Positions 1 to 64,000 of a DNA stretch of 64,000 bases are shown piece by piece (positions within the stretch are counted from its first letter, which is position 1; each line of letters starts with the position of its first letter). Under the pieces are notes generated by a model. The model had not been told where the DNA came from. It saw nothing but the letters and a program-made list of their open reading frames with translations, and made no database searches. A program made the position numbers and the translations under genes. The stretch is from Candidatus Bathyarchaeota archaeon (GTDB lineage Archaea > Thermoproteota > Bathyarchaeia > Bathyarchaeales > Bathycorpusculaceae), in NCBI GenBank assembly GCA_023488905.1, contig JAMDCQ010000003.1, forward strand, positions 62,001-126,000, in the 5' to 3' direction.

Positions 1-1
1 A

Positions 2-121
2 AGGGTCCGCGAGAGTGGATTAAGAATAGTTACTTACGCGAAATCTCCGACGAAGCTACCGTTTTATAATCATGTAATTGTAGCAATGAAAGGCGAATTG
101 GACGTTAACAAAAACACGGCA
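2..121 (+). CDS. Possible C-terminal end of a gene cut by the window edge
   Basis: The reading frame is open from base 2 to a TGA at 119-121 and would encode about 39 residues, including the run YAKSPTKLPFYNHVIVAMKG. This looks protein-like, but it is too short to assign to a family. A second frame (1-69) is also open to a TAA, so the choice of frame is uncertain. No function is proposed. The rest of the leader up to 181 holds nothing recognisable. Confidence 0.3.
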
Positions 122-181
122 TGAGACCCGAACTACTTCGCACTTCAAGCCAGTATACCTCAGAACATAAACCTTGACAGC

Positions 182-1426
182 TTAATCATTGAGTTTAATA
201 GACGATGAGTCGCTTTTCTCCAGCCAATTACGTGACTTGGCCAAAGTTTTCCCTGCAAAGGTAATTTTGAGTGCGTCGCCGTAGGGGCAGATTTCTACGC
301 ATCGCGCGCATAGTATGCATCGGGATTCGGTGACGTCGCCGCCTTTCTTTTCGTACATGTCGGTGGCTTGGGTTGGGCAGACGCGTTTGCAGACGCCGCA
401 TTTGGTGCATTTCGCCTCGTTCTTCTCTAACTTTGTTAAAGCAATGTGCCTAAATGGTCGGTACGCGCTGAACAACGCACCTAAGCCGCCCATCGGGCAG
501 ATACGGCACCATGCACGTCGGTAAGTCAGGGCCAAAATCGTCACGATGATGAGTACAGCTACGTTTATCGAGGTTAGGTAGAAGCCGCTTATCCACAGTG
601 GCCCATACACTATCTGTGAGACATAGGACCAATCCATCGCTCCGATGGCGCATTCCACAGCAATACAGAGCGGTCTAGCGGGGCAAACTAGGCAGAAGGG
701 CTCGTTGATGTTGCTTACGATGCCTGCTTCGGTTCCTTCAGGTCCACCAGGTATCGTTCCGGGGACAATTTCAGTGCCGAAAATAGCGTAGGAACCAAAG
801 ATTACGCTAAGAAGCATAAACACTGCGATAATCACGAAGCTTGACTGTATCAGCTTCTTATTGGTCTTGTCCGAAACGTTAAGGTGTCTGAGCCGCGTTG
901 CCTTGCGCACCCGTGTTAGGAGGTCTTGGTAGAGGCCAAACGGGCAGAGCCAGCCACAGAAGGAACGCCCCAAGACCACGCATGCAACGATGAGGGAACC
1001 CAAAACGATAGCTAACTTTTCAAGTCCAGACGTGGAATAGTTGACTTGATATCCACGGGGGTAATCCCAGAAGGGGAAAATGTAGGCTTGAAGTTGCCAG
1101 ATGGCACAGGTTACGGTGCGCCCGTTGGGGTAGTAGCATGCCAAGAAGGGCACAGAGATGCCGTCGGGAAACTGGTTGCCCAAGATATTAGCGCCCAGCA
1201 AGTTGTCGCGGGGGGAAGGACCCAGCGGCGCAAATATTTCCACATTGAAAGGTCCGATGAGCAAACCCATGAATACAGCGAAGACCGCGGCGATCTGGAT
1301 GAAGAGCCTCAAGGTGCTGATTTTTCGGGTTTTGTCTTTGGATAGTTTTAGGATTAAAATTATGCTTACTGCAACGATTAAGGCAAATAAGGGTACTACG
1401 ATGTAGGGAGAGTTTTCAGTTACCAT
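182..1426 (-). CDS. NapH/NosR-like membrane polyferredoxin
   Basis: Membrane electron-transfer protein of 414 residues. About five or six hydrophobic segments are spread through it. The conserved C-rich membrane-edge motifs are present (SFCGWLCPFG near 155, and AWCRICPMGG near 305). Two classical 4Fe-4S motifs lie near the C-terminus (CTKCGVCKRVCP and CILCARCVEICP). This arrangement is typical of the NapH/NosR/MauN group, which passes electrons across the membrane to periplasmic or cytoplasmic partners. Its ATG overlaps the end of the upstream exported-protein gene by 11 nt, so the two are likely co-transcribed and translationally coupled. The redox partner is not in the window, so the exact substrate cannot be named. 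Confidence 0.8.
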   Translation of the reverse strand: MVTENSPYIVVPLFALIVAVSIILILKLSKDKTRKISTLRLFIQIAAVFAVFMGLLIGPFNVEIFAPLGPSPRDNLLGANILGNQFPDGISVPFLACYYPNGRTVTCAIWQLQAYIFPFWDYPRGYQVNYSTSGLEKLAIVLGSLIVACVVLGRSFCGWLCPFGLYQDLLTRVRKATRLRHLNVSDKTNKKLIQSSFVIIAVFMLLSVIFGSYAIFGTEIVPGTIPGGPEGTEAGIVSNINEPFCLVCPARPLCIAVECAIGAMDWSYVSQIVYGPLWISGFYLTSINVAVLIIVTILALTYRRAWCRICPMGGLGALFSAYRPFRHIALTKLEKNEAKCTKCGVCKRVCPTQATDMYEKKGGDVTESRCILCARCVEICPYGDALKITFAGKTLAKSRNWLEKSDSSSIKLND

Positions 1427-2111
1427 GCAGAGGGTTTCTCCTTATGTTGAAGCGGATTATGGTTGCAGCCGCCACCGTCACCGCCAAAACCGCAAGCAAG
1501 CCCAAGGCAACGGAGTGCTGCATATAAAACGGCAATGTGCTGCCTGAATCGACGCCGAAGCCGTAATGGGATACGGTTACGTTGCCTGTTCTGCCATAGA
1601 CGATAACTGTGTTGTCAGGCAGGAGCTGCCAGTCTTTGCCTTCAGCTAAGAATACGCCGGCAGGGTTGATTACGCCCCATTCACTGGAATGCGTCTGGTC
1701 AGTTGTGTTGATGTTTAGGTTAATCGTTTGCGTCCCCGCACCCTCAGCGAAGTACCTAATTGATCCGAAACGGTTGAATTGCGCGGACAGCCTGTCGGAG
1801 TAGAATGTGAAAATGGTTATGTTTGAGTCTTTGACAGATATGTCGAGGTTTCCCAACCTTAGGGAACTGTTGTTCCTGTTGAGGGTCAAATCGGTGAAAA
1901 ACCATGTGTCATTTTGCAGTGCCGCTGAGGTGTAGGTGCCGTTGAAGGCGAAGTTTAGGGAGCCGTTTAGTTGGGGTATTATGAATTTGTCATTGGGGGT
2001 AAATGGTGTGGCGTTCTGGGCTTGAGCACTCGGGTACAGAAAGAGAAACATAAAACCTACCGTTACCGCCACTATTCGCAGCTTGAATAGTTTAGCCTCT
2101 CTCGCCTTCAA
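1416..2111 (-). CDS. Exported membrane-anchored protein, unknown function
   Basis: This 231-residue protein starts with a basic stretch and a hydrophobic signal peptide that ends near the sequence SAQAQ. It then has a polar, Asn/Thr-rich beta-type exterior domain with several N-glycosylation-type sequons. One membrane helix (about 197-219) and a short basic tail close the protein. It should therefore sit outside the cell, held by its C-terminus. No family is recognised. The gene overlaps the polyferredoxin start, which suggests a shared operon and perhaps an accessory role for that membrane complex; this is inference. Confidence 0.7.
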   Translation of the reverse strand: MKAREAKLFKLRIVAVTVGFMFLFLYPSAQAQNATPFTPNDKFIIPQLNGSLNFAFNGTYTSAALQNDTWFFTDLTLNRNNSSLRLGNLDISVKDSNITIFTFYSDRLSAQFNRFGSIRYFAEGAGTQTINLNINTTDQTHSSEWGVINPAGVFLAEGKDWQLLPDNTVIVYGRTGNVTVSHYGFGVDSGSTLPFYMQHSVALGLLAVLAVTVAAATIIRFNIRRNPLHGN

Positions 2112-2197
2112 AGCCCGCCCACTATAAACAAAAAAATAAACAATTAAGGCTATAAGGCTTATTCAAGCATAAGTCTTAAGCCGTTTTTGGATTCTGA

Positions 2198-2887
2198 CTA
2201 AATGTCAAAGTCTTTGCTTGCTGGTTCCTCGTCTGGTTCGGGTTCTTCTGCTGGTGGAGCCATAGGTGCTTCACTGGGGGCTTCAGAGGCTGGTTTACGT
2301 GGTTTCTTGCTTTTCATCATGAAAAAGAACACGAGCGCAGCAACGATTACTGCGGCTGCCACCACAGTTATCCAAGGTAACCAATCAGTCGGCTCACCAT
2401 CATTGGGGCTTCCGCTTGAGGTAGGATTAACGGTTGGGCTGGAGGAGGATGCAACAACTTGGATTGTTGCTTCTGCAGAGTTAAAAGAGAAAGCCGTACC
2501 TGATGAGTCTATACCGTCAGCACCAGCGAAGTAAGTATGCGAACCAATGCTTGCAGTTGTCGGAATCTGAATTAGGAACTGGGTGATGTATACACCATTT
2601 GCTTCCACAGTTACTGCCTCCCAACCGGAAGAACCTGCTTTCGGACCGAAGAGTTGGTCAGCTTGCATCCAGTCCGTGTGGATACCGAGAGCATAAATAG
2701 TTAGTTCTTGTGAAACATGGCTTTGGAAGGTAAAGCTAACAATTACAGTGTCGCCTGGTTTAGGCGCAGAGTTGGAAAGCGTCGTCTGGATTGTTACGTC
2801 ACTTGATGAGAGCGCGGAAACGAGCCCTATTGAAAGGAAAATAACTACAAAAAAGGTTGCTACAGTTACGGTTCGGAGTCCCTTCAC
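2198..2887 (-). CDS. Secreted beta-sandwich protein with C-terminal anchor
   Basis: The 229-residue product has an N-terminal signal peptide (hydrophobic, about residues 7-26). An Ig-like beta-rich domain follows (about 30-145; it contains the typical KPGDTVIVSFTF opening of archaeal surface domains). A Ser/Thr/Pro-rich linker, one membrane helix (about 170-192) and a cytoplasmic tail rich in Pro and Glu complete it. It is a cell-surface protein of unknown role. It lies 86 nt upstream of the preceding exported-protein gene on the same strand and may belong to the same transcription unit. The function of the charged tail is unknown. Confidence 0.7.
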   Translation of the reverse strand: MKGLRTVTVATFFVVIFLSIGLVSALSSSDVTIQTTLSNSAPKPGDTVIVSFTFQSHVSQELTIYALGIHTDWMQADQLFGPKAGSSGWEAVTVEANGVYITQFLIQIPTTASIGSHTYFAGADGIDSSGTAFSFNSAEATIQVVASSSSPTVNPTSSGSPNDGEPTDWLPWITVVAAAVIVAALVFFFMMKSKKPRKPASEAPSEAPMAPPAEEPEPDEEPASKDFDI

Positions 2888-3028
2888 CTAAATTCCTCTT
2901 ATATCCATTCAGTCACAACAGTTCGGTATATATAATTTTTCCATAATCTCACCTAACTAATCAGAAAATGCCCGCTAAGAAATGTTACAGTGTTGGATAG
3001 AGAAATGGCTTCTTCCACGTTCAGATGC

Positions 3029-3163
3029 TTATGCCAAGCTTGCCTGGTCAACTAGATGCGCGGTTCCGTCGGGGCAGTAAACTTTTTCACCTAAACCGAC
3101 TTTGCGGTACCGCGCGAGGCATGGCTTCTGCAGCCCGCACCCGTCACAATCTCGAGAAATCAC
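3029..3163 (-). CDS. Small cysteine-rich (zinc-ribbon-like) protein
   Basis: A 44-residue frame lies in the 400-bp gap between larger genes. It starts with GTG behind a purine-rich stretch (GGGAGAGGGGTG). The peptide carries DCDGCGLQKPCLARY and, 15 residues after the last of these cysteines, VYCPDG. That makes four cysteines spaced like a treble-clef or zinc ribbon. Small proteins of this kind are common in archaea, but the family is not recognised. The Cys spacing is the main evidence that it is real. Confidence 0.5.
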   Translation of the reverse strand: MISRDCDGCGLQKPCLARYRKVGLGEKVYCPDGTAHLVDQASLA

Positions 3164-3294
3164 CTTTTGATTTCACCCCTCTCCCTTCACAAACATAGCT
3201 CATGGCACGAGATGATTTAAGTTAATTTACGGCTCAAGGCTTGTTTTGCGTTAACCTTAAGTTTGGGCAACCCGATGTTTGGCAGGGGAAAAGG

Positions 3295-3597
3295 ATGGAT
3301 ACCTTAGCCTTTGCAAACCTGCTCTTAGACGTAGCCAGTATCGTAAACTTCATAGCATTACTCTGGATGCTGCGTGCAATCATAAAAAACCGCAACTACC
3401 TCCGAGGCTTCAGCGTAGTCGGCTCCTTTTTGACTTTTATCTCCATTGTGGGTTTCGAATTGGCTTATCACCTGCTGGGGAACGTGATTGGTTTTGTTAT
3501 CGGCTGGGGAACCGTTGCGTTTTGGTTTTTAGCCTTTGTCTATACGCTTAAGCTTAAACTGAAGGGCACAACGAAGCTAAAAGAAACAGTAGGTTAG
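3295..3597 (+). CDS. Small three-helix membrane protein
   Basis: I chose the ATG at 3295, which follows the ribosome site AGGGGAAAAGG, rather than the longer frame from 3241. The 100-residue product has three hydrophobic segments (about 5-27, 40-60 and 62-85) and a lysine-rich end. No function can be given. The stop codon overlaps the stop of the convergent histidine kinase gene by 4 nt. Confidence 0.55.
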   Translation: MDTLAFANLLLDVASIVNFIALLWMLRAIIKNRNYLRGFSVVGSFLTFISIVGFELAYHLLGNVIGFVIGWGTVAFWFLAFVYTLKLKLKGTTKLKETVG

Positions 3598-4844
3598 TTA
3601 GCGGGGAATTTTACCGTAAAAGTTGTGCCTTTTCCCTCTTGGCTTTCAAAGCTTATGGTTCCACCGTGCGCTTCGATGACGCGTTTGCATACAGCTAATC
3701 CAAAGCCTTGCCCTCGGGGTTTTGTTGTGAACAGCGGTGTGAAGATTTGACCCTTGATTTTTTCACCTATGCCTACACCGGTGTCCTCTACGGAAATCGA
3801 GACGTGTCTGGCGGAGTTGATTTTCGCGGTGAGGGTGAGGGTGCCGCCTTTTGGCATTGCCTGCACTGCGTTGGTAACCAAGTTGATTAAGACACGTTTT
3901 ATCAGTTGAGGGTCCGCATTTATGGTGGGTACGATGTTGTGGTTGTTGATTTGGACGGAAATGTTAGGTGGAACAACAACAGTTGATAACACATTGTTTA
4001 AGAGAGCTTGCAGTTCGACAGGTTTCTTTTCTAAGCTTACAGGTTGAACAAACGCCTGCAAGTCACTGACAATCTTATCCATGTAGGCAATTTGATCTTC
4101 AATTACACGAAAACTCTCTTTCAAATTGAGTTTAGCCTCGTCGTCAGCTAAGTCTTCCACTTCAGACTTTACCAAATACAATTCACCCAGCAAGGTTTGC
4201 AGAGGATTACGCAAGTCATGCCCCACCATAGCGGCTGTTTGACCAATCGCCGCCAACCGCTCCGTATCCTTGAGCTGTTTGGTTCTTTCTTCAACGATTT
4301 TTTCCAGATTGCCCGCATGCTTTTCAAGGCTCTTTTGCAGTCGCGTCTGGACGCTAATGTCGCGCACAATTGACCAAATGCCGATAACATTACCTTTGCC
4401 ATCAGTTAATCGCCAAGTCCGCACCGAGGCTGGAAAGATAGTGTGGTCTTTGCGTCGGTACTCCCGCTCGAAAACGATGGATCGCCCAGTTTGTAGAACC
4501 TTGTTTACAATTTTTTCCCTTTGCTCATGATACTTTCTGGGCAACAACTGTTTTATGCTCAGGTTTTTCAGTTCATTCTTAGTGTAGCCCAGCATTTTTG
4601 CGTAGGCTTGGTTGCAGTCAATCATTTTTCCCTCTAAGTCACGGGCCATTATGCCGTCTTTGGTGGTTTGGTATAGTCTTCGGTAGCGTTTTTCTGCTGA
4701 GATTAGGGCCTTTTGAGCGTTTTTATTGTGGTCATGGTTGTTTGTGGAGTTGGGGGTGCTATCCTGTTGATTGGTTCTTTTAGAATTTTTGAATGGGGGT
4801 TTCTGGTTTTTCGCTGCGGCATGGGCAGTTTCGGTGGTAGGCAA
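3594..4844 (-). CDS. PAS-domain sensor histidine kinase
   Basis: Cytoplasmic sensor kinase of 416 residues. A polar N-terminus (1-45) is followed by a PAS domain (about 48-165, with the MLGYTKNELKNLSIKQLLP signature). A short coil leads to a HisKA dimerisation box with the phospho-acceptor histidine in MVGHDLRNPLQ (near 208). The HATPase domain has the N box (LVTNAVQAMPKGG), G1 (DTGVGIG) and G2 (GQGFGLAVCKR). There is no membrane helix, so it probably senses an internal signal. No response regulator is adjacent, as is usual for such archaeal orphans. Confidence 0.9.
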   Translation of the reverse strand: MPTTETAHAAAKNQKPPFKNSKRTNQQDSTPNSTNNHDHNKNAQKALISAEKRYRRLYQTTKDGIMARDLEGKMIDCNQAYAKMLGYTKNELKNLSIKQLLPRKYHEQREKIVNKVLQTGRSIVFEREYRRKDHTIFPASVRTWRLTDGKGNVIGIWSIVRDISVQTRLQKSLEKHAGNLEKIVEERTKQLKDTERLAAIGQTAAMVGHDLRNPLQTLLGELYLVKSEVEDLADDEAKLNLKESFRVIEDQIAYMDKIVSDLQAFVQPVSLEKKPVELQALLNNVLSTVVVPPNISVQINNHNIVPTINADPQLIKRVLINLVTNAVQAMPKGGTLTLTAKINSARHVSISVEDTGVGIGEKIKGQIFTPLFTTKPRGQGFGLAVCKRVIEAHGGTISFESQEGKGTTFTVKFPAN

Positions 4845-4973
4845 CCTATCTGACCCCTTATTCAGTAAATTAATACTGTTTGCATAAAAATTTTCCTATA
4901 TTATATATCCCAAAGCTACAAAATGAAGAAATACAGTTAATCCAACCGATTTCTAAAAACTGCGCAGGTCAGT

Positions 4974-7094
4974 TTAGCTTAGTCTATTAATATTGATAAC
5001 ATAATCAAACGTGGTCGTCCTGTTGGGCACTACCGAATAACTTAAGCCAACCCAACAGAACCGCTTCCTCGTCCACTCATACCCCCTAAAAAGCGCGGCT
5101 CCCTCTATGTTTCGGAGGCTAAACTGAATTTGACCGTTAACGCCGTGCAGAGTCGCGTGGTCTGCAGTCACTTTGTCCCATGCTCCAATTCTGTTTTCCA
5201 GAAGCGTTTCTCCTTTGCTGTCCGTGTATTTTTGAAAAAAGCTTGCGCCCTGCTCGTTTAGCAGAATTAGTTCTTTGCAGTTTTCACGTTGTATTTTTGA
5301 GAAGTCGGCATGTATTTGGATGACTTCGGGGCAGATGCGGTAAGTTAGGGTGACGGAGCCGCGGGGCTTGACTGTTTTGAACTCGGTTTTTATTTTTAGG
5401 AGTTGGCGTATCTCCATGATTTTGTTAAAGGCGGTTTTGAGTTTGCGGTGTTTTAGATACATTAACTCGAATTTTTTCCTCAGCCCAGAATAAAGTGAAT
5501 GATTAATGTAGCCGGTGTTTCCCACTTTTTTCACTGACACCGAATCTAAGGTGAAAACTTTTATCAACGTGTACCCGAGGCGATCTTTATGAATAGACAC
5601 GTTGGCTTTGCTGGAAAAAAACGTTTTATCCATATACTTAACCACGGGAACCCCGAAACCCACACCCTCCTCAACCAGCTCCTTATCATCCAACATTAAA
5701 ACAAGCCCTTTTTGCAGTGGCGCAGTTTCTAGACAGTTTGGGCGACAGTCCTTGTAGAGCCGAACCGCTAAGCGGTCTGTTAAGGGAACTGTGTATGGAT
5801 CCAGTTGAGCTTGATGCGTAAGTGAAGGCGCATCTACGACTGCTTTGTTTAATGGTTTGTTAGCGGCAGAAACAGTTTTTTTCATTATAGCCAATGCAAC
5901 GATGTACCATACAAGTGTGACTGCGAATCGGGCGGCAAGTCGGGCGGTCCCGAAATCTAAATCAAAAGCCTCCTTCCAAGCAATGACTGAGGGATCGACC
6001 AAAAAGAAAAGTTGCGGCAAAGACGCATTCAGCACCAAGAAAACCAAAGGAACAAGCCACGCCAAATGAAACATCTTTTTAGTTAATGTTCCCGCGCCGA
6101 TAAGTATCAACAAAAAAGGCAAAAGCAGATTGATATTTTGCTCAGAAAGCCATGAACGAAAAAGAAAAAACGCCAACAGCAAAACAACCGCACACTGGGC
6201 CAAGGCAATCACTGTTTTGGGGGGGTTACGGTAAACCCAGATGTACGCCGCAATCAGTGCGGGAACCCAGAGGTAACCCAAGAACCACAACGCCGCTGGC
6301 AACTCAGCCGACCGCACTAAAACATCAATCACGTTGAAGACGGTCATGCCTCCAGCCATCTTAAAAAAAGACGAAACCTCAGCAGACGAAGCAGGCATAA
6401 CCCAACCGAAAACGTAGAAAGGCAAAATCCCCAAAACCAACACCACACTCACAATTATCAAGAGACTAAAAGCGTTATTTCGGCGGTTTCTTGAGGCAAA
6501 AAGCAGCGGTAACCCAAGCAAGGGTAAAGAAATCGGTTTAAAAACAAAGCTCACCGTCAACAAAAATGCTGATTGCACAGTTTTTCCTTTACTCAACAAA
6601 TACAACCCCCAAACACAAAGCAAAGCTATGAAAGTGTCGAACTGTCCCCAAGCAGTCGTTGTTAAGAGCGTGAAAGGATTGAATAGCAAAAAGAGCCATG
6701 TGAACTGCGCGGTTTTTTTGGGCAGGTTTTGGGTGAGCATTATGTTTTTTGTTACATAAGCGAGGAGGATGTTGCTGGCGATTATGGGGATTTTTGTGGC
6801 AAAGTTGTAGATGAAAAGGTTGGGGAGTATGCTGTAGGTTTGTCGGTAAATGATGCCTAAAAGCAGCGGCCAAGGAGACGGATACCCAATTATGGGGTTT
6901 AACCCTGTTAGGTGGGGGTTGGAGAAAACAGAAATCTCGTGTTGTTGATAGGGGTTTAAGCCTGAACTCACAAGGTAGCCTGTGTCTAGAAAAATTCTTT
7001 GGTCGTAGTAGTGACCCAGAAATATAGCCATAGGCAACTGAACTATGACACTTAGCAAAACGGTTAGCTGCTCATGCGTAAGGTCATATTTCAT
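4974..7094 (-). CDS. GT-C-fold membrane glycosyltransferase
   Basis: A 706-residue polytopic protein. The first ~420 residues hold about ten to twelve membrane segments. The first loop has the acidic/aromatic arrangement of dolichyl-phosphate-sugar-dependent GT-C enzymes (GHYYDQRIFLDTG, GLNPY and later YPSPWPLLLG). A second conserved stretch, AWGQFDTFIALLC, resembles the archaeal mannosyltransferase-like group. The C-terminal ~280 residues are soluble, predicted beta-rich, and of unknown role. It probably transfers a lipid-linked sugar outside the membrane. The surrounding secreted proteins with many N-glycosylation sequons would be plausible acceptors; this is inference. Confidence 0.7.
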   Translation of the reverse strand: MKYDLTHEQLTVLLSVIVQLPMAIFLGHYYDQRIFLDTGYLVSSGLNPYQQHEISVFSNPHLTGLNPIIGYPSPWPLLLGIIYRQTYSILPNLFIYNFATKIPIIASNILLAYVTKNIMLTQNLPKKTAQFTWLFLLFNPFTLLTTTAWGQFDTFIALLCVWGLYLLSKGKTVQSAFLLTVSFVFKPISLPLLGLPLLFASRNRRNNAFSLLIIVSVVLVLGILPFYVFGWVMPASSAEVSSFFKMAGGMTVFNVIDVLVRSAELPAALWFLGYLWVPALIAAYIWVYRNPPKTVIALAQCAVVLLLAFFLFRSWLSEQNINLLLPFLLILIGAGTLTKKMFHLAWLVPLVFLVLNASLPQLFFLVDPSVIAWKEAFDLDFGTARLAARFAVTLVWYIVALAIMKKTVSAANKPLNKAVVDAPSLTHQAQLDPYTVPLTDRLAVRLYKDCRPNCLETAPLQKGLVLMLDDKELVEEGVGFGVPVVKYMDKTFFSSKANVSIHKDRLGYTLIKVFTLDSVSVKKVGNTGYINHSLYSGLRKKFELMYLKHRKLKTAFNKIMEIRQLLKIKTEFKTVKPRGSVTLTYRICPEVIQIHADFSKIQRENCKELILLNEQGASFFQKYTDSKGETLLENRIGAWDKVTADHATLHGVNGQIQFSLRNIEGAALFRGYEWTRKRFCWVGLSYSVVPNRTTTFDYVININRLS

Positions 7095-7141
7095 CTAAAG
7101 TTACCTTTAAGAACAGATAAAAAACGAAAAAAGAAGAGAAG

Positions 7142-8293
7142 CTATTTAAAAAGAAGGGTTTTTCTGAGAAGCTTCGGTTTAGCCAAGACGACTACAAACA
7201 ATACTGCTGCCAAAAGGATCGACACCGCGATGATTGGTATTTCTGGCACCCAAGCCATACCGTTGAAAGCCATGATTTGGCCGCCGTCACCCACCGCCCA
7301 CGCTTGTAGCATTCCAGTGGTTTCGCCGTGAATCATGGAGATGCCTCTTAGGTTGCCGCTTATCAGGTTGATGTTGCAATCCCACTGTGTGCCTGTCCAG
7401 TACATCACTAAGCCGTTGCTGCCGCATGCCCAAGCTGACGTAGCGTTCCCTACAGAGATGGAGTATATGGTTGAGTTAACGGATTGGGAGGGGGTTGTTG
7501 TGTTCATGGTGCCGAAGTTGAATTTGTCCCACACTTGCCAAGTGGACTGGTTGAGGTTTAGGACCACGCCGTTGTTGTTGCTGCCGCCTGCTACCCAGCC
7601 GTTGCTGGTGTCCAGCATCTGAATTGTGTAGAGGGGCGCGTTGGTTGGACTCGTCATGGTTTCCCAGTTGGAGCCCGTCCAATGCATAATTGTGCCTGCG
7701 TCGCCGACTGCCCATGCTTCTGCTGAGTTGTGAGCCATTGCCACAGCTCTTAGGGTGTTGGGGGTTACGTCTGTTATGGCGAACCATGTGTCTCCGTTCC
7801 AGTTTAAGGTCAATCCACCTGCGCCAACAATCCAGCCCATCATGCCATCAGTCGTTATCGTAACTGAATGCAGAGTGGAGTTGATAGTGTCAAAGGCGTC
7901 GGTGAAGCCGCTGAAGCTTATTCGGCTCCAAACGTTCCAAGTGCCGTTATAGTGCAGAATCACTCCTGAGTTGCCGCTTCCTCCTACAGCCCAGCCGTTG
8001 GTTACGTTGTTAAACGCGACTGAGTAGAGGTGGGATGCTGTGGGGCTTGGCACGGTTGTCCATGAGTTGGCGTTCCAGTGGACAATGGTTCCTGCATCGC
8101 CGACCGCCCAAGCTTCAAGCGTTGTTAAGTCGCCGTTGGCGTCGGGGCTATTGACGACGCACACTGCGTTAAGCGTTGTAGTGGTTGGGCTGACTACGCC
8201 CGTATCGATTGAGGATTGCGCTGCCGCGGTTGAGAAAGCTAAACTGAGGCTGAAAAGACAAAGTGCTAAGGTTATTTTTAGTGAAAATTTCAT
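7142..8293 (-). CDS. Secreted beta-propeller protein with C-terminal anchor
   Basis: The 383-residue product has a signal peptide (1-25) and then about six to seven repeats of the form W-A-V-G-x-x-G-x-I-x-H-W-N-G. This is the pattern of YCF48/BNR-like propeller blades. It ends with one membrane helix (about 352-372) and a basic tail. It is thus an extracellular propeller held in the membrane. Ligand and role are unknown. It lies 47 nt upstream of the GT-C gene on the same strand and may be co-transcribed with it. Confidence 0.7.
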   Translation of the reverse strand: MKFSLKITLALCLFSLSLAFSTAAAQSSIDTGVVSPTTTTLNAVCVVNSPDANGDLTTLEAWAVGDAGTIVHWNANSWTTVPSPTASHLYSVAFNNVTNGWAVGGSGNSGVILHYNGTWNVWSRISFSGFTDAFDTINSTLHSVTITTDGMMGWIVGAGGLTLNWNGDTWFAITDVTPNTLRAVAMAHNSAEAWAVGDAGTIMHWTGSNWETMTSPTNAPLYTIQMLDTSNGWVAGGSNNNGVVLNLNQSTWQVWDKFNFGTMNTTTPSQSVNSTIYSISVGNATSAWACGSNGLVMYWTGTQWDCNINLISGNLRGISMIHGETTGMLQAWAVGDGGQIMAFNGMAWVPEIPIIAVSILLAAVLFVVVLAKPKLLRKTLLFK

Positions 8294-8355
8294 CTCTTAC
8301 TTTTTCACCTGCCTAAAAATTCGACAACCTAGCAAAATCAAACCGCGCTAATTAT

Positions 8356-8418
8356 AAGTTTGTGACTGTACAACCATGACCACTAAAAGACCATATCCAG
8401 CCGTATAAGTCACAACTT
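8356..8418. repeat. Inverted repeat upstream of the DRG GTPase
   Basis: The arms AAGTTTGTGACT (8356-8367) and AGTCACAACTT (8408-8418) are complementary except for one bulged base, with a 40-nt loop. The element lies in the 246-bp divergent intergenic space between the propeller gene and the GTPase gene. It could be an operator or a structured leader. No further support is visible. Confidence 0.45.
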
Positions 8419-8539
8419 TGAGCTACATAAACAACCGCCAGCTAAACAGCCCCATAAATGCCATTTACCCCCGTCAGTTAGGGGTTTTATGCAGAAATAG
8501 TCTTAAAGTCGATTCTGCGTATGTATCAGCGAAGTTTGT

Positions 8540-9730
8540 ATGCCTACTAATCTGCCGCCTGAAGCAATGGACAAGTGGGAAGCAGTAGAAGCCGCCCATA
8601 CGCCGAAAGAAAAAATGGATGCGATGATAGAGTTCCTAAAGTATGTTCCGCATCACAAGGGCACCATGAAGCTCCGCGGCGAAATGAACCGCAAAATTGC
8701 GCTTATCCGTGATGACTTAGAGAAAAAGAAGCGGATGGGCACGGGCAAGAGCAGCGGTGGACCTAAACTTTTCATCGAAAAAGCTGCTTCAGCTCAGGTG
8801 GCGTTGGTTGGCATGACTAATGTAGGTAAAAGCTGTTTGATGAATGCGACAACAAACTCTAAAGTCCGCGTTACCCCCACACCTTTTAGCACCCATGAAC
8901 CTGTACCTGGCATCATGAGCTATAAGGATGTGCAGTTCCAGATTGTGGAGGCTCCCGCCGTTATGGAGGGCGCAGCGGAGGGTAAGGCGGGTGGTAACGT
9001 TACGCTTGGGTTGGCGCGTAATGCTGACGGCGTAATTTTGATGCTTGACCTAAGCCGTGACCCGGTTGAGCAGTTAGAGTTGATTTTGGCTGAACTGGAG
9101 AAGACGCGGTTGCTTGTCAGTAAACCCAGCGGGGGACGCGTGGAAATTGAGCGGCGTCCTGCTGGTACGCGTCTTAGGGTCGTTATTGTCGGTAGGTTGG
9201 TTGACTGCAGTGTACGTCAGGTTGAGGACCTATTAAGGAGCTACCGAGTCAACGATGCCATCGTACGTATCAGCGGCGTAGTAACCTTAAACGACGTAGA
9301 AGACGCCATCTACGAAAACACCATCTACAAGCCTGCAGTAATCGTCGCCAACAAACTTGACCTTCCAGGCGCATTAGATAATCTCCAAAAACTCAAGGCA
9401 CACGTAAACGGCAAACTGCCGATAATTCCCATGTCGTGTGAACGTAAACTGGGCATTCCAGAGTTAGGAAAAGCGATTTTTGATTCATTGGGGATTATTC
9501 GAATCTACACCAAGGAACCCGGCCAAAAAACGCACAGTGACCACCCGTTTCCCCTGCGCAAAGGCGCCACCGTAAACGAGTTAGCAAAAAACATTCACAA
9601 GGAGTTGTTGATGAATTTTATGTTTGCGATGGTTTGGGCTAAGCGGCTGCCGTTTAGTCCCAAAAAGGTCGGGTTGAACTTTGTGCTCGACGACGGCGAC
9701 ATAGTGGAGATTCATGCCAGAATAGCTTAG
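8540..9730 (+). CDS. DRG/Obg-type GTPase with TGS domain
   Basis: Translation-associated GTPase of 396 residues. An N-terminal helical region (1-85) precedes the G domain: G1 GMTNVGKS (near 94), G4 NKLD and G5-like MSCE. The C-terminal TGS domain (about 325-395) binds RNA or ribosome partners. The G2/G3 segment has the typical DRG run GAAEGKAGG, but the G3 box usually written D-x-P-G reads E-A-P-A here, so the catalytic Asp and Gly are replaced. DRG proteins act with the ribosome in archaea and eukaryotes; whether this copy still hydrolyses GTP normally is open. Confidence 0.85.
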   Translation: MPTNLPPEAMDKWEAVEAAHTPKEKMDAMIEFLKYVPHHKGTMKLRGEMNRKIALIRDDLEKKKRMGTGKSSGGPKLFIEKAASAQVALVGMTNVGKSCLMNATTNSKVRVTPTPFSTHEPVPGIMSYKDVQFQIVEAPAVMEGAAEGKAGGNVTLGLARNADGVILMLDLSRDPVEQLELILAELEKTRLLVSKPSGGRVEIERRPAGTRLRVVIVGRLVDCSVRQVEDLLRSYRVNDAIVRISGVVTLNDVEDAIYENTIYKPAVIVANKLDLPGALDNLQKLKAHVNGKLPIIPMSCERKLGIPELGKAIFDSLGIIRIYTKEPGQKTHSDHPFPLRKGATVNELAKNIHKELLMNFMFAMVWAKRLPFSPKKVGLNFVLDDGDIVEIHARIA

Positions 9731-9878
9731 TGCATCTGTGTTGTACTGTTCAAATCGCATTATTCAATATAGAAAATCGTTATATACACCAAACTGTAGC
9801 GAGTGTGTTGCCTTCTGGCTTGGCAGATTAATCGTCGGTTTTCGAATAGAAGGCTATGGGAGAGGGGAAAAGTAGGGG

Positions 9879-10061
9879 ATGGCTCGCAAATGCATAGTTA
9901 AGGTAGTGCTAAGTAAGGAACAGAAAGACATTTTGTGTGAATTAGCCCGGCGGTTGGGTACAAGCGAAAGCGAGATGCTGCGCACAGCGCTTATGGATTA
10001 TGCTAAAGACCTCAGTATGGTTAAAGAAACGGTGCATCGAGAAAGAAAGCTGTATGCCTAA
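9879..10061 (+). CDS. Small ribbon-helix-helix-like protein
   Basis: The 60-residue product begins MARKCIVKVVLSKEQKD and continues with two predicted helices (ILCELARRLG and SESEMLRTALMDYAKDL). That is the beta-helix-helix plan of Arc/CopG DNA-binding proteins. A strong purine-rich ribosome site (GGGAGAGGGGAAAAG) precedes the ATG. No toxin partner follows, because the next gene is on the other strand. A regulator of its own or a neighbouring promoter is a reasonable guess. Confidence 0.65.
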   Translation: MARKCIVKVVLSKEQKDILCELARRLGTSESEMLRTALMDYAKDLSMVKETVHRERKLYA

Positions 10062-10097
10062 AATTAAAAACAAAATTAAGAAAAGAAAAGGGTTGGT

Positions 10098-10685
10098 TTA
10101 TCTGCTGCTTTGTGCGACGCGTTCAATTTCGTTGCGTTTAGCTACGCCAGCGCTCTTGATGTCTTTAGCTGCTGCCAAAACGAGTTCGTCTGCGAGTGTT
10201 TCTTGGATGCTTTTAGGGGTGTTGATGGAGGATGCTTTGGCGCCTGCGGTTATGTGGCGTATGGCGAGGTCGATTCTGCGTTGCGGCGCAACGTCAACTG
10301 AGAGGTGATAGACGACTCCACCGTAGCTGACACGTGTTGTGTCTTCGCAGGGGGAACAGTTTTCGACTGCTTGCACGAGGACTTCAACGGGGTTTTTGCC
10401 TGTTTTGACGTTAATGATTTCGAATGCTTCTTTAACGATGTTTGTGGCTTTGGCTTTTTTGCCTGCGTTTTTGCCGCCGCGCATTAATCCGTTGATGAGG
10501 CGTTCGACGATGTTGACGCGGGCTTTGCGGAATCTTTGGTGCTCGTGGCGGCCCATGCTGTGTGGGGCAACCATCGGGGTTAGGTTTAGGTACCGCTGTA
10601 AGCCTATGTCTTTGACTGTGATGTCTTTGAAGCTCCATTTCTGGAAGAGCTTGATTTCTTGGGATTCTGCTACTGTTTGTGACAT
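10098..10685 (-). CDS. rps7: Small ribosomal subunit protein uS7
   Basis: 195 residues, the archaeal length for uS7. It contains the conserved RNA-binding stretches: HEHQRFRKARVNIVERLING, GRGGKNAGKK-like MRGGKNAGKKAKA, and YHLSVDVAPQRRIDLAIRHI. It binds the 3' domain of 16S rRNA and nucleates head assembly. It follows rps12 by 5 nt and is surely in one operon with it. In many archaea this pair follows nusA in the RNA polymerase operon; here nusA is 50 kb away in the window. Confidence 0.97.
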   Translation of the reverse strand: MSQTVAESQEIKLFQKWSFKDITVKDIGLQRYLNLTPMVAPHSMGRHEHQRFRKARVNIVERLINGLMRGGKNAGKKAKATNIVKEAFEIINVKTGKNPVEVLVQAVENCSPCEDTTRVSYGGVVYHLSVDVAPQRRIDLAIRHITAGAKASSINTPKSIQETLADELVLAAAKDIKSAGVAKRNEIERVAQSSR

Positions 10686-10690
10686 AAAAG

Positions 10691-11131
10691 TTACCTTGCT
10701 GGTTTTTGTTTACGTCCATAGACGAGTTCGTTGAGCGATACGCCGTTGACCATGACGACTTTCCATCTGACACCGGGGATGTCGCCCATGGCGCCTCCTC
10801 TGGTGCCTCCGATGCCTTCCACGACGACTTCATCGTGTTCGTCGATGACGTTTAAGGCGCCGTCTCCGGGGAGAAATGCGCTGATGGTGCGGCCGTTTTT
10901 GATGAGTTGTGTTCTGACACATTTGCGGATGGCGCTGTTAGGCTGCTTGGATTCGACACCGACCTTCTCGAGGACTATGCCCCGGGCTTGGGGTGCGCCC
11001 TGCATAGGGTCAACTTTTTCGTCAAGCATCAACATACGTCTGTTAAAGTACCTATCGTGCCAACGGAAATTCTTACGTTTCTTAGCCAATTGCCTTGCGG
11101 CGAATTCGCCTCTTGGAGACTTGGAACCCAT
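10691..11131 (-). CDS. rps12: Small ribosomal subunit protein uS12
   Basis: The start is set at the ATG at 11131 ([15 protein letters not shown]), since the upstream extension is not conserved-looking. The product is 146 residues, the usual archaeal size. The decoding-site loop [19 protein letters not shown] and the segment [17 protein letters not shown] are present. It acts in tRNA selection on the 30S subunit. It leads the rps12-rps7 operon; no elongation factor gene follows. A TATA-like stretch (AATATTTAAAGG on the opposite strand, near 11176-11187) is a likely promoter element. Confidence 0.97.
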
Positions 11132-11328
11132 ACTGTAGTTATTCCTTCTTTTTGCACAAGCATAGTTCAAACACTAATATTTAAAGGAAACGAAGATTCA
11201 GCGCCATTTTTGAATTGCCCAGCGCCAAATCAGCCCACCCCACCACATGTACCGCCTGCTTTGGCTGAACAGGTTTAGGGGACAAAAACATAAAAACTCA
11301 GCGGGAAAATAGTGTTGCTGGCGACTGT

Positions 11329-12294
11329 TTGGATAAAGTTGTAGAGTGGCTTCTATCGGGGGAACCGTGGGTTGAGTACATAACCCGCCTCGACCTACTG
11401 CACCAGCCAGAAACCGATGGCGAGGTAGCTGCCGCCAAAGCAAAAATGATAGCTCACCCCAAAGTTGCGGGTTTAGTGGCTGAGCTGCAAGATTGGCCTG
11501 GAAAAGTCATTAGCAGCCACAAAAGCGCAGGTCAACCCTTCCACAAACTCGCCTTCCTAGCCGGCATAGGCTTAACCCAAAACGACCCCGGAATATCAGA
11601 AATCTCTGCGAAGGTTTTGTCTCATCAGTCCGCTGAGGGTCCCTTCACGCTGTCAACAAATGTTCCCGTGCATTTTGGCGGCTCAGGCAAAGATGAGTGG
11701 GCTTGGGCGCTCTGCGACGCCCCCACGCTCGTGTATGCGTTGGCAAAGTTCGGCTTAGCTCAGGATGTGCGTGTGGAAAAAGCTGTGGGTTATCTTGCGG
11801 GTTTGGCGCGGAGTAATGGGTGGCCTTGTGTGGTCTCTAAGGAACTGGGTAAGTTTCGGGGTCCAGGCAGAAAGGATGACCCGTGCCCGTATGCCACCCT
11901 GATTATGCTAAAAGTGCTTCAGCAGTTCCCCAAATGGAAAGACAGCAAAGAGGCCCACTGGGGCGCTGAGAGCCTGCTGGATCTGTGGAGCAGAAGCCGC
12001 ATAGTGCACCCCTACATGTTCTACATGGGAACCGACTTCAGAAAACTCAAATCCCCCAACATATGGTACGACATACTCCACGTACTCGACGTGCTGACAA
12101 AGTTTCCGTGGCTGAAAAGCGACCCTCGCCTCCAAGAAATGGCGCAGCTAGTAGCAGCTAAGGCTGACGGCGACGGCAGGTACACCGCCGAGTCGGTGTG
12201 GCAGGCGTGGGGCGAGTGGGATTTTGGGCAAAAAAAGCAGCCCTCACAGTGGCTAACACTGCTGACGCTTAGAGCGCTAAAGCGAATAGCGTAG
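11329..12294 (+). CDS. Alpha/alpha-toroid-type protein, function unknown
   Basis: The 321-residue product starts with TTG. It has repeated helical pairs with the sequence flavour of squalene-cyclase/prenyltransferase-like toroids (for example DEWAWALCDAPTLVYALAKF, CPYATLIMLKVLQQFP and WLTLLTLRALKRI). Such archaeal proteins are often annotated as hypothetical; the aspartate motifs of true terpene cyclases are not evident. It is divergent from the ribosomal operon and stands alone. No operon context helps. Confidence 0.6.
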   Translation: MDKVVEWLLSGEPWVEYITRLDLLHQPETDGEVAAAKAKMIAHPKVAGLVAELQDWPGKVISSHKSAGQPFHKLAFLAGIGLTQNDPGISEISAKVLSHQSAEGPFTLSTNVPVHFGGSGKDEWAWALCDAPTLVYALAKFGLAQDVRVEKAVGYLAGLARSNGWPCVVSKELGKFRGPGRKDDPCPYATLIMLKVLQQFPKWKDSKEAHWGAESLLDLWSRSRIVHPYMFYMGTDFRKLKSPNIWYDILHVLDVLTKFPWLKSDPRLQEMAQLVAAKADGDGRYTAESVWQAWGEWDFGQKKQPSQWLTLLTLRALKRIA

Positions 12295-12427
12295 CATCAA
12301 TTTGTATGGACATAGTTTCAAACAGCAAACTAAATGGGTGTTTCTGAAGCAAAAATCAATAATCTTTTTATCTTCTGATTAAGGAATCTAATGAGACCTA
12401 TCAATTTGATGGGGAGGACGTGATTGG

Positions 12428-13456
12428 ATGAGTTCCGACCTATTCGCACGTGCAGTCGAAATGTCACTTGATGGCATAGTCATCGGCGACGAAAAGGGAA
12501 TCGTAACCTACGTTAATGAAGCCATAGTGAAAATGATGGATGCCGAAAGCAAAGAAGAATTCGTCGGCAAACATATCCTCGACTTTGTTGACCCCGCGGA
12601 ACGGCAGCGGGCGCTTGAAAACTCGCTTGAATGCATAAAAACTGGGGTCGGTTGGAAGGGGCAATTCACCGCCACAACCAAAACAGGCAAAAAAATCCCC
12701 GTAGAACTAACCGCAGCACCCATAAAAGACGAGAGAGGCCAAGCCATCGCATTCATAGACATCGTGCGAATTATAAGCGACCACATCCAAACCGAAACCA
12801 GCCTCAAAGAAGCCCATCAAAACCTCGCGTTGGCAAACGAGAAGCTCCTCGTCATGGGCGGCATAGTCCGACACGACATAGCCAACAAACTCAACGTACT
12901 CAACATGAAAGCCTACTTAGCCAAAAAAGACCGCGACTTGGAAGGGCTTTTGAACTCCACCCAAACCGCCTGCTCCCAAATAAGAAGAGTCATCGAATTC
13001 TCCCGCGACTACGAAATGCTGGGCAAAGAAGCACTGGGATACATCAACGTCGGCAAAGCATTCGACGAAGTTACCACACTATTCCCAGACACCAACCTGC
13101 AAGTGATAAACGAGTGCCGCGAAGTGGAGGTGATGGCGGATTCGCTGCTAAAGGAGCTGCTCTACAACCTGTTTGAGAACACGCTCAAATACGGCCAAAC
13201 CGCCACCCAAATCCATCTCAGCCACACATTGGAAGGCGGACACCTCAAGTTAACCTACGAGGACAACGGCATGGGAATACCTACCGAGATTAAGCCGAGG
13301 CTGTTCACTAAAGGCGGCGGACAAGGCAGCGGACTAGGCCTATACCTGATCAAAAAGACCGCGGAAGTCTACGGTTGGAACATCGAAGAAACAGGCACAG
13401 AGGGCAAAAACGCAAAATTCACCATAACCATACCACAAACAAACTACAAACAATAA
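12428..13456 (+). CDS. PAS-domain histidine kinase
   Basis: Soluble sensor kinase of 342 residues. PAS domain about 5-120 (MSLDGIVIGDEKGIVTYVNE). A coil leads to a HisKA-like box with the phospho-acceptor in GIVRHDIANKLNVL (near 148). The HATPase domain has LFENTLKYG, the G1 box DNGMGIP and the G2 box GQGSGLGLYLIKK. The HisKA variant HDIANKL is common in archaeal kinases. No receiver-domain partner lies nearby. It is preceded by a GGGGAGGACG ribosome site. Confidence 0.9.
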   Translation: MSSDLFARAVEMSLDGIVIGDEKGIVTYVNEAIVKMMDAESKEEFVGKHILDFVDPAERQRALENSLECIKTGVGWKGQFTATTKTGKKIPVELTAAPIKDERGQAIAFIDIVRIISDHIQTETSLKEAHQNLALANEKLLVMGGIVRHDIANKLNVLNMKAYLAKKDRDLEGLLNSTQTACSQIRRVIEFSRDYEMLGKEALGYINVGKAFDEVTTLFPDTNLQVINECREVEVMADSLLKELLYNLFENTLKYGQTATQIHLSHTLEGGHLKLTYEDNGMGIPTEIKPRLFTKGGGQGSGLGLYLIKKTAEVYGWNIEETGTEGKNAKFTITIPQTNYKQ

Positions 13457-13483
13457 AAAAACTCTGCTCTCTCACACGAAGAT

Positions 13484-13765
13484 TTACCCGAATTGCTCGA
13501 GCACTTGCCGTCCGAGTTCGGTTATTTCGACAGCGTAGAAATCGTAAGGTCCAAATCTTTTTGACGGGGCAGGGTTGTCGATGAGTTTGGATTTTGACAG
13601 GTGTCTCACTGCATCGTTTAGACCTTCAGGCATCAAGCCGGTCTTTTTATGTATTAGGTCCACGTTCACCATTTGACCTTTCTCGAATTCAGATAAAGCT
13701 ACCAGAACTCTTTTGGCTGACGGGTCAAGCATGTCCCAATCGTCTTGTTCAAAATCTTCAACCAT
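13484..13765 (-). CDS. Winged-helix DNA-binding protein
   Basis: 93 residues. Helix-turn-helix elements are visible (VDLIHKKTGLMPEGLNDAVRHLSKSKLI), followed by a beta-wing region (FGPYDFYAVEITELG). The acidic N-terminus is short. This is the fold of small archaeal MarR/ArsR-like regulators. No ligand-binding part is visible. It converges on the histidine kinase gene upstream, with a 27-nt gap. Confidence 0.7.
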   Translation of the reverse strand: MVEDFEQDDWDMLDPSAKRVLVALSEFEKGQMVNVDLIHKKTGLMPEGLNDAVRHLSKSKLIDNPAPSKRFGPYDFYAVEITELGRQVLEQFG

Positions 13766-14069
13766 ACAAAAATCCCTACCCCTAACTAATACGTTCTATA
13801 AATAAAAACCATTTGCGCGCGAATCAAAAGGTTTCTTAACCATTAAAGCGCATTCTAATGAAAAAAGGTATCTATCGATGTCTTCATCTTCAACTTTGAA
13901 AGCACACATCGAACTTTCATTATGTTTTTTCCCGTTCTTGCTGGTTGTTTGAGCCTATTGAACCGAGTATACCAGCAAAGTGTTTTTTCAAAACAGAAGG
14001 AAACCAATTCAAACCATCAGTTGTTTGGGTGGTTGGTTATACAGAAACTATAGAGAAGAGGGGACGATG
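13766..14069. other. Intergenic stretch without a recognised gene
   Basis: About 300 bases with stops in all frames and no convincing ribosome site. An ACTTTGAAAG/GAACTTTC similarity near 13895-13920 is too weak to call. A TATA-like motif near 13795 (ACGTTCTATAAAT) could serve the 13765 gene on the minus strand. Confidence 0.5.
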
Positions 14070-14327
14070 TCAACTGTTATTTTGAGAATGGCCTCGTCTG
14101 TTTCGTTTTCTCCAACCGTGTGCAATCGCTTCTTTCTCTGAAATCGGTTTTACAATAAGGTGCTTTTTGTCTTCATCGATTTGGACTTCGCAGGGGGCGC
14201 CGATTTTGAATGGGAAGGCTGTGTCTTCGCTGACTTTGGTTGGGATGTAGACCCAGATTCTTGCGTATTCTTTGCCTTTGCTTGCGGTTTTTCTGCCGAT
14301 GATTGTTCCTATGCCTGTTCGCGCCAA
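14070..14327 (-). CDS. AbrB/SpoVT-like swapped-hairpin protein
   Basis: 85 residues. The core (about 18-62, with ARIWVYIPTKVSEDTAFPFK and later VQIDEDKKHLIVKP) matches the pattern of archaeal SpoVT-AbrB-type domains: strand, conserved I-P, helix, then paired strands. The basic tail KRNRRGH suggests nucleic acid binding. Such proteins act as transition-state regulators or antitoxins. No toxin gene is adjacent. Confidence 0.6.
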   Translation of the reverse strand: MARTGIGTIIGRKTASKGKEYARIWVYIPTKVSEDTAFPFKIGAPCEVQIDEDKKHLIVKPISEKEAIAHGWRKRNRRGHSQNNS

Positions 14328-14451
14328 ATGGACACCGGCTTTTAGTAATGTGTGTGGAGATATGTTACTATATTCGATTACTATGTTGATACACTAACTT
14401 TTTATTCTAATGACAACATAGAGCTAACACACACCAAAAGAGCGTACAAAG

Positions 14452-15285
14452 ATGCAACCAAAACTAACCAATCTTCAGGCAGCCCATCAATCGCTGGGTT
14501 ATCATAAATTGGGTGGGGTTGGTTTGGTGGGGGTGGAGGTTTTGGTGGGGTTGGGTTTGACGGGGCGGCAGGCGCGGGTGTTTTTGGCGGTGTTGCGGTT
14601 GGGGTGTGGGCGGGCGGTGGATGTTATGGGCGTGTCTTTGGTGCATCACCAAGAAATCTACCCCCTAATCAACAGCCTCCTCTCGTTGGGGCTTATTCGA
14701 AAGCACCTCACTAAACCCTTGACTTACACGGCGGCGCCCTTCGCGGAGGTTGCCCAGCAGCTGCTGCAGAAAAAAACCCGCCAGCTAAACAGCCTCACCA
14801 TGCAAACCCAGCAGCTCGCAGAGCGACTCCAGACCTGCCCCCGCCCCCCGCAGACGGCGACGCCCTGCTTTGGAACCCTCTTCGGCTCCGAACAAACCAA
14901 AAAACACCACCAAGCCATAGCCGAAGCACAGGGCAGCATCGAGTTTGTTGTGAGTTGGGTGCGGTTTAGGCAACTCTGCTTCCACTGCGAGGCCGAACTG
15001 AAAGCAGCGCTTAAGCGAGGCGTGCGGATACGGGTTGCTGTGGAGAAGCCGCCCCGCCACAATTACCCCAAATGGATAGGTACGCTGGATGGCTCGGCTT
15101 TTGAGCTGCGGGAAATGGCTGCGGTGCCCCCGGTTGCCTTCGCCATCTTCGACGGCGCAGAGGTGGCGGTGGCTTATGAACCTACAACACGCTTAACCCT
15201 CGGACCCGACCTGTGGAGCAGACATCCCGGGGTGGTGGCAGTGTGCTGCGGCTATTTCGATAGGCTATGGGCAGCCCTGAAGTGA
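14452..15285 (+). CDS. TrmB-family transcriptional regulator
   Basis: 277 residues. The N-terminal winged helix begins at the TrmB signature LTGRQARVFLAVLRLGCGRA (about 37-95). A coiled linker follows (about 105-130), and then a C-terminal PLD-like/TrmB effector domain (about 140-275). The codons around 14510-14640 are very G-rich, giving a Gly/Val-rich start. Family members bind sugars or other ligands and repress or activate nearby genes; the target here is unknown. The wing helix differs from the usual TrmB sequence, so the ligand cannot be inferred. Confidence 0.7.
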   Translation: MQPKLTNLQAAHQSLGYHKLGGVGLVGVEVLVGLGLTGRQARVFLAVLRLGCGRAVDVMGVSLVHHQEIYPLINSLLSLGLIRKHLTKPLTYTAAPFAEVAQQLLQKKTRQLNSLTMQTQQLAERLQTCPRPPQTATPCFGTLFGSEQTKKHHQAIAEAQGSIEFVVSWVRFRQLCFHCEAELKAALKRGVRIRVAVEKPPRHNYPKWIGTLDGSAFELREMAAVPPVAFAIFDGAEVAVAYEPTTRLTLGPDLWSRHPGVVAVCCGYFDRLWAALK

Positions 15286-15308
15286 ATGGTGCAGGTAGCT
15301 TTTGCCAA

Positions 15309-15567
15309 CATATTTGGCGCCTAATATCCAAGCTATGCACTGCACCTATAGAGGGGATAGAGCACCGACATATTTGGATCCTAATAGTGGTTCTATGTTG
15401 GAACCTATAGAGGGCAGGTGTTTTTTTTTGGTTTGGTTGAGTTTTCCTGTTAGGGTTGGGATTACGATTCCTAGTGGGCAGGGTGTCGATGTTTTGATGT
15501 CTTGGAAGTAGACGGTGCACTCATATTTGGCGTCTATTAGGATATCTATGCAGAAACCTATAGAGGG
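15309..15567 (+). repeat. Three copies of a 46-bp intergenic repeat (family R1)
   Basis: Copies lie at 15309-15356, 15369-15414 and 15522-15567. Each begins CATATTTGG, has CTAATA or CTATTA about three bases later, then a TATG core, and ends ACCTATAGAGGG. The first two are 60 bp apart. A fourth copy is at 59102-59147, in the same orientation. The spacing and the open middle suggest a DNA or RNA element rather than coding DNA. The 430-bp gap between the TrmB gene and hdrA holds no other gene. Confidence 0.75.
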
Positions 15568-15602
15568 TAGGTATTGTTGATGAAAATAACCTGTGGCGGG
15601 CT

Positions 15603-15700
15603 CTATATGTAAGGGAGTGGATAGGTCGGCTGAGCAGCAAAGCGACGCTATTTTGCGGCTTTATATAAGGGAGGGGAGGTAGACGCTGAGACGTCGCGTG
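15603..15700 (+). promoter_or_regulatory. Two TATA/G-run elements (family R2)
   Basis: Two related stretches in tandem: CTATATGTAAGGGAGTGGA at 15603 and TTTATATAAGGGAGGGGAGG at 15660, each followed about 10 bases later by GCTGAG. The same TATA box plus G-run plan recurs at 19281-19320, 42991-43079 and 52533-52643. They look like promoters, yet read toward the 3' end of hdrA with no ORF behind them. A small RNA is a possibility. Confidence 0.45.
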
Positions 15701-15715
15701 AATCCAACATTTGGG

Positions 15716-18145
15716 TTATTTGCGTTTAAGCATGTTCTCAAGGATCGGTTTTAGTTTAGCGTTTTCTGCCTGTATCTTTTCTTTTCCCAGTGCTTTGCGT
15801 TGGCTGTCGATTTCTCTGATGACTTCAGCGTAATGGATGCCTTCAGCGGCTGAAACGTATTCGACGCGGAACCGCTCAGGACTCATACCCAGCTTGGTCA
15901 GCATGGCTTTGAGGGCGTCGGTTCGATCTTTCATCTTATAGTTACCGCTAATATAGTGGCAGTCGTAAGGCAAATGACACGCACCAATCAACACCGCACC
16001 AGCACCTAACCGCAGCGCTTCCAACACAAATTCGCGGGCGACTCTACCGCTACACATGACGCGGATAGCGCGGACACTTGCAGGGTAATCACATCGGCTA
16101 ATGCCCGCAAGGTCTGCGCCTGCGTAGCTGCACCAGTTGCAGAGGATGGCGAGGATTTTATCTTCAGGGTTAGTTTCCAGCGCCGCATGAATCTGCGCCA
16201 AAACCTGCGCGTCAGTAAAATGCATCTGGGTGATGGCGTGTGAGGGGCATTCGGCGACGCATGTTCCGCATCCGTGGCAGCTGGCGGTTATGATCTTGGC
16301 GGGTTGATCTGCGTCTTGGCGGATGGCGCCGTATGGGCACTTGTCAACGCAGGCACCGCATTTCTTGCATTTCTCTTCGTCTACGATGCTGATTATGGGT
16401 TCAATCTTCCACTTCGGCTTACTAATCACCGTAGCCGCACGCGAAGCTGCACCGCTACCCTGCGAAACACTATACGGAATATCCTTCAAACCCGCACAGG
16501 CACCTGCAAAAAAGACGCCGTCGGTGGGTGCATCCATCGGTTTAAGTTTAGGGTGAGCTTCCATGAAAAAGCCGTTGGCGTCGCGACTCAGGTTAAGGAT
16601 GCGGGCAACTTCGTCTGAACCCTTTTTAGGAATCGACGCCGTAGCAAGCACAACCATGTCCGCTTCAACCTCAATGGGCTGACCCAACAGCGAATCCTCA
16701 CTATGCACCATCAAATTATGAGTGACGGGGTCTTCATCGATTCGGCTAACTCTGCCTCGGATAAAGTTCACGCCTCGCTCCCTTGCGCGGTCATAGAATT
16801 CTTCGTAGCCTTTACCTGGACTGCGTATGTCCATATAGAAAACGTAGACTTCCACGTCTTCCTTGTACTTCTCCTTAAGCTGCACAACATGCTTCAGCGT
16901 GTACATGCAGCAGAAGTTGCTACAGTAAGGGTAATGTTGTTTGTCTCGGCTACCGACGCATAGAATGAAGGCTATGCGGTGGGGTTTTTTGCCGTCGGAT
17001 TGGCGAATCACTTTGCCGCCTGTTGGACCCGCCGCGAGAATCAGCCGCTCGAACTCCATGCCAGTGATGACGTTGGGGTATTTGCCGTAACCCAAAAGCG
17101 GCATATCATAAGGTTCGTAAACGTCAAAGCCAGTGGAGACAACTATGGCGCCGACTTCAATGTCCACTTCCTGCGGTTTCTGATCAAAATCAATCGCGTC
17201 ACGTTCCCCGCACGCTTCAGTGCATTTGAAGCATTCAATGCAGTAATCGCGGTTGATGCTGTAAACCAGCGGCACGGTCTGATCAAAGGGCACAGAGATG
17301 GCTTTGCGTGTGCCGAGGTTGTTGTCCCATTCGTTGGGGTACTCGATGGGGCAGGCGTCTTTGCATTCGCCGCAGCCCGTGCATTTCTCAGGGATTACGA
17401 AGCGGGGGTTTTTGCGGATTTTCACCTTGAAATTGCCTATGTAGCCCTCGCATTTGACGAGGTCGCTGTTGGCGAAGATCGTGATGTTGGGGTGACGGGC
17501 GCAGTCCACCATCTTTGGGCCTTCGATGCAGATGCTGCAATCCAAGGTTGGAAAGGTTTTGTCCAATGCTGCCATGTGGCCGCCGATGCTCTGCGTACTT
17601 TCAACCATGTAAACTTTGAAGCCCTGCTCAGCAAGATCCAGCGCAGCGTTAATTCCTGCGATGCCGCCGCCGATGATAACCGCCTTATTGGTGACTGGCA
17701 CCTCGATTGTTTGAAGTGGCTGCATCAAACGGACCTTAGCAACTGCCATCTTTACCGAGTCCTTTGCGCGTTCTGTTGCTGCGGCGGGGTCGCTTTGGTG
17801 GCACCATGAGGCGAATTCGCGGATGTTAGCCATCTCATAGAGGAAACTGTTCAGGCCAGCTTCGGCGACTGTTCGGCGGAAGGTGGGTTCATGCATGCGG
17901 GGGCTGCAGGCGGCTATGACGACGCGGTTGAGTTTCTGTTGGCGGATGGCTTTGCGGATTTCTTCCTGTCCCGGGTCAGCGCAGGTGTAGCGGTTCTCTT
18001 TAACGTAAACCACGTCTGGGATGGTTTTGGCGAATTCCGCGACTGCATGCACATCAACGGTGCCAGCGATGTTTAAGCCGCAGTGGCAGACGAAAACTCC
18101 AACTCGGAGCGCTTCAGGTTTAGCTGGATCTTGGGGGCTGCTCAT
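15716..18145 (-). CDS. hdrA: HdrA-type flavin iron-sulfur protein fused to an MvhD-like domain
   Basis: 809-residue cytoplasmic electron-transfer protein. The N-terminal HdrA domain has the cysteines VGVFVCHCG and CSPRMHEPTFR. The FAD site GGGIAGINAALDLAEQGF lies near 159. An inserted ferredoxin (about 255-320) has CTGCGECKDACP and CIECFKCTEACG. Two further 4Fe-4S motifs follow (CKKCGACVDKCP, CHGCGTCVAECP). The last ~135 residues, starting ILAILCNWCSYAGADLAG, match MvhD, the subunit linking HdrA to hydrogenase or other donors. In known systems HdrA bifurcates electrons via FAD. HdrB and HdrC are not in the window. It overlaps the polyferredoxin gene by 4 nt, so they form one operon. Confidence 0.93.
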   Translation of the reverse strand: MSSPQDPAKPEALRVGVFVCHCGLNIAGTVDVHAVAEFAKTIPDVVYVKENRYTCADPGQEEIRKAIRQQKLNRVVIAACSPRMHEPTFRRTVAEAGLNSFLYEMANIREFASWCHQSDPAAATERAKDSVKMAVAKVRLMQPLQTIEVPVTNKAVIIGGGIAGINAALDLAEQGFKVYMVESTQSIGGHMAALDKTFPTLDCSICIEGPKMVDCARHPNITIFANSDLVKCEGYIGNFKVKIRKNPRFVIPEKCTGCGECKDACPIEYPNEWDNNLGTRKAISVPFDQTVPLVYSINRDYCIECFKCTEACGERDAIDFDQKPQEVDIEVGAIVVSTGFDVYEPYDMPLLGYGKYPNVITGMEFERLILAAGPTGGKVIRQSDGKKPHRIAFILCVGSRDKQHYPYCSNFCCMYTLKHVVQLKEKYKEDVEVYVFYMDIRSPGKGYEEFYDRARERGVNFIRGRVSRIDEDPVTHNLMVHSEDSLLGQPIEVEADMVVLATASIPKKGSDEVARILNLSRDANGFFMEAHPKLKPMDAPTDGVFFAGACAGLKDIPYSVSQGSGAASRAATVISKPKWKIEPIISIVDEEKCKKCGACVDKCPYGAIRQDADQPAKIITASCHGCGTCVAECPSHAITQMHFTDAQVLAQIHAALETNPEDKILAILCNWCSYAGADLAGISRCDYPASVRAIRVMCSGRVAREFVLEALRLGAGAVLIGACHLPYDCHYISGNYKMKDRTDALKAMLTKLGMSPERFRVEYVSAAEGIHYAEVIREIDSQRKALGKEKIQAENAKLKPILENMLKRK

Positions 18146-19080
18146 TTCTTCTTCATCTCCTCGACTTCAAAGCGGTGCAACACCAGTTCCCGTCGGGTTT
18201 TTGCTGCTTGCGCCTTGAACTCTTTGACTGCGTCACTTGGGCTGGTAAGCCGCTCAAGCGTCTTGTTCCATGCTCCAGAGTGGACGGGGGTATGGAAGAT
18301 TTTTGTTCGGTGAACCGTTAATGCTTCAGGTTTGGGGCAGACGTTTTTGCATGCACCGCAGAACGTGCAGGTCTGCTCAGCTGTAACCACCTTTGCCTTC
18401 GAATCAAGCGTTAATGTTCCTGTTATTGGGCAAACATCTACGCATTCATGGCAACCGGGCGGACATTTTTCGGTGTCTACAGCCAGTTTTCCTTCGAAGC
18501 ACTTCTTGACTTTAATGGCCCCTGAGCTGCATTTGAATTCGCATGCTCGACAGGTTGGGCAATACTGTTTTTGGATGTCAAGGGTTACTTGGACTCGCCT
18601 TTTAGCCAAAGGCGAAAGACCCGAAAGGTCATTAACGGGTTGGCCGTCGTAGCCAACTTTAGAGATTGTAATAAGCGACAGCGGACAGGCAGTCACGCAT
18701 TCATCGCATTCTTTGTCGCATCGGCGGGTGTCCACGGTTATGTCGCGGATAAGTTGGGGGTAGCTTTCTTTGGTTAAAACCGCCAAGTCGTGGCTACCGT
18801 TTTGGATAACTTTGACTGCGCCGTATGGGCAGGTGACGTCGCAGATGCCGCAGAAATTGCACTTCTCCAAGTCGATGTCGACTTTGGCTTTCTTTGTGGG
18901 TTCGTCGCTTTGTTTGGGCTGTTTTTGTGTGGTTATGGCTTGTCGGGGGCAAGCTAAGGTGCATATTTGGCAGCCTGCACAGCGGTTCCTGTCGAGATTT
19001 AGCTTGTAGTTTTTAACTTGCAAAACCCATTCTAACACTAAAGCGTCTGCCGCGTCACTCTTGGTTTTTTTAAACGGCAT
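18142..19080 (-). CDS. Polyferredoxin with six 4Fe-4S motifs
   Basis: 312 residues with six C-x2-C-x2-C-x3-C-type or close variants: CAGCQICTLACP, CNFCGICDVTCP, CDKECDECVTACP, CPTCRACEFKCS, CPPGCHECVDVCP and CTFCGACKNVCP. Two have an extra residue between the first cysteines. There is no membrane helix. It should act as an electron wire feeding HdrA, as MvhB does in methanogens. The gene lies upstream of hdrA and its stop overlaps the hdrA ATG (ATGA), so translation is coupled. The C-terminal 60 residues are charged and helical. Confidence 0.9.
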   Translation of the reverse strand: MPFKKTKSDAADALVLEWVLQVKNYKLNLDRNRCAGCQICTLACPRQAITTQKQPKQSDEPTKKAKVDIDLEKCNFCGICDVTCPYGAVKVIQNGSHDLAVLTKESYPQLIRDITVDTRRCDKECDECVTACPLSLITISKVGYDGQPVNDLSGLSPLAKRRVQVTLDIQKQYCPTCRACEFKCSSGAIKVKKCFEGKLAVDTEKCPPGCHECVDVCPITGTLTLDSKAKVVTAEQTCTFCGACKNVCPKPEALTVHRTKIFHTPVHSGAWNKTLERLTSPSDAVKEFKAQAAKTRRELVLHRFEVEEMKKK

Positions 19081-19280
19081 CTATACGTTCACCCGGAGCA
19101 TACCTTAAAGTACAATTCTCCAGCGCTTGAATGAAACTATTGAATGTTTGAATATTGCACTTTCGTTATAAATATTGCTTTAAAAAACAAGAGTTCTAAC
19201 GTAACAAAATTACAAAACCAAATCAAACAATAACCTAAAATAAACACTCAACACGTAGATTTGAACTCATTACTAACATA

Positions 19281-19320
19281 GTTTTGTTGCTCTCACAAGA
19301 CCCCCCTCCCCTTATTGAAC
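19281..19320 (-). repeat. R2-family TATA/G-run element
   Basis: Read on the minus strand it runs CAATAAGGGGAGGGG, then GTGAGAGCAAC. The copy at 52603-52643 (minus strand) and that at 42991-43032 (plus strand) share the G-run and GAGAGCAACAA. No ORF follows in that direction before the polyferredoxin upstream region. The rest of 19081-19337 is AT-rich and holds no gene. Confidence 0.6.
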
Positions 19321-19337
19321 AGTAAATCAAAAGATGA

Positions 19338-19603
19338 GGTTTGTTGGTTGGTTTCTGGCTGGGTTGTTTGTTCTTGTGCAAGAAAAAAACAAACTATACA
19401 TACTTTCACATTCACATCCAGTCTGCTTCAACATAGCGCTATGTTGTTCTTGTGGAAAAAATCCCACAGCCCACACCGAAACAGACGCCCCAAACCGTTG
19501 CAAACCAAAAAAGCAACGCAATCTACAAGCAATCGTGTGGTGTGCCGTAAAATCCCCCACTCACATAAAGAGCGCAGAACAAAAATTTGAACTACTGTTA
19601 CAC
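19338..19603 (+). repeat. ~265-bp dispersed repeat (family R3), copy 1
   Basis: Its sequence is matched in inverted orientation at 26642-26905. A block of about 80 bases beginning GCGCTATGTTGTTCTTGTGG is nearly identical, and the rest is about 75-85% similar by eye. The two copies keep the same reading frame through a Cys-containing stretch (CCSCGKNPTAHTETDAPNRC) without indels. It is therefore either a mobile or regulatory element, or a small decaying gene. No terminal inverted repeats or transposase were seen. Confidence 0.75.
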
Positions 19604-19605
19604 GG

Positions 19606-20070
19606 CTATGTATTGAGTTCTTTTTCCATGACTTTAGCTAATCGCTTCCAAAGGTCGGAATCCTCTTTACACAACCGTTCAGCTAGAGATTTTAGTTTCT
19701 GAGGAGTCAGGTTTTCTTGGTGTTCAATGTGGAGAGCAGTAAACTCTAGACATGAGCCGCCAACGCCTTCTGGTTTGATTTCGTAGATGAACTGTGAATG
19801 CTTGTTTGGACCTGAGAGATGAGTGGACACCCACATTAACTGGTCTGGGTAGAGATGCACGAGCTTTTGCTTCTCGACAACTCCGCTGTTTGTGTGGAAA
19901 GTTTCTTTCAAGAGAACTACGCTTTCTGCTATCCACGTGACTTCTCGTTTAGCGTTGTCTTCTCCCATTAATGAGGGGTCGTATGACGAATAATTCACAC
20001 ACCACTGAAACGCCTCTTTCGCTGAGACAGAAAACGCTTGACTGAAACGATAGCGAAGTGTATCTGGCAT
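19606..20070 (-). CDS. SRPBCC/START-fold protein
   Basis: 154 residues starting LRYRFSQAFSVSAKEAFQWCVNY, the typical first strand and helix of SRPBCC ligand-binding domains. It ends with a long C-terminal helix (KSLAERLCKEDSDLWKRLAKVME). Such proteins bind hydrophobic ligands in a deep cavity; the ligand is unknown here. The C-terminus abuts the R3 repeat. It is followed upstream by the Nre gene on the same strand. Confidence 0.65.
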   Translation of the reverse strand: MPDTLRYRFSQAFSVSAKEAFQWCVNYSSYDPSLMGEDNAKREVTWIAESVVLLKETFHTNSGVVEKQKLVHLYPDQLMWVSTHLSGPNKHSQFIYEIKPEGVGGSCLEFTALHIEHQENLTPQKLKSLAERLCKEDSDLWKRLAKVMEKELNT

Positions 20071-20105
20071 ACAATCACAGACCCAAATGGGGAGTATTCG
20101 GTATA

Positions 20106-21464
20106 TTATGCTTGCGCAGAAGGTTTAGGTGCAAAAAAATCGCTTATTTTCCTCTGGAACAATGCCTTCTGGAGCAGTTGGCTCTGCAGTATCCAGCGTT
20201 GCATGGGGATTTCGAACCTGCCGCCAATAAACTGCAGCGACTCCGCGAGACTATTGAACATGTAGGGTTTTTGGCGCATGGCGTTGCGCACGTTTTCGCG
20301 GACTTGCCACACCCCGATGGGCATGATGTAGCCGGGGCGCGCTTCTCGGAGCACTATGGCGGTGGCTTGGCGTTGTTCTTTTAGGAGCAATTCGCAGACG
20401 GCGAGTCGCGCGCTGTAGTAGCAGCCGCCTATTGCCGCGTAGGTGCTGCGTCCGCTGTTGCCTTCCCAATCCGAGTAGATAGCCACCGACGAGCCGCCCG
20501 GATTCCAGACTGTGCCCGGGTACCATGCCTCCATAGATTCGTAGCTCCACTGCTGGGGAATCATCAAAATCTCAAACACGTTATCCAGATAGATGGATTC
20601 GTAGACGCGGTACTCGTTGATTTCTGGGAAAGTCTTCACTTTCTCAACAAGATTCTTCGAAATTATGTCGTCGACTGCTGTGATGCTCCACCGAGTGGGC
20701 ACCAGCCGCCGCTTCTTTTCAATGCCGAACGCGCCGACGCTAAAAGCCTTTTGAATCTTGGTAACCATGACGCCGCGGTTGTAGAGTTCCACCACCGCAC
20801 CAGTAGCCCGAAGGTCCGTGTCGTAGTAGGCTTTCTCGATTTTGTCGTTGTAGCGGGCGCTGCCCACATGGAGGTCTCGGATGGGTGCGGAGGGCCCAAA
20901 CGGCTGCACGTCATCATCGAGGTGTATGGAGCCGCGGGGTTTCTTAGTCAGGTTGAGTTCGATGTCTACGCTGTTGTCGGCTAGCGCTAAATCGCGTGTC
21001 TGTTCCAAAATCCTGTTGGCGCCGGTGGGTTTTTGCACGTTAACGCGATGTTTTCCCCGCACGAGGAGGCTGCGGAAGCCGACGATTTCATCCATAGATT
21101 TGCCGAACCACTGCTCAGGCAAGTCATAGATGCTTGTGTCCTCATGCACAGGCGGCACCAGCGGCCCAATGTAGACGTTTGGGTAGCCGATTCTACCGAT
21201 GAAAACACTGGGGGGAGACATGCCGTCTATGTCTTGGGTTTCCATTAGGGGGACGCTTTTGAGGAAGGTGTTGACTTTAACCATGATCGGGCATCGGGTT
21301 TTGCCGCAGAGGAACCGTGCACCCTTGCACAGGACACAGAGGCTGCTGTTGCTGTGGGTGATGACTTGCTGGTCGAGGGCGTTTTTGTTGACTTTTCGTA
21401 TAACGTCCACTAGCCAGTTGTTGGGGTTCTGCGTGGGTGCGGGTGTTTTTTGGGTTAGAGTCAT
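20106..21464 (-). CDS. nre: Nre-family DNA repair protein with PIP box
   Basis: 452 residues. The N-terminal Cys cluster CVLCKGARFLCGKTRCP and the conserved segments GMSPPSVFIGRIGYPNVYIG and GDH-like WFGKSMDEIVGFRS identify the archaeal Nre (NreA/NreB) family. Its members protect against DNA damage by mitomycin C. The C-terminus ends QRKISDFFAPK, a clear PCNA-interacting Q-x2-I-x2-FF box, which fits the known link of Nre proteins to the sliding clamp. It lies in the block between the two R3 copies. Confidence 0.88.
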   Translation of the reverse strand: MTLTQKTPAPTQNPNNWLVDVIRKVNKNALDQQVITHSNSSLCVLCKGARFLCGKTRCPIMVKVNTFLKSVPLMETQDIDGMSPPSVFIGRIGYPNVYIGPLVPPVHEDTSIYDLPEQWFGKSMDEIVGFRSLLVRGKHRVNVQKPTGANRILEQTRDLALADNSVDIELNLTKKPRGSIHLDDDVQPFGPSAPIRDLHVGSARYNDKIEKAYYDTDLRATGAVVELYNRGVMVTKIQKAFSVGAFGIEKKRRLVPTRWSITAVDDIISKNLVEKVKTFPEINEYRVYESIYLDNVFEILMIPQQWSYESMEAWYPGTVWNPGGSSVAIYSDWEGNSGRSTYAAIGGCYYSARLAVCELLLKEQRQATAIVLREARPGYIMPIGVWQVRENVRNAMRQKPYMFNSLAESLQFIGGRFEIPMQRWILQSQLLQKALFQRKISDFFAPKPSAQA

Positions 21465-21540
21465 ATCTGTTTATAGTGGGCAGAGGTTGGTTCATATCTT
21501 TTCTGCACACGTTTAATTAAAAACGTTCAAGTTTGGGGGT

Positions 21541-22134
21541 TTATTGTTTTTTGAATCGCCGACTGATTTTTTTGATCAACAGCTCCAACTGTTTGGGCAA
21601 GTGGGGTTTGATTTCGTCGATTTTTCTCAAAAAAGTCGGCAAGGGCACCCGCGTCATGTTAGCGTCGATAATCTTTAGCTCCCCTCTTATCAGTCGCAGG
21701 TTTTCTTCTTTAACATCAAAAATCCCATACTTGTAAACTGTGCGTCTTAAACAGTTAAGTTCTGCAACCGTAACGGAAACGGGTTCGCCATACTCTTGCA
21801 GCATACAATATTTTGTGTGCCAAAAAATCTTGGCAAACAACTGGTGCCGCACCCTTTTTGGGGCGCTCTTGTATGCTTGGTGGTCATTTTCTATGCTTGT
21901 TTTGGATCCGACTTTGAGCACGACTTGGTCGTCGATTTTGCGGTTGATTAAAACAATCTTGTGCCAACCCGAAGCTTCAACACAGAAATCTGGAAAAGCT
22001 GCTATGATCATGGTTTTGAGGTTTTCTTGTGGAATGAACTGTGATTGTCTAACGTGCATGTTGAGGTCTATTAATCGGTCGATGTGCTTGGCTTCGTGAT
22101 GGAGCTGCTCGTACTTCAAAGTTGAAGCACCCAA
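21541..22134 (-). CDS. Divergent protein-kinase-fold protein
   Basis: 197 residues; TTG start. I see a strand with lysine (QVVLKVGSK, near 71), a hinge-like stretch (HTKYCMLQEYGEPVS) and a catalytic-loop-like DVKEENLRLIRGELKIIDAN (near 141-160). The last aligns with D-x-K-x2-N followed by the D of DFG in small atypical kinases of the YrbL/RIO kind. The fold is thus likely, but the Gly-rich loop is not obvious. Substrate unknown. It could also be a kinase-like regulator without activity. Confidence 0.5.
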   Translation of the reverse strand: MGASTLKYEQLHHEAKHIDRLIDLNMHVRQSQFIPQENLKTMIIAAFPDFCVEASGWHKIVLINRKIDDQVVLKVGSKTSIENDHQAYKSAPKRVRHQLFAKIFWHTKYCMLQEYGEPVSVTVAELNCLRRTVYKYGIFDVKEENLRLIRGELKIIDANMTRVPLPTFLRKIDEIKPHLPKQLELLIKKISRRFKKQ

Positions 22135-22197
22135 AAAAGTTGTCCAAAGAACTAGCTGTCTGGATAATAATAAACTATTAGAAAAGTGGGCACAGGG

Positions 22198-22968
22198 TTA
22201 CTTTATCAGTTTTTCTTTCTTCAAGATGGTTAGGAAACGTGTTGTGGAGATGTAGTGGTCTGCGAGTGTTTTTCCGTCGTTAATCAGGGTGAAGGTGGAG
22301 TAGATGGAGGGGGCGTTTTGTGCTTCTTGGGCGGTTTTTAACTCTGTTACTTTAAGCGCTAATCCTTTTTCTTTAGCAAGCGCGGCAAATTCGGTCATCG
22401 AGCGCGCGACCCATGGACACTGATTAGAATAGACAACGTTTAAGCCCTTGTACTGCGACAGCTGCTTTCGCCAATCCTTAAACGCAGGCAAAGCCGCTTT
22501 CCGCAACTGCTTAACGAGCAGTTCAAAGCGGTCATCTTGAGCAACCAACTCAAAACCGTTCTTCACAAACAGGTTCTTAGATGCAATAAATGGTCCATCA
22601 CTTGTCACTATGGCAACACCCGCCGTATTCTGCTTCTGTGCATCTTTGATTGCCTCTTGGATGAGAAGCGAACCGTACCCTTTCTGCTTGTACTTGTTGG
22701 GGTTAATCCATATACAATGAATAACCAAGTAGTCGTTTGCGTCAACGGCGCGCCATGCATACTCGCCCGGCGTGTATTCGATGAAGCCGCTGGGTCTCTT
22801 TTCGTTCTCGAGCATTAGATGCTTTATTGTGAAGCCTTTTGCGAATCGTTTTTTTAGCCATTCGAGTTTGATTTGGTGGCCTTCTTGTTTGGGGTTGAGA
22901 AAACAGGGACAGCCTAATTCTGTATAGTTGTCTGGGGTTAATGTGACGATTTTTGGAGGGGTGCTCAT
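22198..22968 (-). CDS. YoaP-type GNAT acetyltransferase
   Basis: The ATG at 22968 is preferred over the GTG four codons upstream. The 256-residue product has an N-terminal GNAT domain with the acetyl-CoA loop (NPNKYKQKGYGSLLIQEAI, about 90-110). A C-terminal thioredoxin-like YoaP domain begins GLNVVYSNQCPWVARSM, with one conserved Cys and Pro-Trp, and ends with ISTTRF. Bacterial and archaeal YoaP proteins have this two-domain plan; the substrate is not known. Confidence 0.75.
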   Translation of the reverse strand: MSTPPKIVTLTPDNYTELGCPCFLNPKQEGHQIKLEWLKKRFAKGFTIKHLMLENEKRPSGFIEYTPGEYAWRAVDANDYLVIHCIWINPNKYKQKGYGSLLIQEAIKDAQKQNTAGVAIVTSDGPFIASKNLFVKNGFELVAQDDRFELLVKQLRKAALPAFKDWRKQLSQYKGLNVVYSNQCPWVARSMTEFAALAKEKGLALKVTELKTAQEAQNAPSIYSTFTLINDGKTLADHYISTTRFLTILKKEKLIK

Positions 22969-23030
22969 TGTTGGTCCCACTATAAGGGTATAGTGCTGTG
23001 CTTAAATGATTTTTTGACAGCAAAATGTGG

Positions 23031-23231
23031 CTATACTACGTATTGGATTGCGATTTCTGGAATGTGCACTTGCATCTGGACGGTTCCCTTGCACAGTTGC
23101 GGCGCATGCTTGAAGAGCCACGTCGTGAGTTGCTTGCAGCCATCGGGGTTGCAGGAAAACTTTTTCTGCTGTTTCTTCCATGACTGGCAAGACGCGCAGG
23201 GAATTTCGTCTTTCTCCATAACCATCACCAT
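23031..23231 (-). CDS. Small cysteine-rich protein
   Basis: 66 residues or slightly fewer, depending on which of three in-frame ATG codons is used. The core IPCASCQSWKKQQKKFSC and NPDGCKQLTTWLFKHAP has four cysteines suited to a metal site, then a helix. The gene lies 98 nt downstream of tRNA-Asp on the same strand. No family name is known to me. The metal-site spacing is the main reason to accept it. Confidence 0.5.
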   Translation of the reverse strand: MVMVMEKDEIPCASCQSWKKQQKKFSCNPDGCKQLTTWLFKHAPQLCKGTVQMQVHIPEIAIQYVV

Positions 23232-23328
23232 ATCGTTAATCTTGCGATTCTTTTAATGCTTGTGAAAACACAATCCTGAGCGGCTATGCATATTCAAAAT
23301 CACCTAAAACGCTTGAAATGTGGAGAAG

Positions 23329-23406
23329 TGGCGCCCAGGCCGGGATTCGGACCCGGGTCCTGCGGGCGACAGCCGCATATACTGGACCGAACTATACTAC
23401 CTGGGC
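23329..23406 (-). tRNA. tRNA-Asp (anticodon GTC)
   Basis: Read on the minus strand, the acceptor stem GCCCAGG pairs with CCTGGGC. The anticodon stem is TGCGG/CCGCA around the loop CTGTCGC, giving anticodon GTC. The T stem CCGGG/CCCGG encloses TCCGAAT. The CCA tail is encoded (GCCA). There is no intron. The D stem is short and partly G-U paired. Confidence 0.95.
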
Positions 23407-23580
23407 AAATTATGCGCCGCAACAATACACATTATTTTAGCTAATTAACCTTTCTCGGATTTGGCAGCCAACGCTTTGTCTAAACTCAATGGAGCAGGCA
23501 TTTGCGCCTTTTTGGGCGGGGTTTAGCGAGGGCTTTAATAGTGTTTAGAAGCATTTACCTGTTCAATACAGTGACTGGAT

Positions 23581-25491
23581 TTGGCAGAGGTCAAAGCAAA
23601 CACGGCTGAAAGGGCGGTTTTGCAGAAATATTGGCTCTCGATAGTCTTGTTGCTTTTGGCTGCCGCTTCGTTTGTTCAAAGTTACTTGGCGGTTTTGGCT
23701 GCGTTGGTTTTCACTTTTCTGGTTCCAGGCTTAATCGCCTACCGCTTCTTCCACTTGAAATCCTACGAAATCTGGGCTTTCGTCCCCATCTTTAGCGTTC
23801 TGGTTTCCGTTCAGTTGGTCTATTATTTGTCGTTGGCTTTAGGATACTCAAGCCTAACAATCGGGTTGTGCTTTTTTGTTTTAGCCGCAATTTACCTTTT
23901 AGTCATTTACAAAAGAGGTGAACCAATAAAACCCAGAAGCGTCCTAAAAATTGGTCAACTCAAAAAAAGCAACCTGCTACTCTTCGCCACAATTTTTCTG
24001 ATTTCTCGGGGGGTTCTCTGCTTCAGCATCTGGCGAGGCAACCAATACGGCATAATCATAACAGGCTCCAACTGGCAAGACACACCCTTTCACTACGAAA
24101 TCATCGAAAGCATAAACAACGGCAACTTCCCACCCCAAACCCCCAACTACATCGGCACACCCCTAACATACCACTATTTCGTCGATTTCCACACCGCCAT
24201 TGTTGAGAACGTCTACGGTTATTTGCCTACGGCGTTGCCCGTTTTGAACGCGTTGTTTATCGTCGTGTTCGCGGTTGCCATTTACGCTTTGGCGCGGCAT
24301 TATGGGCGGCGCGCGGCGGTTGTTGCTACGGTTTTGGGGGTTTTCGGTTGGGGTTTAAGCTACACGGGGCTCTTCTCTGCCTTATTTGACGGGACGTTTA
24401 ATCCATACCAGAATTACATCTACCAGTTTGGGCAAATGTTTGGGCTGCCTTCAATTTTCGATAACTTGCTGCAGCAGCGTCCTTTGCTGATGGGGTTGCC
24501 TGTGTTTGCGCTGGTTCTGGCGTTGCTGCGGGATATGAGTGACAAAAACCGTCTTTTGCTTGCAGGTATACTCACCGGATTGGTTTTTCCCTTCCACAAC
24601 GTAGCCTTTTTCTGCTGCTACGTCGCCTACGCTTCCGCAGTCATCTTTAGCATGCGAAAAATCAACAGAGGCTACTTGTACTTCCTTCTGCCAAGCGTTT
24701 TCGCTTTACCATTCATCTTTTCAGGCGGTCCCCCTCTTTCGATTAGCCTCAGCACTGCCTTTATTTCGCAGTTCGCTCAGAATCCATTCCTCTACTACTT
24801 CCTAAACCTCGGCGTACCCTTCATCTTAGCCATAGCGTCATTTATCAAACCGGGGCATGAATACCTGAAATTGACGTTTCTGTTCCTGTTTTTGATCCCC
24901 AATATTTTGTTGATGACTCCTTGGGTTTGGGACATGTACAAGTTCTTCATCTTCGCATGGGTCCCCATCGCTGTGCTGAGCGGGATTATGCTGGCGAAAA
25001 CCAAAAAAATCGTTGTAATAACTTTGGTGTTGCTGTCCGTGATTACCTCAGCTAGCGTCATAATCTACAATGTAGGCACCGATTACACGGGGGTCAGTTG
25101 GGGCGAATATCAAGTTGGTAAATGGATCAAAGAAAACACGCCTGAGGGCTCGGTGTTTTTGACTTACTACAGCATTCAGTGTCCACCGTCGATGATTGCG
25201 GGGCGACTTAGGGTTTCATCGTATGTTTATTGGCCTTATGGACACGGCGAACCGCTAAGCGAAGTTAACGCACGAGAAAAAGCAATCGATGGAGCTTACA
25301 ACGGCACCGAGAGCCAACTATCCACAGTAATTCAGGAATACAACGTTAGCTACGTTTATGTGGGCAACGACGAGTTGCGCAACTACCCCGGATGCATTTC
25401 ACGATTCAACGAGGTAAATTGGTTGGTGCAGGTTTACTCTGAAGACGGCCTATACGTTTACCAAGTAGATTGGACAAAACTGGGCAGTTAG
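23581..25491 (+). CDS. Large GT-C-like membrane protein
   Basis: 636 residues, TTG start. About twelve to fourteen membrane segments occupy residues 15-500. The first large loop has SNWQDTPFHYEIIESINNG and later YHYFVDFHTAIVENVYGYLP. Such acidic/His loops are typical of GT-C-fold glycosyltransferases and the DUF2298-like group. A soluble C-terminal domain (about 510-636) follows. It may transfer lipid-linked sugars at the outer face; substrate unknown. The stop overlaps the convergent gene at 25488 by 4 nt. Confidence 0.6.
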   Translation: MAEVKANTAERAVLQKYWLSIVLLLLAAASFVQSYLAVLAALVFTFLVPGLIAYRFFHLKSYEIWAFVPIFSVLVSVQLVYYLSLALGYSSLTIGLCFFVLAAIYLLVIYKRGEPIKPRSVLKIGQLKKSNLLLFATIFLISRGVLCFSIWRGNQYGIIITGSNWQDTPFHYEIIESINNGNFPPQTPNYIGTPLTYHYFVDFHTAIVENVYGYLPTALPVLNALFIVVFAVAIYALARHYGRRAAVVATVLGVFGWGLSYTGLFSALFDGTFNPYQNYIYQFGQMFGLPSIFDNLLQQRPLLMGLPVFALVLALLRDMSDKNRLLLAGILTGLVFPFHNVAFFCCYVAYASAVIFSMRKINRGYLYFLLPSVFALPFIFSGGPPLSISLSTAFISQFAQNPFLYYFLNLGVPFILAIASFIKPGHEYLKLTFLFLFLIPNILLMTPWVWDMYKFFIFAWVPIAVLSGIMLAKTKKIVVITLVLLSVITSASVIIYNVGTDYTGVSWGEYQVGKWIKENTPEGSVFLTYYSIQCPPSMIAGRLRVSSYVYWPYGHGEPLSEVNAREKAIDGAYNGTESQLSTVIQEYNVSYVYVGNDELRNYPGCISRFNEVNWLVQVYSEDGLYVYQVDWTKLGS

Positions 25492-25982
25492 GGCTGCGCT
25501 TTGGGCGGCACTTGGTGCTTCTTGCCCGACATGTAGGTGAGGTCTATTCTACCCATCATGGTTTTGGCGAGTTTTTCAGGCTTCACCCGCGCCAGTTTCT
25601 CTTCGGGTGTGTTGGAGCTTTGGCGCACAAGAGTCTCAAGCGCTTGTCTCTTTTCTTCCAAATCTGTGATGAACACTAATTTGCCTCGAAAATGCACCGA
25701 AGTGTACGCATAATCACATTCGTCGGTGACGCCATAATCCAGAACCGCCTGCCCCCAAACCTGCGGGTTAGACTGCGCGTAGACTAGTTTTTTGCCTTCA
25801 GGAGCACAGTGGAAGTATAGGCAGTTTTTAGCTTGGTCGTAGCCGTGACTTAACGACACAAGATAAGGCTCATTATCCATGCAAAACGCTATGGTGACGT
25901 ATTTTGTGGCTTTGAGAACCTGCTGCATCTCTTTGGTGTCGGTGATTTCTCGGTCTTTGCGTCTAACGTGGAATGAAGACAT
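25488..25982 (-). CDS. FMN-binding split-barrel protein, NimA-like
   Basis: 164 residues beginning MSSFHVRRKDREITDTKEM, the common opening of NimA/pyridoxamine-phosphate-oxidase-like flavoproteins. It continues with EPYLVSLSHGYD and LYFHCAPEGKKLVYAQSNP, typical FMN-site strands. These proteins reduce or bind small molecules such as nitro compounds; the substrate is unknown. Its stop overlaps that of the GT-C gene. Confidence 0.8.
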   Translation of the reverse strand: MSSFHVRRKDREITDTKEMQQVLKATKYVTIAFCMDNEPYLVSLSHGYDQAKNCLYFHCAPEGKKLVYAQSNPQVWGQAVLDYGVTDECDYAYTSVHFRGKLVFITDLEEKRQALETLVRQSSNTPEEKLARVKPEKLAKTMMGRIDLTYMSGKKHQVPPKAQP

Positions 25983-26015
25983 GCCAAAAACTTAGGTGGA
26001 AGAGTTACTTAACCT

Positions 26016-26531
26016 TTAAGCGGTCTTGTGGATTGTCTTTGCCAGTTTGCTCCCAAGAAAGCCGATCACAGTTGGCGTGAAAATCGACAGTGAAGCCAGC
26101 AGAAAATTCAGCGGGTACACCATGGGGTACTCGAAGAGGTTGCCGCCGTATGAGCCCCAAATGTTTTGCAGGTTACCCCAGAGTTGGAAAAGCGACCAAG
26201 CCGTCGTCCACAGCAACGCGCCAGCAAGCCGATGCACATACTTTCGTCGTCTACTGATGACTTGACCGTTTTTGGTGTAGGAAAAGAAGATTTCGCCTGC
26301 CACTGCTCCCGCTCCACCTGGGAAAAAAGCGTTAACCAAAATCTTTTCAACCAAATTGCCCGGCACGTAGTGGTCAATCCAGGGCGTCTCGAGCAACCCC
26401 AGTAAGGGCAGAATCACGTTGCCTGTTGCAAGCCGAATCACTACGGGCACGGCGTAGATGGCGGCACCGCTGATTTGCCAAATCCAGAACCGCTTAGACC
26501 GCAAAGTGCTTGCGAGGGCTTGAAAAGACAT
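26016..26531 (-). CDS. Small polytopic membrane protein
   Basis: 171 residues with about four hydrophobic segments (18-45, 70-85, 103-120 and 140-160). A basic loop SRRRKYVHR lies between the second and third. No family is recognised. It is followed upstream by the second R3 repeat. Confidence 0.5.
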   Translation of the reverse strand: MSFQALASTLRSKRFWIWQISGAAIYAVPVVIRLATGNVILPLLGLLETPWIDHYVPGNLVEKILVNAFFPGGAGAVAGEIFFSYTKNGQVISRRRKYVHRLAGALLWTTAWSLFQLWGNLQNIWGSYGGNLFEYPMVYPLNFLLASLSIFTPTVIGFLGSKLAKTIHKTA

Positions 26532-26641
26532 AAAAAATAAACAGTGTGGACGTTTTAAAAAGCCTTCTCAAACAAGAGCTAACGCGTCTTCGAAACGTGT
26601 TGCAGAAACCAGTTGAGGGAGGCTCAAACTGCTTTGCGCCT

Positions 26642-26905
26642 TTAACAGTAGTTCAAATTTTTGTTGTGTGCTCTTTATGTGGGTGTTGCGGTTTACGGCA
26701 CACCACACGGCGGCAGTTGGGGGCGGTTGCTTTTTGGGTTTGCAACGGTTTGGGGCGTCTGTTTCGGTGTGGGCTGTGGGATTTTTTCCACAAGAACAAC
26801 ATAGCGCCATGTTGAAACCGCCGCCATGTGAATGTGAAACCATGTACCGACCCCGTTTTTCTGCCACAAGAACCAAACAACACTCAACAGACTGACAAAC
26901 AAACC
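26642..26905 (-). repeat. ~265-bp dispersed repeat (family R3), copy 2
   Basis: Inverted partner of 19338-19603. It carries the same near-identical block and the same open frame, with Met in place of Ile at the head of the Cys-containing stretch (NMALCCSCGKNPTAHTETD). The two copies bound a 7-kb segment in opposite orientation. The flanks from 26532 and up to 26974 hold no other gene. Confidence 0.75.
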
Positions 26906-26974
26906 TATTTTTGATCTCTGTCAAGGAGACAACTTTTAAAAAACCAAGCCCTCTATACACCATGACTGACCATA

Positions 26975-28579
26975 ATGGTTACCACCCAAACAACCTCCAC
27001 TATTCTCTCCTTCTCAGGTCAAAAAGTCAGTGAATCCGAGGTTGAGGCAGCCGCTGTTTTTGCAGTTGCGGAAATGGCGCGAAATAAGGGGGGCGGATTG
27101 CTTTCAAGGCAACCTCAAGAGACCTTGGCTTTTCTCGCCAAAGTTGGGTACCCTTTGTTGTTGTTCCCAAAAGAAAAATCGGTCTTGTTGTTTGACGGTT
27201 TAGGCGGCTTTACGCACAAGTTACCTTATGCTGAGGCTCCTTCAGCAAAAACCTTCCTAGCCGCTTTAGAAGCAAATCAGCGTCCCCGAGAAAACTACCT
27301 CTCTTTTCTCTCCGCGCATGGCAGCTACTTCAAACAGGTCCCGGATGAGAAGACATTTGCGTTGAGAGGTTTAATAGCTAACCCCGACTTCAAAAGCGAA
27401 TTCGAAAGTTATCTAAAAGAAGCAACCGAGATAGCGGAGTCTTCCAAACTGCTTTCACCAACTCTTGATGAAGAAAAAATTTCGACATCTCTAACAGACT
27501 TAGACAAACTGCAATCACTGCTAAGAGATAACCAAACTAAGCTCGCCGAATGCCTCAGCTTACTGAGAAAAACAAGTAGCCAATACGTAACTGAAGTCGA
27601 ATTCGAAATCATTGCAGCAACAGAAGAGGCAGAAGCAAAAATTAAAGCCCAAGCAGAATTCATAAACCCCCAAATAGCAGCATTAAAAAAAACCTATGCT
27701 AAAAAAATCAAAAGGGTAACCACGAGCTTTGACAAAGGCTTTAGTGATCAGCAAAAATATAGGGTTAAGACTGGACGGCTCATTAAGCGTCTTGAAATTA
27801 AAATTCGTCAGTATGAACGTGAAGCCAAACGGCAGGGTAAACAGGGACACAAAATTTACGAGAAACGCTGGAAAGACAAAATCAAGCAAGCTGAAAAAGA
27901 ACTCTCGGGACTTAAAAAAGAGCTGAAAGATACCGAAGACGCTTTAAAACGAATTGTCAAACAGAAAGCTGATGCGCTGTCAAACCTCAATTTCGAATTA
28001 GATAGTCAAGTAAAAGTGGCGAGACAGCCTATGGTCAGGCTGGAAGAGGCACGCGACGCAAAAACGTTTGCACTGAAACAGGAAAGCAACAAGTTACTGG
28101 CGTTAGAGAAACCTATTGCTGAGGGCATTGAACAAAACCTGAAACTTGAAGAGACCCTCAACGCAGGCTTTGCTGATTTAGGCATCAGCGACTCACAAGT
28201 TAAAAGCGCGGCTCGGGTTTATGTTCCATTCTATGTAGCTTGCTACGAGTATGGCTCAGCAAGACGATACCTTTGCGTACCGCCCTCAACGATTAGCGAA
28301 GCAGATTTCTCATCGAAGCTCAAAGGCGCATTAGGTATGTCCAAAACCAAAAACCTACTAACCCCCCGCTTCAAAACAGTCGCCACGCTTATGGATAACG
28401 TGGAGGCATTAACATGGCATAACAGCGTTTTCGAGAAAGAACTGTGGCGCTTAGGCGAGGGAAGCAACCTCTTAAAAAACAGCCTTTTTACCGCTAATGT
28501 TAAAACTGGTTTGGCGTATCTCAAAAGGGCGGGTTGGTTGTCTGAGCGGGAAGAGACCGAGTTGCGCGAACAGTTATAG
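26975..28579 (+). CDS. Coiled-coil protein, unknown function
   Basis: 534 residues. An N-terminal globular part (1-130) precedes a long charged coiled coil (about 165-385, with repeats rich in K, E and L such as RLIKRLEIKIRQYEREAKRQ). A C-terminal globular part (about 400-534) contains YVPFYVACYEYGSARRYLCV. There is no signal peptide and no nucleotide motif. It resembles large coiled-coil proteins of uncultivated archaea, but no function can be named. It stands alone. Confidence 0.7.
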   Translation: MVTTQTTSTILSFSGQKVSESEVEAAAVFAVAEMARNKGGGLLSRQPQETLAFLAKVGYPLLLFPKEKSVLLFDGLGGFTHKLPYAEAPSAKTFLAALEANQRPRENYLSFLSAHGSYFKQVPDEKTFALRGLIANPDFKSEFESYLKEATEIAESSKLLSPTLDEEKISTSLTDLDKLQSLLRDNQTKLAECLSLLRKTSSQYVTEVEFEIIAATEEAEAKIKAQAEFINPQIAALKKTYAKKIKRVTTSFDKGFSDQQKYRVKTGRLIKRLEIKIRQYEREAKRQGKQGHKIYEKRWKDKIKQAEKELSGLKKELKDTEDALKRIVKQKADALSNLNFELDSQVKVARQPMVRLEEARDAKTFALKQESNKLLALEKPIAEGIEQNLKLEETLNAGFADLGISDSQVKSAARVYVPFYVACYEYGSARRYLCVPPSTISEADFSSKLKGALGMSKTKNLLTPRFKTVATLMDNVEALTWHNSVFEKELWRLGEGSNLLKNSLFTANVKTGLAYLKRAGWLSEREETELREQL

Positions 28580-28659
28580 AGTTAGCGTTCTGTTGGCTCA
28601 AAAAACTTATTGTACTCCTCATACAGTTACTATTGTGCGAGTTATGGCAGTAGAGAATT

Positions 28660-29349
28660 ATGGTTGACGCTAACGGTTACATATTGAAGGTTTCTAACAT
28701 AGGGGTTAATCTGCAAAACCAAACGCTACTGGACCATGTTAGCTTCAGCGTCAAGAAGGGAACCACAATGGCTATATTGGGACCTAATGGGGCGGGTAAA
28801 ACGGTTTTGCTGCGTACTCTTCTGAACCTTCTGCCGCACACAGGCTCAATAGAGTGGACCGAGAAAGTAAAAATCGGCTACGTCCCCCAATACGTAACCG
28901 TCTCAGATGTGCCGATGTCTGTGAAAGAATTCCTCTCCATCGGAAAAGGCAACTACATAGAGGCACTAGATAGTGTGCGATTAACCGACAAAAGCATCCT
29001 AAACAAGCGCCTCGGAGTCCTCTCCGGTGGTCAACTGCGCAGGGTGCTTATTGCTTGGGCCTTAACCGACCGCCCAAACGTGCTGCTCCTCGATGAACCT
29101 ACAACAGGGGTTGATATGGACAGCGAGGAACCCATCTATTTGATGCTTAACGATATCAAAAAAACCCAGAAAATAACCATCCTCCTCATAACTCATAACA
29201 TACATATCGTTCAAGAATACGCCGACGACTTACTCGCATTAAACAAATGCGTAACGTACTGTGGGCCATCAAGCGAAATAGGTAAGCCAAACATTCAGAA
29301 GCAGATTTACGGCGAAACAGTCTGCGTTGAAACACAAAAAGGAGAATAA
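28660..29349 (+). CDS. znuC: Metal-type ABC transporter ATP-binding protein
   Basis: 229 residues. Walker A GPNGAGKT (near 38), Q-loop region GYVPQYV, signature LSGGQLRR and Walker B VLLLDEPTTGVD are all present, with the H-loop ITHN. The next gene encodes an ABC-3 permease, overlapping by one base (TAATG). Together they form a zinc/manganese-type importer. No solute-binding protein gene is in the window. The gene symbol reflects the family only. Confidence 0.85.
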   Translation: MVDANGYILKVSNIGVNLQNQTLLDHVSFSVKKGTTMAILGPNGAGKTVLLRTLLNLLPHTGSIEWTEKVKIGYVPQYVTVSDVPMSVKEFLSIGKGNYIEALDSVRLTDKSILNKRLGVLSGGQLRRVLIAWALTDRPNVLLLDEPTTGVDMDSEEPIYLMLNDIKKTQKITILLITHNIHIVQEYADDLLALNKCVTYCGPSSEIGKPNIQKQIYGETVCVETQKGE

Positions 29350-30140
29350 TGATGTCCGAAGTAATCCTTTACAGTGTCGTAACAGCTGTTTTTGTGGGAA
29401 TCTCGGCAGGCTACCTTGGCTCCCTCATGGTTTTGGAAAAGATGGCGCTCGTTGGCGATGCTCTGTCTCATGTTGCGCTACCCGGCTTGGCAATTGGGAT
29501 CATTTTCAACTTTGACCCTTTGATCGGCGCGTTTGCTTTCCTATTTATTTCCGCTATCGTAATTTGGCATCTGCAGCGGGTAACAAAAATTTCTTTTGAG
29601 GCACTGGTGGGCGCGATGTTTACCTTTGCATTAGCTACGGGAATTCTGTTAATGGGCGACGACTTAGAAGCGCTCGAAGAGGCACTTTTCGGAGACATAA
29701 CCCAAGTTACAGCCATGCATGTTGGAGCCGCAGTTATAATTTCAATCGGCGCCATCCTCCTCACACGGGTGCTCTACAAAAAAGTCGTTTTAGCCATGAT
29801 CTCAGAAGACTTAGCTATTTCAAAAGGCATTAACGTGGCAAAAACAAACCTGCTGTACCTGTTCCTGGTTTCGCTGGTGGTGGCTATCGGCATTCAAATC
29901 GTGGGCACCCTACTGGTAGGTTTCCTAGTTATAGTTCCCGCGATTGCAGCGAGAAACTTGAGCACCAACATGCACCGATACGTAATGCTCAGCGCAGTTT
30001 TCGGGTTAGCCGCAGCTGTTTCCGGTGTGCTTTTGGCGAGCTATTTTGGGCAGCCTCCTGGTCCAGTGGTGGTTTTCACTGGAATAACCATCTTCGCGGT
30101 CACTGTGCTCGTTAACTGGAGAAAGAAATACACCACCTGA
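29349..30140 (+). CDS. znuB: ABC-3 family metal transporter permease
   Basis: 263 residues with about eight membrane helices. The ABC-3 signature is visible in GDALSHVALPGLAIG (near 37) and in LVGFLVIVPAIAARNL (near 187). The ribosome site AAAGGAGAATA precedes the double ATG. It pairs with the ATPase upstream for uptake of zinc or manganese; the metal cannot be decided from sequence. Confidence 0.87.
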   Translation: MMSEVILYSVVTAVFVGISAGYLGSLMVLEKMALVGDALSHVALPGLAIGIIFNFDPLIGAFAFLFISAIVIWHLQRVTKISFEALVGAMFTFALATGILLMGDDLEALEEALFGDITQVTAMHVGAAVIISIGAILLTRVLYKKVVLAMISEDLAISKGINVAKTNLLYLFLVSLVVAIGIQIVGTLLVGFLVIVPAIAARNLSTNMHRYVMLSAVFGLAAAVSGVLLASYFGQPPGPVVVFTGITIFAVTVLVNWRKKYTT

Positions 30141-30150
30141 GGCAAAAAAT

Positions 30151-30573
30151 TTGAAGAAATATAGCGGCAAAACATCAACCGCCCTAATCCCCTACCCCGA
30201 CGACGAGATTTTGCTGATAAAACGTAACACTCGCCCCTTCGTGGGTTATTGGGCGCTGCCTGGCGGCAGAATGGATCCCGGTGAAACCATAGAGCAAACG
30301 GTCGTCCGCGAAGTCAAAGAAGAAACGGGGCTCACCGTAGAGATAGTGAAGGTAGTGGGCGAATACGTCGAAGTAGGCGTCAAAGACGACGTAGAATACG
30401 AGTACTACCCCACCTGCTTTGTGGTAAAACCCGTGGGTGGGGAGCTAAAAAAGCAGGACACCGAAATACAGGAAATGCAGCTTTTCAGCCTAAACGCGTT
30501 ACCTCTGCCCTTAGCGTTTGAGCACGAAAAAATGATAAGGGATTATGTTTCACACCAAAAAAGCGGCGTGTAA
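30151..30573 (+). CDS. Nudix hydrolase
   Basis: 140 residues with the complete Nudix box, from GGRMDPGETIEQTVVREVKE to ETGL (near 38-61). It hydrolyses nucleoside-diphosphate-linked compounds, with metal bound by the two glutamates of the E-E pair. It begins with TTG 10 nt after the permease gene, so it may be co-transcribed. Substrate unknown; its type resembles ADP-ribose or oxidised-nucleotide hydrolases. Confidence 0.88.
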   Translation: MKKYSGKTSTALIPYPDDEILLIKRNTRPFVGYWALPGGRMDPGETIEQTVVREVKEETGLTVEIVKVVGEYVEVGVKDDVEYEYYPTCFVVKPVGGELKKQDTEIQEMQLFSLNALPLPLAFEHEKMIRDYVSHQKSGV

Positions 30574-30583
30574 CCCTATTTTT

Positions 30584-31531
30584 TTATTGGGTACTTTTCT
30601 TCTGTGTCGGCGGCGGAGGGACGGGGAGGATTGTGGCTTTATTGAGGTTTTCCTGCTCGTTAAGTATCAGCGAAATAACATTGCCTTCGGGAACTATGAT
30701 TTTTGTGTTGTTCTCCAGTGAAGTAGTGATTGTTTCTAGCTGCTTGAAGGTTATTGCCGAGTCCTTGAAGTAAGTCGTCAAAGCTTCGTTGCGCAGTTTT
30801 GTTGCTTGCGCGTCACCTTCAGCGATTGCGATGGTTGCGGTTTTTTGGCCTTCTGCCTGCAATATGGATGCTTGCTTCATGCCTTCGGCGCGTTGGATAG
30901 ATGCGTTCTTTTCACCGCTTGCCAGTGTTGCTTGGGCGATGGCTGTTTTTTCTGCGGCTTGTCGTTCGTTGTCGGCTTTAAGCACTGACTCCATGCTGCT
31001 CATGAGGCCTCTTGGGGGTTCGAGGTCTTTGATTTCTGCGCGGACGATTTCTATGCCCCATTCTCTGGTTTGTTCATCGAGGACTTCTTTGAGTTTGGCG
31101 TTGATTGTTGGTCTGGATGTGTTTGCTACGGTCATGTCCATGCCGCCGATGATGTCTCTGAGCACGGTTCGCGCTAAGGTGTCGATTTGGGATTCGTAGT
31201 TATTTACGTAGTATTGGGATGCTTTCACTGCTGTTTCCTCTGTTTTTACTTTGTAGAATACAACGGCGTCTACACCCATGAAGACTTTGTCTCTGGTGAT
31301 AACGTCTTGGCGCTGCACAGCTGTCATGCGTTCGGTGATGTTGACTTTGATGATGCGGTCAACAAAGGGCACAAGCAAAGTTATGCCTGCCTGCACGAAA
31401 CGGTGGTACTTGCCCAAACGTTCAACTAAGCCTCTCTCGGTTGGTCTAACAATCCTAAGTGACGAAAGCACAACATACGCGATAAAAATTATCGGTACAA
31501 CTATAGCTAAAACTTGAATAATATCAACCAT
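30584..31531 (-). CDS. SPFH/stomatin-like membrane protein
   Basis: 315 residues. One N-terminal membrane helix (about 5-25) precedes the SPFH core: RIVRPTERGLVERLGKYHRF, then VDAVVFYKVKTEETAVKASQ, then a glutamine/alanine-rich coil with EAEG-like repeats (AEGMKQASILQAEGQKT). The family forms large ring scaffolds with the NfeD protease in many prokaryotes; no NfeD gene is adjacent here. The C-terminus is Pro-rich. Confidence 0.9.
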   Translation of the reverse strand: MVDIIQVLAIVVPIIFIAYVVLSSLRIVRPTERGLVERLGKYHRFVQAGITLLVPFVDRIIKVNITERMTAVQRQDVITRDKVFMGVDAVVFYKVKTEETAVKASQYYVNNYESQIDTLARTVLRDIIGGMDMTVANTSRPTINAKLKEVLDEQTREWGIEIVRAEIKDLEPPRGLMSSMESVLKADNERQAAEKTAIAQATLASGEKNASIQRAEGMKQASILQAEGQKTATIAIAEGDAQATKLRNEALTTYFKDSAITFKQLETITTSLENNTKIIVPEGNVISLILNEQENLNKATILPVPPPPTQKKSTQ

Positions 31532-31631
31532 TTTGTTCTCCCTCTCTCTGTTTTTTGTTCTTTTGTTATTGCGTATCTGCGGAGATTTAAAATTTGTTAT
31601 TACAACAATATATCATCGCGGAAGCTGGAAG

Positions 31632-31707
31632 CGGGCCCGGTGGGATTTGAACCCACGATCTCCGGCTCCGAAGGCCGACACCTTAATCCGTGCTAGGCTA
31701 CGAGCCC
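31632..31707 (-). tRNA. tRNA-Arg (anticodon TCG)
   Basis: On the minus strand the acceptor GGGCTCG pairs with CGGGCCC with one G-U pair. The D stem is GCCT/AGGT. The anticodon loop CTTCGGA gives TCG. The T stem GTGGG/CCCAC encloses TTCAAAT. The CCA is not encoded. A degraded integrase lies 157 nt upstream on the same strand, so this gene is a likely past integration site. Confidence 0.95.
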
Positions 31708-31864
31708 TTCTACATACTTCTCGGATGGAATACTTACATTTCCGCATCTGACTAATATGGGTTATTTTGTTTTTTTTTGCTAGAACCATTACAAATCGTT
31801 GCCTGCCTTACCATGCGTTTTTCTCCTTGCGTAAATAGTGCCTGCCTGTTGTTCTGTTGTAGTT

Positions 31865-32621
31865 CTATTCTTGGTATCCTTCAGCGCCGTAGCGGCTCAT
31901 TTTTTCGCTGTAGTCGGGATCGGTTTCAGAGATTTCTATTGGTTCCCATTCTTTGTCGCTGCCATAGAGTCGCTCTGATATTGGAGCGCAGACTTTGACG
32001 TATTTGTCAGTTTTCGCCCAAGAGGTTTGCTACTACGTCTGAGTTGCCTCGCCAATGGCGGTTACTGTAGAATGTGATCTTTTCTAGTTCTGGTATGCCT
32101 AAGCGTTTAGCTGCTGCTTCTCTGGCTCGTCTGAAGTTTTGTCCAGCCGTGTCTACGCCGCTGTATGTGAAGACAAGGTTTAGGTTTCTTTGTTTTCGGT
32201 TGCGGCATGTAGCGATGTTGATTTGTCGCTTTTTCAGTTCTGAGAGCATGTCGATGACTTTGACGAAGCGTCCTTTTAGTTGGATAGTTCTTGTTCGCCC
32301 GTGTTTAGCTGGTTTGTTTATGGCGATTGTTTTTCTGGCAAAGTCTATGTCTTTCCACTCGATTCTTAAGGCTTCGATGGGTCTTGCGGCGGTTGCCATC
32401 AGTACAAAGCAGAAGACTTGCATTTGGAAGCTAAGTGCAGCGTAGAGAAGTTCCATGTGTTGAGTCTGCGGCAGGTTATACTCAGGGGTTTTGTATTCAA
32501 ACTGCGGTATCTTGACGTCTTCCATGTGGAGGTATTTTTTGACGGAGCATAGGCTAAATTGCATAAGCCATTTATAAAATGAGAATCGGGATTCAAAATC
32601 AACATAGCCAAAAACTCCCAT
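31865..32621 (-). pseudogene. Decayed tyrosine recombinase (integrase)
   Basis: The frame to 32007 contains the catalytic Arg of box I in ARPIEALRIEW (near 80), a lysine hairpin (KPAKHGRTRTIQL), and RHWRGN as the box II remnant, then stops at LLGEN. A second frame from about 32020 to 31865 continues with coding sequence (TDKYVKVCAPISERLYGS) to a TAG. The usual segment between the RHW and LLGH parts and the one after LLG are shortened, so a small deletion and frameshift broke the gene. The N-terminal core-binding domain is also short. It lies next to tRNA-Arg, as expected for an integrated element remnant. Confidence 0.8.
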
Positions 32622-32687
32622 AGGTAACTTAACAGTATCGTTTTTGGGAAAGTTTAATATGGTTTAGAGTCGAAGTGTGGTTATAAT

Positions 32688-32721
32688 GGCAAGTTCAACC
32701 CACAGTTAACTTTAACTTGCC
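32688..32721. repeat. Inverted repeat in a leader
   Basis: GGCAAGTT (32688-32695) and AACTTGCC (32714-32721) form a perfect 8-bp stem with an 18-nt loop. It ends 10 nt before the ribosome site of the following small gene. It might be an operator or an mRNA hairpin. Confidence 0.5.
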
Positions 32722-32743
32722 TGAGCCACAAGGGAGTGAGCGG

Positions 32744-33052
32744 ATGAACCTAAAACTTTACGCAATCAAAAACATCAACCAACGCGTCGAACGCGTCCAG
32801 CTCGTCGTAGTCGACCTCGACCAGAGCAAACGCTACCCACTCAACTTCGTCTGCGTCCTGCCACGCTACTTCCGCATCCTAGAAAAACGCAGCAGCAAAT
32901 TCGCCAAAATGTTCGGCGAAAAAAGCCTCCACATGGCAAAAAAACTCCTCCTAGACGCAGCCCACCATGAAGCAGACCCCGAAATACAAACCGCCATCAA
33001 CAAACGCATAAAAGACATCGACTCAAAACAAGAATACCCAAAACAACTATAA
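32744..33052 (+). CDS. Small charged protein, unknown function
   Basis: Start at the ATG at 32744, 7 nt after a GGGAGTGAG ribosome site. The 102-residue product is basic and mostly helical: strand-like MNLKLYAIKNINQRVERVQL, then helices rich in Lys and Ala. The codons are strongly biased to C-ending forms, as in highly expressed genes of the window (49.0-49.5 kb). No family is recognised. Confidence 0.65.
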   Translation: MNLKLYAIKNINQRVERVQLVVVDLDQSKRYPLNFVCVLPRYFRILEKRSSKFAKMFGEKSLHMAKKLLLDAAHHEADPEIQTAINKRIKDIDSKQEYPKQL

Positions 33053-33099
33053 CCACACCCCATTTTTTAAGCGCCAAGTTTCCAAAAAGAAGAAGGGGC

Positions 33100-34308
33100 T
33101 TATCTGCATGAGAGCAGAAGCGAAAGCAAATACTCATTTTCCACCAAGCCGAAGCCGCCTTTTTTCGCAGAGAACTCGTCGAAGCCAGTGACGCCGTCGG
33201 GTTTCAATGAGGGCGCGGCTATGGCGAAGGGCACGGGGTCGCGGGAGTGCGTTCGAAGCTTTATCGGCGTCGGGTGATCAGGCAAAATCGCAATCGCATA
33301 CGGCTCAGCCATGCCACTCATGATTCTGCCAAGCAGTCGCCTGTCAAGGTCCTCGATGGTCTTCACTTTGAGCTGGTAATCGCCTATGTGCCCCGCTTCG
33401 TCGGGCGCTTCAACATGCACAAAAACCAAATCGTTGGTCTCCAGCGCTTTGAGCGCAGCGTCGGCTTTGCCCTCATAGTTGGTGTTGTAGAGTCCGGTTG
33501 CGCCTTCTACGTTTATGATTTCCATGCCTGCGTAGGAGCCTATGCCTTTGACTAGGTCAACGGCGGAGATGACGGCGGATTTTACGCCGAATTTCTCTTT
33601 GAGCGTGGGCATGGAGGGTTTTTTGCCGCCGCCCCAGAGCCAAATTAGGTTGCCGGGGCTTTTGGCGGACATTTCGCGGGCGATGTTGACGGGGTGATCT
33701 TTGAGGATTTCTCGGGAGCCAGCGATCATGTCTCGGAGTAGCTGCGCGGTTTTTTCTGCCTCAGGCGCCAATGCCTTGGGCAGCACCTCGGAAACTGCTA
33801 CCCCTCGCGCGTCATGGGGCGGAGTACACTTGATCAGCTCAGGAGTAGTGAAGTTGCGCATGATTAAAAAGTGCCTGTAGTCTAAGCCTGAGTGGAACTC
33901 GATTTCGCCCTTTTTGTCAAACTTGCTCTTCACTGCCGCTATTAACTCGGCGGCTTCCTCGGTCGAAATGTGCCCCGCTGAGTAGTCGGCTATGGCGCCG
34001 TTTTCTTCGGTTATAATGTTGCAGCGATACGCGGTGTCGTTTGGACCCAGGTTTATGCCTCTGGATGGAGCTTCAAGCGGTCCTCTGCCGGGGCAAAAGC
34101 GGGCGGGGTTGTAACTTAGAACGGAGCAGATGGCTACGTCTGAGCCGGGGGTGCATTGGTCGGGTACGTTTTTGATGAGTCCGCTTTGGCCTTTGGCGGC
34201 TATGGCGTCCATGTTGGGTTTGTGGGCTGCTTGTAGCGGCGTTTTGTCGCCTAATTCGGGCACTGGGTAATCGGACATGCCGTCTCCGACGATGAGGATG
34301 TACTTCAT
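33100..34308 (-). CDS. apgM: 2,3-Bisphosphoglycerate-independent phosphoglycerate mutase, archaeal type
   Basis: The ATG at 34308 is preferred. 402 residues of the alkaline-phosphatase superfamily. Metal and nucleophile motifs are visible: VGDGMSDYP at the start, TPGSDVAICSVLSYNP (catalytic Ser near 56), VEAPDEAGH, and PDHPTP toward the end. The enzyme interconverts 3- and 2-phosphoglycerate in glycolysis or gluconeogenesis in the cytoplasm. It is a single gene, divergent from the GT2 gene. Confidence 0.93.
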   Translation of the reverse strand: MKYILIVGDGMSDYPVPELGDKTPLQAAHKPNMDAIAAKGQSGLIKNVPDQCTPGSDVAICSVLSYNPARFCPGRGPLEAPSRGINLGPNDTAYRCNIITEENGAIADYSAGHISTEEAAELIAAVKSKFDKKGEIEFHSGLDYRHFLIMRNFTTPELIKCTPPHDARGVAVSEVLPKALAPEAEKTAQLLRDMIAGSREILKDHPVNIAREMSAKSPGNLIWLWGGGKKPSMPTLKEKFGVKSAVISAVDLVKGIGSYAGMEIINVEGATGLYNTNYEGKADAALKALETNDLVFVHVEAPDEAGHIGDYQLKVKTIEDLDRRLLGRIMSGMAEPYAIAILPDHPTPIKLRTHSRDPVPFAIAAPSLKPDGVTGFDEFSAKKGGFGLVENEYLLSLLLSCR

Positions 34309-34531
34309 GGGTGGCACCGTTTATTGGGGATGGTTAGTGCGGGCGTGTATTTATCTGCTTACTGACTAAAATTGGTGTTAGATGTTGGATTTTTTGTTCT
34401 GTTTTTGGTTTGTTTGGGGTTTAATGGGAATCTGGATTGGTGTGCAGTAACCTTTTAATTGGGTTTTCGGGTTCTCTTCGCATAAGTGTATTAAATAATA
34501 ATATACCCTAAATTGTGGGATAACGGCTTCG

Positions 34532-36505
34532 ATGACGCAACGACAAGAAAGCAGCACCTTCAACCCAGTTGTAATAGATGCCACTACAAAGGAGCCCGTT
34601 GACAAAGAATCCTTGTTAGCAATCCTAAAAGCCCACGACATAGATACAACCTCCGTAGAAAGCACCCAAATTCGCTTAGAAGATGTTCTTCCAACATTGC
34701 GCAAAGCCAAAGTGATTCTGCCTGGAACATTCTACAAAGATGTAGCTAAAAGACTCGGCATACCCTTTATTGACTACCAAAAAGTAACAAAACTCTACCA
34801 AGAAGAAAAAAGAAGCAAACTCATAACCATCCTACCATACCCAGTCATAAGCAAATACAAAATCATCCCACTAGAAATCCAGGGCTGCTGTGTAGATTTA
34901 GCCGTTGATAACCCCCTAGACCGCCGAGTCTTACTCACAATCCAGTATCTTTTTCCCACCCGCCAAATCAGCCTTCACATTGTCTCCGCAAAATCCATGG
35001 AGTGGGCAATCGACAACATCTATCGGGAAATTCACAAAAAAACCGCCATGCTAGACCTCTTCAACCGTACCCCCGACCAGTCAGCATACCGAGTTTTAAT
35101 GCCCAAACAGAAACTTTTCATCATAGCCGCCATAGCTGCAGTAGCTGTCTCAGCCGTAATTAACTCGGTGGTTACTTTTATGGCGTTGTTTGCAGCGATT
35201 AGCATCGGCTACTTCGTCGTTAACCCCGTTAAAATCTACATTTCCCTGCGGGGCTTCAAAGGCGGCAGAGCACCCACAAAAATCACAAAAGGCGAAATGG
35301 AGTGGACAAGAGACGAAGACCTGCCAACCTACACCGTGTTAATTCCTGTTTTCCGCGAATCAGAAATGCTGGGGCAGAACCTGCGAAACATGTACAACAT
35401 AAACTACCCCAGAGAAAAGCTGGACATCAAGGTTTTGATGGAGGAAAAAGATGAGGAAACCATCAACGAAGCCAAACGGCTGGGGTTGTTTGGGTCTCCA
35501 GAAAAACTGGTGGAAGGCATCCCTAAAGAAGAGTACACAGAGTTCCTAAAACTCTTCGACCCACTCATCATCCCCGCAGCCCAAATCACCACCAAACCCC
35601 GCGCCTGCAACTACGGGTTACTGCGCGCCAGAGGCGAACTCTGCGTCATCTACGACGCCGAAGATAAACCCGACCCCGACCAACTCAAAAAAGCAGCCAT
35701 CGTCTTTCTGCGATCGCCCGAGGAGGTTGTATGTTTACAGTCAAAACTTAACTTCTACAACGCAGACGAAAACCTCCTAACCAAATGGTTCAGCATCGAG
35801 TACGCGAACTGGTACGAATTCTACCTTCAAGGGCTGGACTGGATTGAAGCACCCATCCCCTTAGGCGGCACCAGCAACCACTTCCGCAAAAAAGGCCTCG
35901 ACGAACTAGGCCGATGGGACCCCTACAACGTCACAGAAGACGCCGACTTAGGCATCAGACTATCACGCAAAAAACTCAAAACCGAAATGATAGACACCTA
36001 CACATATGAGGAAGCTACCTTATCGGCTAAAAGCTGGGTTATCCAGAGGTCACGCTGGTACAAGGGGCACCTCCAAACGTACCTTGTGCACATGCGAAGT
36101 CCCGGCAAACTTTACCGAGATTTAGGCGCAACTAAATTCCTCAAATTGCAGTTCACGTTTGGCACAAGCGTCTTTATCCCTGTGGTAAACCCAGTCCTTT
36201 GGGCGGTTCTGGGCTTAACCCTGATTATACCGGGAGCACTAGGGTGGCTTATTCCAGCGTATTTGGCGCCGATTTGCCTCTTCAACCTAATCGTCGGCAA
36301 CCTCTCATACCTATCAATATACGTGGTGGCCTGTATTAAACTTAAAAAGTACCGCTGCATCCCCTACGCGCTGATTATGCCGGCGTATTGGGCGCTGTTG
36401 AGTGTGGCAAGCTGGAGAGGGCTCATTCAACTCATAAAGAAACCCTTCTACTGGGACAAAACCACCCATGGCGTCTCCAAAGTAGCCAAACCTAAAAGCA
36501 GCTAA
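34532..36505 (+). CDS. GspE_N-like domain fused to a family 2 glycosyltransferase
   Basis: 657 residues. The first ~165 residues resemble the N-terminal domain of type II secretion ATPases (AKRLGIPFIDYQKV, then VISKYKIIPLEIQGCCVDLAVDNP). Two membrane helices follow (about 195-230). The GT2 catalytic domain (about 265-490) has the acidic motifs DAEDKPDPDQ and EDADLGIRLSRKK, and a QxxRW-like QRSRWYKGH. Membrane segments then close the protein. This processive-GT architecture suggests polysaccharide synthesis regulated by the N-terminal domain. The stop overlaps the next gene's stop by 4 nt. Confidence 0.85.
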   Translation: MTQRQESSTFNPVVIDATTKEPVDKESLLAILKAHDIDTTSVESTQIRLEDVLPTLRKAKVILPGTFYKDVAKRLGIPFIDYQKVTKLYQEEKRSKLITILPYPVISKYKIIPLEIQGCCVDLAVDNPLDRRVLLTIQYLFPTRQISLHIVSAKSMEWAIDNIYREIHKKTAMLDLFNRTPDQSAYRVLMPKQKLFIIAAIAAVAVSAVINSVVTFMALFAAISIGYFVVNPVKIYISLRGFKGGRAPTKITKGEMEWTRDEDLPTYTVLIPVFRESEMLGQNLRNMYNINYPREKLDIKVLMEEKDEETINEAKRLGLFGSPEKLVEGIPKEEYTEFLKLFDPLIIPAAQITTKPRACNYGLLRARGELCVIYDAEDKPDPDQLKKAAIVFLRSPEEVVCLQSKLNFYNADENLLTKWFSIEYANWYEFYLQGLDWIEAPIPLGGTSNHFRKKGLDELGRWDPYNVTEDADLGIRLSRKKLKTEMIDTYTYEEATLSAKSWVIQRSRWYKGHLQTYLVHMRSPGKLYRDLGATKFLKLQFTFGTSVFIPVVNPVLWAVLGLTLIIPGALGWLIPAYLAPICLFNLIVGNLSYLSIYVVACIKLKKYRCIPYALIMPAYWALLSVASWRGLIQLIKKPFYWDKTTHGVSKVAKPKSS

Positions 36506-37188
36506 GGGCTCTTTGGCGCTATGTTATGCCAAACTTTCCGTTTAACAAAGATAAACGAAGTCACACCCGTAATCAACGTTGTAGCCACGAGTAAGATGTT
36601 AGCTACAGTCACCCAGTGAGGCTCATAAAGCATGCCAACCGAGACGGCGGCGAACACGTACAATGAAAAAGCCCCCGTAACTGCCTGAGCCACAACGATG
36701 AATCTTTTAGCCTTATCCACCACCTTACCTTTGAGCCAATTTAGACTCGCCTCAACCCGCTTAGAAACATCAGGCAAATCATCCAACAACAAAGCGAAAC
36801 CGCCCAAAAGGAAGAACCTGCCAACATTAACCTCTGGGCTGGTGTTGTTCACAAAAAAGAGCACGTGCAGCGGCACAGGCGAAAACAGCAACACATAGAC
36901 ACCAGCAAACACGAGGACTAGGAAACCGTAGAAGTAGTGGTGAAACAGAAACCTGCCGGTGTGGAGTTTTCTGCCCAAGAGTGCGCTGGGGAAAACGTTG
37001 ATGACTGCGGCTGCGATGACAAACCAGAACACGTTGCCGTCCAGCAAGTAGGGCGAGAAAGGCTTCCAGTCAGGGAAATAGAAGAAGAAACCCGCAATGA
37101 TGCCAACGCAGCAAGCTATGGTGAGCAGTGCGTTGAAAACCAGTGAGATGCTGAACGTTTTTTTGCAAATTATCCACGCGCGACTCAT
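36502..37188 (-). CDS. Polytopic membrane protein, unknown
   Basis: About 228 residues from the ATG at 37188; alternatives lie at 37200 and 37251. Six hydrophobic segments are visible, separated by short loops. A cytoplasmic loop contains DDLPDVSKRVEASLNWLKGK. No recognisable family. It converges on the GT2 fusion gene, and a shared membrane role is possible but unproven. Confidence 0.55.
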   Translation of the reverse strand: MSRAWIICKKTFSISLVFNALLTIACCVGIIAGFFFYFPDWKPFSPYLLDGNVFWFVIAAAVINVFPSALLGRKLHTGRFLFHHYFYGFLVLVFAGVYVLLFSPVPLHVLFFVNNTSPEVNVGRFFLLGGFALLLDDLPDVSKRVEASLNWLKGKVVDKAKRFIVVAQAVTGAFSLYVFAAVSVGMLYEPHWVTVANILLVATTLITGVTSFIFVKRKVWHNIAPKSP

Positions 37189-37251
37189 GCAACATCCCAT
37201 AAACTTGAAAAACAGAAAAACGCACGAACGAATTTGAATGTTATGTATCAC

Positions 37252-37501
37252 TTAAAAGCTTAAATCGGGTTTGGGGCTAGAAAACGTAAATAGTCTGAGG
37301 ATACGTATTGGGCTTGGACGATGAGGTTATCGAGGTACGATGAAGCCAAAGGCGGGGTAAAAGAAGCTGGAGGCTAGTGAATACTTTTTCCGCTACTGAG
37401 TCCATCTTTCGATCAAGAGGTTGCAGACATAAATCTTGCGAGCACTTCAATTAAAAACAGCTACTACAAAGGCAAAATCATTTAATCTACGCACAGCAGC
37501 C
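37252..37501. other. Intergenic region, no gene called
   Basis: 250 bases. Near 37340-37405 lie a C-box-like ACGATGA and a D-box-like CTGA, 57 nt apart, in a purine-rich context. The inner boxes do not fit well, so a C/D RNA is only a weak possibility. A short open frame near 37394-37484 has no start codon. Confidence 0.3.
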
Positions 37502-37723
37502 TCATTCTCTATACAAAGATTCTTTCGCTTCTTCTGTTAAGTCCTTTTCTTCCTCTACGAATTCATCAAGAGATTCTAAAAGAACGTCTGCTTGTTCTTC
37601 ACTAAAACCGTATTGCACCAAAGACTTCTTGAAATATCTTCTTCGCTCTTCTTGTGCCTTCTCTGCCGTAGATAATTTCTTCTCATTTCTCCGAAGATTA
37701 TCCCCCAAAGCCACCGGAGACAC
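37502..37723 (-). CDS. Small acidic helical protein
   Basis: 73 residues, with the helical pattern FKKSLVQYGFSEEQADVLLE and a very acidic C-terminus. Signs of a partner or domain are absent. No function proposed. Confidence 0.5.
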   Translation of the reverse strand: MSPVALGDNLRRNEKKLSTAEKAQEERRRYFKKSLVQYGFSEEQADVLLESLDEFVEEEKDLTEEAKESLYRE

Positions 37724-37852
37724 CTATTAAATATAACTCTATTAATGATTTTAAGCTTGTCCAGTCCAATTGCATTGTTCCAGTTCTGGAACGATTCGTT
37801 CCATGTGTAGAACTAAATCAGTGCCTGCCCACTCATTGAGTGGTGAACTTCG

Positions 37853-38857
37853 ATGGGAAATTGGAAAGAAAAATATGTAGGTTCTATCCGATTCTGGATT
37901 TTGGTAGTTGTAGCGGTTTATCTTGGGTACGCATTGTATTTTGCGGTTTATGGGTTACAATTCAGTTTGCAACTCTCCCAAGACCAATACGTTTACAGTA
38001 TGATCTCGCAGAACTCGTTGTGGTGGAGGATACTCTACTACTTAAGCGAAGGCATCACGGGCTCCATAGCCATCGTGCTCCGCGCCTTTGCAGCGTCCTT
38101 CGCGTTCTACGCCGCTTTTCTGTACTGGCGAAAAAAAGACACCTCACTGCCCATCATCAGAAAGAACGCCGCCCGAGCACTACTCTTGGAAGCAGGCTTC
38201 TTCTTAGCCATCATACCCTCCGTAATCGCCGCCTTCGCATATAACTCAACCAGCGAATACCTCTTCTACTTCGGCCACACCCCCAACCTCCTTGTGCTTT
38301 TCGGCACAGCTATCCCCTGTTTAGCGATTGTGTTGGTGGTTCCGCCGTTGCTGCTTAAGCTGCGCTCAAAAGTAAAAGCCCAAGCCCCAGCAGAAGAGAT
38401 TGTCAAGTGGGCTTCGTTGACTGGATTGGGCTACATTTTTGTGACTTTCTGGTTCAACTACACCATGCTGTGGGCCGCGAACATGGTGCCTTATCCACGT
38501 GCAGGCGGAAACTACGGCTTAAACTTCCTGCTTGAACCGCTCAACCTGGCAAGTTTTGCCGTAACAGTCTTCGGTTTGCTCGGCATCGGGTTTTTTGCGC
38601 TCTTCACCCTAACCCCAGCCATCAAAAAACAGGCTAAACAGGTCAATTTAACGTATCTTGGCGCAGCCATCGTGGCTTTTAGCTGCTACTTCATCTTCAA
38701 CACGCTACTCTACGCCCTAACAGGCGGCTACGATGCCCACCCAAGCGTGTGGTACGAAGTCATAAGCCCTATGCACAATCCCAACCTCTGGGCGGTAGCG
38801 CTGATTCTGGTAGGCGTGCCTTTGATAGTTGGAGGTTTAATCAAAAAGCGTGAATAA
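37853..38857 (+). CDS. Eight-helix membrane protein
   Basis: 334 residues with about eight hydrophobic segments evenly spaced to the end. The start ATG follows GGTGAACTTCG. No channel or transporter signature is recognised. The gene is alone, and its downstream neighbour is on the opposite strand. Confidence 0.6.
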   Translation: MGNWKEKYVGSIRFWILVVVAVYLGYALYFAVYGLQFSLQLSQDQYVYSMISQNSLWWRILYYLSEGITGSIAIVLRAFAASFAFYAAFLYWRKKDTSLPIIRKNAARALLLEAGFFLAIIPSVIAAFAYNSTSEYLFYFGHTPNLLVLFGTAIPCLAIVLVVPPLLLKLRSKVKAQAPAEEIVKWASLTGLGYIFVTFWFNYTMLWAANMVPYPRAGGNYGLNFLLEPLNLASFAVTVFGLLGIGFFALFTLTPAIKKQAKQVNLTYLGAAIVAFSCYFIFNTLLYALTGGYDAHPSVWYEVISPMHNPNLWAVALILVGVPLIVGGLIKKRE

Positions 38858-38904
38858 ATACCTAAAAAGCGGCGGGAAAAAAATAAGAAAGGGATGAGCA
38901 AGTT

Positions 38905-39078
38905 TTAGGCCTTGCTTTCCTTAGCTTTGAATGCTGCGTTTTCTTTTTTGAGCGCAGCGTTCTCCTCCATCATCGCCTTCATGACGGCGTTAAGCTGGGT
39001 CATCATGTCGTTGATGCGCAAATTCAGCATGCCGATCTGCTGCATGATGGGGGAAGCTTCAGCGGATATTTCAGTCAA
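38905..39078 (-). CDS. Small coiled-coil protein after the tail-fibre-like gene
   Basis: 57 residues from a TTG. The ribosome site GGGAGGTGA lies 6 nt before it. The sequence is a heptad-like helix (IGMLNLRINDMMTQLNAVMK, then MEENAALKKENAAFKAKE). It sits 48 nt downstream of the 741-residue fibre-like gene on the same strand, so it is likely a partner made from the same transcript. Confidence 0.65.
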   Translation of the reverse strand: MTEISAEASPIMQQIGMLNLRINDMMTQLNAVMKAMMEENAALKKENAAFKAKESKA

Positions 39079-39126
39079 AGGGGTTCACCTCCCGGTTCAG
39101 CGGTTTCAGTTGTGTGTTGTTAGTTG

Positions 39127-41352
39127 TTAGGCTGCTGTTTGTTTTTGCATAAGCTGCTTCTCTAATGTTTCAATGCGCTGCTTAAGCTTCTGGATCTCTG
39201 CTTCTTGTTTGTCCTTGTTTAATGCTAACGCTTTAAGGCATCCAAGAGTGAAGCCATTCATTTTGCTTACATCGTAAAACTCAGCACTTTTATCATCGTC
39301 GTCCGCCAATACATGGGGAAGTGAAGATGCCAAGTCTATCGTTTCTCTGCCAACTGCATCAGTTTTAACTTTGTAGTTCTTGACCAAACCCAAATCGTCT
39401 AAAGCATCGAAACTATGTACTGTTCCGTCTTTGGCGTACAAGCGATTTGAACATACGCCCGACCAATAATTGCTTCCGCCGCCTAAACCGTATGAGTTAC
39501 TGGAGTAGGGGTTTATGCTGTTGTATGATGTTATCGCGCTTGAATTGTAAACACCGATACCGTTAGTGTATAAGGTGGCATTAACTACGTTGATGTTACC
39601 ATTAGCTGTTATACTTCCAGCAAGGGTTAAGTTTCCTGAACTGTCAAGGTGCATCCACTCTGTCGCAGTTCTTGCACTTCTCCAACTAAACCACGGTTGA
39701 CTGCCCCATTCATGTAGCCAAAAAACCATGTTGCCGTAAGTTTGATTATAAAAGCTGATACCGTAGTTTGGTCCATAGGAACCTGCCTGAAAACCTAAAT
39801 AGCTAGTTGTTCCCAGAAGAATATTTCCGGAACTGTCATCAAGTGTGTTGTTAGCAGTTTTAACGCTTCCATTGGGTGCTTCCAGCTTTAAATTGCCTGT
39901 ATACGCCACAACAAAACTGTCTGTGCCGTTGAATCCGAATGCGCATTTGTCAACATTGTTAATGCGTTGGTCCAAAACTGTAGTTGTTCCGCTTGGTGGG
40001 TTGATAACGATGTATGTACCATTGCAGGTTATGTTGCTGCTTGTACCTATAGCAGTGCAGTTTAACCATCCAGTAAGTGTCAGGTCTCCTAGTCTATCCA
40101 GAGTAAAAATGTCGAGGGGATCCCCACTTCCGTACCATGGTGCAATTGATAATGAGTCACTATTTTGTCGTCTACCTACCAGCATATCACAAACTAGACC
40201 ATTTCTGAAATGGATAAATTCCGAATCGTTGACTCCTGAATTTCTATTAATAGTAATAGATTGATTACCGTAGTAGAAATTTCCCCATGATTTTGCAGGT
40301 AAGTTCAATTGACCCGCTATGTTCAGGTTTCCAGAGGTATCAAGTGATGCACCGATACTTGCACCGTCGTTAGTGGTGAATAGAATCTTCTTATTCGCCG
40401 CTCTAATGGTTAAATCGCCTTGTGTGCTGCCATTAACAAGTTGGTTGCTTGAATGGGGCATACCTATGTAATCTGTGACTGTTCCATCCGTGAATCTGAT
40501 ATAGTTTTGCGCAGTTGCGTTTAGCGTGAAAACGGCATTCACACCCACAGATGGAGTTATTGATATGTTGCCATGGGAGGTTAAGTTACCCAAATCCAAA
40601 TGAGCAGGCGTAATCAAGTTATCTTTACACAGATACAAAGTGTCATAATTCCCAGTATAGCTATCGCCTTTTACCCAGTCACCATTTTGACCGTTACCTT
40701 CCCACCTGTACTTTCCCGCTGGATATGTCTTTGATTTACGGGACCAATAATAACTACTTGTCAAATTGAAAAGCTGTCCCTCTTCATACCAATCTGGACT
40801 TATGTCAGGGAATTGTGTCCCTGACGGGTAAGGTGTTGCTGAAGACATCAACTGAATAGCTGGCGGAGAGGCAAGTTTTGGTTTACCCACTAGACCGTAG
40901 TTTAGCCAAAGAGTACCTTGTCCGCTGTTAAGAAATCCGCCGGCCATCAAATCTTTTTTAACGATTAAGCCCCGATCAGTCATTAAAAGTGGGCCGTCAA
41001 CTTGAGGGTCGCCTTCGTTGATATAAACAAGAAAGAGACTTGCTTCGCTTCCATTATGTTGTTCGGGAGGTGACGCCTGATGCTCTGTGTCGTGGAATTG
41101 AAGAGGGCTTTGGCCTGTAGGGACAAGTGGCACTTGGAAAGAACCAGTAGGTGAGACGGGCTCCCAGCCAGTTCCATCCTTATATTGGAAATATTGGTTA
41201 GGAGTAAGGCCAGTATGCTTAAAAATATCTTTATCATTTGGATTTTGTGGATAGTAATCGTAAGTTGGAACAGGGGGAAGTACGTCCGGTCGCGTCCAGT
41301 CCCATAGATATTGTCTCGTTACTTGTGGTGCTCGATTAGGTAGATAGCTCAT
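39127..41352 (-). CDS. Tail-fibre/adhesin-like protein with S74-like C-terminus
   Basis: 741 residues. No signal peptide. The middle is a long run of beta-rich, Asn/Ser/Gly-rich repeats (such as LTLAGSITANGNINVV and GNLKLEAPNGSVKT) as in viral tail fibres. The end (about 645-741) has VHSFDALDDLGLVKNYK, a hydrophobic core and a final coiled coil (EIQKLKQRIETLEKQL), resembling the peptidase S74 intramolecular chaperone. The chaperone's catalytic Ser-Lys pair is not confirmed. It is probably part of a virus-derived or contractile-type surface structure. Confidence 0.7.
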   Translation of the reverse strand: MSYLPNRAPQVTRQYLWDWTRPDVLPPVPTYDYYPQNPNDKDIFKHTGLTPNQYFQYKDGTGWEPVSPTGSFQVPLVPTGQSPLQFHDTEHQASPPEQHNGSEASLFLVYINEGDPQVDGPLLMTDRGLIVKKDLMAGGFLNSGQGTLWLNYGLVGKPKLASPPAIQLMSSATPYPSGTQFPDISPDWYEEGQLFNLTSSYYWSRKSKTYPAGKYRWEGNGQNGDWVKGDSYTGNYDTLYLCKDNLITPAHLDLGNLTSHGNISITPSVGVNAVFTLNATAQNYIRFTDGTVTDYIGMPHSSNQLVNGSTQGDLTIRAANKKILFTTNDGASIGASLDTSGNLNIAGQLNLPAKSWGNFYYGNQSITINRNSGVNDSEFIHFRNGLVCDMLVGRRQNSDSLSIAPWYGSGDPLDIFTLDRLGDLTLTGWLNCTAIGTSSNITCNGTYIVINPPSGTTTVLDQRINNVDKCAFGFNGTDSFVVAYTGNLKLEAPNGSVKTANNTLDDSSGNILLGTTSYLGFQAGSYGPNYGISFYNQTYGNMVFWLHEWGSQPWFSWRSARTATEWMHLDSSGNLTLAGSITANGNINVVNATLYTNGIGVYNSSAITSYNSINPYSSNSYGLGGGSNYWSGVCSNRLYAKDGTVHSFDALDDLGLVKNYKVKTDAVGRETIDLASSLPHVLADDDDKSAEFYDVSKMNGFTLGCLKALALNKDKQEAEIQKLKQRIETLEKQLMQKQTAA

Positions 41353-41584
41353 TATATCACCTCACTTTCGCTTATTCGTATCTCAAACGGGAATACACCA
41401 ACAAAATTCCCAGAGTTTAAGGGCTGAGCAAAATATTTGTCCCAGCAGTTGTCTGATATTGATTTGTTTTCCAGCATTTTTGATCATCAACTAAACTCTC
41501 GTATTTTTGTAATTTAAACAATTTTGCGGTTTTTTTAGCACGAAAAATTCGGTATGAATTATCCAAGCTTAAAAATTCAACACG

Positions 41585-41639
41585 ATATTTTCAGCATTAA
41601 TTTTTCAGTATGAAAAGGGCTGAATTTTTCAGCATGAAA
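41585..41639. promoter_or_regulatory. Tandem TTTTCAG motifs between divergent genes
   Basis: TTTTCAG at 41588, 41602 and 41626, each followed by CAT or TAT; two are near-identical 16-mers (ATTTTTCAGYATGAAA). They lie in the 426-bp divergent space between the fibre-like gene (starts 41352) and the surface protein (starts 41779). The rest of the gap is AT-rich. A shared operator is plausible. Confidence 0.55.
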
Positions 41640-41778
41640 TAAAAGGCTTTTTAAACAAGCAAAATGCATGTTAACGCTTATTTTTAAAAGCTTGATTTTA
41701 ATTTTTGTTTTTTAGCGGAGGGATATTACCAAGCATTTTACAATAACCTTTTAACAACAAGCAGCTATATGATTTAAT

Positions 41779-42567
41779 ATGGGTAATATAAGCAAGGCTT
41801 TCTTATTATTCGTTATTATGTCGGTATTTTCGAGTCTGAGTATCATTAATCAGGTATCTGGTCAGGTGGGCGTTACTACACCTATTACACCAGGTTTTAG
41901 CGTAAATTACGAGGAATATAATTGGTATATATCGCCAACTTATGACGTTGATCCTTCGACAGGTAAAGCTGTTATGACTCATGAGGGCTATTATAAAGTG
42001 AACCGATATGCGCACATAAGCATTTCAAACCAACCATTCGAGCCCTATCCGGATTCCAAAGGTAATCTCATTGACTTATTCTATGATATCAAGTGGAAAC
42101 CTCACAATGCAGATTCATGGCAGACTCTTCTTCCGCCAGGTTCGCATTTAAGCCAGAACAAAGAGTTCTATCTATCTGCTGTAAGTATTGGCTTTAAAGG
42201 AAATCCTGATCATAGCCTTTGGGATTTACTAGATTACATCCCTGGAAATCAAATCGACTTTCAAGTGCAAGCATTAATAGGGTACTATACAGTAGACAAC
42301 GTGTTTGTTGGTCAATCAAGCGGTTGGAGCAATACACAAACATTAACTATACCTAACGATGACTCAACGTCATCACCGTCGCAGAACCCAACAGCAACAC
42401 CCCAACAGCAAAACGCTCAGAGCGGAGTATTACTTGGACTTAACTGGGAACAAATAGCTCTAATCGTCTTAATCCTCATAGTTGCCGTGTTAGCATTTGC
42501 ATTGGTGCTTTCACGTCGAAGAAGCGTAAAGCGAATCCGAGCGCTATCTAATTCTTCGGTTGTTTAA
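41779..42567 (+). CDS. Secreted surface protein, C-terminal anchored
   Basis: 262 residues: signal peptide (about 1-29), a beta-rich exterior domain (about 30-195), a Ser/Pro/Gln linker, one membrane helix (about 222-243) and a basic tail. It is typical of archaeal surface proteins, function unknown. Codons are AT-richer than in neighbouring genes. Its end overlaps the convergent winged-helix gene by 20 nt. Confidence 0.65.
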   Translation: MGNISKAFLLFVIMSVFSSLSIINQVSGQVGVTTPITPGFSVNYEEYNWYISPTYDVDPSTGKAVMTHEGYYKVNRYAHISISNQPFEPYPDSKGNLIDLFYDIKWKPHNADSWQTLLPPGSHLSQNKEFYLSAVSIGFKGNPDHSLWDLLDYIPGNQIDFQVQALIGYYTVDNVFVGQSSGWSNTQTLTIPNDDSTSSPSQNPTATPQQQNAQSGVLLGLNWEQIALIVLILIVAVLAFALVLSRRRSVKRIRALSNSSVV

Positions 42568-42796
42568 TAGCCTTCAAAAGCATTGTGCCCTTATCGGTTA
42601 TAATGTATTTTGCCCGATACTTGGGTGAGCTTTTCTGTACATAACCTTCTCGAACTATGTAGCTAAATGCGTTTTCAAAAGTCGCATGTGTACCCGCTTT
42701 TCTTGTGGTTCGTTTCTCGAGTTCTGTTCGGTTTAGAGGCTGTCGGATTAGTTCATGTAGGATGATTTTTGCTAATTCGATGTTCAAGTTTTTCAT
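42548..42796 (-). CDS. Winged-helix regulator
   Basis: 82 residues with helix-turn-helix sequence RTELEKRTTRKAGTHATFEN and a wing ending YIITDKGTMLLKAIK, as in PadR/MarR-like small archaeal regulators. Its start lies by the AT-rich region at 42860. It may control the surface protein genes near it; this is inference. Confidence 0.65.
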   Translation of the reverse strand: MKNLNIELAKIILHELIRQPLNRTELEKRTTRKAGTHATFENAFSYIVREGYVQKSSPKYRAKYIITDKGTMLLKAIKQPKN

Positions 42797-42859
42797 TGTG
42801 CTTTTTTTCTCTTTTGGGTTTCTTAATTTTATTTTTCTGCGCCAGGCTTTTTCGTTGTG

Positions 42860-42965
42860 TCAAAATTTTAATACATTTTTGTCGATTTAAATAATTCTGC
42901 TGTTTAAAAATGCTTTTTCAAAATTATATTTTGAATACGCATTATTCTAAATGCATTTTTCAATC
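42860..42965. other. AT-rich intergenic segment with direct repeats
   Basis: A nearly 80% AT stretch. It holds the direct repeats AAATGCTTTTTCAA (42908) and AAATGCATTTTTCAA (42949). It could be a promoter array for the winged-helix gene or an unwinding element, since the cdc6 gene lies 1.5 kb away. The cdc6 gene itself is transcribed from the other side, and no standard origin-recognition box is visible. Confidence 0.4.
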
Positions 42966-42990
42966 AGCAAATGTATTCCCCGTTAGGCCG

Positions 42991-43225
42991 CTTTTTATAA
43001 GGGGAGGGAACCTCGCTGAGAGCAACAAACCGAATTTTTCGCCTTTAAATAAGGGGGCTATAGAAAAAAATCGCAACTGACCTCACCATGGCTGCTTCGT
43101 CAACCCGAACTGCTTGCGGAAGTCGCCACAACCAGCCTGCAGTCGCCTAAGCCAGCCAAACCAAAAACGCAACCGCCCACACGCGCCACTGGAAGAAGAT
43201 GAAATAAGAGGGGCCCACAGCAACT
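42991..43225 (+). repeat. Composite intergenic repeat (R2 heads plus body), copy A
   Basis: Two TATA/G-run heads (42991 TTTTTATAAGGGGAGGG...GAGAGCAACAA; 43041 TTTAAATAAGGGGG...TCGCAAC) precede a CA-rich body with CCACAACCA at 43126. A tail at 43189-43225 begins CTGGAAGAAGATGAAATAAG. A matching composite lies on the minus strand at 52310-52643, and the tail recurs at 53862-53898 with one mismatch in 37 bases. No gene is found in the rest of 42797-43342. Confidence 0.75.
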
Positions 43226-43342
43226 ACAAAAATAAAAAATTAACTTCTGAAAAATAATGGGGGTCTAGTCACTGCAGAGAAACCAAAGTAAACCTAAATC
43301 AGTTATTAGCGCAGAAAAAACTCCAAATCCCATTCCTGATAG

Positions 43343-43603
43343 TTACGGTTTTTCCCATGCTTCAATCAGCGCCACGACGGCTTTGGCTTTGGGGGTTTCG
43401 CTTAATCGGTACATGTGCACGCGCCCATACACCCGCTCCTCTAAAATGCCTTCGCTGGTGAGGATTTTTAGGTGTTCTGAGGTGGCAGTGTAATTCATCT
43501 TTATCCGCCTCGCCACATCGCTGACATTGAGTTGCCCGAGTTGGTAGATTAGTTTGAGGATTTTCATGCGTGGCTTCGAGGAGAAGACTTCTTCCAGCTC
43601 CAT
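43343..43603 (-). CDS. ArsR-type winged-helix regulator
   Basis: 86 residues; helix-turn-helix core SDVARRIKMNYTATSEHLKI followed by a wing (GILEERVYGRVHMYRLS), the ArsR pattern. The ATG shares its A with the stop of the Cdc6-like gene upstream, so both are made from one mRNA. No metal-binding cysteines are present, so the signal is unknown. Confidence 0.8.
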   Translation of the reverse strand: MELEEVFSSKPRMKILKLIYQLGQLNVSDVARRIKMNYTATSEHLKILTSEGILEERVYGRVHMYRLSETPKAKAVVALIEAWEKP

Positions 43604-44793
43604 CAGTCGCGTCTCCCATTCTGTGTTAGGCTGTCGCTTAGTTGCCGCTCAAGCTCCACAGCTGGAATCGTCGGAAGCGAAACCCGCGTCGTACGCCCCC
43701 GAGTCTCCGCAGACGCAACCTCAGTTCTCAGCACGCCGAGTTTAGTGAGGTACTGCGCATAATTCCAGAGTTGAGTGTGGCTGTTGGCGGTTTCGCCGTA
43801 TTCTTCACAAAGCACCGCGTAGGTTTTCTCAATTTCCGTTAGCGCCGCGTAAACTTCCTCGTTCTCTTTAAAGTACCGCGCCACAGCCAGCAAAAAAAGC
43901 CGCTCATGCAAACCCAACGACGCCAACTCGCTGCGCCGCAAACTCGGTACAATGCTGGAGATCGCTAAGCGGACGCATTCAGGCTCCACCACGCCCGCGT
44001 TTTCTGCATCCGCATACTTCCCCGCCCGCCAAAGCAACTCGATACCGAAGCGTGCGTTACCCGTTTCAGAATACGCCAGCTCCGCAACCAAATCCACCAC
44101 GTCCTCGCTAACCGCGCCCAACTCAAACGCTAACGCGACACGGTCGCTTAGAATGTCTATTAGCTGCGGTTTGCCGTAACGTGTCAAACTGATGATGCTT
44201 CGCTGCAGCGTGCTCCTTGCGCTTTCGTCCAGTTGCGCTGTGGCGTCGAGGTTACGCATGATAAAGATGAATGAGAGCCGCTGAGGTTTGCCCTGTCGCA
44301 TCTCCTGCAGTCTGGTTAACTTGTAAACGGCGTCGGAGCCTTCTTTTTCGATGAGGCTGTCGAATTCGTCCAGCGCCAAAATCATCGTCGCCTCTTCCTC
44401 GTCAAGTACCTGCATCAACGCCGCCAACACTTCTTCGGCTCCGTAACCCCGCGCAGGATAATTGGGACGAAACGCCATGACCGCCCGATGCAGAATCGTT
44501 TGGAGACTGCCGCGGAACTCTCGGCAGTTAACGTGGACGTAGCGGAATTTGATGCGGCGTTTGTTGGCTTCGGAGGTTATGTTTGCGCCGAAGTGCTGAG
44601 CAAGCGCGGTTTTTCCTGTACCCACATCCCCTGTCAAAATCACCCGCTGCGCCATCCGCTCTGGGCAGCGCAGAATGAAGCTGAAGAATTCTGAGAGGAG
44701 GCGTTGTTCTTTTTCGCGGTGCGGCAGCTTCTGCGGTATGTAGTTTATGTCGAGTTTGGATTCGTCTTTGAATACACTTTGATTTGGAACCAC
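43603..44793 (-). CDS. cdc6: Cdc6/Orc1-type AAA+ ATPase
   Basis: 396 residues, GTG start. AAA+ core with Walker A GDVGTGKT (near 55), Walker B ILALDEFD (near 138), sensor 1 FIMRNLD and sensor 2-like region NARFGIELLWRAG. A C-terminal winged helix (about 300-390) ends the protein. This is the plan of archaeal Cdc6/Orc1 origin-binding proteins. However, the gene is co-transcribed with an ArsR regulator, and such variant Orc1 ATPases also occur on mobile elements. An origin role is therefore likely but not certain. Confidence 0.82.
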   Translation of the reverse strand: MVPNQSVFKDESKLDINYIPQKLPHREKEQRLLSEFFSFILRCPERMAQRVILTGDVGTGKTALAQHFGANITSEANKRRIKFRYVHVNCREFRGSLQTILHRAVMAFRPNYPARGYGAEEVLAALMQVLDEEEATMILALDEFDSLIEKEGSDAVYKLTRLQEMRQGKPQRLSFIFIMRNLDATAQLDESARSTLQRSIISLTRYGKPQLIDILSDRVALAFELGAVSEDVVDLVAELAYSETGNARFGIELLWRAGKYADAENAGVVEPECVRLAISSIVPSLRRSELASLGLHERLFLLAVARYFKENEEVYAALTEIEKTYAVLCEEYGETANSHTQLWNYAQYLTKLGVLRTEVASAETRGRTTRVSLPTIPAVELERQLSDSLTQNGRRD

Positions 44794-44861
44794 AGTGGCT
44801 GCCTCAACTGTATATGCTCATTTTTTGAAGGAGATATTAATTCTTAAACAGAAACATTAAA

Positions 44862-44875
44862 GTTTGCATGCAAAC
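44862..44875. promoter_or_regulatory. Perfect 14-bp palindrome upstream of cdc6
   Basis: GTTTGCATGCAAAC lies 69 bp upstream of the cdc6 GTG. A TATA-like AGAATTAATATC sits between it and the gene on the minus strand. It is an operator candidate. Confidence 0.5.
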
Positions 44876-45056
44876 CTAACAGTTTTTTGACGTTTGCCCA
44901 TATAAGGCAACCCCAAACTTCTTAGGCTTACGATAAAAATGCACCGTTGTTCCGTTGAATGATTAGGTGACAATCTTAGTTAGCTAATAAAGCTCCTGAA
45001 GCAAGAGTGCATAATGTTTTAATCGATTTACTGTCAATCTTTGCTTGTGGGGGAAA

Positions 45057-45125
45057 GTTGTAGCCCGCGTGTTCCCAGTAAATTTGCTTCATCTGTCGTA
45101 TTACCACCTAAACACGGGCTACAAC
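45057..45125. repeat. Long inverted repeat, possible RNA hairpin
   Basis: Arms GTTGTAGCCCGCGTGTT (45057-45073) and AACACGGGCTACAAC (45111-45125) pair over 15 bp with a two-base bulge and a 37-nt loop. It sits 31 nt past the TrmB-PAS gene stop (minus strand). It could end that transcript, be a small RNA, or be a remnant element. The remaining bases in this 363-bp gap are AT-rich. Confidence 0.6.
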
Positions 45126-45156
45126 TACCCTTATCCAATCAAAAGATCGATTATTT

Positions 45157-47334
45157 TTATCGTTTAATTTTAGCTTTTCTTTGGACAGTAATATCAAAAG
45201 CATAGTGCATATAGAGGTCTTCACTAACAGGCACCCAATAAGCATCCCAAACAACGCCAAGCCACTCAATCTCTAAATGCTGAGCCTTTTGCGTCGCCCA
45301 CAAATTCGGCGCTAAACACCATGGACAAGGCGATTCACGCCGACCCCAAGTAGTAAAACAAGTCTGTCCAGGAACGGCCCCAACTTCAACCGCTTTCATG
45401 TTTGAAGCAACTATCTCTCGGGTGCTGGGTTTAAGCAAAAGAGCAACACATGGAAAAGCATCCAAAAGCACCTGATTTAATTGAATCTTTTCCTGTATGC
45501 TGGCAGCTAATTTTTTACGCTCCGTTACATCTCTAACTACACTCAGTATTGCTTGTTTTCCTTGATACATTACGAGGCTTTGACTAATTTCAACAGGGAT
45601 ACCGCGGCCATCTTTTGTCGTGTAGACAGTTGCATAAACTTTGGATGATTCAGCAATGGTATCCTTGAAAATCTTGAGAATCTCTTGATGACCAAGATTC
45701 TTGTCTAAATCAAAAACATCCATGGATAGCAGTTCCTCGCGGGAGTAACCATACGTTTTTGTTGCAGCGTTGTTAACGTCTATGAATTTTGAGTTATAGT
45801 CAATTACCCAGACTGTATCATTCATGCAATTGATTAATTCTCGGTAGTTTGCCTCGCTGTCACGCAGTGACTTTTCAGATTTCAAACGTTCAGTTACATC
45901 ATTATAAACGGCGACAACATTGCCATTGGGAAGCTTGTAAACCCAGTTTTCTCTCCAGTTAACATTCCGTTTGCCCTGGTATAGACTTGTTGGCAGAAAT
46001 TCAGATTTCCCAGTTTGATATACACGTTGAAGAGCGCTAAGCAAACCCAAATCGTCAACTCTTTGGAAAACATTTGTTAACCGTTTACCAAGAATCTCTT
46101 CCTTGGATAAACCCTCGATTTTCTCGGCAGTCTGGTTAATGTCCACAAAAACAAAATCAACCCCATCGTCAACCGCCTGGTAAACTGCTACCCCACTTGG
46201 AATAGTATTAAACAATTGACGGTACTTTTCTTCTGCTTTTTTGCGTTCGGTTACGTCTTCAGTCATTAGCACGAAATAACTCTTCTCTGGACTATACACA
46301 AGAAACGAAAACCATCTATTGCGAATATTGGAGTAGTATTCAAGTCTAGCTTCCATCCCGATGGCCACTTTGTATAGAGCAGTCATCAAAGAAGGCTGTT
46401 TTTCTATATCCAAAAATACTTCTGTTGCTCTTTTTCCCAATGCCTGTTTATTTAAACCAAGCATCGAAAGAAAAGGTTCATTTGCAAAGAGGATTACAAA
46501 ATCTTTAGGATGCCCATCAGGATCAAAAAGAATTCTGTTATAAGAAAAACCATCATTCATGTTGGCAAACAAGTAATCGAACTGTCGGGCATCAGGTTTG
46601 AACTCTTGCTCTTTTGGTTCTACAGCAGAAAACCATGCGGCATCAAAGTAGTTCTGTGCAAGTTCCACAAAACTGCTATTGTTTGACCACACGATAGGTG
46701 TTTCCTTGCAATCAGTGAAAGTTGCAGTTGTTAGAAACGCTTCTTTGCCATCGTAGATTCGGAAACATATTGAAAGAGGCATCTTTGTGTATCTGATTTC
46801 AAAGGAATGTTTTTTCTCTAGCGCAATAACATCCTTGGGCATTGTTAGCCTATTTGATTGGTCTGTAAGAACCCTCACGATAATGCCCCTCTTGAGGGCG
46901 TTCTCTACTGTTTCGTCGTTAAGCAACCAAGGAAGAAGTCGTTTTTGGGATAACATTACGTTTATGGTTTTTTGTGTTTTTTCTACTGCTTTCTGTAGCC
47001 GGAGAGTGAGCGCGTCGCCTTCTGGAATTAAAACGAAAGCGTAATTTTGCTCGCTTGAATCCACTGGTTTTTCAATTTGCTTACATTTTCCATATAGTTC
47101 AATTGTTCGTTGGAGTAACTCGTTAGTTTCCTTTTCTTTACGCTTGAACAAAATGAGCAGTGCATCTTGGAGCGGAAGAGGACGGTATTTTGTTGGGGAG
47201 GATATTATTCGCTCAATAATTCCGAGGTGTTCAAGGACTAGAATTGCCCGATATGCTTCCGGTCTAGATAATCCCGAGTTTTGCGAGATTTCTCGAATTG
47301 AGGAACAACCTATTTGCAACAGGGTAAGGAACAC
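45157..47334 (-). CDS. TrmB-type regulator fused to PAS domains
   Basis: At least 725 residues. N-terminal TrmB winged helix (about 1-65), a TrmB/PLD-like domain (about 100-240), then PAS domains (about 262-380, 385-490 and 500-620). The last domain has a Cys-rich PAS variant (CFTTWGRRESPCPWCLAP), as in some redox or metal PAS types. It has no kinase domain, so it is likely a one-component regulator with several sensors. Coding sequence continues upstream to 47394 (ENVDTLIALGLNGSQARVFL), but without ATG, GTG or TTG there; the GTG at 47334 would cut the helix. Start unclear. Confidence 0.8.
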   Translation of the reverse strand: MFLTLLQIGCSSIREISQNSGLSRPEAYRAILVLEHLGIIERIISSPTKYRPLPLQDALLILFKRKEKETNELLQRTIELYGKCKQIEKPVDSSEQNYAFVLIPEGDALTLRLQKAVEKTQKTINVMLSQKRLLPWLLNDETVENALKRGIIVRVLTDQSNRLTMPKDVIALEKKHSFEIRYTKMPLSICFRIYDGKEAFLTTATFTDCKETPIVWSNNSSFVELAQNYFDAAWFSAVEPKEQEFKPDARQFDYLFANMNDGFSYNRILFDPDGHPKDFVILFANEPFLSMLGLNKQALGKRATEVFLDIEKQPSLMTALYKVAIGMEARLEYYSNIRNRWFSFLVYSPEKSYFVLMTEDVTERKKAEEKYRQLFNTIPSGVAVYQAVDDGVDFVFVDINQTAEKIEGLSKEEILGKRLTNVFQRVDDLGLLSALQRVYQTGKSEFLPTSLYQGKRNVNWRENWVYKLPNGNVVAVYNDVTERLKSEKSLRDSEANYRELINCMNDTVWVIDYNSKFIDVNNAATKTYGYSREELLSMDVFDLDKNLGHQEILKIFKDTIAESSKVYATVYTTKDGRGIPVEISQSLVMYQGKQAILSVVRDVTERKKLAASIQEKIQLNQVLLDAFPCVALLLKPSTREIVASNMKAVEVGAVPGQTCFTTWGRRESPCPWCLAPNLWATQKAQHLEIEWLGVVWDAYWVPVSEDLYMHYAFDITVQRKAKIKR

Positions 47335-47596
47335 ACGTGCTTGGGAACCGTTTAATCCGAGTGCGATTAGGGTATCTACATTTTCAACTATAATTCGTGC
47401 CCGCCCCGTTCAACTACTGGTTTAACCCTCTTACTACTTAACATTTTCTAGCTTGTTGGTTCATTTTGCACCAACTACGCTTTATAGTTTAATAATGATG
47501 ATTTTATTGTGTGGAAAGCTGTTAGGAAACCGCTTGCAAAGAAAAGCATATAGAGAAAGTTCAGCCCCGATAAATTTGTAAAGGAGAGGTGAAAAA

Positions 47597-48094
47597 GTGG
47601 ACGATTTAGATAAAAAGATTCTCCAATTGTTAACAGTAGGCATTAGCTCTTATGAGGATTTAGCTCGCAGTTGTAACGTAACACGAAATACTGTGTACCG
47701 TCGAATTGCAGCTTTAGAAAAAAAAGGCATAATAAAAAACATAATCAGGTGTAATGTCGATTTTGGTCAACTGGAGATTACCCCCGTCTGTGTATCGATT
47801 AAACTTGCACAGGCAGACATAGACAAAGCGTGTTGTTTATTGAGTGCTCACAAAAATGTTAGACTGCTTCTGCGGTCGTTTGGTGATCACAATCTTAACC
47901 TTCTTGCGTTTTGCCCAAAAGGGAAAGAAGGAGAAATAATTCAAAGCATTACCTCAATCTTGGAAAATTTTTCTACAACTTGTATTGATATTTCGGTTGG
48001 TTTTGTTTGGGAAAAAACAGACTTAACGTCAATTGAGGATCAATTTACATTTGAGGAAAAAATAAGTGGCGTTATTGAAAAAAATATCCGCTAA
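47597..48094 (+). CDS. Lrp/AsnC-family regulator
   Basis: 165 residues, GTG start behind AAAGGAGAGGTG. N-terminal helix-turn-helix (DLARSCNVTRNTVYRRIAAL, about 20-41) and a C-terminal RAM-like domain (about 65-150). Family members form dimers or octamers and respond to amino acids. It lies divergent from the TrmB-PAS gene and may share its promoter region. Confidence 0.85.
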   Translation: MDDLDKKILQLLTVGISSYEDLARSCNVTRNTVYRRIAALEKKGIIKNIIRCNVDFGQLEITPVCVSIKLAQADIDKACCLLSAHKNVRLLLRSFGDHNLNLLAFCPKGKEGEIIQSITSILENFSTTCIDISVGFVWEKTDLTSIEDQFTFEEKISGVIEKNIR

Positions 48095-48568
48095 TTATTT
48101 CGCTACTACTTCTTTCTTTAGATCAACCAATACGAAGTACTTTAGGTTCTGATCGTTAGCCATTTTACCGATAACATCCACAAACAAGTCTGGAAAAGTC
48201 TTAAGCCATAACCTATAAGAATCCCGTATTGTGGTATCTGAAGTGCCCAGTTTATCAGCTAATTCACCTTGCTTCTTAACCGAACCATACCTATAACCCA
48301 ACAGATAAAACAAACCACCCACAACCCACTTAGATTTTCTTCCGTTGAAAAAAGAAAATTTCCTCTTGTATGTCTGATTAATTATTTGAATTGACTCTTT
48401 AGCAACTTGGTCAGCAATCGATTTGTTATCCCACAGGACATGAGACGCTACAATTATTTCTTCTTTAGGTATCCGGCTCAGTACACTCATCGAATATTCC
48501 TTCATGCGAGAATACTGTAACTCGGCTTTTGGCAGGGTTATCATTACCGCGTGATATAATTGGCTCAT
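48095..48568 (-). CDS. TFB-like protein with a single cyclin box
   Basis: About 157 residues from the ATG at 48568. The C-terminal part (about 70-150) matches a TFIIB/TFB cyclin repeat: GRKSKWVVGGLFYLLGYRYG, then QGELADKLGTSDTTIRDSYR. The Zn-ribbon, B-reader and first cyclin repeat are missing. It could be a truncated TFB, or a regulator built from one cyclin box. It touches the stop of the Lrp gene (convergent, no gap). Confidence 0.6.
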   Translation of the reverse strand: MSQLYHAVMITLPKAELQYSRMKEYSMSVLSRIPKEEIIVASHVLWDNKSIADQVAKESIQIINQTYKRKFSFFNGRKSKWVVGGLFYLLGYRYGSVKKQGELADKLGTSDTTIRDSYRLWLKTFPDLFVDVIGKMANDQNLKYFVLVDLKKEVVAK

Positions 48569-48657
48569 TTTTGACCCCAATTTTGGGGCAAAAGACCACT
48601 ACGATGCAAAGAATACTATTTTTTGTGCAATGTATAGTGAAAATGTAACTTGCTTAA

Positions 48658-48891
48658 TTTACAGATTTTAGCTATTATAGTAGTGTTACCCAGAGGAGCA
48701 CTAAAAGTGAGTGGGTTTTTGCAGTTCTCTATGTTGGAAAGAAAGGAACTCCTGTTAAGACAGCAAAGAGCATATCTGAATTAGCAGATGTGTTAATTCA
48801 AGGATTAAATATTGACAGTTCTAGCCTCCAAAAAATGTTAACCAGAAACTGCTATGAATCCAAGAACTGGACTTTCAAAACAAAAGCCTAA
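48658..48891 (+). pseudogene. Degraded ORF upstream of arginine decarboxylase
   Basis: A 77-residue frame after a TAA at 48655, with protein-like sequence (EWVFAVLYVGKKGTPVKTAK, then LADVLIQGLNID). It has no ATG, GTG or TTG start before this core, so it is probably a remnant. It ends 38 nt before the decarboxylase ATG. Function unknown. Confidence 0.4.
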
Positions 48892-48928
48892 TAAATGTAT
48901 TCAGCAATCCATATTTTCCGACACCAAA

Positions 48929-49498
48929 ATGATACCGAAGTACTTCTTTTTCACAAAAGGAGTTGGCAAACACAAAGAACAACTCCAATCTTTTGAATTA
49001 GCACTACGCGACGCAGGCATCCAAATGTGCAACCTAGTCAGCGTATCCAGCATCGTCCCACCAGGCTGCCAACTCGTCAGCCGTGAAAAAGGCCTCAAAA
49101 TGATCCACCCCGGCGAAATCACATTCGTCGTCATCGCACGCAACGCAACCAACGAACCTCACCGCCTAGTCGCATCCAGCGTCGGCGTAGCTATACCATC
49201 TGGCAAAAACCAATACGGCTACCTCAGCGAGCACCACAGCTTCGGCCAAACAGATGAAACTGCAGGCGACTACGCAGAAGACCTCGCTGCAACCATGCTC
49301 GCAACAACCATGGGCATCCAATTCGACCCCGAAACCGCCTGGGATGAACGCAAAAAAATCTTCAAAACCACCGGCTTAATCATCAAAACCGACAACACCA
49401 CCCAATCCGCAGCAGGCGACAAAAACGGACTCTGGACCACAACCGTCGCAGCCGCAGTGCTAGTGCCTGAAGAAAACGGCTACACCACAAAAGAGTAA
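48929..49498 (+). CDS. pdaD: Pyruvoyl-dependent arginine decarboxylase
   Basis: The ATG at 48929 is preferred over the longer frame. 189 residues. The self-cleavage site is seen in [10 protein letters not shown]: cleavage between Ser40 and Ser41 would form the pyruvoyl group. The active-site region [17 protein letters not shown] and the ATTMGI stretch follow. The enzyme makes agmatine from arginine as the first step of archaeal polyamine synthesis. Codon usage is strongly C-biased here. Confidence 0.93.
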
Positions 49499-49565
49499 AG
49501 TTGGCTCAGCAAGTTACTTTCACGCTGACCTGTTTCTTTCTGTTTTACTTTCCATATGCTTAGAG

Positions 49566-50354
49566 CTAATTTTCTTTGAAGAACGATTCAAGCTTCGAGT
49601 TGCTTGCTTTGTGTAGTACCTGTGCGCATTTTTTGGGGTCAACTGCCTTAAACTCCAACCCCATCGACACCAGCAGCCGTTGCACGTCTTTGGCGAGGCT
49701 TGGCGCAGCTAAAATGGCGCGGACAGAGCGGCGGGTCTTGGCTTTTATGGGTTCGATGTATTTTGCCAGTTGCAACACGTTTTCTTTTGATGCGGTTCGG
49801 CGTTTGACTTCGACTATGACAAGTTTGCCGTCTTTGTCTTCGCCGTAGATGTCCACAAATCCAGGTTCCACATGTTTTTCCCAGCTTATCGGTTTGAATC
49901 CTTCTTCAAGCAGCTCCGGCTTGAGCAAGATTGCCCGATGCATATCGTCTTCGCTTGCATGCAACAGAAACTCGCCCGAATCAGCCAAGTTAAGGGCGGA
50001 AGCCATCAGGATTTCTGTGAAATCAACTTTGACGGTTTCTCTGGGTTTCTGTCTTACACCGTGAACTTCCAGCTTTTCGCCTTTGACCTCGACGTGGAAG
50101 ACGCTGCCTGAAGGCTGCCAATTCACAGGTTCATACCCAGTTGGGCGATGAACAAGCAGAGAACCGTCAGATTTTATGATTAAGAGGCGTTCGCCGTACT
50201 CCAATGTTGAGTTTGCTCTGCCTGCATAGTGTACGTGGCAGTTGCCTGCGACCACAAGCGTTCTGCGTTGGGCGAAAGCTTTCTCTATCAGGGCAGATGC
50301 TTCCGCCAAAGACGGGTACGTTAAGACCGAGATTTTGTTTTTAGGTGAGTGCAA
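49566..50354 (-). CDS. nucS: NucS/EndoMS endonuclease
   Basis: 262 residues. The N-terminal DNA-binding domain (1-120) and nuclease domain (about 130-230) are present. The catalytic motif is GFVDIYGED, then LVIVEVKRR, with the Asp, Glu and Lys expected of the RecB-like fold. The end, KLESFFKEN, may be a short PCNA-binding tail. NucS cuts mismatched or branched DNA in mismatch repair. It faces the methyltransferase gene head to head. Confidence 0.93.
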   Translation of the reverse strand: MHSPKNKISVLTYPSLAEASALIEKAFAQRRTLVVAGNCHVHYAGRANSTLEYGERLLIIKSDGSLLVHRPTGYEPVNWQPSGSVFHVEVKGEKLEVHGVRQKPRETVKVDFTEILMASALNLADSGEFLLHASEDDMHRAILLKPELLEEGFKPISWEKHVEPGFVDIYGEDKDGKLVIVEVKRRTASKENVLQLAKYIEPIKAKTRRSVRAILAAPSLAKDVQRLLVSMGLEFKAVDPKKCAQVLHKASNSKLESFFKEN

Positions 50355-50420
50355 ACTTGTTCAGCCAACGTATTTATGGCGGAGCTTGGGTACATAAGAA
50401 TTCTTGAAGGAACCACACCT

Positions 50421-50969
50421 ATGGCTTGGACAAGCAAGCGCAAAGTCATGCATGCCTACGACGTCACCGCAGAAATGTATGATGAACGCTACTCAAAAGA
50501 GCAACAGCGAAAATATAGAAAAACGTTTGAAAACGTTGAGGTTTTGGTCACTACGGTCTTGGATGTTGGGTGCGGTTCAGGATTGTTCTTCAGCCAAGTC
50601 GCATCAAAAGCGGAAATGGTTGTGGGCGTAGATGTTTCATTCAAGTTGCTAAAAAAAGCCAATGAGCAAGCTAAGGCGTTTGGGAATGTTTTTGTTTTGC
50701 AGGCGGATGCTGACCATATGCCTTTCCGCGATGGCGTTTTTGGCGGGGTTTTTGGGTTTACGGTGCTTCAGAACATGCCCAAACCAGCCCAAACACTCTG
50801 CGAACTCCGAAGAGTTGTCCAAGTCAGCGGCAAAATTGTGGTTACTGGGCTGAAGAAGGCGTTTCGGCTCGAGGAATTCATGGATTTGCTTGAGGGCAGC
50901 GGAATGAAAATCGCCGCTTTCGCAGATGAAGAGACAATAAACTGCTATGTCGCCGCCTTAACGGCTTAA
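50421..50969 (+). CDS. Class I SAM-dependent methyltransferase
   Basis: I chose the ATG at 50421, preceded by GAAGGA; an upstream frame to 50349 is possible. 182 residues. SAM motif I VLDVGCGSGLF (near 43), motif II VGVDVS, then DADHMPFRDGVF and GVFGFTVLQNMPKP. The substrate is unknown; UbiE/Erg6-like enzymes have this form. Its end overlaps the next gene by 12 nt. Confidence 0.75.
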   Translation: MAWTSKRKVMHAYDVTAEMYDERYSKEQQRKYRKTFENVEVLVTTVLDVGCGSGLFFSQVASKAEMVVGVDVSFKLLKKANEQAKAFGNVFVLQADADHMPFRDGVFGGVFGFTVLQNMPKPAQTLCELRRVVQVSGKIVVTGLKKAFRLEEFMDLLEGSGMKIAAFADEETINCYVAALTA

Positions 50970-52238
50970 CAGTTGCACATCCGCCACTTCACCCGTGTCC
51001 GCCCAAACCCCAACTGCCGCCATGTTGATTCCACCTGAATATGCTTTGTCTAGCTGCATCACTACGTACCAGTATGGGACAAGCGCCACGGAGTTGCCGC
51101 GTGGATGGGGCAGGAGTTGCACGGACACAAGATCTTGGGCGTTGAAGTCGCTGGTTTGGGTGCCGTTTAAGGTCCAAGTCATGGCGGCTATGTAGTTTTT
51201 GGCGGTGGCGATGGCTTGGTTTTGGTTTATGTTTAGGTTTGTGTTGCCGATAGTGAAGAGGAAGTATCCGTCTGTTAGCGCTGTGAGGACGCCTTTGTCG
51301 AAGGTCATTCGAAGACTCTTGGCTGGGAAGTCGATGCCGCCTTCGGTGTACATCCAGAGAAATTCGGCTACGTTGCCTTGGATGGTGATTTGGAGTTTCA
51401 TGCTGTCCGAAACCACAGTTGTGACGTTTCCGCTGGTTTGGTTGACTGTTGCAAGTAGGTTGCTCATTTCGGTGAGGTATGCATCGCCAGAGTAGGTTTG
51501 GTATCGGTTGAGGGCTGCTTTGGCGGCGTCAAGTGCGCTGCTGGATGGGTTTTGGGTTAGGATGGGTGTGCCTGCTGAGGTGGTGAGTTGGTAGCGGCTG
51601 AGACGGTTCTCTCTGAAGCGGAAACTCGCCTCCAAATCGCTGTTTGCGGCTGTGAGGCTATATTTGAGGACTTCCTCGGCGACATCGAAGTCTTCCCTGT
51701 ACTCCAACGTGTTGCTCAAAAGTGTGACTCTGTATTGTTTGGCTTCAAGTTGGGTTACGTTGCGTAGAAAGTCGGCGACTTTGCTTGTGCCGATTCCCCA
51801 TGAGAGCAGATGTTGGTTCTCCGCTTCGAGGTTGCTTTGTTCCTCTGCCAACCGCGACAACTCAATATACTGGATGATGCCAAAGCTGGAGAGAAGCAAC
51901 ACCAAAACCATCAACGCGGCGAAGGCTGCTTTCCATTTGCGCGTCATCTTTTTTGGGCGTCTGGTTTCGAGTTCGGGGGCTTCTTGGACGCCTTTCATGG
52001 CGCTGACGGTGGCTTTGCCGAAGCTCGAGAGTTGATATTGACCATCGCCTGTTTTGCTGATTAATTCGCCGAGGCTCTCAAGATGATAAGTTAAATGCGA
52101 ACTGGATACGCCGACGAGCTCCACCATCTCCATAAACGAAAGAGGCTTATCGTTTAGCATCCGCAGAATTTGGCGCCTAACAGGATGCTTGAGCGATTTG
52201 AACATAATGGAGTAGATTTCCTCTTCACGGTTACCCAT
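50958..52238 (-). CDS. Membrane-tethered ArsR-type HTH protein
   Basis: 426 residues. An N-terminal winged helix (about 5-80; HPVRRQILRMLNDKPLSFME and SSSHLTYHLESLGEL) is followed by a membrane helix (about 104-126). A coil and an exterior C-terminal domain (about 150-426) follow, with sequons. So the DNA-binding part is inside and the sensor part outside. This is an archaeal one-component membrane sensor. The ligand is unknown; no other gene in the operon gives a hint. Confidence 0.75.
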   Translation of the reverse strand: MGNREEEIYSIMFKSLKHPVRRQILRMLNDKPLSFMEMVELVGVSSSHLTYHLESLGELISKTGDGQYQLSSFGKATVSAMKGVQEAPELETRRPKKMTRKWKAAFAALMVLVLLLSSFGIIQYIELSRLAEEQSNLEAENQHLLSWGIGTSKVADFLRNVTQLEAKQYRVTLLSNTLEYREDFDVAEEVLKYSLTAANSDLEASFRFRENRLSRYQLTTSAGTPILTQNPSSSALDAAKAALNRYQTYSGDAYLTEMSNLLATVNQTSGNVTTVVSDSMKLQITIQGNVAEFLWMYTEGGIDFPAKSLRMTFDKGVLTALTDGYFLFTIGNTNLNINQNQAIATAKNYIAAMTWTLNGTQTSDFNAQDLVSVQLLPHPRGNSVALVPYWYVVMQLDKAYSGGINMAAVGVWADTGEVADVQLLSR

Positions 52239-52309
52239 GCATTAACCAGCCGCTAAAGCAGTATTGGCGATGTGACGGTATAAAACTTGCCGAAACAGAT
52301 CAAGCAATG

Positions 52310-52643
52310 CCTAAACTATTGGAAGGGGATTTAGGTTTTTTCTGCGTTAAATCTGCCTTGTTGGGTTTTTGTTTTTTCATTAGTTGTTGTTGCAGAGAAG
52401 CCCCTATACACAACAACAACCAACAGGCTGCGTTTTTTCGCCTGTTTTTTGATTGGCTGATGGGTGTGTTTGCTGTTTGGTTGTGGGTTGCACCACAAGC
52501 AGCAGTAGCTTACCAATCAGAAGTGAAGGGATAGTTGCGATTTCTCTACTAGACCCCCCTATTTAAAGGCGCATACAAAACAGTATCCGCAAGCATAGCA
52601 GGGGCTTGTTGCTCTCACAGAGGACCCCTCCCCCTATAAAAAG
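52310..52643 (-). repeat. Composite intergenic repeat, copy B
   Basis: On the minus strand: head 1 at 52643-52603 (CTATAGGGGGAGGGG-like, then GTGAGAGCAACAA), head 2 at 52570-52533 (TTTAAATAGGGGGG, then TCGCAACT), body with CCACAACCA (52486-52478) and tail-like GTATAGGGGCTTCTCTGCAAC (52410-52390). It has the order of copy A at 42991-43225, but in the opposite orientation. The 479-bp gap from 52239 holds no convincing gene. Confidence 0.65.
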
Positions 52644-52717
52644 AAAAAATTCAGAGCCACTGAAAGGGCATTAGCTCTTTATACAGGCACAGCGCTTATT
52701 CTATTAGGAGCATTTTT

Positions 52718-53806
52718 ATGGTACAAGTTGGAGAAAACGCACCCAACTTCACCCTGCCAGACACAGAAAACCGAGCCCGAACCCTAAAAGAATTCCTCGC
52801 CCAAAAAGCTGTACTATTCTTCTGTGTTGACGCGTTCACATCTAACGCCACCAAAGAACTCTGCCAATTCCGAGACGCCACAAGCAGCCTCACCAACCTA
52901 AAAGCCCAAATCGTCGGCATAGACCCAAAATCCCCCGCAGCAAACAAGCGCCTAGCCGAAAAACACCGCTTACACTTCCCCATCCTAAGCGACTCCAGAG
53001 GCGAAGTTGCCCACGCATACGGGTTGGATGCGCCTAAGCGGGCGGTGTTTGTGCTTGACGAGGGCGGCGTGGTGGCTTATCGATGGGTTGCTCAAGACGC
53101 GGTGGGTGATCCTGATTATGGAGCCATCGCCCAAATCCTGCAGGCTGCACCAAAACTGCATGCGGAGCTTGCTGTGCCCAGTGTTATTACGGTTTCGAGG
53201 CAGGTTGGCAGCGGCGGAGACGAAATCGCACGGGAAGTCGCCAAACTTCTAGGCTGGTCCTACTTCGACAAAACCTTGATGGTGGAGGTGGGCAGAGAAG
53301 TCGGAGTCTCAGAGGAAGACATCGTGGATTTCTGTGAGGACACATACAAAGTGCAGACATTGGTGGACAAGATGCTGCTACGAAAGAAACCCGCCAAGCA
53401 ATCCTTCACCATAAAAGACAACGCCCACATAAGAAAAACCCTCGAAGAAGAACACTGCCTAAGCACAATCCAAACCGTCATCAACAACCTCGCCAGCAGA
53501 GGCAAAACCATAATCGTCGGCAGAGGCGGGCAAGCGATACTCAAGCATAAGCTGGGCGTGTTGCATGTGCGGATTGTTGCGCCTAAAGCGGTCAGGGTTG
53601 AGAGGGTCAAGCAGAGTGAAGGGCTAACTCAGCAAGAGGCGCAGAGGCTGGTTGAAGAAAACGACAAAGCCACAGCCGAATACCTGCAGCGCTTCTACTG
53701 CATCGACTGGGAAGACCCCACAAACTACGACATAATCCTAAACACAGCTAAGCTTGATTTGAGGGCGGCGGCGCTAATGATTGCACAGGCAGTATCCCAG
53801 ACATAG
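52718..53806 (+). CDS. Peroxiredoxin-like domain fused to a cytidylate-kinase-like domain
   Basis: 362 residues. The first ~150 residues have the peroxiredoxin fold (GENAPNFTLPDTENRARTL to PKRAVFVLDEGGVVAYRW). The peroxidatic Cys, in the usual x-C-T-K-E, reads N-A-T-K-E (FTSNATKELCQFRD), so it is lost; only the second Cys remains. Residues about 158-362 match the cytidylate-kinase-like family: P-loop ISRQVGSGGDEIAREVAK-like (TVSRQVGSGGDEIA) and IIVGRGGQAIL. Such a fusion is unusual. It may be a kinase with a redox or protein-binding module. Confidence 0.85.
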   Translation: MVQVGENAPNFTLPDTENRARTLKEFLAQKAVLFFCVDAFTSNATKELCQFRDATSSLTNLKAQIVGIDPKSPAANKRLAEKHRLHFPILSDSRGEVAHAYGLDAPKRAVFVLDEGGVVAYRWVAQDAVGDPDYGAIAQILQAAPKLHAELAVPSVITVSRQVGSGGDEIAREVAKLLGWSYFDKTLMVEVGREVGVSEEDIVDFCEDTYKVQTLVDKMLLRKKPAKQSFTIKDNAHIRKTLEEEHCLSTIQTVINNLASRGKTIIVGRGGQAILKHKLGVLHVRIVAPKAVRVERVKQSEGLTQQEAQRLVEENDKATAEYLQRFYCIDWEDPTNYDIILNTAKLDLRAAALMIAQAVSQT

Positions 53807-53861
53807 TCGGTAATTTTCCCTAATTGGCAGGTCATGGGGGTGTTTTGTTTTTTGTTTTAGA

Positions 53862-53998
53862 AGTTGCTGTGGACCCCTCTTATTTCATCTTCTTCCAGCG
53901 GGCTTGGCGGTTTTGTCTGTCTTGTTTTCTACGCTTGGGATGCATTGCTTGCGGGTTGGTTGTGGGGTTTTCCTCAAGTTGAACCGCAGCTATCCAGC
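53862..53998 (-). repeat. Composite repeat body and tail, partial copy C
   Basis: On the minus strand it starts near 53998 and has CCACAACCA (53965-53957), then a tail (53898-53862) 36/37 identical to 43189-43225. No TATA heads are seen upstream of it. Copies A and C both encode W-K-K-M-K-stop in one frame just before the tail's G-run. Confidence 0.7.
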
Positions 53999-54078
53999 TG
54001 ATTAGTCAATGTTTCTTGACGAAAACGCTCTTAAAGCGACAGGTTCTTTAGGCGTAGCGATAGACTGAGGCGAGATAG

Positions 54079-55287
54079 TTGAGGACAAAAATTTTAGGTG
54101 CATCATTGGTTTTTGGCCTTCTGATCTCAATAACTACTGGGTTAATACTTGTAGAAAACGCAGAGGCAAACCCCTACACACAACTGCATTTGCCTAAAAT
54201 AACCATCAACAACGACGGCAGCGTCACGCCTCAAACGTCCTACATAAACCGCACAGGAAACACCTATACACTTACAGCAGACATTATACTGGAGTATTCA
54301 GTCGAAATTTTGTGCAGTAACATAGTTTTCGACGGGGCAGACCACGTGGTGAACGTTGCAGTAGAAAAAGCGGAAAGTATCGATGGATACCCAGCGTATT
54401 ACATGGATGTAGGTGTAAACGTGGTAGATGCACATGATGTGGTAGTAAAAAATGTTGAGGTATTCGCCAACAACGTTAACACAATCAATCTTCAATTCAG
54501 TTCTAATTGCCAAATCGTCAATGTCACAACGGATAAAGACATCCGCGTACTAGGCGACTATAACACAATAACTCAAAGCAACGCTGGCATAGCAATTTCT
54601 CAAGGGAACAATAACCTGATAACAAAAAATAACATAACAGGAGTCTTCGTCGGCTCAGATTCTATTGGTAACAGGTTTTACCAGAACAATTTTTACCTGA
54701 CGGATTACCCAGAATTCTTTTCAAGCAGCGTCTGGGATAATGGAGCCGTCGGCAACTACTGGGCTAACTATTCGATAAAGTACCCTGACGTTTTAGAAGT
54801 TGACAAAACTGGAATCGGCGACACACCTTACACAATAACAAGGGGAGGGTACACAACCAAAGAATATCCCAACGTCGTAAGCATCGACCATTACCCGCTC
54901 ATGTATCCATGGGGAACCCCAGAAGTCACGTTGCTAAACATACAAAACCAATCCTACTCAGGGAGCGTTTCACTGAACTTTTCGTTAAGCAAACCAGCGC
55001 AATGGATAAAGTACAGTGTAGATGGCGGCGAAAACGTAACTATCACGGGGAACTCTACGCTGGAAGGTTTGGCAGTGGGGCTTCATAATGTTACTGTTTA
55101 TGCCTGTGACGTATTTGGGGAAGTCGGAGCTGAAACGGCAGAATTCACTGTCGACCAAGCTCTTGTCTGGCCAGTTGCCGCGATTTCGGTTGCAGCAATC
55201 GGCTTAACTGTAGCGGCGATTATGTCTTGGAAACGAGTCAAGAAAAATAGGTTACTCTTCTTCTTGCGCCATAGGTTCCTGCGGTGA
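54079..55287 (+). CDS. Secreted right-handed beta-helix surface protein
   Basis: 402 residues, TTG start. Signal peptide (about 5-29), then a NosD/PbH1-like parallel beta-helix (about 60-225; repeats such as NNLITKNNITGVFVGSDSIG and NRFYQNNFYLTD). An Ig-like domain follows (about 285-355), then a membrane helix (about 360-380) and a basic tail. It is probably a cell-surface carbohydrate-binding or structural protein. The end overlaps the convergent KITE gene by 36 nt. Confidence 0.75.
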   Translation: MRTKILGASLVFGLLISITTGLILVENAEANPYTQLHLPKITINNDGSVTPQTSYINRTGNTYTLTADIILEYSVEILCSNIVFDGADHVVNVAVEKAESIDGYPAYYMDVGVNVVDAHDVVVKNVEVFANNVNTINLQFSSNCQIVNVTTDKDIRVLGDYNTITQSNAGIAISQGNNNLITKNNITGVFVGSDSIGNRFYQNNFYLTDYPEFFSSSVWDNGAVGNYWANYSIKYPDVLEVDKTGIGDTPYTITRGGYTTKEYPNVVSIDHYPLMYPWGTPEVTLLNIQNQSYSGSVSLNFSLSKPAQWIKYSVDGGENVTITGNSTLEGLAVGLHNVTVYACDVFGEVGAETAEFTVDQALVWPVAAISVAAIGLTVAAIMSWKRVKKNRLLFFLRHRFLR

Positions 55288-55869
55288 TTGTACCTCAGTG
55301 GTTTCGGCTTTCTGTTTCTCCGCTGACAACAACATATCAATTAGCTTCTTTTGGTCTACTTCTGCGCGTGTGCGCCAATCCAAGAACAGCAGGCCCTTCT
55401 CATCTTGCGACAGGTAGCCGTGGCGGATGTAGCGGTCGAGGTTTAAGCCGACTTTCCAGTTGGCGATTTTTTCGCCCAGCAGCTTTTCGACGTCTTTGCG
55501 TGTGGCTTGCCCCTTGTTGCTGATTATGTAGCTTATGGTTATGGCTAAGCCCGCAAGGTCATCTACGCGCCAACCCATCAACTTGTCTTTGGTTACGACA
55601 TCGCGGAGCGCTACAAAGAAGCGGGCTTTGTCGAGTTCCTCAACGGTGGGTTTCTCAGGCGTCTTCTCCTCTTCGAAGACAGTTTTGACCTGCATATCCA
55701 GCGGCTTCAAATAATCATCCAAAACATCCAGCACCTTGGGGTAATCTGCGCCCAGCGCCTTGTGGAGTTCCCAACCTTTCACGCCGGGTTTAGCGTGGCG
55801 TTTGTAGAAGAGCATCTGGGTGGCTTTTTTGACTTTGGCGGCATAGAGGCCTTTGCGTTTTGCGCTCAT
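55252..55869 (-). CDS. KITE-type tandem winged-helix protein of an SMC complex
   Basis: 205 residues from the ATG at 55869, which overlaps the kleisin stop by 4 nt (ATGA). Two winged-helix units are visible: residues about 18-90 (GWELHKALGADYPKVLDVLD, then ARFFVALRD) and about 98-170 (DLAGLAITISYIISNKGQAT, RKDVEKLLGEKIANWK). This is the shape of ScpB/Nse1/Nse3 KITE proteins that bind kleisins. It ends in a charged tail. Context and fold support this; sequence identity to known KITEs is weak. Confidence 0.65.
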   Translation of the reverse strand: MSAKRKGLYAAKVKKATQMLFYKRHAKPGVKGWELHKALGADYPKVLDVLDDYLKPLDMQVKTVFEEEKTPEKPTVEELDKARFFVALRDVVTKDKLMGWRVDDLAGLAITISYIISNKGQATRKDVEKLLGEKIANWKVGLNLDRYIRHGYLSQDEKGLLFLDWRTRAEVDQKKLIDMLLSAEKQKAETTEVQSPQEPMAQEEE

Positions 55870-56684
55870 GGTTGTTTTCCCTGTTTCCATTTTTGCCAAT
55901 CTTCAACGGATACGGCGATGGGGACCGATGTGGACTGCACCGAGAGCGGCTCCTCGCGGCGCTTGATGTAGGGCAGGATGGTGACGGTTTCTTCTAAGCG
56001 GTCGATTTCCAGCGTCGCATAACCGTAAGTGACCAAGAAACTGGTGAGGAAAGCGCGTTGCACGGTTTCCTCGTAAGATTCTGCGCCGATGAAGTCCCAA
56101 TATGGGATTTTGCCAGTTGATGCGGCTTTCTGTTTGAGTTCAGCCCAGTAGCATTCGAGTTCTTCCCCGAATTCCCTGTTGCCCAGGACGCGGGCTTTAA
56201 CCATCTCTTCGCGGCTGACCATGCCCATTTCGACGGCGGAGACATCGATGTCTTTCCATCTGTCCCCCAGTGGAGCCAGCGCTTCCCAATATAGCAACCC
56301 CTGCGCGAGGCTGCTGAGGCTGAGCTGCTCAAACTCCACCAGCGGCGTCCATGCGGAGGCGAAGACTTCGACCATGCCTTCTTTGCTGGTTTGGCGAATT
56401 TTCTCTTCAAGCAGAAACGGGTCAGTGTAGAGCGAGGTGGAGCGCTGTTTTACCCATTCGCTCTGCATTTTGATGACTGAGGCGAGGTGGTGGAGCGCTT
56501 CAGCGTCCAGTCGGAGTTCGTCGGGGTGGTTCCAATGCGGGAAATACTGCTTTACGATGGCGATTATGTCGTCCACGTTCAAAGTGAATGGGTCTACTTG
56601 GCGGCTCTCGATGGCGACGCACATTTCGATGATTCGCTGTAAGCGTTCTTTGCCCAGTTTCTTCTCTTCAGCGTGCGGGGTCAT
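55866..56684 (-). CDS. Kleisin-like (ScpA-like) subunit
   Basis: 272 residues. The N-terminal part (about 29-95) fits the ScpA helical core: VDPFTLNVDDIIAIVKQYF, then LDAEALHHLASVIKMQSEWV. The C-terminus (about 205-240) has a winged helix (AFLTSFLVTYGYATLEIDRL) as kleisins do. Between them is a variable linker that could bind KITE proteins. It overlaps the SMC gene by 4 nt, so it is co-translated. It should bridge the head domains of the SMC dimer. Confidence 0.65.
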   Translation of the reverse strand: MTPHAEEKKLGKERLQRIIEMCVAIESRQVDPFTLNVDDIIAIVKQYFPHWNHPDELRLDAEALHHLASVIKMQSEWVKQRSTSLYTDPFLLEEKIRQTSKEGMVEVFASAWTPLVEFEQLSLSSLAQGLLYWEALAPLGDRWKDIDVSAVEMGMVSREEMVKARVLGNREFGEELECYWAELKQKAASTGKIPYWDFIGAESYEETVQRAFLTSFLVTYGYATLEIDRLEETVTILPYIKRREEPLSVQSTSVPIAVSVEDWQKWKQGKQP

Positions 56685-58600
56685 TTGGCTACCTCACGGA
56701 CTACGCTTTTGCCTTCGAGGTTCTGGACGGCTATGACGTTGGCGTCTTGCTGGGCGAAGGTGATTTGGCTCGGGGTGATAACGACGTACTGTGCTGCGGC
56801 GTCTTTTATCATGGCGACCAAGACTTTGGCGATCATTTCGCGGTTTTTGGGGTCCATGTGAATGTCGTATTCGTCTACTGCACGGAAGGGGCTACGCACA
56901 TGCTGCTGCAACGCCAAAAGGAAACCCATGGTTGCAGTGGTACGCTCGCCGCCGCTCTGCGTGTAAGCATCCAGCGCGACGGGTTTGCTGCCTTTGAAGC
57001 CCACATAAATCTCCAGCCCCGCCGTTTCAATGTCCTGTGGGTTGGAAAGCTGGACTTCGCCTGTTGCCAGCGTTTGGCTCATGATGCGCTGATACTCGGT
57101 GTTGACGCGGCTAAGAAGGTCCTCCATGACTGTACGCCAGGCTGCCAGGCGGGTTTTGACTTCTTCAAGGGTTTTCTCGCGGTTCTCGGCAACTAGCTGC
57201 GCTTTCTCTTTTAGCTCCAAATACAGCTTCGAGTAGGATTCATACTGCCGCTCAATCTCCTCCGAAACCGTTGCCAACGCGGCTAGGTGGCCGTCGGTTT
57301 GCCCCATCTCCTCCTGAATTTCCCCCGCGGATTTGAGGACGGCGATGCGTTCGCCTGACTCTTGCGCTTTGGCGAGGGCGGTGTTGAGGTTTTCTTGGGC
57401 TTCCTTGATGGTTTTCTCTATGTTTTCCTGTTCTTTGACGGCGCGGTCACGCTTAAAGTCAAGTAGTGCCAGAGTAACTCGTTTATCCAGTGCTTGGTTG
57501 GAGATTTTTTCGGTGGATTCTTCAAGTGTCTGCAGCTTAGCCTGATTGGCGCCTATTTGGGCGGTGGCTTTCTGGATTTGCTGCTGGGAGACGTCAAGCA
57601 TTTCTCTTAGGCTTTCGGTTCGGAGCAGCTTGAACTGGCTTTTGTCGGGGAGTGATTCGAGGATTTCAGCTTCACCCAAAAGCTGCTCAATCAACGACAG
57701 GGCGGATTGGTTCTGGGCGATTTTACGCTCCAAATCCAAACGCTCATCGAAAACGACTTTGATTTCGCCTCGGAGTCCCCTCTGCTGGCTCTGCTGCCCA
57801 TCCAACTCGCCGATAATCGCCTGCCGCTCGTCTTCGATTTTGCCCAGCACCTGCTGAGTCTTATTAAAATTGGCCTGCAACGCCTTCACGATGGCTTCGC
57901 GGCGTTCAACCTCAGCCCAAGCCAACTCCCGATCCAAAAACCGCCTCTTAAGCTGGAGCTGCTTTTTCTCTTGGAACTTCTCGTACTGCTCCCGCCAATA
58001 ATTCAGCGTCTGCTGCGCCTGCTCAAGGAGCTTGCCCACCGATTCCTCCTGGGTAAGGATGCGGGTGAGCTTGGTTTTGGCTTGCACCACATTGTTGCGG
58101 AATGGTTCGAGCCCGACGGCTTCTTCGACCATGCGGAGTTTGTCGAGGTTGCTGAGAACGGTGAACTGTTCAACCATGTTTTGGTGCATGATGATTAGCA
58201 TGTTGTCTGGGTCTACGCCGAATTTGCCCAGTAGCCGCTCGATGTCTTGTTTGGTGGCGACGCGGTTTTCGAGTTCAAAAAAGTATTTCCCGTCACGCCG
58301 CAGTACTCGGGTTAGGAAGAGTTGGTCTTTGTTGTATTTGGACTCGGGGCGTCGGTTGCCCTGTTTGCTGTTGTCCAAAATGAGGGTTACGCGGGCTTGG
58401 TCTTGTCCCCAGCGGATGAGGTCGCTGAGTTTTCGGCTGCGCTCGGTGCTGGTTTGCCCCAGCCCCACCGAAATCGCAAGCAACAGGGAGGATTTTCCCG
58501 CGCCATTTGGACCCCCAATTACGTTAACGCCCTGTTTGAAGGGAACGCGGGCGTATTCGTAGCTCATAAAGTTTTCAACGATAAGTTCCTGAATCAGCAT
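56681..58600 (-). CDS. Compact SMC5/6-like ATPase
   Basis: 639 residues from the ATG at 58600 (the TTG at 58627 is also possible). Walker A GPNGAGKS (30-37), Q-loop region IIMHQNMVEQF, then two coiled-coil arms (about 165-300 and 330-520) around a short linker near 300-330. The C-terminal head has the signature YTQSGGERTTATMG and Walker B PFRAVDEYDIHMDPKNR, close to the Smc5/6 form. There is no cysteine, so no Rad50 zinc hook, and no clear SMC hinge. Canonical SMCs have about 1,000-1,200 residues. Genes for kleisin and KITE follow with 4-nt overlaps. Confidence 0.85.
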   Translation of the reverse strand: MLIQELIVENFMSYEYARVPFKQGVNVIGGPNGAGKSSLLLAISVGLGQTSTERSRKLSDLIRWGQDQARVTLILDNSKQGNRRPESKYNKDQLFLTRVLRRDGKYFFELENRVATKQDIERLLGKFGVDPDNMLIIMHQNMVEQFTVLSNLDKLRMVEEAVGLEPFRNNVVQAKTKLTRILTQEESVGKLLEQAQQTLNYWREQYEKFQEKKQLQLKRRFLDRELAWAEVERREAIVKALQANFNKTQQVLGKIEDERQAIIGELDGQQSQQRGLRGEIKVVFDERLDLERKIAQNQSALSLIEQLLGEAEILESLPDKSQFKLLRTESLREMLDVSQQQIQKATAQIGANQAKLQTLEESTEKISNQALDKRVTLALLDFKRDRAVKEQENIEKTIKEAQENLNTALAKAQESGERIAVLKSAGEIQEEMGQTDGHLAALATVSEEIERQYESYSKLYLELKEKAQLVAENREKTLEEVKTRLAAWRTVMEDLLSRVNTEYQRIMSQTLATGEVQLSNPQDIETAGLEIYVGFKGSKPVALDAYTQSGGERTTATMGFLLALQQHVRSPFRAVDEYDIHMDPKNREMIAKVLVAMIKDAAAQYVVITPSQITFAQQDANVIAVQNLEGKSVVREVAK

Positions 58601-58848
58601 TAACTTTCTCTTCTCTTTAGAACGCAAAACTATGGATGGAGGGTATTATTAAAACAATTTGACAGGTTTGTGATGTTTTCTTCAGCCCTAAGAGGAGAAT
58701 GAATCATTTAGTCAGCGCCTGGTTTTTTAAGAAAACAATTAAGTAACAGATTATTTTTGGGTGCAATTCAGTTTTTGAACATCACTGCGTGGACATATAG
58801 CTGTTTTCGCCCTAAACATTTTTATGGATAAAGCAGCGGAATAGGATT

Positions 58849-59097
58849 ATGAAATTCGCTGAAATCGCCATCCTGCTCCGAGAAATCGTTGACAGATGCC
58901 CAGGGCTAGATGGAGCAACAATCACATTAATTCCCCAAAAAGCCATCTACCCTCACTACCAAGGATATCACATCAACATAAAAGCAAACTTTTCCAGAGA
59001 CACCATGGGTGGACTCCGAAAGATCGTGGAAGGACACGATTTGATGATGCAGATTAAAGCAGACGCCGTCGTCGTCTACGAATCCAGACCCACCTAA
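58849..59097 (+). CDS. Small conserved-type protein, unknown
   Basis: 82 residues with mixed strands and helices (FAEIAILLREIVDRCPGLDG, then INIKANFSRDTMGGLRKIVE). It is preceded by a TATA-like TTTTTATGGAT and leads into the R1 repeat. No family is recognised. Confidence 0.55.
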   Translation: MKFAEIAILLREIVDRCPGLDGATITLIPQKAIYPHYQGYHINIKANFSRDTMGGLRKIVEGHDLMMQIKADAVVVYESRPT

Positions 59098-59101
59098 CAA
59101 G

Positions 59102-59147
59102 CATATTTGGGGCATATTAGAAACTCGTTGCAGAAACTATAGAGGGG
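59102..59147 (+). repeat. R1-family 46-bp repeat, fourth copy
   Basis: Begins CATATTTGG, has a TATTAG core and ends ACTATAGAGGGG, the same plan as the three copies at 15309-15567. It is followed by a 12-bp G/C-rich palindrome-like GGGGCCCCGC. Confidence 0.7.
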
Positions 59148-59221
59148 TATGGGGCCCCGCTTATTGTTGCTACATTTTTGATACCACAAACCCTTATGAA
59201 AACCAGCAACGCCCAACTATC

Positions 59222-59458
59222 TTGGTGCAAAAAGTGTCTGAACCAGACTATCCGTACCCCAAAAAACCGCTCGAACCATCAAAAAGCAACGTTACAGCGC
59301 CGCCACCGATGCCACCCCCTGAACCCCCTACACTGCCGTCCCCGCCATACAACACCCTAAAGTTTGTGTGTTCAACCTGCGGCAAAGTCTTCAACACCAA
59401 AGAAGAATTGACTATGCATATGGAGACGGTGCATCAGAGCCCAAAAAATAAGCCCTGA
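59222..59458 (+). CDS. Small C2H2 zinc-finger protein
   Basis: 78 residues; TTG or GTG start. A Pro-rich N-terminus (about 25-42) precedes one classical C2H2 finger (FVCSTCGKVFNTKEELTMHM, then ETVH) at about 46-70. Single C2H2 fingers with this form occur in archaea and bind DNA or protein. No partner is clear. Confidence 0.75.
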   Translation: MVQKVSEPDYPYPKKPLEPSKSNVTAPPPMPPPEPPTLPSPPYNTLKFVCSTCGKVFNTKEELTMHMETVHQSPKNKP

Positions 59459-59474
59459 CCGCACCTTATAGCCA

Positions 59475-60968
59475 CTAAACGTGGGTCTTGAAAATCTGAG
59501 ACGAGGCAGCAAAGACGACCAGAGAGGCTATGATAAGAGCCCCCAGCGTCAGCCAGTCTTTTGTTTGAATCTGATTTACTTCAACAGCCGTCGGCGTAGA
59601 CGGAGGCATTACAGCATTTAGAGTTGGGGCAGGTGTTGGCGTGGGGTTAGCAGTTAGGGTTGAGGTGGGTTGAGGAGTTGATGTGGGAGTTGACGTGGGG
59701 GTAGCGGATGGTTGGGGAGTTGCTGTCGGAGTCGGGGTGGGGGTGGCTGAGGAAGAAGCAGCGGGTTGAGGTGTTGGAGGGGGCGCTTTCGGGGGTGCGT
59801 TACCGCCCAATGCGTAGATTTTGCCGTCGAAAGAGCCGATATAGACTGCGCCGTTGACAACTGTTGGCGATGAGAATAGAAAGCCGCCAGTCAAGTAAGA
59901 CCAAATCAGTGAGCCATTGTAAGCATCCAAAGCGAATACATAGCTGTCAGATGACCCAAAGTAGACAACACCGCCGGTTACTGCAGGCGACGAGTAGACA
60001 TAGCCAGTGTATTGTCGCGCTGAATAGGGGGAAGCGAAGAACCAAATCTGTGAGCCGCCAGCCGCATTTAGGGCATAGAAGCCGTTGCGTGTACCAACAT
60101 AAACTATGCCGTCGGACACAGCGGGAGAGCCGTCAGCGTGGTCACCGGCGCCAATGTTGGTGCTCCAAATTGTTGAGCCATCATTAGCGTTTATAGCGTA
60201 AACGATGCCATTGTCAGAATTGACGTATACGACGTCGTTTACGACTGAAGGAGATGCATAAACCGCTCCATCGCTGCGAAAAACCCAGTTGCATGCGCCG
60301 CTTGCTGCGTTTAAAGCGTAAACGTTGCTATCGTTTGAACCCACATAGACCACACCGTTCACTACTGCGGGAGATGAGAAGACAAAGCCCCCGGTACGGT
60401 AAGACCAAATCTGTCGCCCATTGGATGCATCTAGAGCGTAGACGTTCCCTGAATAGGAGCCTATGTAGACGACTCCATCCACGACTGCAGGGGAAGATTC
60501 GATACCGCTGTTGGTTGCATAACGCCAGATTAATGCGCCAGTTGTGGCGTTCACAGCATCAACGTAGCCGTTGCCGCCATCCCACAAGATACCAATGTAG
60601 ACAATGCCATCATAGACAGCTGGGGACGATTCGATTTGGCTGCGGCTGTTGTACTGCCAAATGCAGTTGCCTGTGGTGGCGTTTAGCGCGTAGAGGTAAC
60701 CGTTGTTTGAGGCATCATAGACGACACCGTTAACTACTGCGGCTGAGGAGCGGATTTTGTCGCCAGTGTTGTAGACCCAGAGTAAGCTACCGTTGGCGGG
60801 CGGGAAAGTGGAGGTCCCCGTGTGCTGCTGGTTTTGGCGGAACATAGGCCAATCACTTGAGTAAGATAGGTCGTTTGATGCCTTTGAGTCTCCGCAGATG
60901 TAGAAATTGAAAAATATTAAAGTAAAAGATAAAACAGCAACAACAACTAAGCCGCCATTATGTTTCAC
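59475..60968 (-). CDS. Secreted PQQ-like beta-propeller protein
   Basis: 497 residues. Signal segment (about 6-26); then about seven to eight repeats of the form SSPAVVxGVVYxGSxxxxVYALNAxxG (for example SSPAVVDGVVYIGS and NVYALDASNG), typical of PQQ-like/WD-like propellers. A Pro/Thr/Ser-rich stalk (about 400-460) and a membrane helix end the protein. The Cys/His ligands of quinoprotein dehydrogenases are not seen, so binding rather than catalysis is likely. The cell-surface site is clear. Confidence 0.8.
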   Translation of the reverse strand: MKHNGGLVVVAVLSFTLIFFNFYICGDSKASNDLSYSSDWPMFRQNQQHTGTSTFPPANGSLLWVYNTGDKIRSSAAVVNGVVYDASNNGYLYALNATTGNCIWQYNSRSQIESSPAVYDGIVYIGILWDGGNGYVDAVNATTGALIWRYATNSGIESSPAVVDGVVYIGSYSGNVYALDASNGRQIWSYRTGGFVFSSPAVVNGVVYVGSNDSNVYALNAASGACNWVFRSDGAVYASPSVVNDVVYVNSDNGIVYAINANDGSTIWSTNIGAGDHADGSPAVSDGIVYVGTRNGFYALNAAGGSQIWFFASPYSARQYTGYVYSSPAVTGGVVYFGSSDSYVFALDAYNGSLIWSYLTGGFLFSSPTVVNGAVYIGSFDGKIYALGGNAPPKAPPPTPQPAASSSATPTPTPTATPQPSATPTSTPTSTPQPTSTLTANPTPTPAPTLNAVMPPSTPTAVEVNQIQTKDWLTLGALIIASLVVFAASSQIFKTHV

Positions 60969-61028
60969 TCAATCTCACCAATAGCAAGCAAATAAAGTTT
61001 AAAATAAAAGACTTCTTGTACAGGTTTA

Positions 61029-61046
61029 TTGACTAAGCTTAGTCAA
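61029..61046. promoter_or_regulatory. Perfect 18-bp palindrome
   Basis: TTGACTAAGCTTAGTCAA lies between the PQQ-like gene and nusA. It is 61 bp upstream of the PQQ-like gene start and may be its operator. Confidence 0.55.
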
Positions 61047-61118
61047 GGTTTCTAAACAAGCCCCGCTGGAGCCAAAAAGTTCAGAAAGCAACCTGTGAAA
61101 GGGTAGAATTCACATTAT

Positions 61119-61141
61119 CGATGAACAGCAACGGTTCATCG
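61119..61141. terminator. Hairpin behind nusA
   Basis: CGATGAAC and GTTCATCG pair perfectly around a 7-nt loop. It starts 29 nt after the nusA stop (minus strand). It may end the rpoA-rpl30e-nusA transcript, though the U-run expected of archaeal terminators is not obvious. Confidence 0.4.
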
Positions 61142-61169
61142 CCTAGTCAGCCGACACTGCGGACTGAGC

Positions 61170-61621
61170 TTAGGTGATGCTTACGTTCTGGATGTCGAAG
61201 TATCGCTTTGCTAAAAAGCGCAAACGTTCTGCGTTCTTGCCGTTTTTACCTATTGCGACGCCCTTGTCTTTGGGGTTTACGGTGATGACTGCCATTTTTT
61301 TGCCGTCGGTGCGTTCGCTGACGCGGATTTCGCGGACTGTGGCTGGTTTGAGAGCGTTTTTCATGAATGTTACTGGGTCTTCGCTGTATTCGATGATTTC
61401 GTGTTTTTTGCCGGTCATGCGTTCGAGGGTGTGGATGTTGCGTCCGCCTTTGCCGATTGCTACGCCTACTTGGCCTTGGTTGACGATGAATATTGCTCGT
61501 TCTTGTTCTTCGTCGATGATGCAGTCTTTCACGCTGGCGCCGCTTATGCTTTCAAAGAGAGCTATGTAGCGCATTTCGTCGCAGGTGATTTTTATGCCAG
61601 TTGTGATTTTTTTTCCTCCAT
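61170..61621 (-). CDS. nusA: Archaeal NusA-type protein with two KH domains
   Basis: About 147 residues. Two KH GxxG loops are visible: VAIGKGGRNIHTLERMTGKK and VAIGKNGKNAERLRFLAKRY. This is the archaeal NusA, which has only the RNA-binding KH part. The reading frame from KITTGIKITCDEMRYIAL has no ATG, GTG or TTG after the upstream gene. An ATG at 61621 (MEEKK) would enter that frame only if the run of eight A at 61607-61614 were nine. Either a sequencing error, slippage, or a non-standard start (ATC after GGAGG) is involved. It follows rpl30e. Confidence 0.88.
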
Positions 61622-61630
61622 TATTTATTT

Positions 61631-61936
61631 TTATTGTTGATCGATTATCTTGAGAATTTCTGAATCCCCTGTTTCGCGAATGCACATTGCAGAGATAATG
61701 AAGAGTTTGCCGCAGACTTCCGCTAGATCCATTGAGCCACCTTTGTATGTTATCACGGGGACTTTAGAGATTTCTCCATAGTATTCGATTTGTTCTTTTA
61801 TGTCTTGTGGACAGTTTGAAGCTAAAACAATCATTTTAGCCTTGCCGGTTTTGGCGTTCTGCAATGCAACATTGGATCCAAAGGATACCTTACCTGTTTT
61901 CACTGCTGACGCTAATGCCTTATCTATGTCTATCAT
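61631..61936 (-). CDS. rpl30e: Large ribosomal subunit protein eL30
   Basis: 101 residues, the usual size. Recognisable eL30/L7Ae-like features: GKVSFGSNVALQNAKTGKAK, then IVLASNCP and IEYYGEISKVPVITYKG. The ATG overlaps the rpoA stop by 4 nt (ATGA), so it belongs to that operon, as in other archaea. It is a large-subunit protein of the archaeal and eukaryotic ribosome. Confidence 0.95.
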   Translation of the reverse strand: MIDIDKALASAVKTGKVSFGSNVALQNAKTGKAKMIVLASNCPQDIKEQIEYYGEISKVPVITYKGGSMDLAEVCGKLFIISAMCIRETGDSEILKIIDQQ

Positions 61937-64000
61937 TGTTCTGTTTTTCCTCCATCTTTATCTTGACGTTCGAAAGTTGACATGTAGAGTTCAACTAAGC
62001 CTGTGCCGATTGGTATTGATTGCCCAACTATAACGTTTTCTGTTACTCCAGCCAAAGGATCGCTTTCTCCTTTGACGGCTGCTTCAACGATGTTGGGGAC
62101 TGTGATTTCGAATGCGGCGCGCGCAAGTACACTGGCTTTTTTGCCGCTGATTCCATGGCGACCGATTTGCTGCACATCACCAGTGGTGGTCATCATGTCA
62201 GCTACGAGCATAACGTGGCGGACGTCTACGTCTAAGCCTTGGTCTTCGAGTACACCTTTAGCTTCGTGAACTAATGCGTTGCGTGAGGCTTCGACGCCGA
62301 GTGTCTTGGCGATTTCGTGGATGTTGTTGGTGGTTGTGCGTGAAGTGTCTACGCCTTCGACTTCGAGGACTTTGCTGAGGTTTGAGCCGTCGGTGCGGAT
62401 GACCCACTCGCCGCTTTCCTCTGTTACGAGGACGCGTTTGATGTCTGGGACACCTTTAACTTGGAATCCAGGCACTTTGGTGAGCATGCGTTTTATTTGT
62501 TCGGCTTTCTTGGGTTTAATTTCCACTGTGGTGTCGGTAACTGTGACAGTTGCGTTTTGGAGTTCAAGTTTCGCTTTAAGTTCATCCATAGTTATGTTGC
62601 GGTCGTCCATCATTTGCTTGTTGAGTTCGATGATGATTTCTTCGCGAACTGGATCTTCATAGATTGCTGAGGCTAAGTTCTCAACTGAGGTGTAGATAAT
62701 GTTGCGGGCTACTTCTACGGCTGCTTCTTTGCTCTTGCCGTGGTCGCCCATCAGATAGATGGTCTGAATCGGGGTTGATGGGATTCTGCGTGCGTCCACG
62801 ATTTCGATGAGTCGTGGTAAGCCTAAGGTGACGTTTTGTTCTTTGACACCTGCATAGTGGAAGGTTCTAAGAGTCATCTGTGTGCCGGGTTCGCCGATTG
62901 ACTGGGCTGCGACGATGCCCACTGCCTCACCGGGTTCCATCAGTGCGCGTTTGTATTGCTCTGCGGTTACGGTTACGGCTTTTTCTACGCCTTTGCTGCT
63001 GAGTTTGGCCTTGGTTAGATTCTGTTTAAGCTGGTTTAGCAGGATAGGGGTGATTTGGTCCTCTACGTCTTTGAGTTGTTTCTTGATGAAGTCAGGTGAT
63101 GCGGGTTCAGCTCGTTTTTGTTCGCCGAGTTTAACTTGCTCGATGAGTCGGATGACGTTGACGGCTTTGCCGTGGTCGCTTTTTGCTGGGTCAACTCCGT
63201 CTTCGCCGTAGCGGAACTGGATGATGTCACCTGCACTGTCGCGGACGGTGCTGTCGTATTCCAGTCTGATGTGCTCTAAGGCGTTGATGAGTCTGCGCTG
63301 CATGTAACCGCTTTGCTGGGTACGGACGGCTGTGTCGACTAGACCTTCTCTGCCACCCATAGCGTGGAAGAAGAATTCGATTGCGTCGAGACCTGTTTGG
63401 TAGCTGTTGTAGACGAAACCTCGTGCTCTTGGGCGAGGGTCGTTTGGTGTAAAGTGGGGTAGTGCGCGTCCAGCGTAGCCTCTGAGGATACGTTTGCCTC
63501 GGACTGACTGTTGACCAACACAAGCTGCCATCTGACCGATGTTTAGACTGGAGCCTCTGGCGCCAGTTCGAGTCATAACGATGCCTGCGTTTTCCAATGT
63601 GAAGTCGTCGTCTGCGATTTTACCTGATTCGTCTCTGGCTATGGAGAGTTCATGCATGACGTAAATTTCGAAGGACTCTTCCATGGTTTGACCGGGCAGA
63701 CGGGGAAGGGTGCCGTTTTGGTAGTTGATGATGTGCTCGTCGATTTTCTTCTGTGTACGCTCCATGGTTTTTGCCATGCGGTTGCGTGCTTTAGGTGAGA
63801 GGACAAGTTGGTCGTAGGTGTAGCTGAAGCCTCTTAGTGAGATGAAGGTTTTTAGCATGTGTGTGATGTTGTTGAGGAATTCTCTGCCTGCCTGTGTACC
63901 GTAGTCTTTGATGATTCTGTGAAGCAAGCTTTCAGATTGCTCAGAGCCAATTGAGCGGCGGTCAATTATACCTGAAACGAGTTGCCCGTTGCGGACGACT
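61933..64000 (-). CDS. rpoA: RNA polymerase largest subunit, fused A'-A'' (5' part beyond the window)
   Basis: The frame is open from the window edge and starts within A' (VVRNGQLVSGIIDRRSIGSE); it runs through the trigger-loop and bridge-helix parts of A' and straight into A'' (GEAVGIVAAQSIGEPGTQMT and ITVPNIVEAAVKGESDP). In most archaea A' and A'' are separate genes; here there is no stop or restart between them near YGEDGVDPAKSDHGK. The order rpoA-rpl30e-nusA is typical. It makes the core of RNA polymerase. Confidence 0.95.
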   Translation of the reverse strand, partial: VVRNGQLVSGIIDRRSIGSEQSESLLHRIIKDYGTQAGREFLNNITHMLKTFISLRGFSYTYDQLVLSPKARNRMAKTMERTQKKIDEHIINYQNGTLPRLPGQTMEESFEIYVMHELSIARDESGKIADDDFTLENAGIVMTRTGARGSSLNIGQMAACVGQQSVRGKRILRGYAGRALPHFTPNDPRPRARGFVYNSYQTGLDAIEFFFHAMGGREGLVDTAVRTQQSGYMQRRLINALEHIRLEYDSTVRDSAGDIIQFRYGEDGVDPAKSDHGKAVNVIRLIEQVKLGEQKRAEPASPDFIKKQLKDVEDQITPILLNQLKQNLTKAKLSSKGVEKAVTVTAEQYKRALMEPGEAVGIVAAQSIGEPGTQMTLRTFHYAGVKEQNVTLGLPRLIEIVDARRIPSTPIQTIYLMGDHGKSKEAAVEVARNIIYTSVENLASAIYEDPVREEIIIELNKQMMDDRNITMDELKAKLELQNATVTVTDTTVEIKPKKAEQIKRMLTKVPGFQVKGVPDIKRVLVTEESGEWVIRTDGSNLSKVLEVEGVDTSRTTTNNIHEIAKTLGVEASRNALVHEAKGVLEDQGLDVDVRHVMLVADMMTTTGDVQQIGRHGISGKKASVLARAAFEITVPNIVEAAVKGESDPLAGVTENVIVGQSIPIGTGLVELYMSTFERQDKDGGKTEQ

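Follow-up and report, generated by a model that had tools for sequence, protein, structure and literature searches.

The window, i.e., the whole 64,000-nucleotide stretch of bathyarchaeal DNA analysed here, raises the question of what kind of SMC complex, if any, would be built from a short ATPase and the two small proteins encoded with it on the minus strand. The three genes encode an SMC of 639 aa with heads classed below as Smc5/6-type and no predicted hinge (P0001, 56681..58600, with an ATG start at 58600, the mechanical ORF beginning further upstream at a TTG, 58627), a kleisin of 272 aa (P0002, 55866..56684), and a KITE protein of 205 aa with a MAGE/Nse3-like predicted fold (P0003, 55252..55869). 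The preliminary description of this DNA had given the genes overlaps of 4 nt, which we confirmed, as both the SMC/kleisin and the kleisin/KITE junction on the minus strand are 4-nt ATGA overlaps. In GC content, the operon (0.48-0.55) is near the flanking DNA (0.43-0.52), and a scan for bacterial-type promoters and terminators returned no more sites than were found in shuffles. We judge it probable that this operon encodes a homodimeric, hinge-less Smc5/6-type SMC-kleisin-KITE DNA clamp, which would act in chromosome maintenance.

Heads of the short SMC

The SMC carries a Walker A motif, GPNGAGKSS, at residues 30-38 (58487..58513, minus strand), an ABC signature, QSGGER, at residues 548-553 (56942..56959, minus strand), and a Walker B motif with its D-loop, PFRAVDEYDIHMDPKN, at residues 571-586 (56843..56890, minus strand). 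The last of these is of the Smc5/6 type, a likeness that had been remarked on before and is borne out here. When a profile of the family (A1, 20 rows, L042 and L044 still included) was compared with PDB chains, whose species names we take as presumed, it gave 226.7 bits with human and 208.3 with yeast Smc6, 212.7 with yeast and 174.9 with human Smc5, 169.9 with Pyrococcus SMC, and 139.0, 118.8, 112.0, and 105.9 with Smc2, Smc1, Smc3, and Smc4, respectively. The head comparison that the preliminary description had proposed thus places Smc5/6 (175-227 bits) over Smc1-4 (at most 139), with human Smc5 ahead of Pyrococcus SMC by 5 bits only. A profile of canonical archaeal SMCs (A5, 18 of 20 sequences, L108 and L121 dropped) ranked the same chains the opposite way: among the best 60 of 290 matches, Pyrococcus SMC reached 600 bits, full-length Smc1-4 chains 312-447, and Smc5 at most 130, and Smc6 was not among these best 60 of 290.

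A phylogenetic tree of the heads separated the short SMCs together with Smc5/6 from the canonical SMCs together with Smc2 and Smc3 (support 100/99), using two eukaryotic Smc5/6 rows, both long-branched, for which the program warned of long branches meeting, and Smc2 and Smc3 rows that comprise the N-terminal head only. An alternative tree keeping the four eukaryotic SMCs together was rejected (p-AU 0.0005). This head tree was the second of two and left out L126, L128, L111, and Rad50. On this sequence evidence, we class the short SMC heads as Smc5/6-type, forming the sister group of eukaryotic Smc5/6 in the tree.

NCBIfam matches of the SMC after its best one (discussed below) include ASRP, at 60.9 bits along the protein, and Rad50 models at 47-71 bits. 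These are what one would cite for the view that the protein is a relative of Rad50, coalescin/Sph (ASRP), or arcadin-4 merely adjoining a kleisin-like gene. The ASRP score does not reach its cut-off of 300 bits, Rad50 received only 43 bits with the family profile, and a separate Rad50 with a CPVC hook lies beside an Mre11-like gene elsewhere in the genome (both named by eye). The window's SMC contains no cysteine and therefore no zinc hook. We reject Rad50 and ASRP on the low profile scores and the missing hook, and this view strikes us as scarcely credible.

A predicted SMC without a hinge

The structure model of the SMC (single chain, pLDDT 86.5) consists of an N-terminal arm predicted as a single helix at residues 165-315 (57656..58108, minus strand), an apex turn at the usual place of the hinge at residues 316-325 (57626..57655, minus strand), and a C-terminal arm at residues 326-509 (57074..57625, minus strand), which is helical over 326-415 and broken at 416-424 and 442-448. 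Judging from the aligned Smc6, these breaks probably represent the SMC joint. The ten residues at the apex are predicted to form a plain turn in place of a hinge, and no SMC_hinge match appears among the families listed for this protein at E ≤ 10. The SMC is thus predicted to be hinge-less, and the earlier remark that it has no clear hinge holds on both counts. In an alignment of 26 members (A4, from which L036, L046, and L077 were dropped as close copies, L042 and L044 because they contain undetermined bases or have a displaced end, and L081, L082, L086, L087, and L090 because they are incomplete or split), the apex-turn residues are poorly conserved and present in about half of the members, and the length of the tip varies. 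The absence of cysteine, also remarked on earlier, is true of this protein and not of its family: six of the 26 aligned members, P0001 included, have none, and the other 20 have one to four.

It would be conceivable for such a gene to result from an assembly error or from deletion of a hinge. Many genomes hold relatives of 555-699 aa, which rules this out, and its probability is practically negligible. The window's own genome has one SMC_N gene of this type, and the short-SMC matches within each genome are confined to one frame.

An arm without a hinge leaves a further reading, in which the same complex has SMCs dimerizing through their arm tips or mid-arms and makes up a small, closed, loop-extruding ring that works as ordinary SMC complexes do. 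Hinges close SMC rings in the descriptions given in part of PMC10586767. An RVxxAxLxY-type motif, a possible arm contact, lies 40-44 residues ahead of the joint motif in all nine of the 26 rows in which both were found. The variable, poorly conserved tip and the lack of a zinc hook in the window's SMC speak against a closed ring, which we regard as possible but doubtful.

Kleisin and KITE proteins

Pfam Nse4_C matches kleisin residues 195-266 (55887..56102, minus strand) at 27.0 bits, against a cut-off of 26, and a kleisin profile search of the PDB matched Nse4/EID3. Although Nse4_C is found in all 21 kleisins of a first set (A2), this is not an independent count because 20 of them were chosen by their Nse4_C match (these 20 come from the 25 other genomes in which the domain was matched). 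We replaced it with counts on kleisins and KITEs, 13 of each, that had been retrieved by way of their SMC. Among these 13 kleisins, Nse4_C was found at E ≤ 1 in eight (best 2.7e-5) and missed in five, and the top four PDB matches of their joint profile were Nse4/EID3 chains (best 4.4e-4). Of the 26 genomes in which Nse4_C was matched at E ≤ 0.01, 25 hold the short SMC. The domain search missed 24 of the 50 genomes that have the kleisin, and among 14 control genomes, Thermotoga maritima gave an Nse4_C match, below the cut-off.

The preliminary description had called this protein an ScpA-like kleisin. That it is a kleisin stands; by its sequence, its C-terminal domain is of the Nse4 type, and the ScpA likeness is N-terminal and weak (E 0.33). 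Profile comparison with archaeal ScpA gave a weak C-terminal match only (E 0.0024, probability 12), and no ScpA model match was found in the genome itself. This faint N-terminal likeness bears on whether the operon is a canonical Smc-ScpAB that has lost its hinge and diverged, its Smc5/6 likeness having arisen by convergence. The best NCBIfam match of the SMC is likewise a canonical model, SMC_prok_A (172.9 bits, far below the cut-off of 729), and the N-terminal half of the short SMC aligns with canonical SMC in profile comparison. Against this origin stand the opposite profile rankings, the head tree, and Nse4_C, on which we reject it, as well as the 22 of 52 genomes that hold both the short complex and a hinge-bearing SMC. 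We consider it highly improbable.

The KITE protein had been described as a tandem winged-helix protein, and its structure model agrees, with a first predicted winged helix at residues 2-88 (55606..55866, minus strand) and a second at residues 102-163 (55381..55566, minus strand). A Foldseek search with the model (pTM 0.56) retrieved MAGE-G1 (1.6e-5), MAGE-A4 (3.9e-5), and a chain of Nse1-3-4 (5.3e-5), these first three with TM-scores of 0.35-0.51 and rmsd of 6-16 Å; JetABC came fifth (4.3e-4), and JetABC and ScpB follow close behind MAGE/Nse3. No Pfam family matched the window's KITE at E ≤ 1, no further family such as a RING was found in it, and a KITE profile (A3) retrieved six PDB sequences at E ≤ 10, none of them a KITE. 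Among the relatives, Pfam MAGE was found in 6 of 21 KITEs (best 0.0026) and in 4 of the 13 fetched through the SMC (best 3.6e-4), with SMC_Nse1 in one of the 13 (4.1e-4). The predicted fold is MAGE/Nse3-like, and the link to Nse3 is weak in the window's KITE itself. One KITE gene was found per genome (in G063 in two pieces), a count that a strongly diverged second copy would escape.

Distribution and genomic surroundings

Looking for the same gene order elsewhere, as the preliminary description had suggested, we found that 19 of 20 loci retrieved through kleisin matches preserve the order SMC-kleisin-KITE. A collection scan by SMC alone gave at least 27 loci, among them 16 that belong to the family (L075-L090), a single SMC from a Lokiarchaeon, and ten weak bacterial matches, the last to general ATPase motifs. 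Among the matches listed, 13 of the 16 family loci have all three genes in this order, and three are without any of the three as a whole gene. In a phylum survey of 101 genomes, 49 of the 52 with any of the three genes hold all three, more than chance would give. Co-occurrence is broken in G035, G063 (where they sit at the start of a contig), and G084, and the three genes are not adjacent in G085. For this count, G029, G037, and G043 of the 54 genomes matched by the family profile A1 were dropped, as their sole matches lie in SMCs of 1175-1180 aa. A targeted search found no long SMC beside the short complex in 15 genomes; G092 and G098, which that search did not cover, showed none in the general scan. 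Within the window's genus, G080 and G094 have a canonical SMC and no short complex. Among 148 Asgard genomes (the phylum of a Lokiarchaeon), Nse4_C was matched at E ≤ 0.01 in four, two of these matches being 25 columns within frames of more than 1100 aa, and the kleisin profile matched one (G205).

The surroundings bear on whether the operon could serve in defence, in the manner of Wadjet, Lamassu, or MADS, defence having been among the functions first suggested. PADLOC mad3 (6.7e-24) and LmuB (3.7e-21) match the SMC, and the structural match of the KITE model to JetABC was noted above. However, the window's kleisin and KITE had no PADLOC match at E ≤ 0.01, no nuclease or effector was found in the six window genes and ten relatives' flanking genes scanned, and the short complex is regularly present in two archaeal phyla. 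Among the ten flanking genes, which were scanned at eight loci, are two for Lhr-type helicases and one for a topoisomerase IB of eukaryotic type, a setting that we count in favour of the clamp reading. With neither PADLOC matches for kleisin and KITE nor JetD among the neighbours scanned, we reject Wadjet; distribution and neighbours disfavour defence in general, which we rate very unlikely.

A proposed clamp and what it would mean

The suggestion of a minimal Smc5/6-like complex is supported by the opposite profile rankings, the head tree, the Nse4-type kleisin, and the MAGE/Nse3-like KITE fold. In the clamp that we propose, two SMC copies would bind ATP between their heads, and the kleisin would bridge them with its N-terminal part on one neck and its winged helix on the other head. 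A KITE homodimer on the middle of the kleisin may pin DNA to the heads once these are engaged. With arms of about 150 residues, or 22 nm, that no hinge ties together, cohesion of the dimer would come from the heads, from the kleisin and the KITE, and perhaps also from contacts between the arms. Such a complex would be a DNA clamp gated by ATP, serving to organise or repair the chromosome, and where a lineage lacks Smc-ScpA, it would be the chief SMC complex. As for the suggestion that the complex is ancestral, the tree makes it the sister group of eukaryotic Smc5/6, and loss of a hinge is as possible as its ancestral lack.

More tentatively, and with less confidence than in the clamp itself, we suggest that a kleisin-SMC complex can dispense with a hinge, that this homodimer may be the only SMC machine of the chromosome in several archaeal lineages, meaning those where searches found no long SMC and no ScpA, and that an archaeal complex of this kind may be the source of the eukaryotic Nse4-KITE toolkit, inherited before SMC and KITE doubled. 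The hinge is regarded as one of the parts that define an SMC complex, and a conserved hinge-less family would part its role from that of the head-kleisin-KITE clamp. The complex would be small enough to be produced and its structure solved whole; it would give eukaryotic Smc5/6 an archaeal relative as far as the core parts go, and offers a candidate chromosome-folding complex for archaea found to have no long SMC or ScpA.

Comparison with known systems

Wadjet JetABCD and MukBEF share with the operon an SMC, a kleisin, and a KITE, as well as the KITE fold, but Wadjet has the JetD nuclease, absent from the operon neighbours scanned, and the PADLOC JetC model gave 32 bits. The ASRP (coalescin, Sph) are likewise short archaeal SMC-like ATPases, but according to the sections of PMC9389158 that we draw on, they belong to another clade, mostly carry a zinc hook, and lack conserved neighbours. 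Archaeal Smc-ScpA resembles the operon in having an SMC and a kleisin with a common ATPase and joint, and differs from it in its canonical head, hinge, and ScpA; these features, which also mark Smc-ScpAB, were not found in the operon. Archaeal Smc-ScpA reportedly works without a KITE and is absent from Crenarchaeota (PMC7055376, in part). Archaeal "SMC5/6-related" SMCs are already known from phylogeny (part of PMC9389158, in whose main text the word kleisin does not occur and in which we found neither lengths nor hinge data), and probably form the same clade as the short SMC, an equation made without sequence-by-sequence comparison. In the literature that we covered, which does not include one relevant preprint and a 2021 paper, we found no description of a hinge-less form or of an Nse4/KITE operon.

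The eukaryotic Smc5/6 complex consists of Smc5, Smc6, Nse4, and Nse1/Nse3. The archaeal operon differs from it in having one SMC gene and one KITE, where eukaryotes have two each, in having no RING subunit, and in an SMC that is predicted to be hinge-less, with shorter arms (639 aa versus about 1090-1160 aa). The likeness lies in the head clade, the Walker B type, the Nse4-type kleisin, and the MAGE/Nse3-like predicted fold of the KITE.

Operon and distribution

The genes for the SMC (58600..56681, minus strand, 639 aa), the kleisin (56684..55866, minus strand, 272 aa), and the tandem winged-helix KITE protein (55869..55252, minus strand, 205 aa) are consecutive in the window, and both junctions are ATGA overlaps, in agreement with the 4-nt overlaps of the preliminary description. 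That description also suggested searching other genomes for the same gene order, and the order SMC-kleisin-KITE is indeed preserved in 19 of 20 loci fetched through kleisin matches and, with all three genes present, in 13 of the 16 family loci retrieved with only the SMC as query, among the matches listed. The one exception in the former set (L037, genome G085) has the kleisin and KITE genes apart, with the SMC gene kilobases off on the opposite strand. In the SMC-fetched set, L081, L082, and L086 contain none of the three genes whole, L087 has a partial SMC, and the SMC of L090 is split over two frames.

Profile searches of the 101 genomes of the phylum found the short SMC in 51 (54 matches at E<=1e-30 minus three canonical SMCs) and the kleisin and the KITE in 50 each, with any of the three genes in 52 genomes and all three in 49. 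Carriers of all three include, among the matches listed, Bathyarchaeota, Thermofilales, Methanodesulfokora, Calditenuaceae, and one Hadesarchaeon. For the phylum to which a Hadesarchaea-labelled genome belongs, the kleisin profile matches 21/28 genomes, two of these matches being fragments.

An SMC of Smc5/6 type without a hinge

By sequence, the window's SMC and its short relatives are of the Smc5/6 type. A 20-row short-SMC profile searched against the PDB scored highest with human Smc6 (226.7 bits) and yeast Smc5 (212.7), then yeast Smc6 (208.3) and human Smc5 (174.9), followed by Pyrococcus SMC (169.9), Smc2 (139.0), and Smc1/3/4 (<=118.8 bits). The reverse control, a profile of 18 canonical archaeal SMCs, gave 600 for Pyrococcus SMC and 312-447 for full-length Smc1-4 chains, with Smc5 at <=130 and Smc6 absent among the best 60 of 290 matches. 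The Walker B form of the short SMCs, PFRAVDEFDVHMDPRNR, is shared by Smc6 (PFRCLDEFDVYMDMVNR) and Smc5 (PFRVVDEINQGMDSRNE), in contrast to the canonical consensus, FYLFDEVDAHLD.

A 52-row head tree, in which the nearest named sequences to the window's SMC are bathyarchaeal, groups short SMCs with Smc5/6 (two rows only, each long-branched) against canonical SMCs with Smc2 and Smc3 (represented by the N-terminal head only). Support for this grouping is 97/96, with one Asgard SMC falling among the Smc5/6 rows, and rises to 100/99 once two Asgard rows, L111, and Rad50 are taken out; the topology uniting the four eukaryotic SMCs is rejected (p-AU 0.0005). Counter to this reading, the top NCBIfam match of the window's SMC is the canonical SMC_prok_A, at 172.9 bits against a cut-off of 729.4.

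The predicted structure (pLDDT 86.5, pTM 0.60) suggests a short SMC without a hinge: a single helix (165-315) leads to a turn (316-325), after which helices 326-415, 425-441, and 449-509 run back to the head. Across 26 members, residues 311-340 are occupied in 46-55%, and the share of the commonest residue there, gaps counted, is 0.17-0.20, compared with 0.28-0.36 in the adjoining fully occupied arm and up to 0.94 in motifs. SMC_hinge was not found for the window's SMC among families listed at E<=10, nor among the 25 commonest of 188 families matched by the 26 short SMCs, which leaves room for a match in three of them at most. In the mid-arm, a motif of the RVxxAxLxY type lies 40-44 residues ahead of the joint motif in 9/9 rows, these being the ones of the 26 in which our script detected both. 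Two features proposed earlier for this SMC are thus upheld: likeness to Smc5/6, by the opposite rankings of the two head profiles, and lack of a clear hinge, by the plain turn in the model and the unmatched SMC_hinge.

Kleisin and KITE

Sequence comparison likewise places the kleisin in the Nse4 type. The window's copy narrowly exceeds the curated Nse4_C cut-off (27.0 vs 26). A 21-kleisin profile matched EID3 (1.5e-5) and Nse4 (4.6e-5) in the PDB; since 20 of these kleisins had been fetched by Nse4_C, the test was redone on 13 fetched by their SMC. Nse4_C matched eight of the 13 at E<=1 (best 2.7e-5), and the four best PDB matches of their profile were Nse4/EID3 chains (4.4e-4 to 0.011). In the phylum, Nse4_C matched 26/101 genomes at E<=0.01, five above the cut-off; the kleisin profile also detects every one of these 26, and the short SMC is present in 25 of them. 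One of 14 control genomes matched, below the cut-off.

The KITE model (pLDDT 80.6, pTM 0.56) has two winged helices. Its best structural matches were MAGE-G1, MAGE-A4, a chain of the Nse1-Nse3-Nse4 complex (TM-scores 0.35-0.51 for these three), and MAGE-A4 again, followed by JetABC and MAGE-A11, with ScpB eighth and MukE further down. The window's KITE sequence matched no family; MAGE was matched by 6/21 KITE sequences (best 0.0026) and by 4/13 SMC-fetched ones (best 3.6e-4), and SMC_Nse1 by 1/13 of the latter (4.1e-4).

Possible Lokiarchaeal SMC operons

The kleisin profile matched 1/148 genomes of the Lokiarchaeal phylum. Locus L126 there (G205:C1:1129000-1142000) lines up an ATPase judged AAA-like by eye, an SMC of 1057 aa, a protein of 322 aa, and a 313-aa kleisin with a weak Nse4_C match; its SMC joins Smc5/6 in the head tree (97/94, long branch). 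At L128 (G101:C53, 5880-10516), a hinge-bearing Lokiarchaeal SMC of 1145 aa is followed by 220-aa and 196-aa proteins, the latter with a weak ScpB match, possibly forming another SMC-kleisin-KITE operon.

A probable sole SMC in some lineages

Jeon et al. (PMC7055376) report Crenarchaeota without smc, scpA, and scpB, and archaeal Smc-ScpA generally functioning without a KITE. A hinge-bearing SMC is also present in 22 of the 52 genomes with any short-complex gene, and further ones have a long SMC on other evidence. An SMC_N search at E<=1e-8, which an assembly-broken long SMC could escape, found no frame >907 aa in 15 genomes with completeness of 89-99% (family f9, 11; f13, three; f25, one), and the short complex appears to be the sole SMC in some lineages. 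ScpA was unmatched in these families, with a model of low sensitivity here, as it matches 17/41 genomes that have a hinge-bearing SMC. Neither a hinge-bearing SMC nor ScpA was found in the window's genome (~91% complete); G080 and G094, of the same genus, have both and no short complex. In this genus, G000, G080, and G094 seem to carry either the short complex or a canonical SMC with ScpA, but not both, which incompleteness may explain.

Proposed role and mechanism

From the distribution and the neighbours scanned, we infer that the complex serves chromosome maintenance and not defence. Among ten genes scanned beside the operon at eight loci are two Lhr-type helicases and one eukaryotic-type topoisomerase IB, adjoining it in some lineages (L035 4175-7075, L054 5031-7499, L038 6276-7826), the others being metabolic, transcriptional, or unclear, and the six window genes scanned gave no nuclease and no effector. 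The PADLOC defence models mad3 and LmuB match the window's SMC, which we took as general ATPase likeness rather than as a sign of a defence system. A single gene of the window (52718-53806) fuses peroxiredoxin-like and cytidylate-kinase-like domains.

The established workings of Smc5/6 and Smc-ScpAB serve as our model. By analogy, ATP would join two SMC heads, the kleisin would span neck and head, and a kleisin-bound KITE homodimer would push DNA against the heads; with the hinge missing, heads, kleisin, and arm contacts would have to control opening and closing.

Comparison with known systems

An archaeal "SMC5/6-related" SMC clade is already known (PMC9389158); the word kleisin is absent from the main text of that paper. 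Among the matches listed, literature titles and abstract beginnings describe neither a hinge-less kleisin-SMC nor an archaeal Nse4-KITE operon. A 2024 bioRxiv preprint by van Hooff et al., "Shaping Up Genomes", may cover part of the finding, making it the chief risk to novelty. Smc5/6 proper has two SMCs, a hinge, and two KITEs; the short complex differs from it in all three of these features, and its SMC and kleisin belong to the Smc5/6 lineage.
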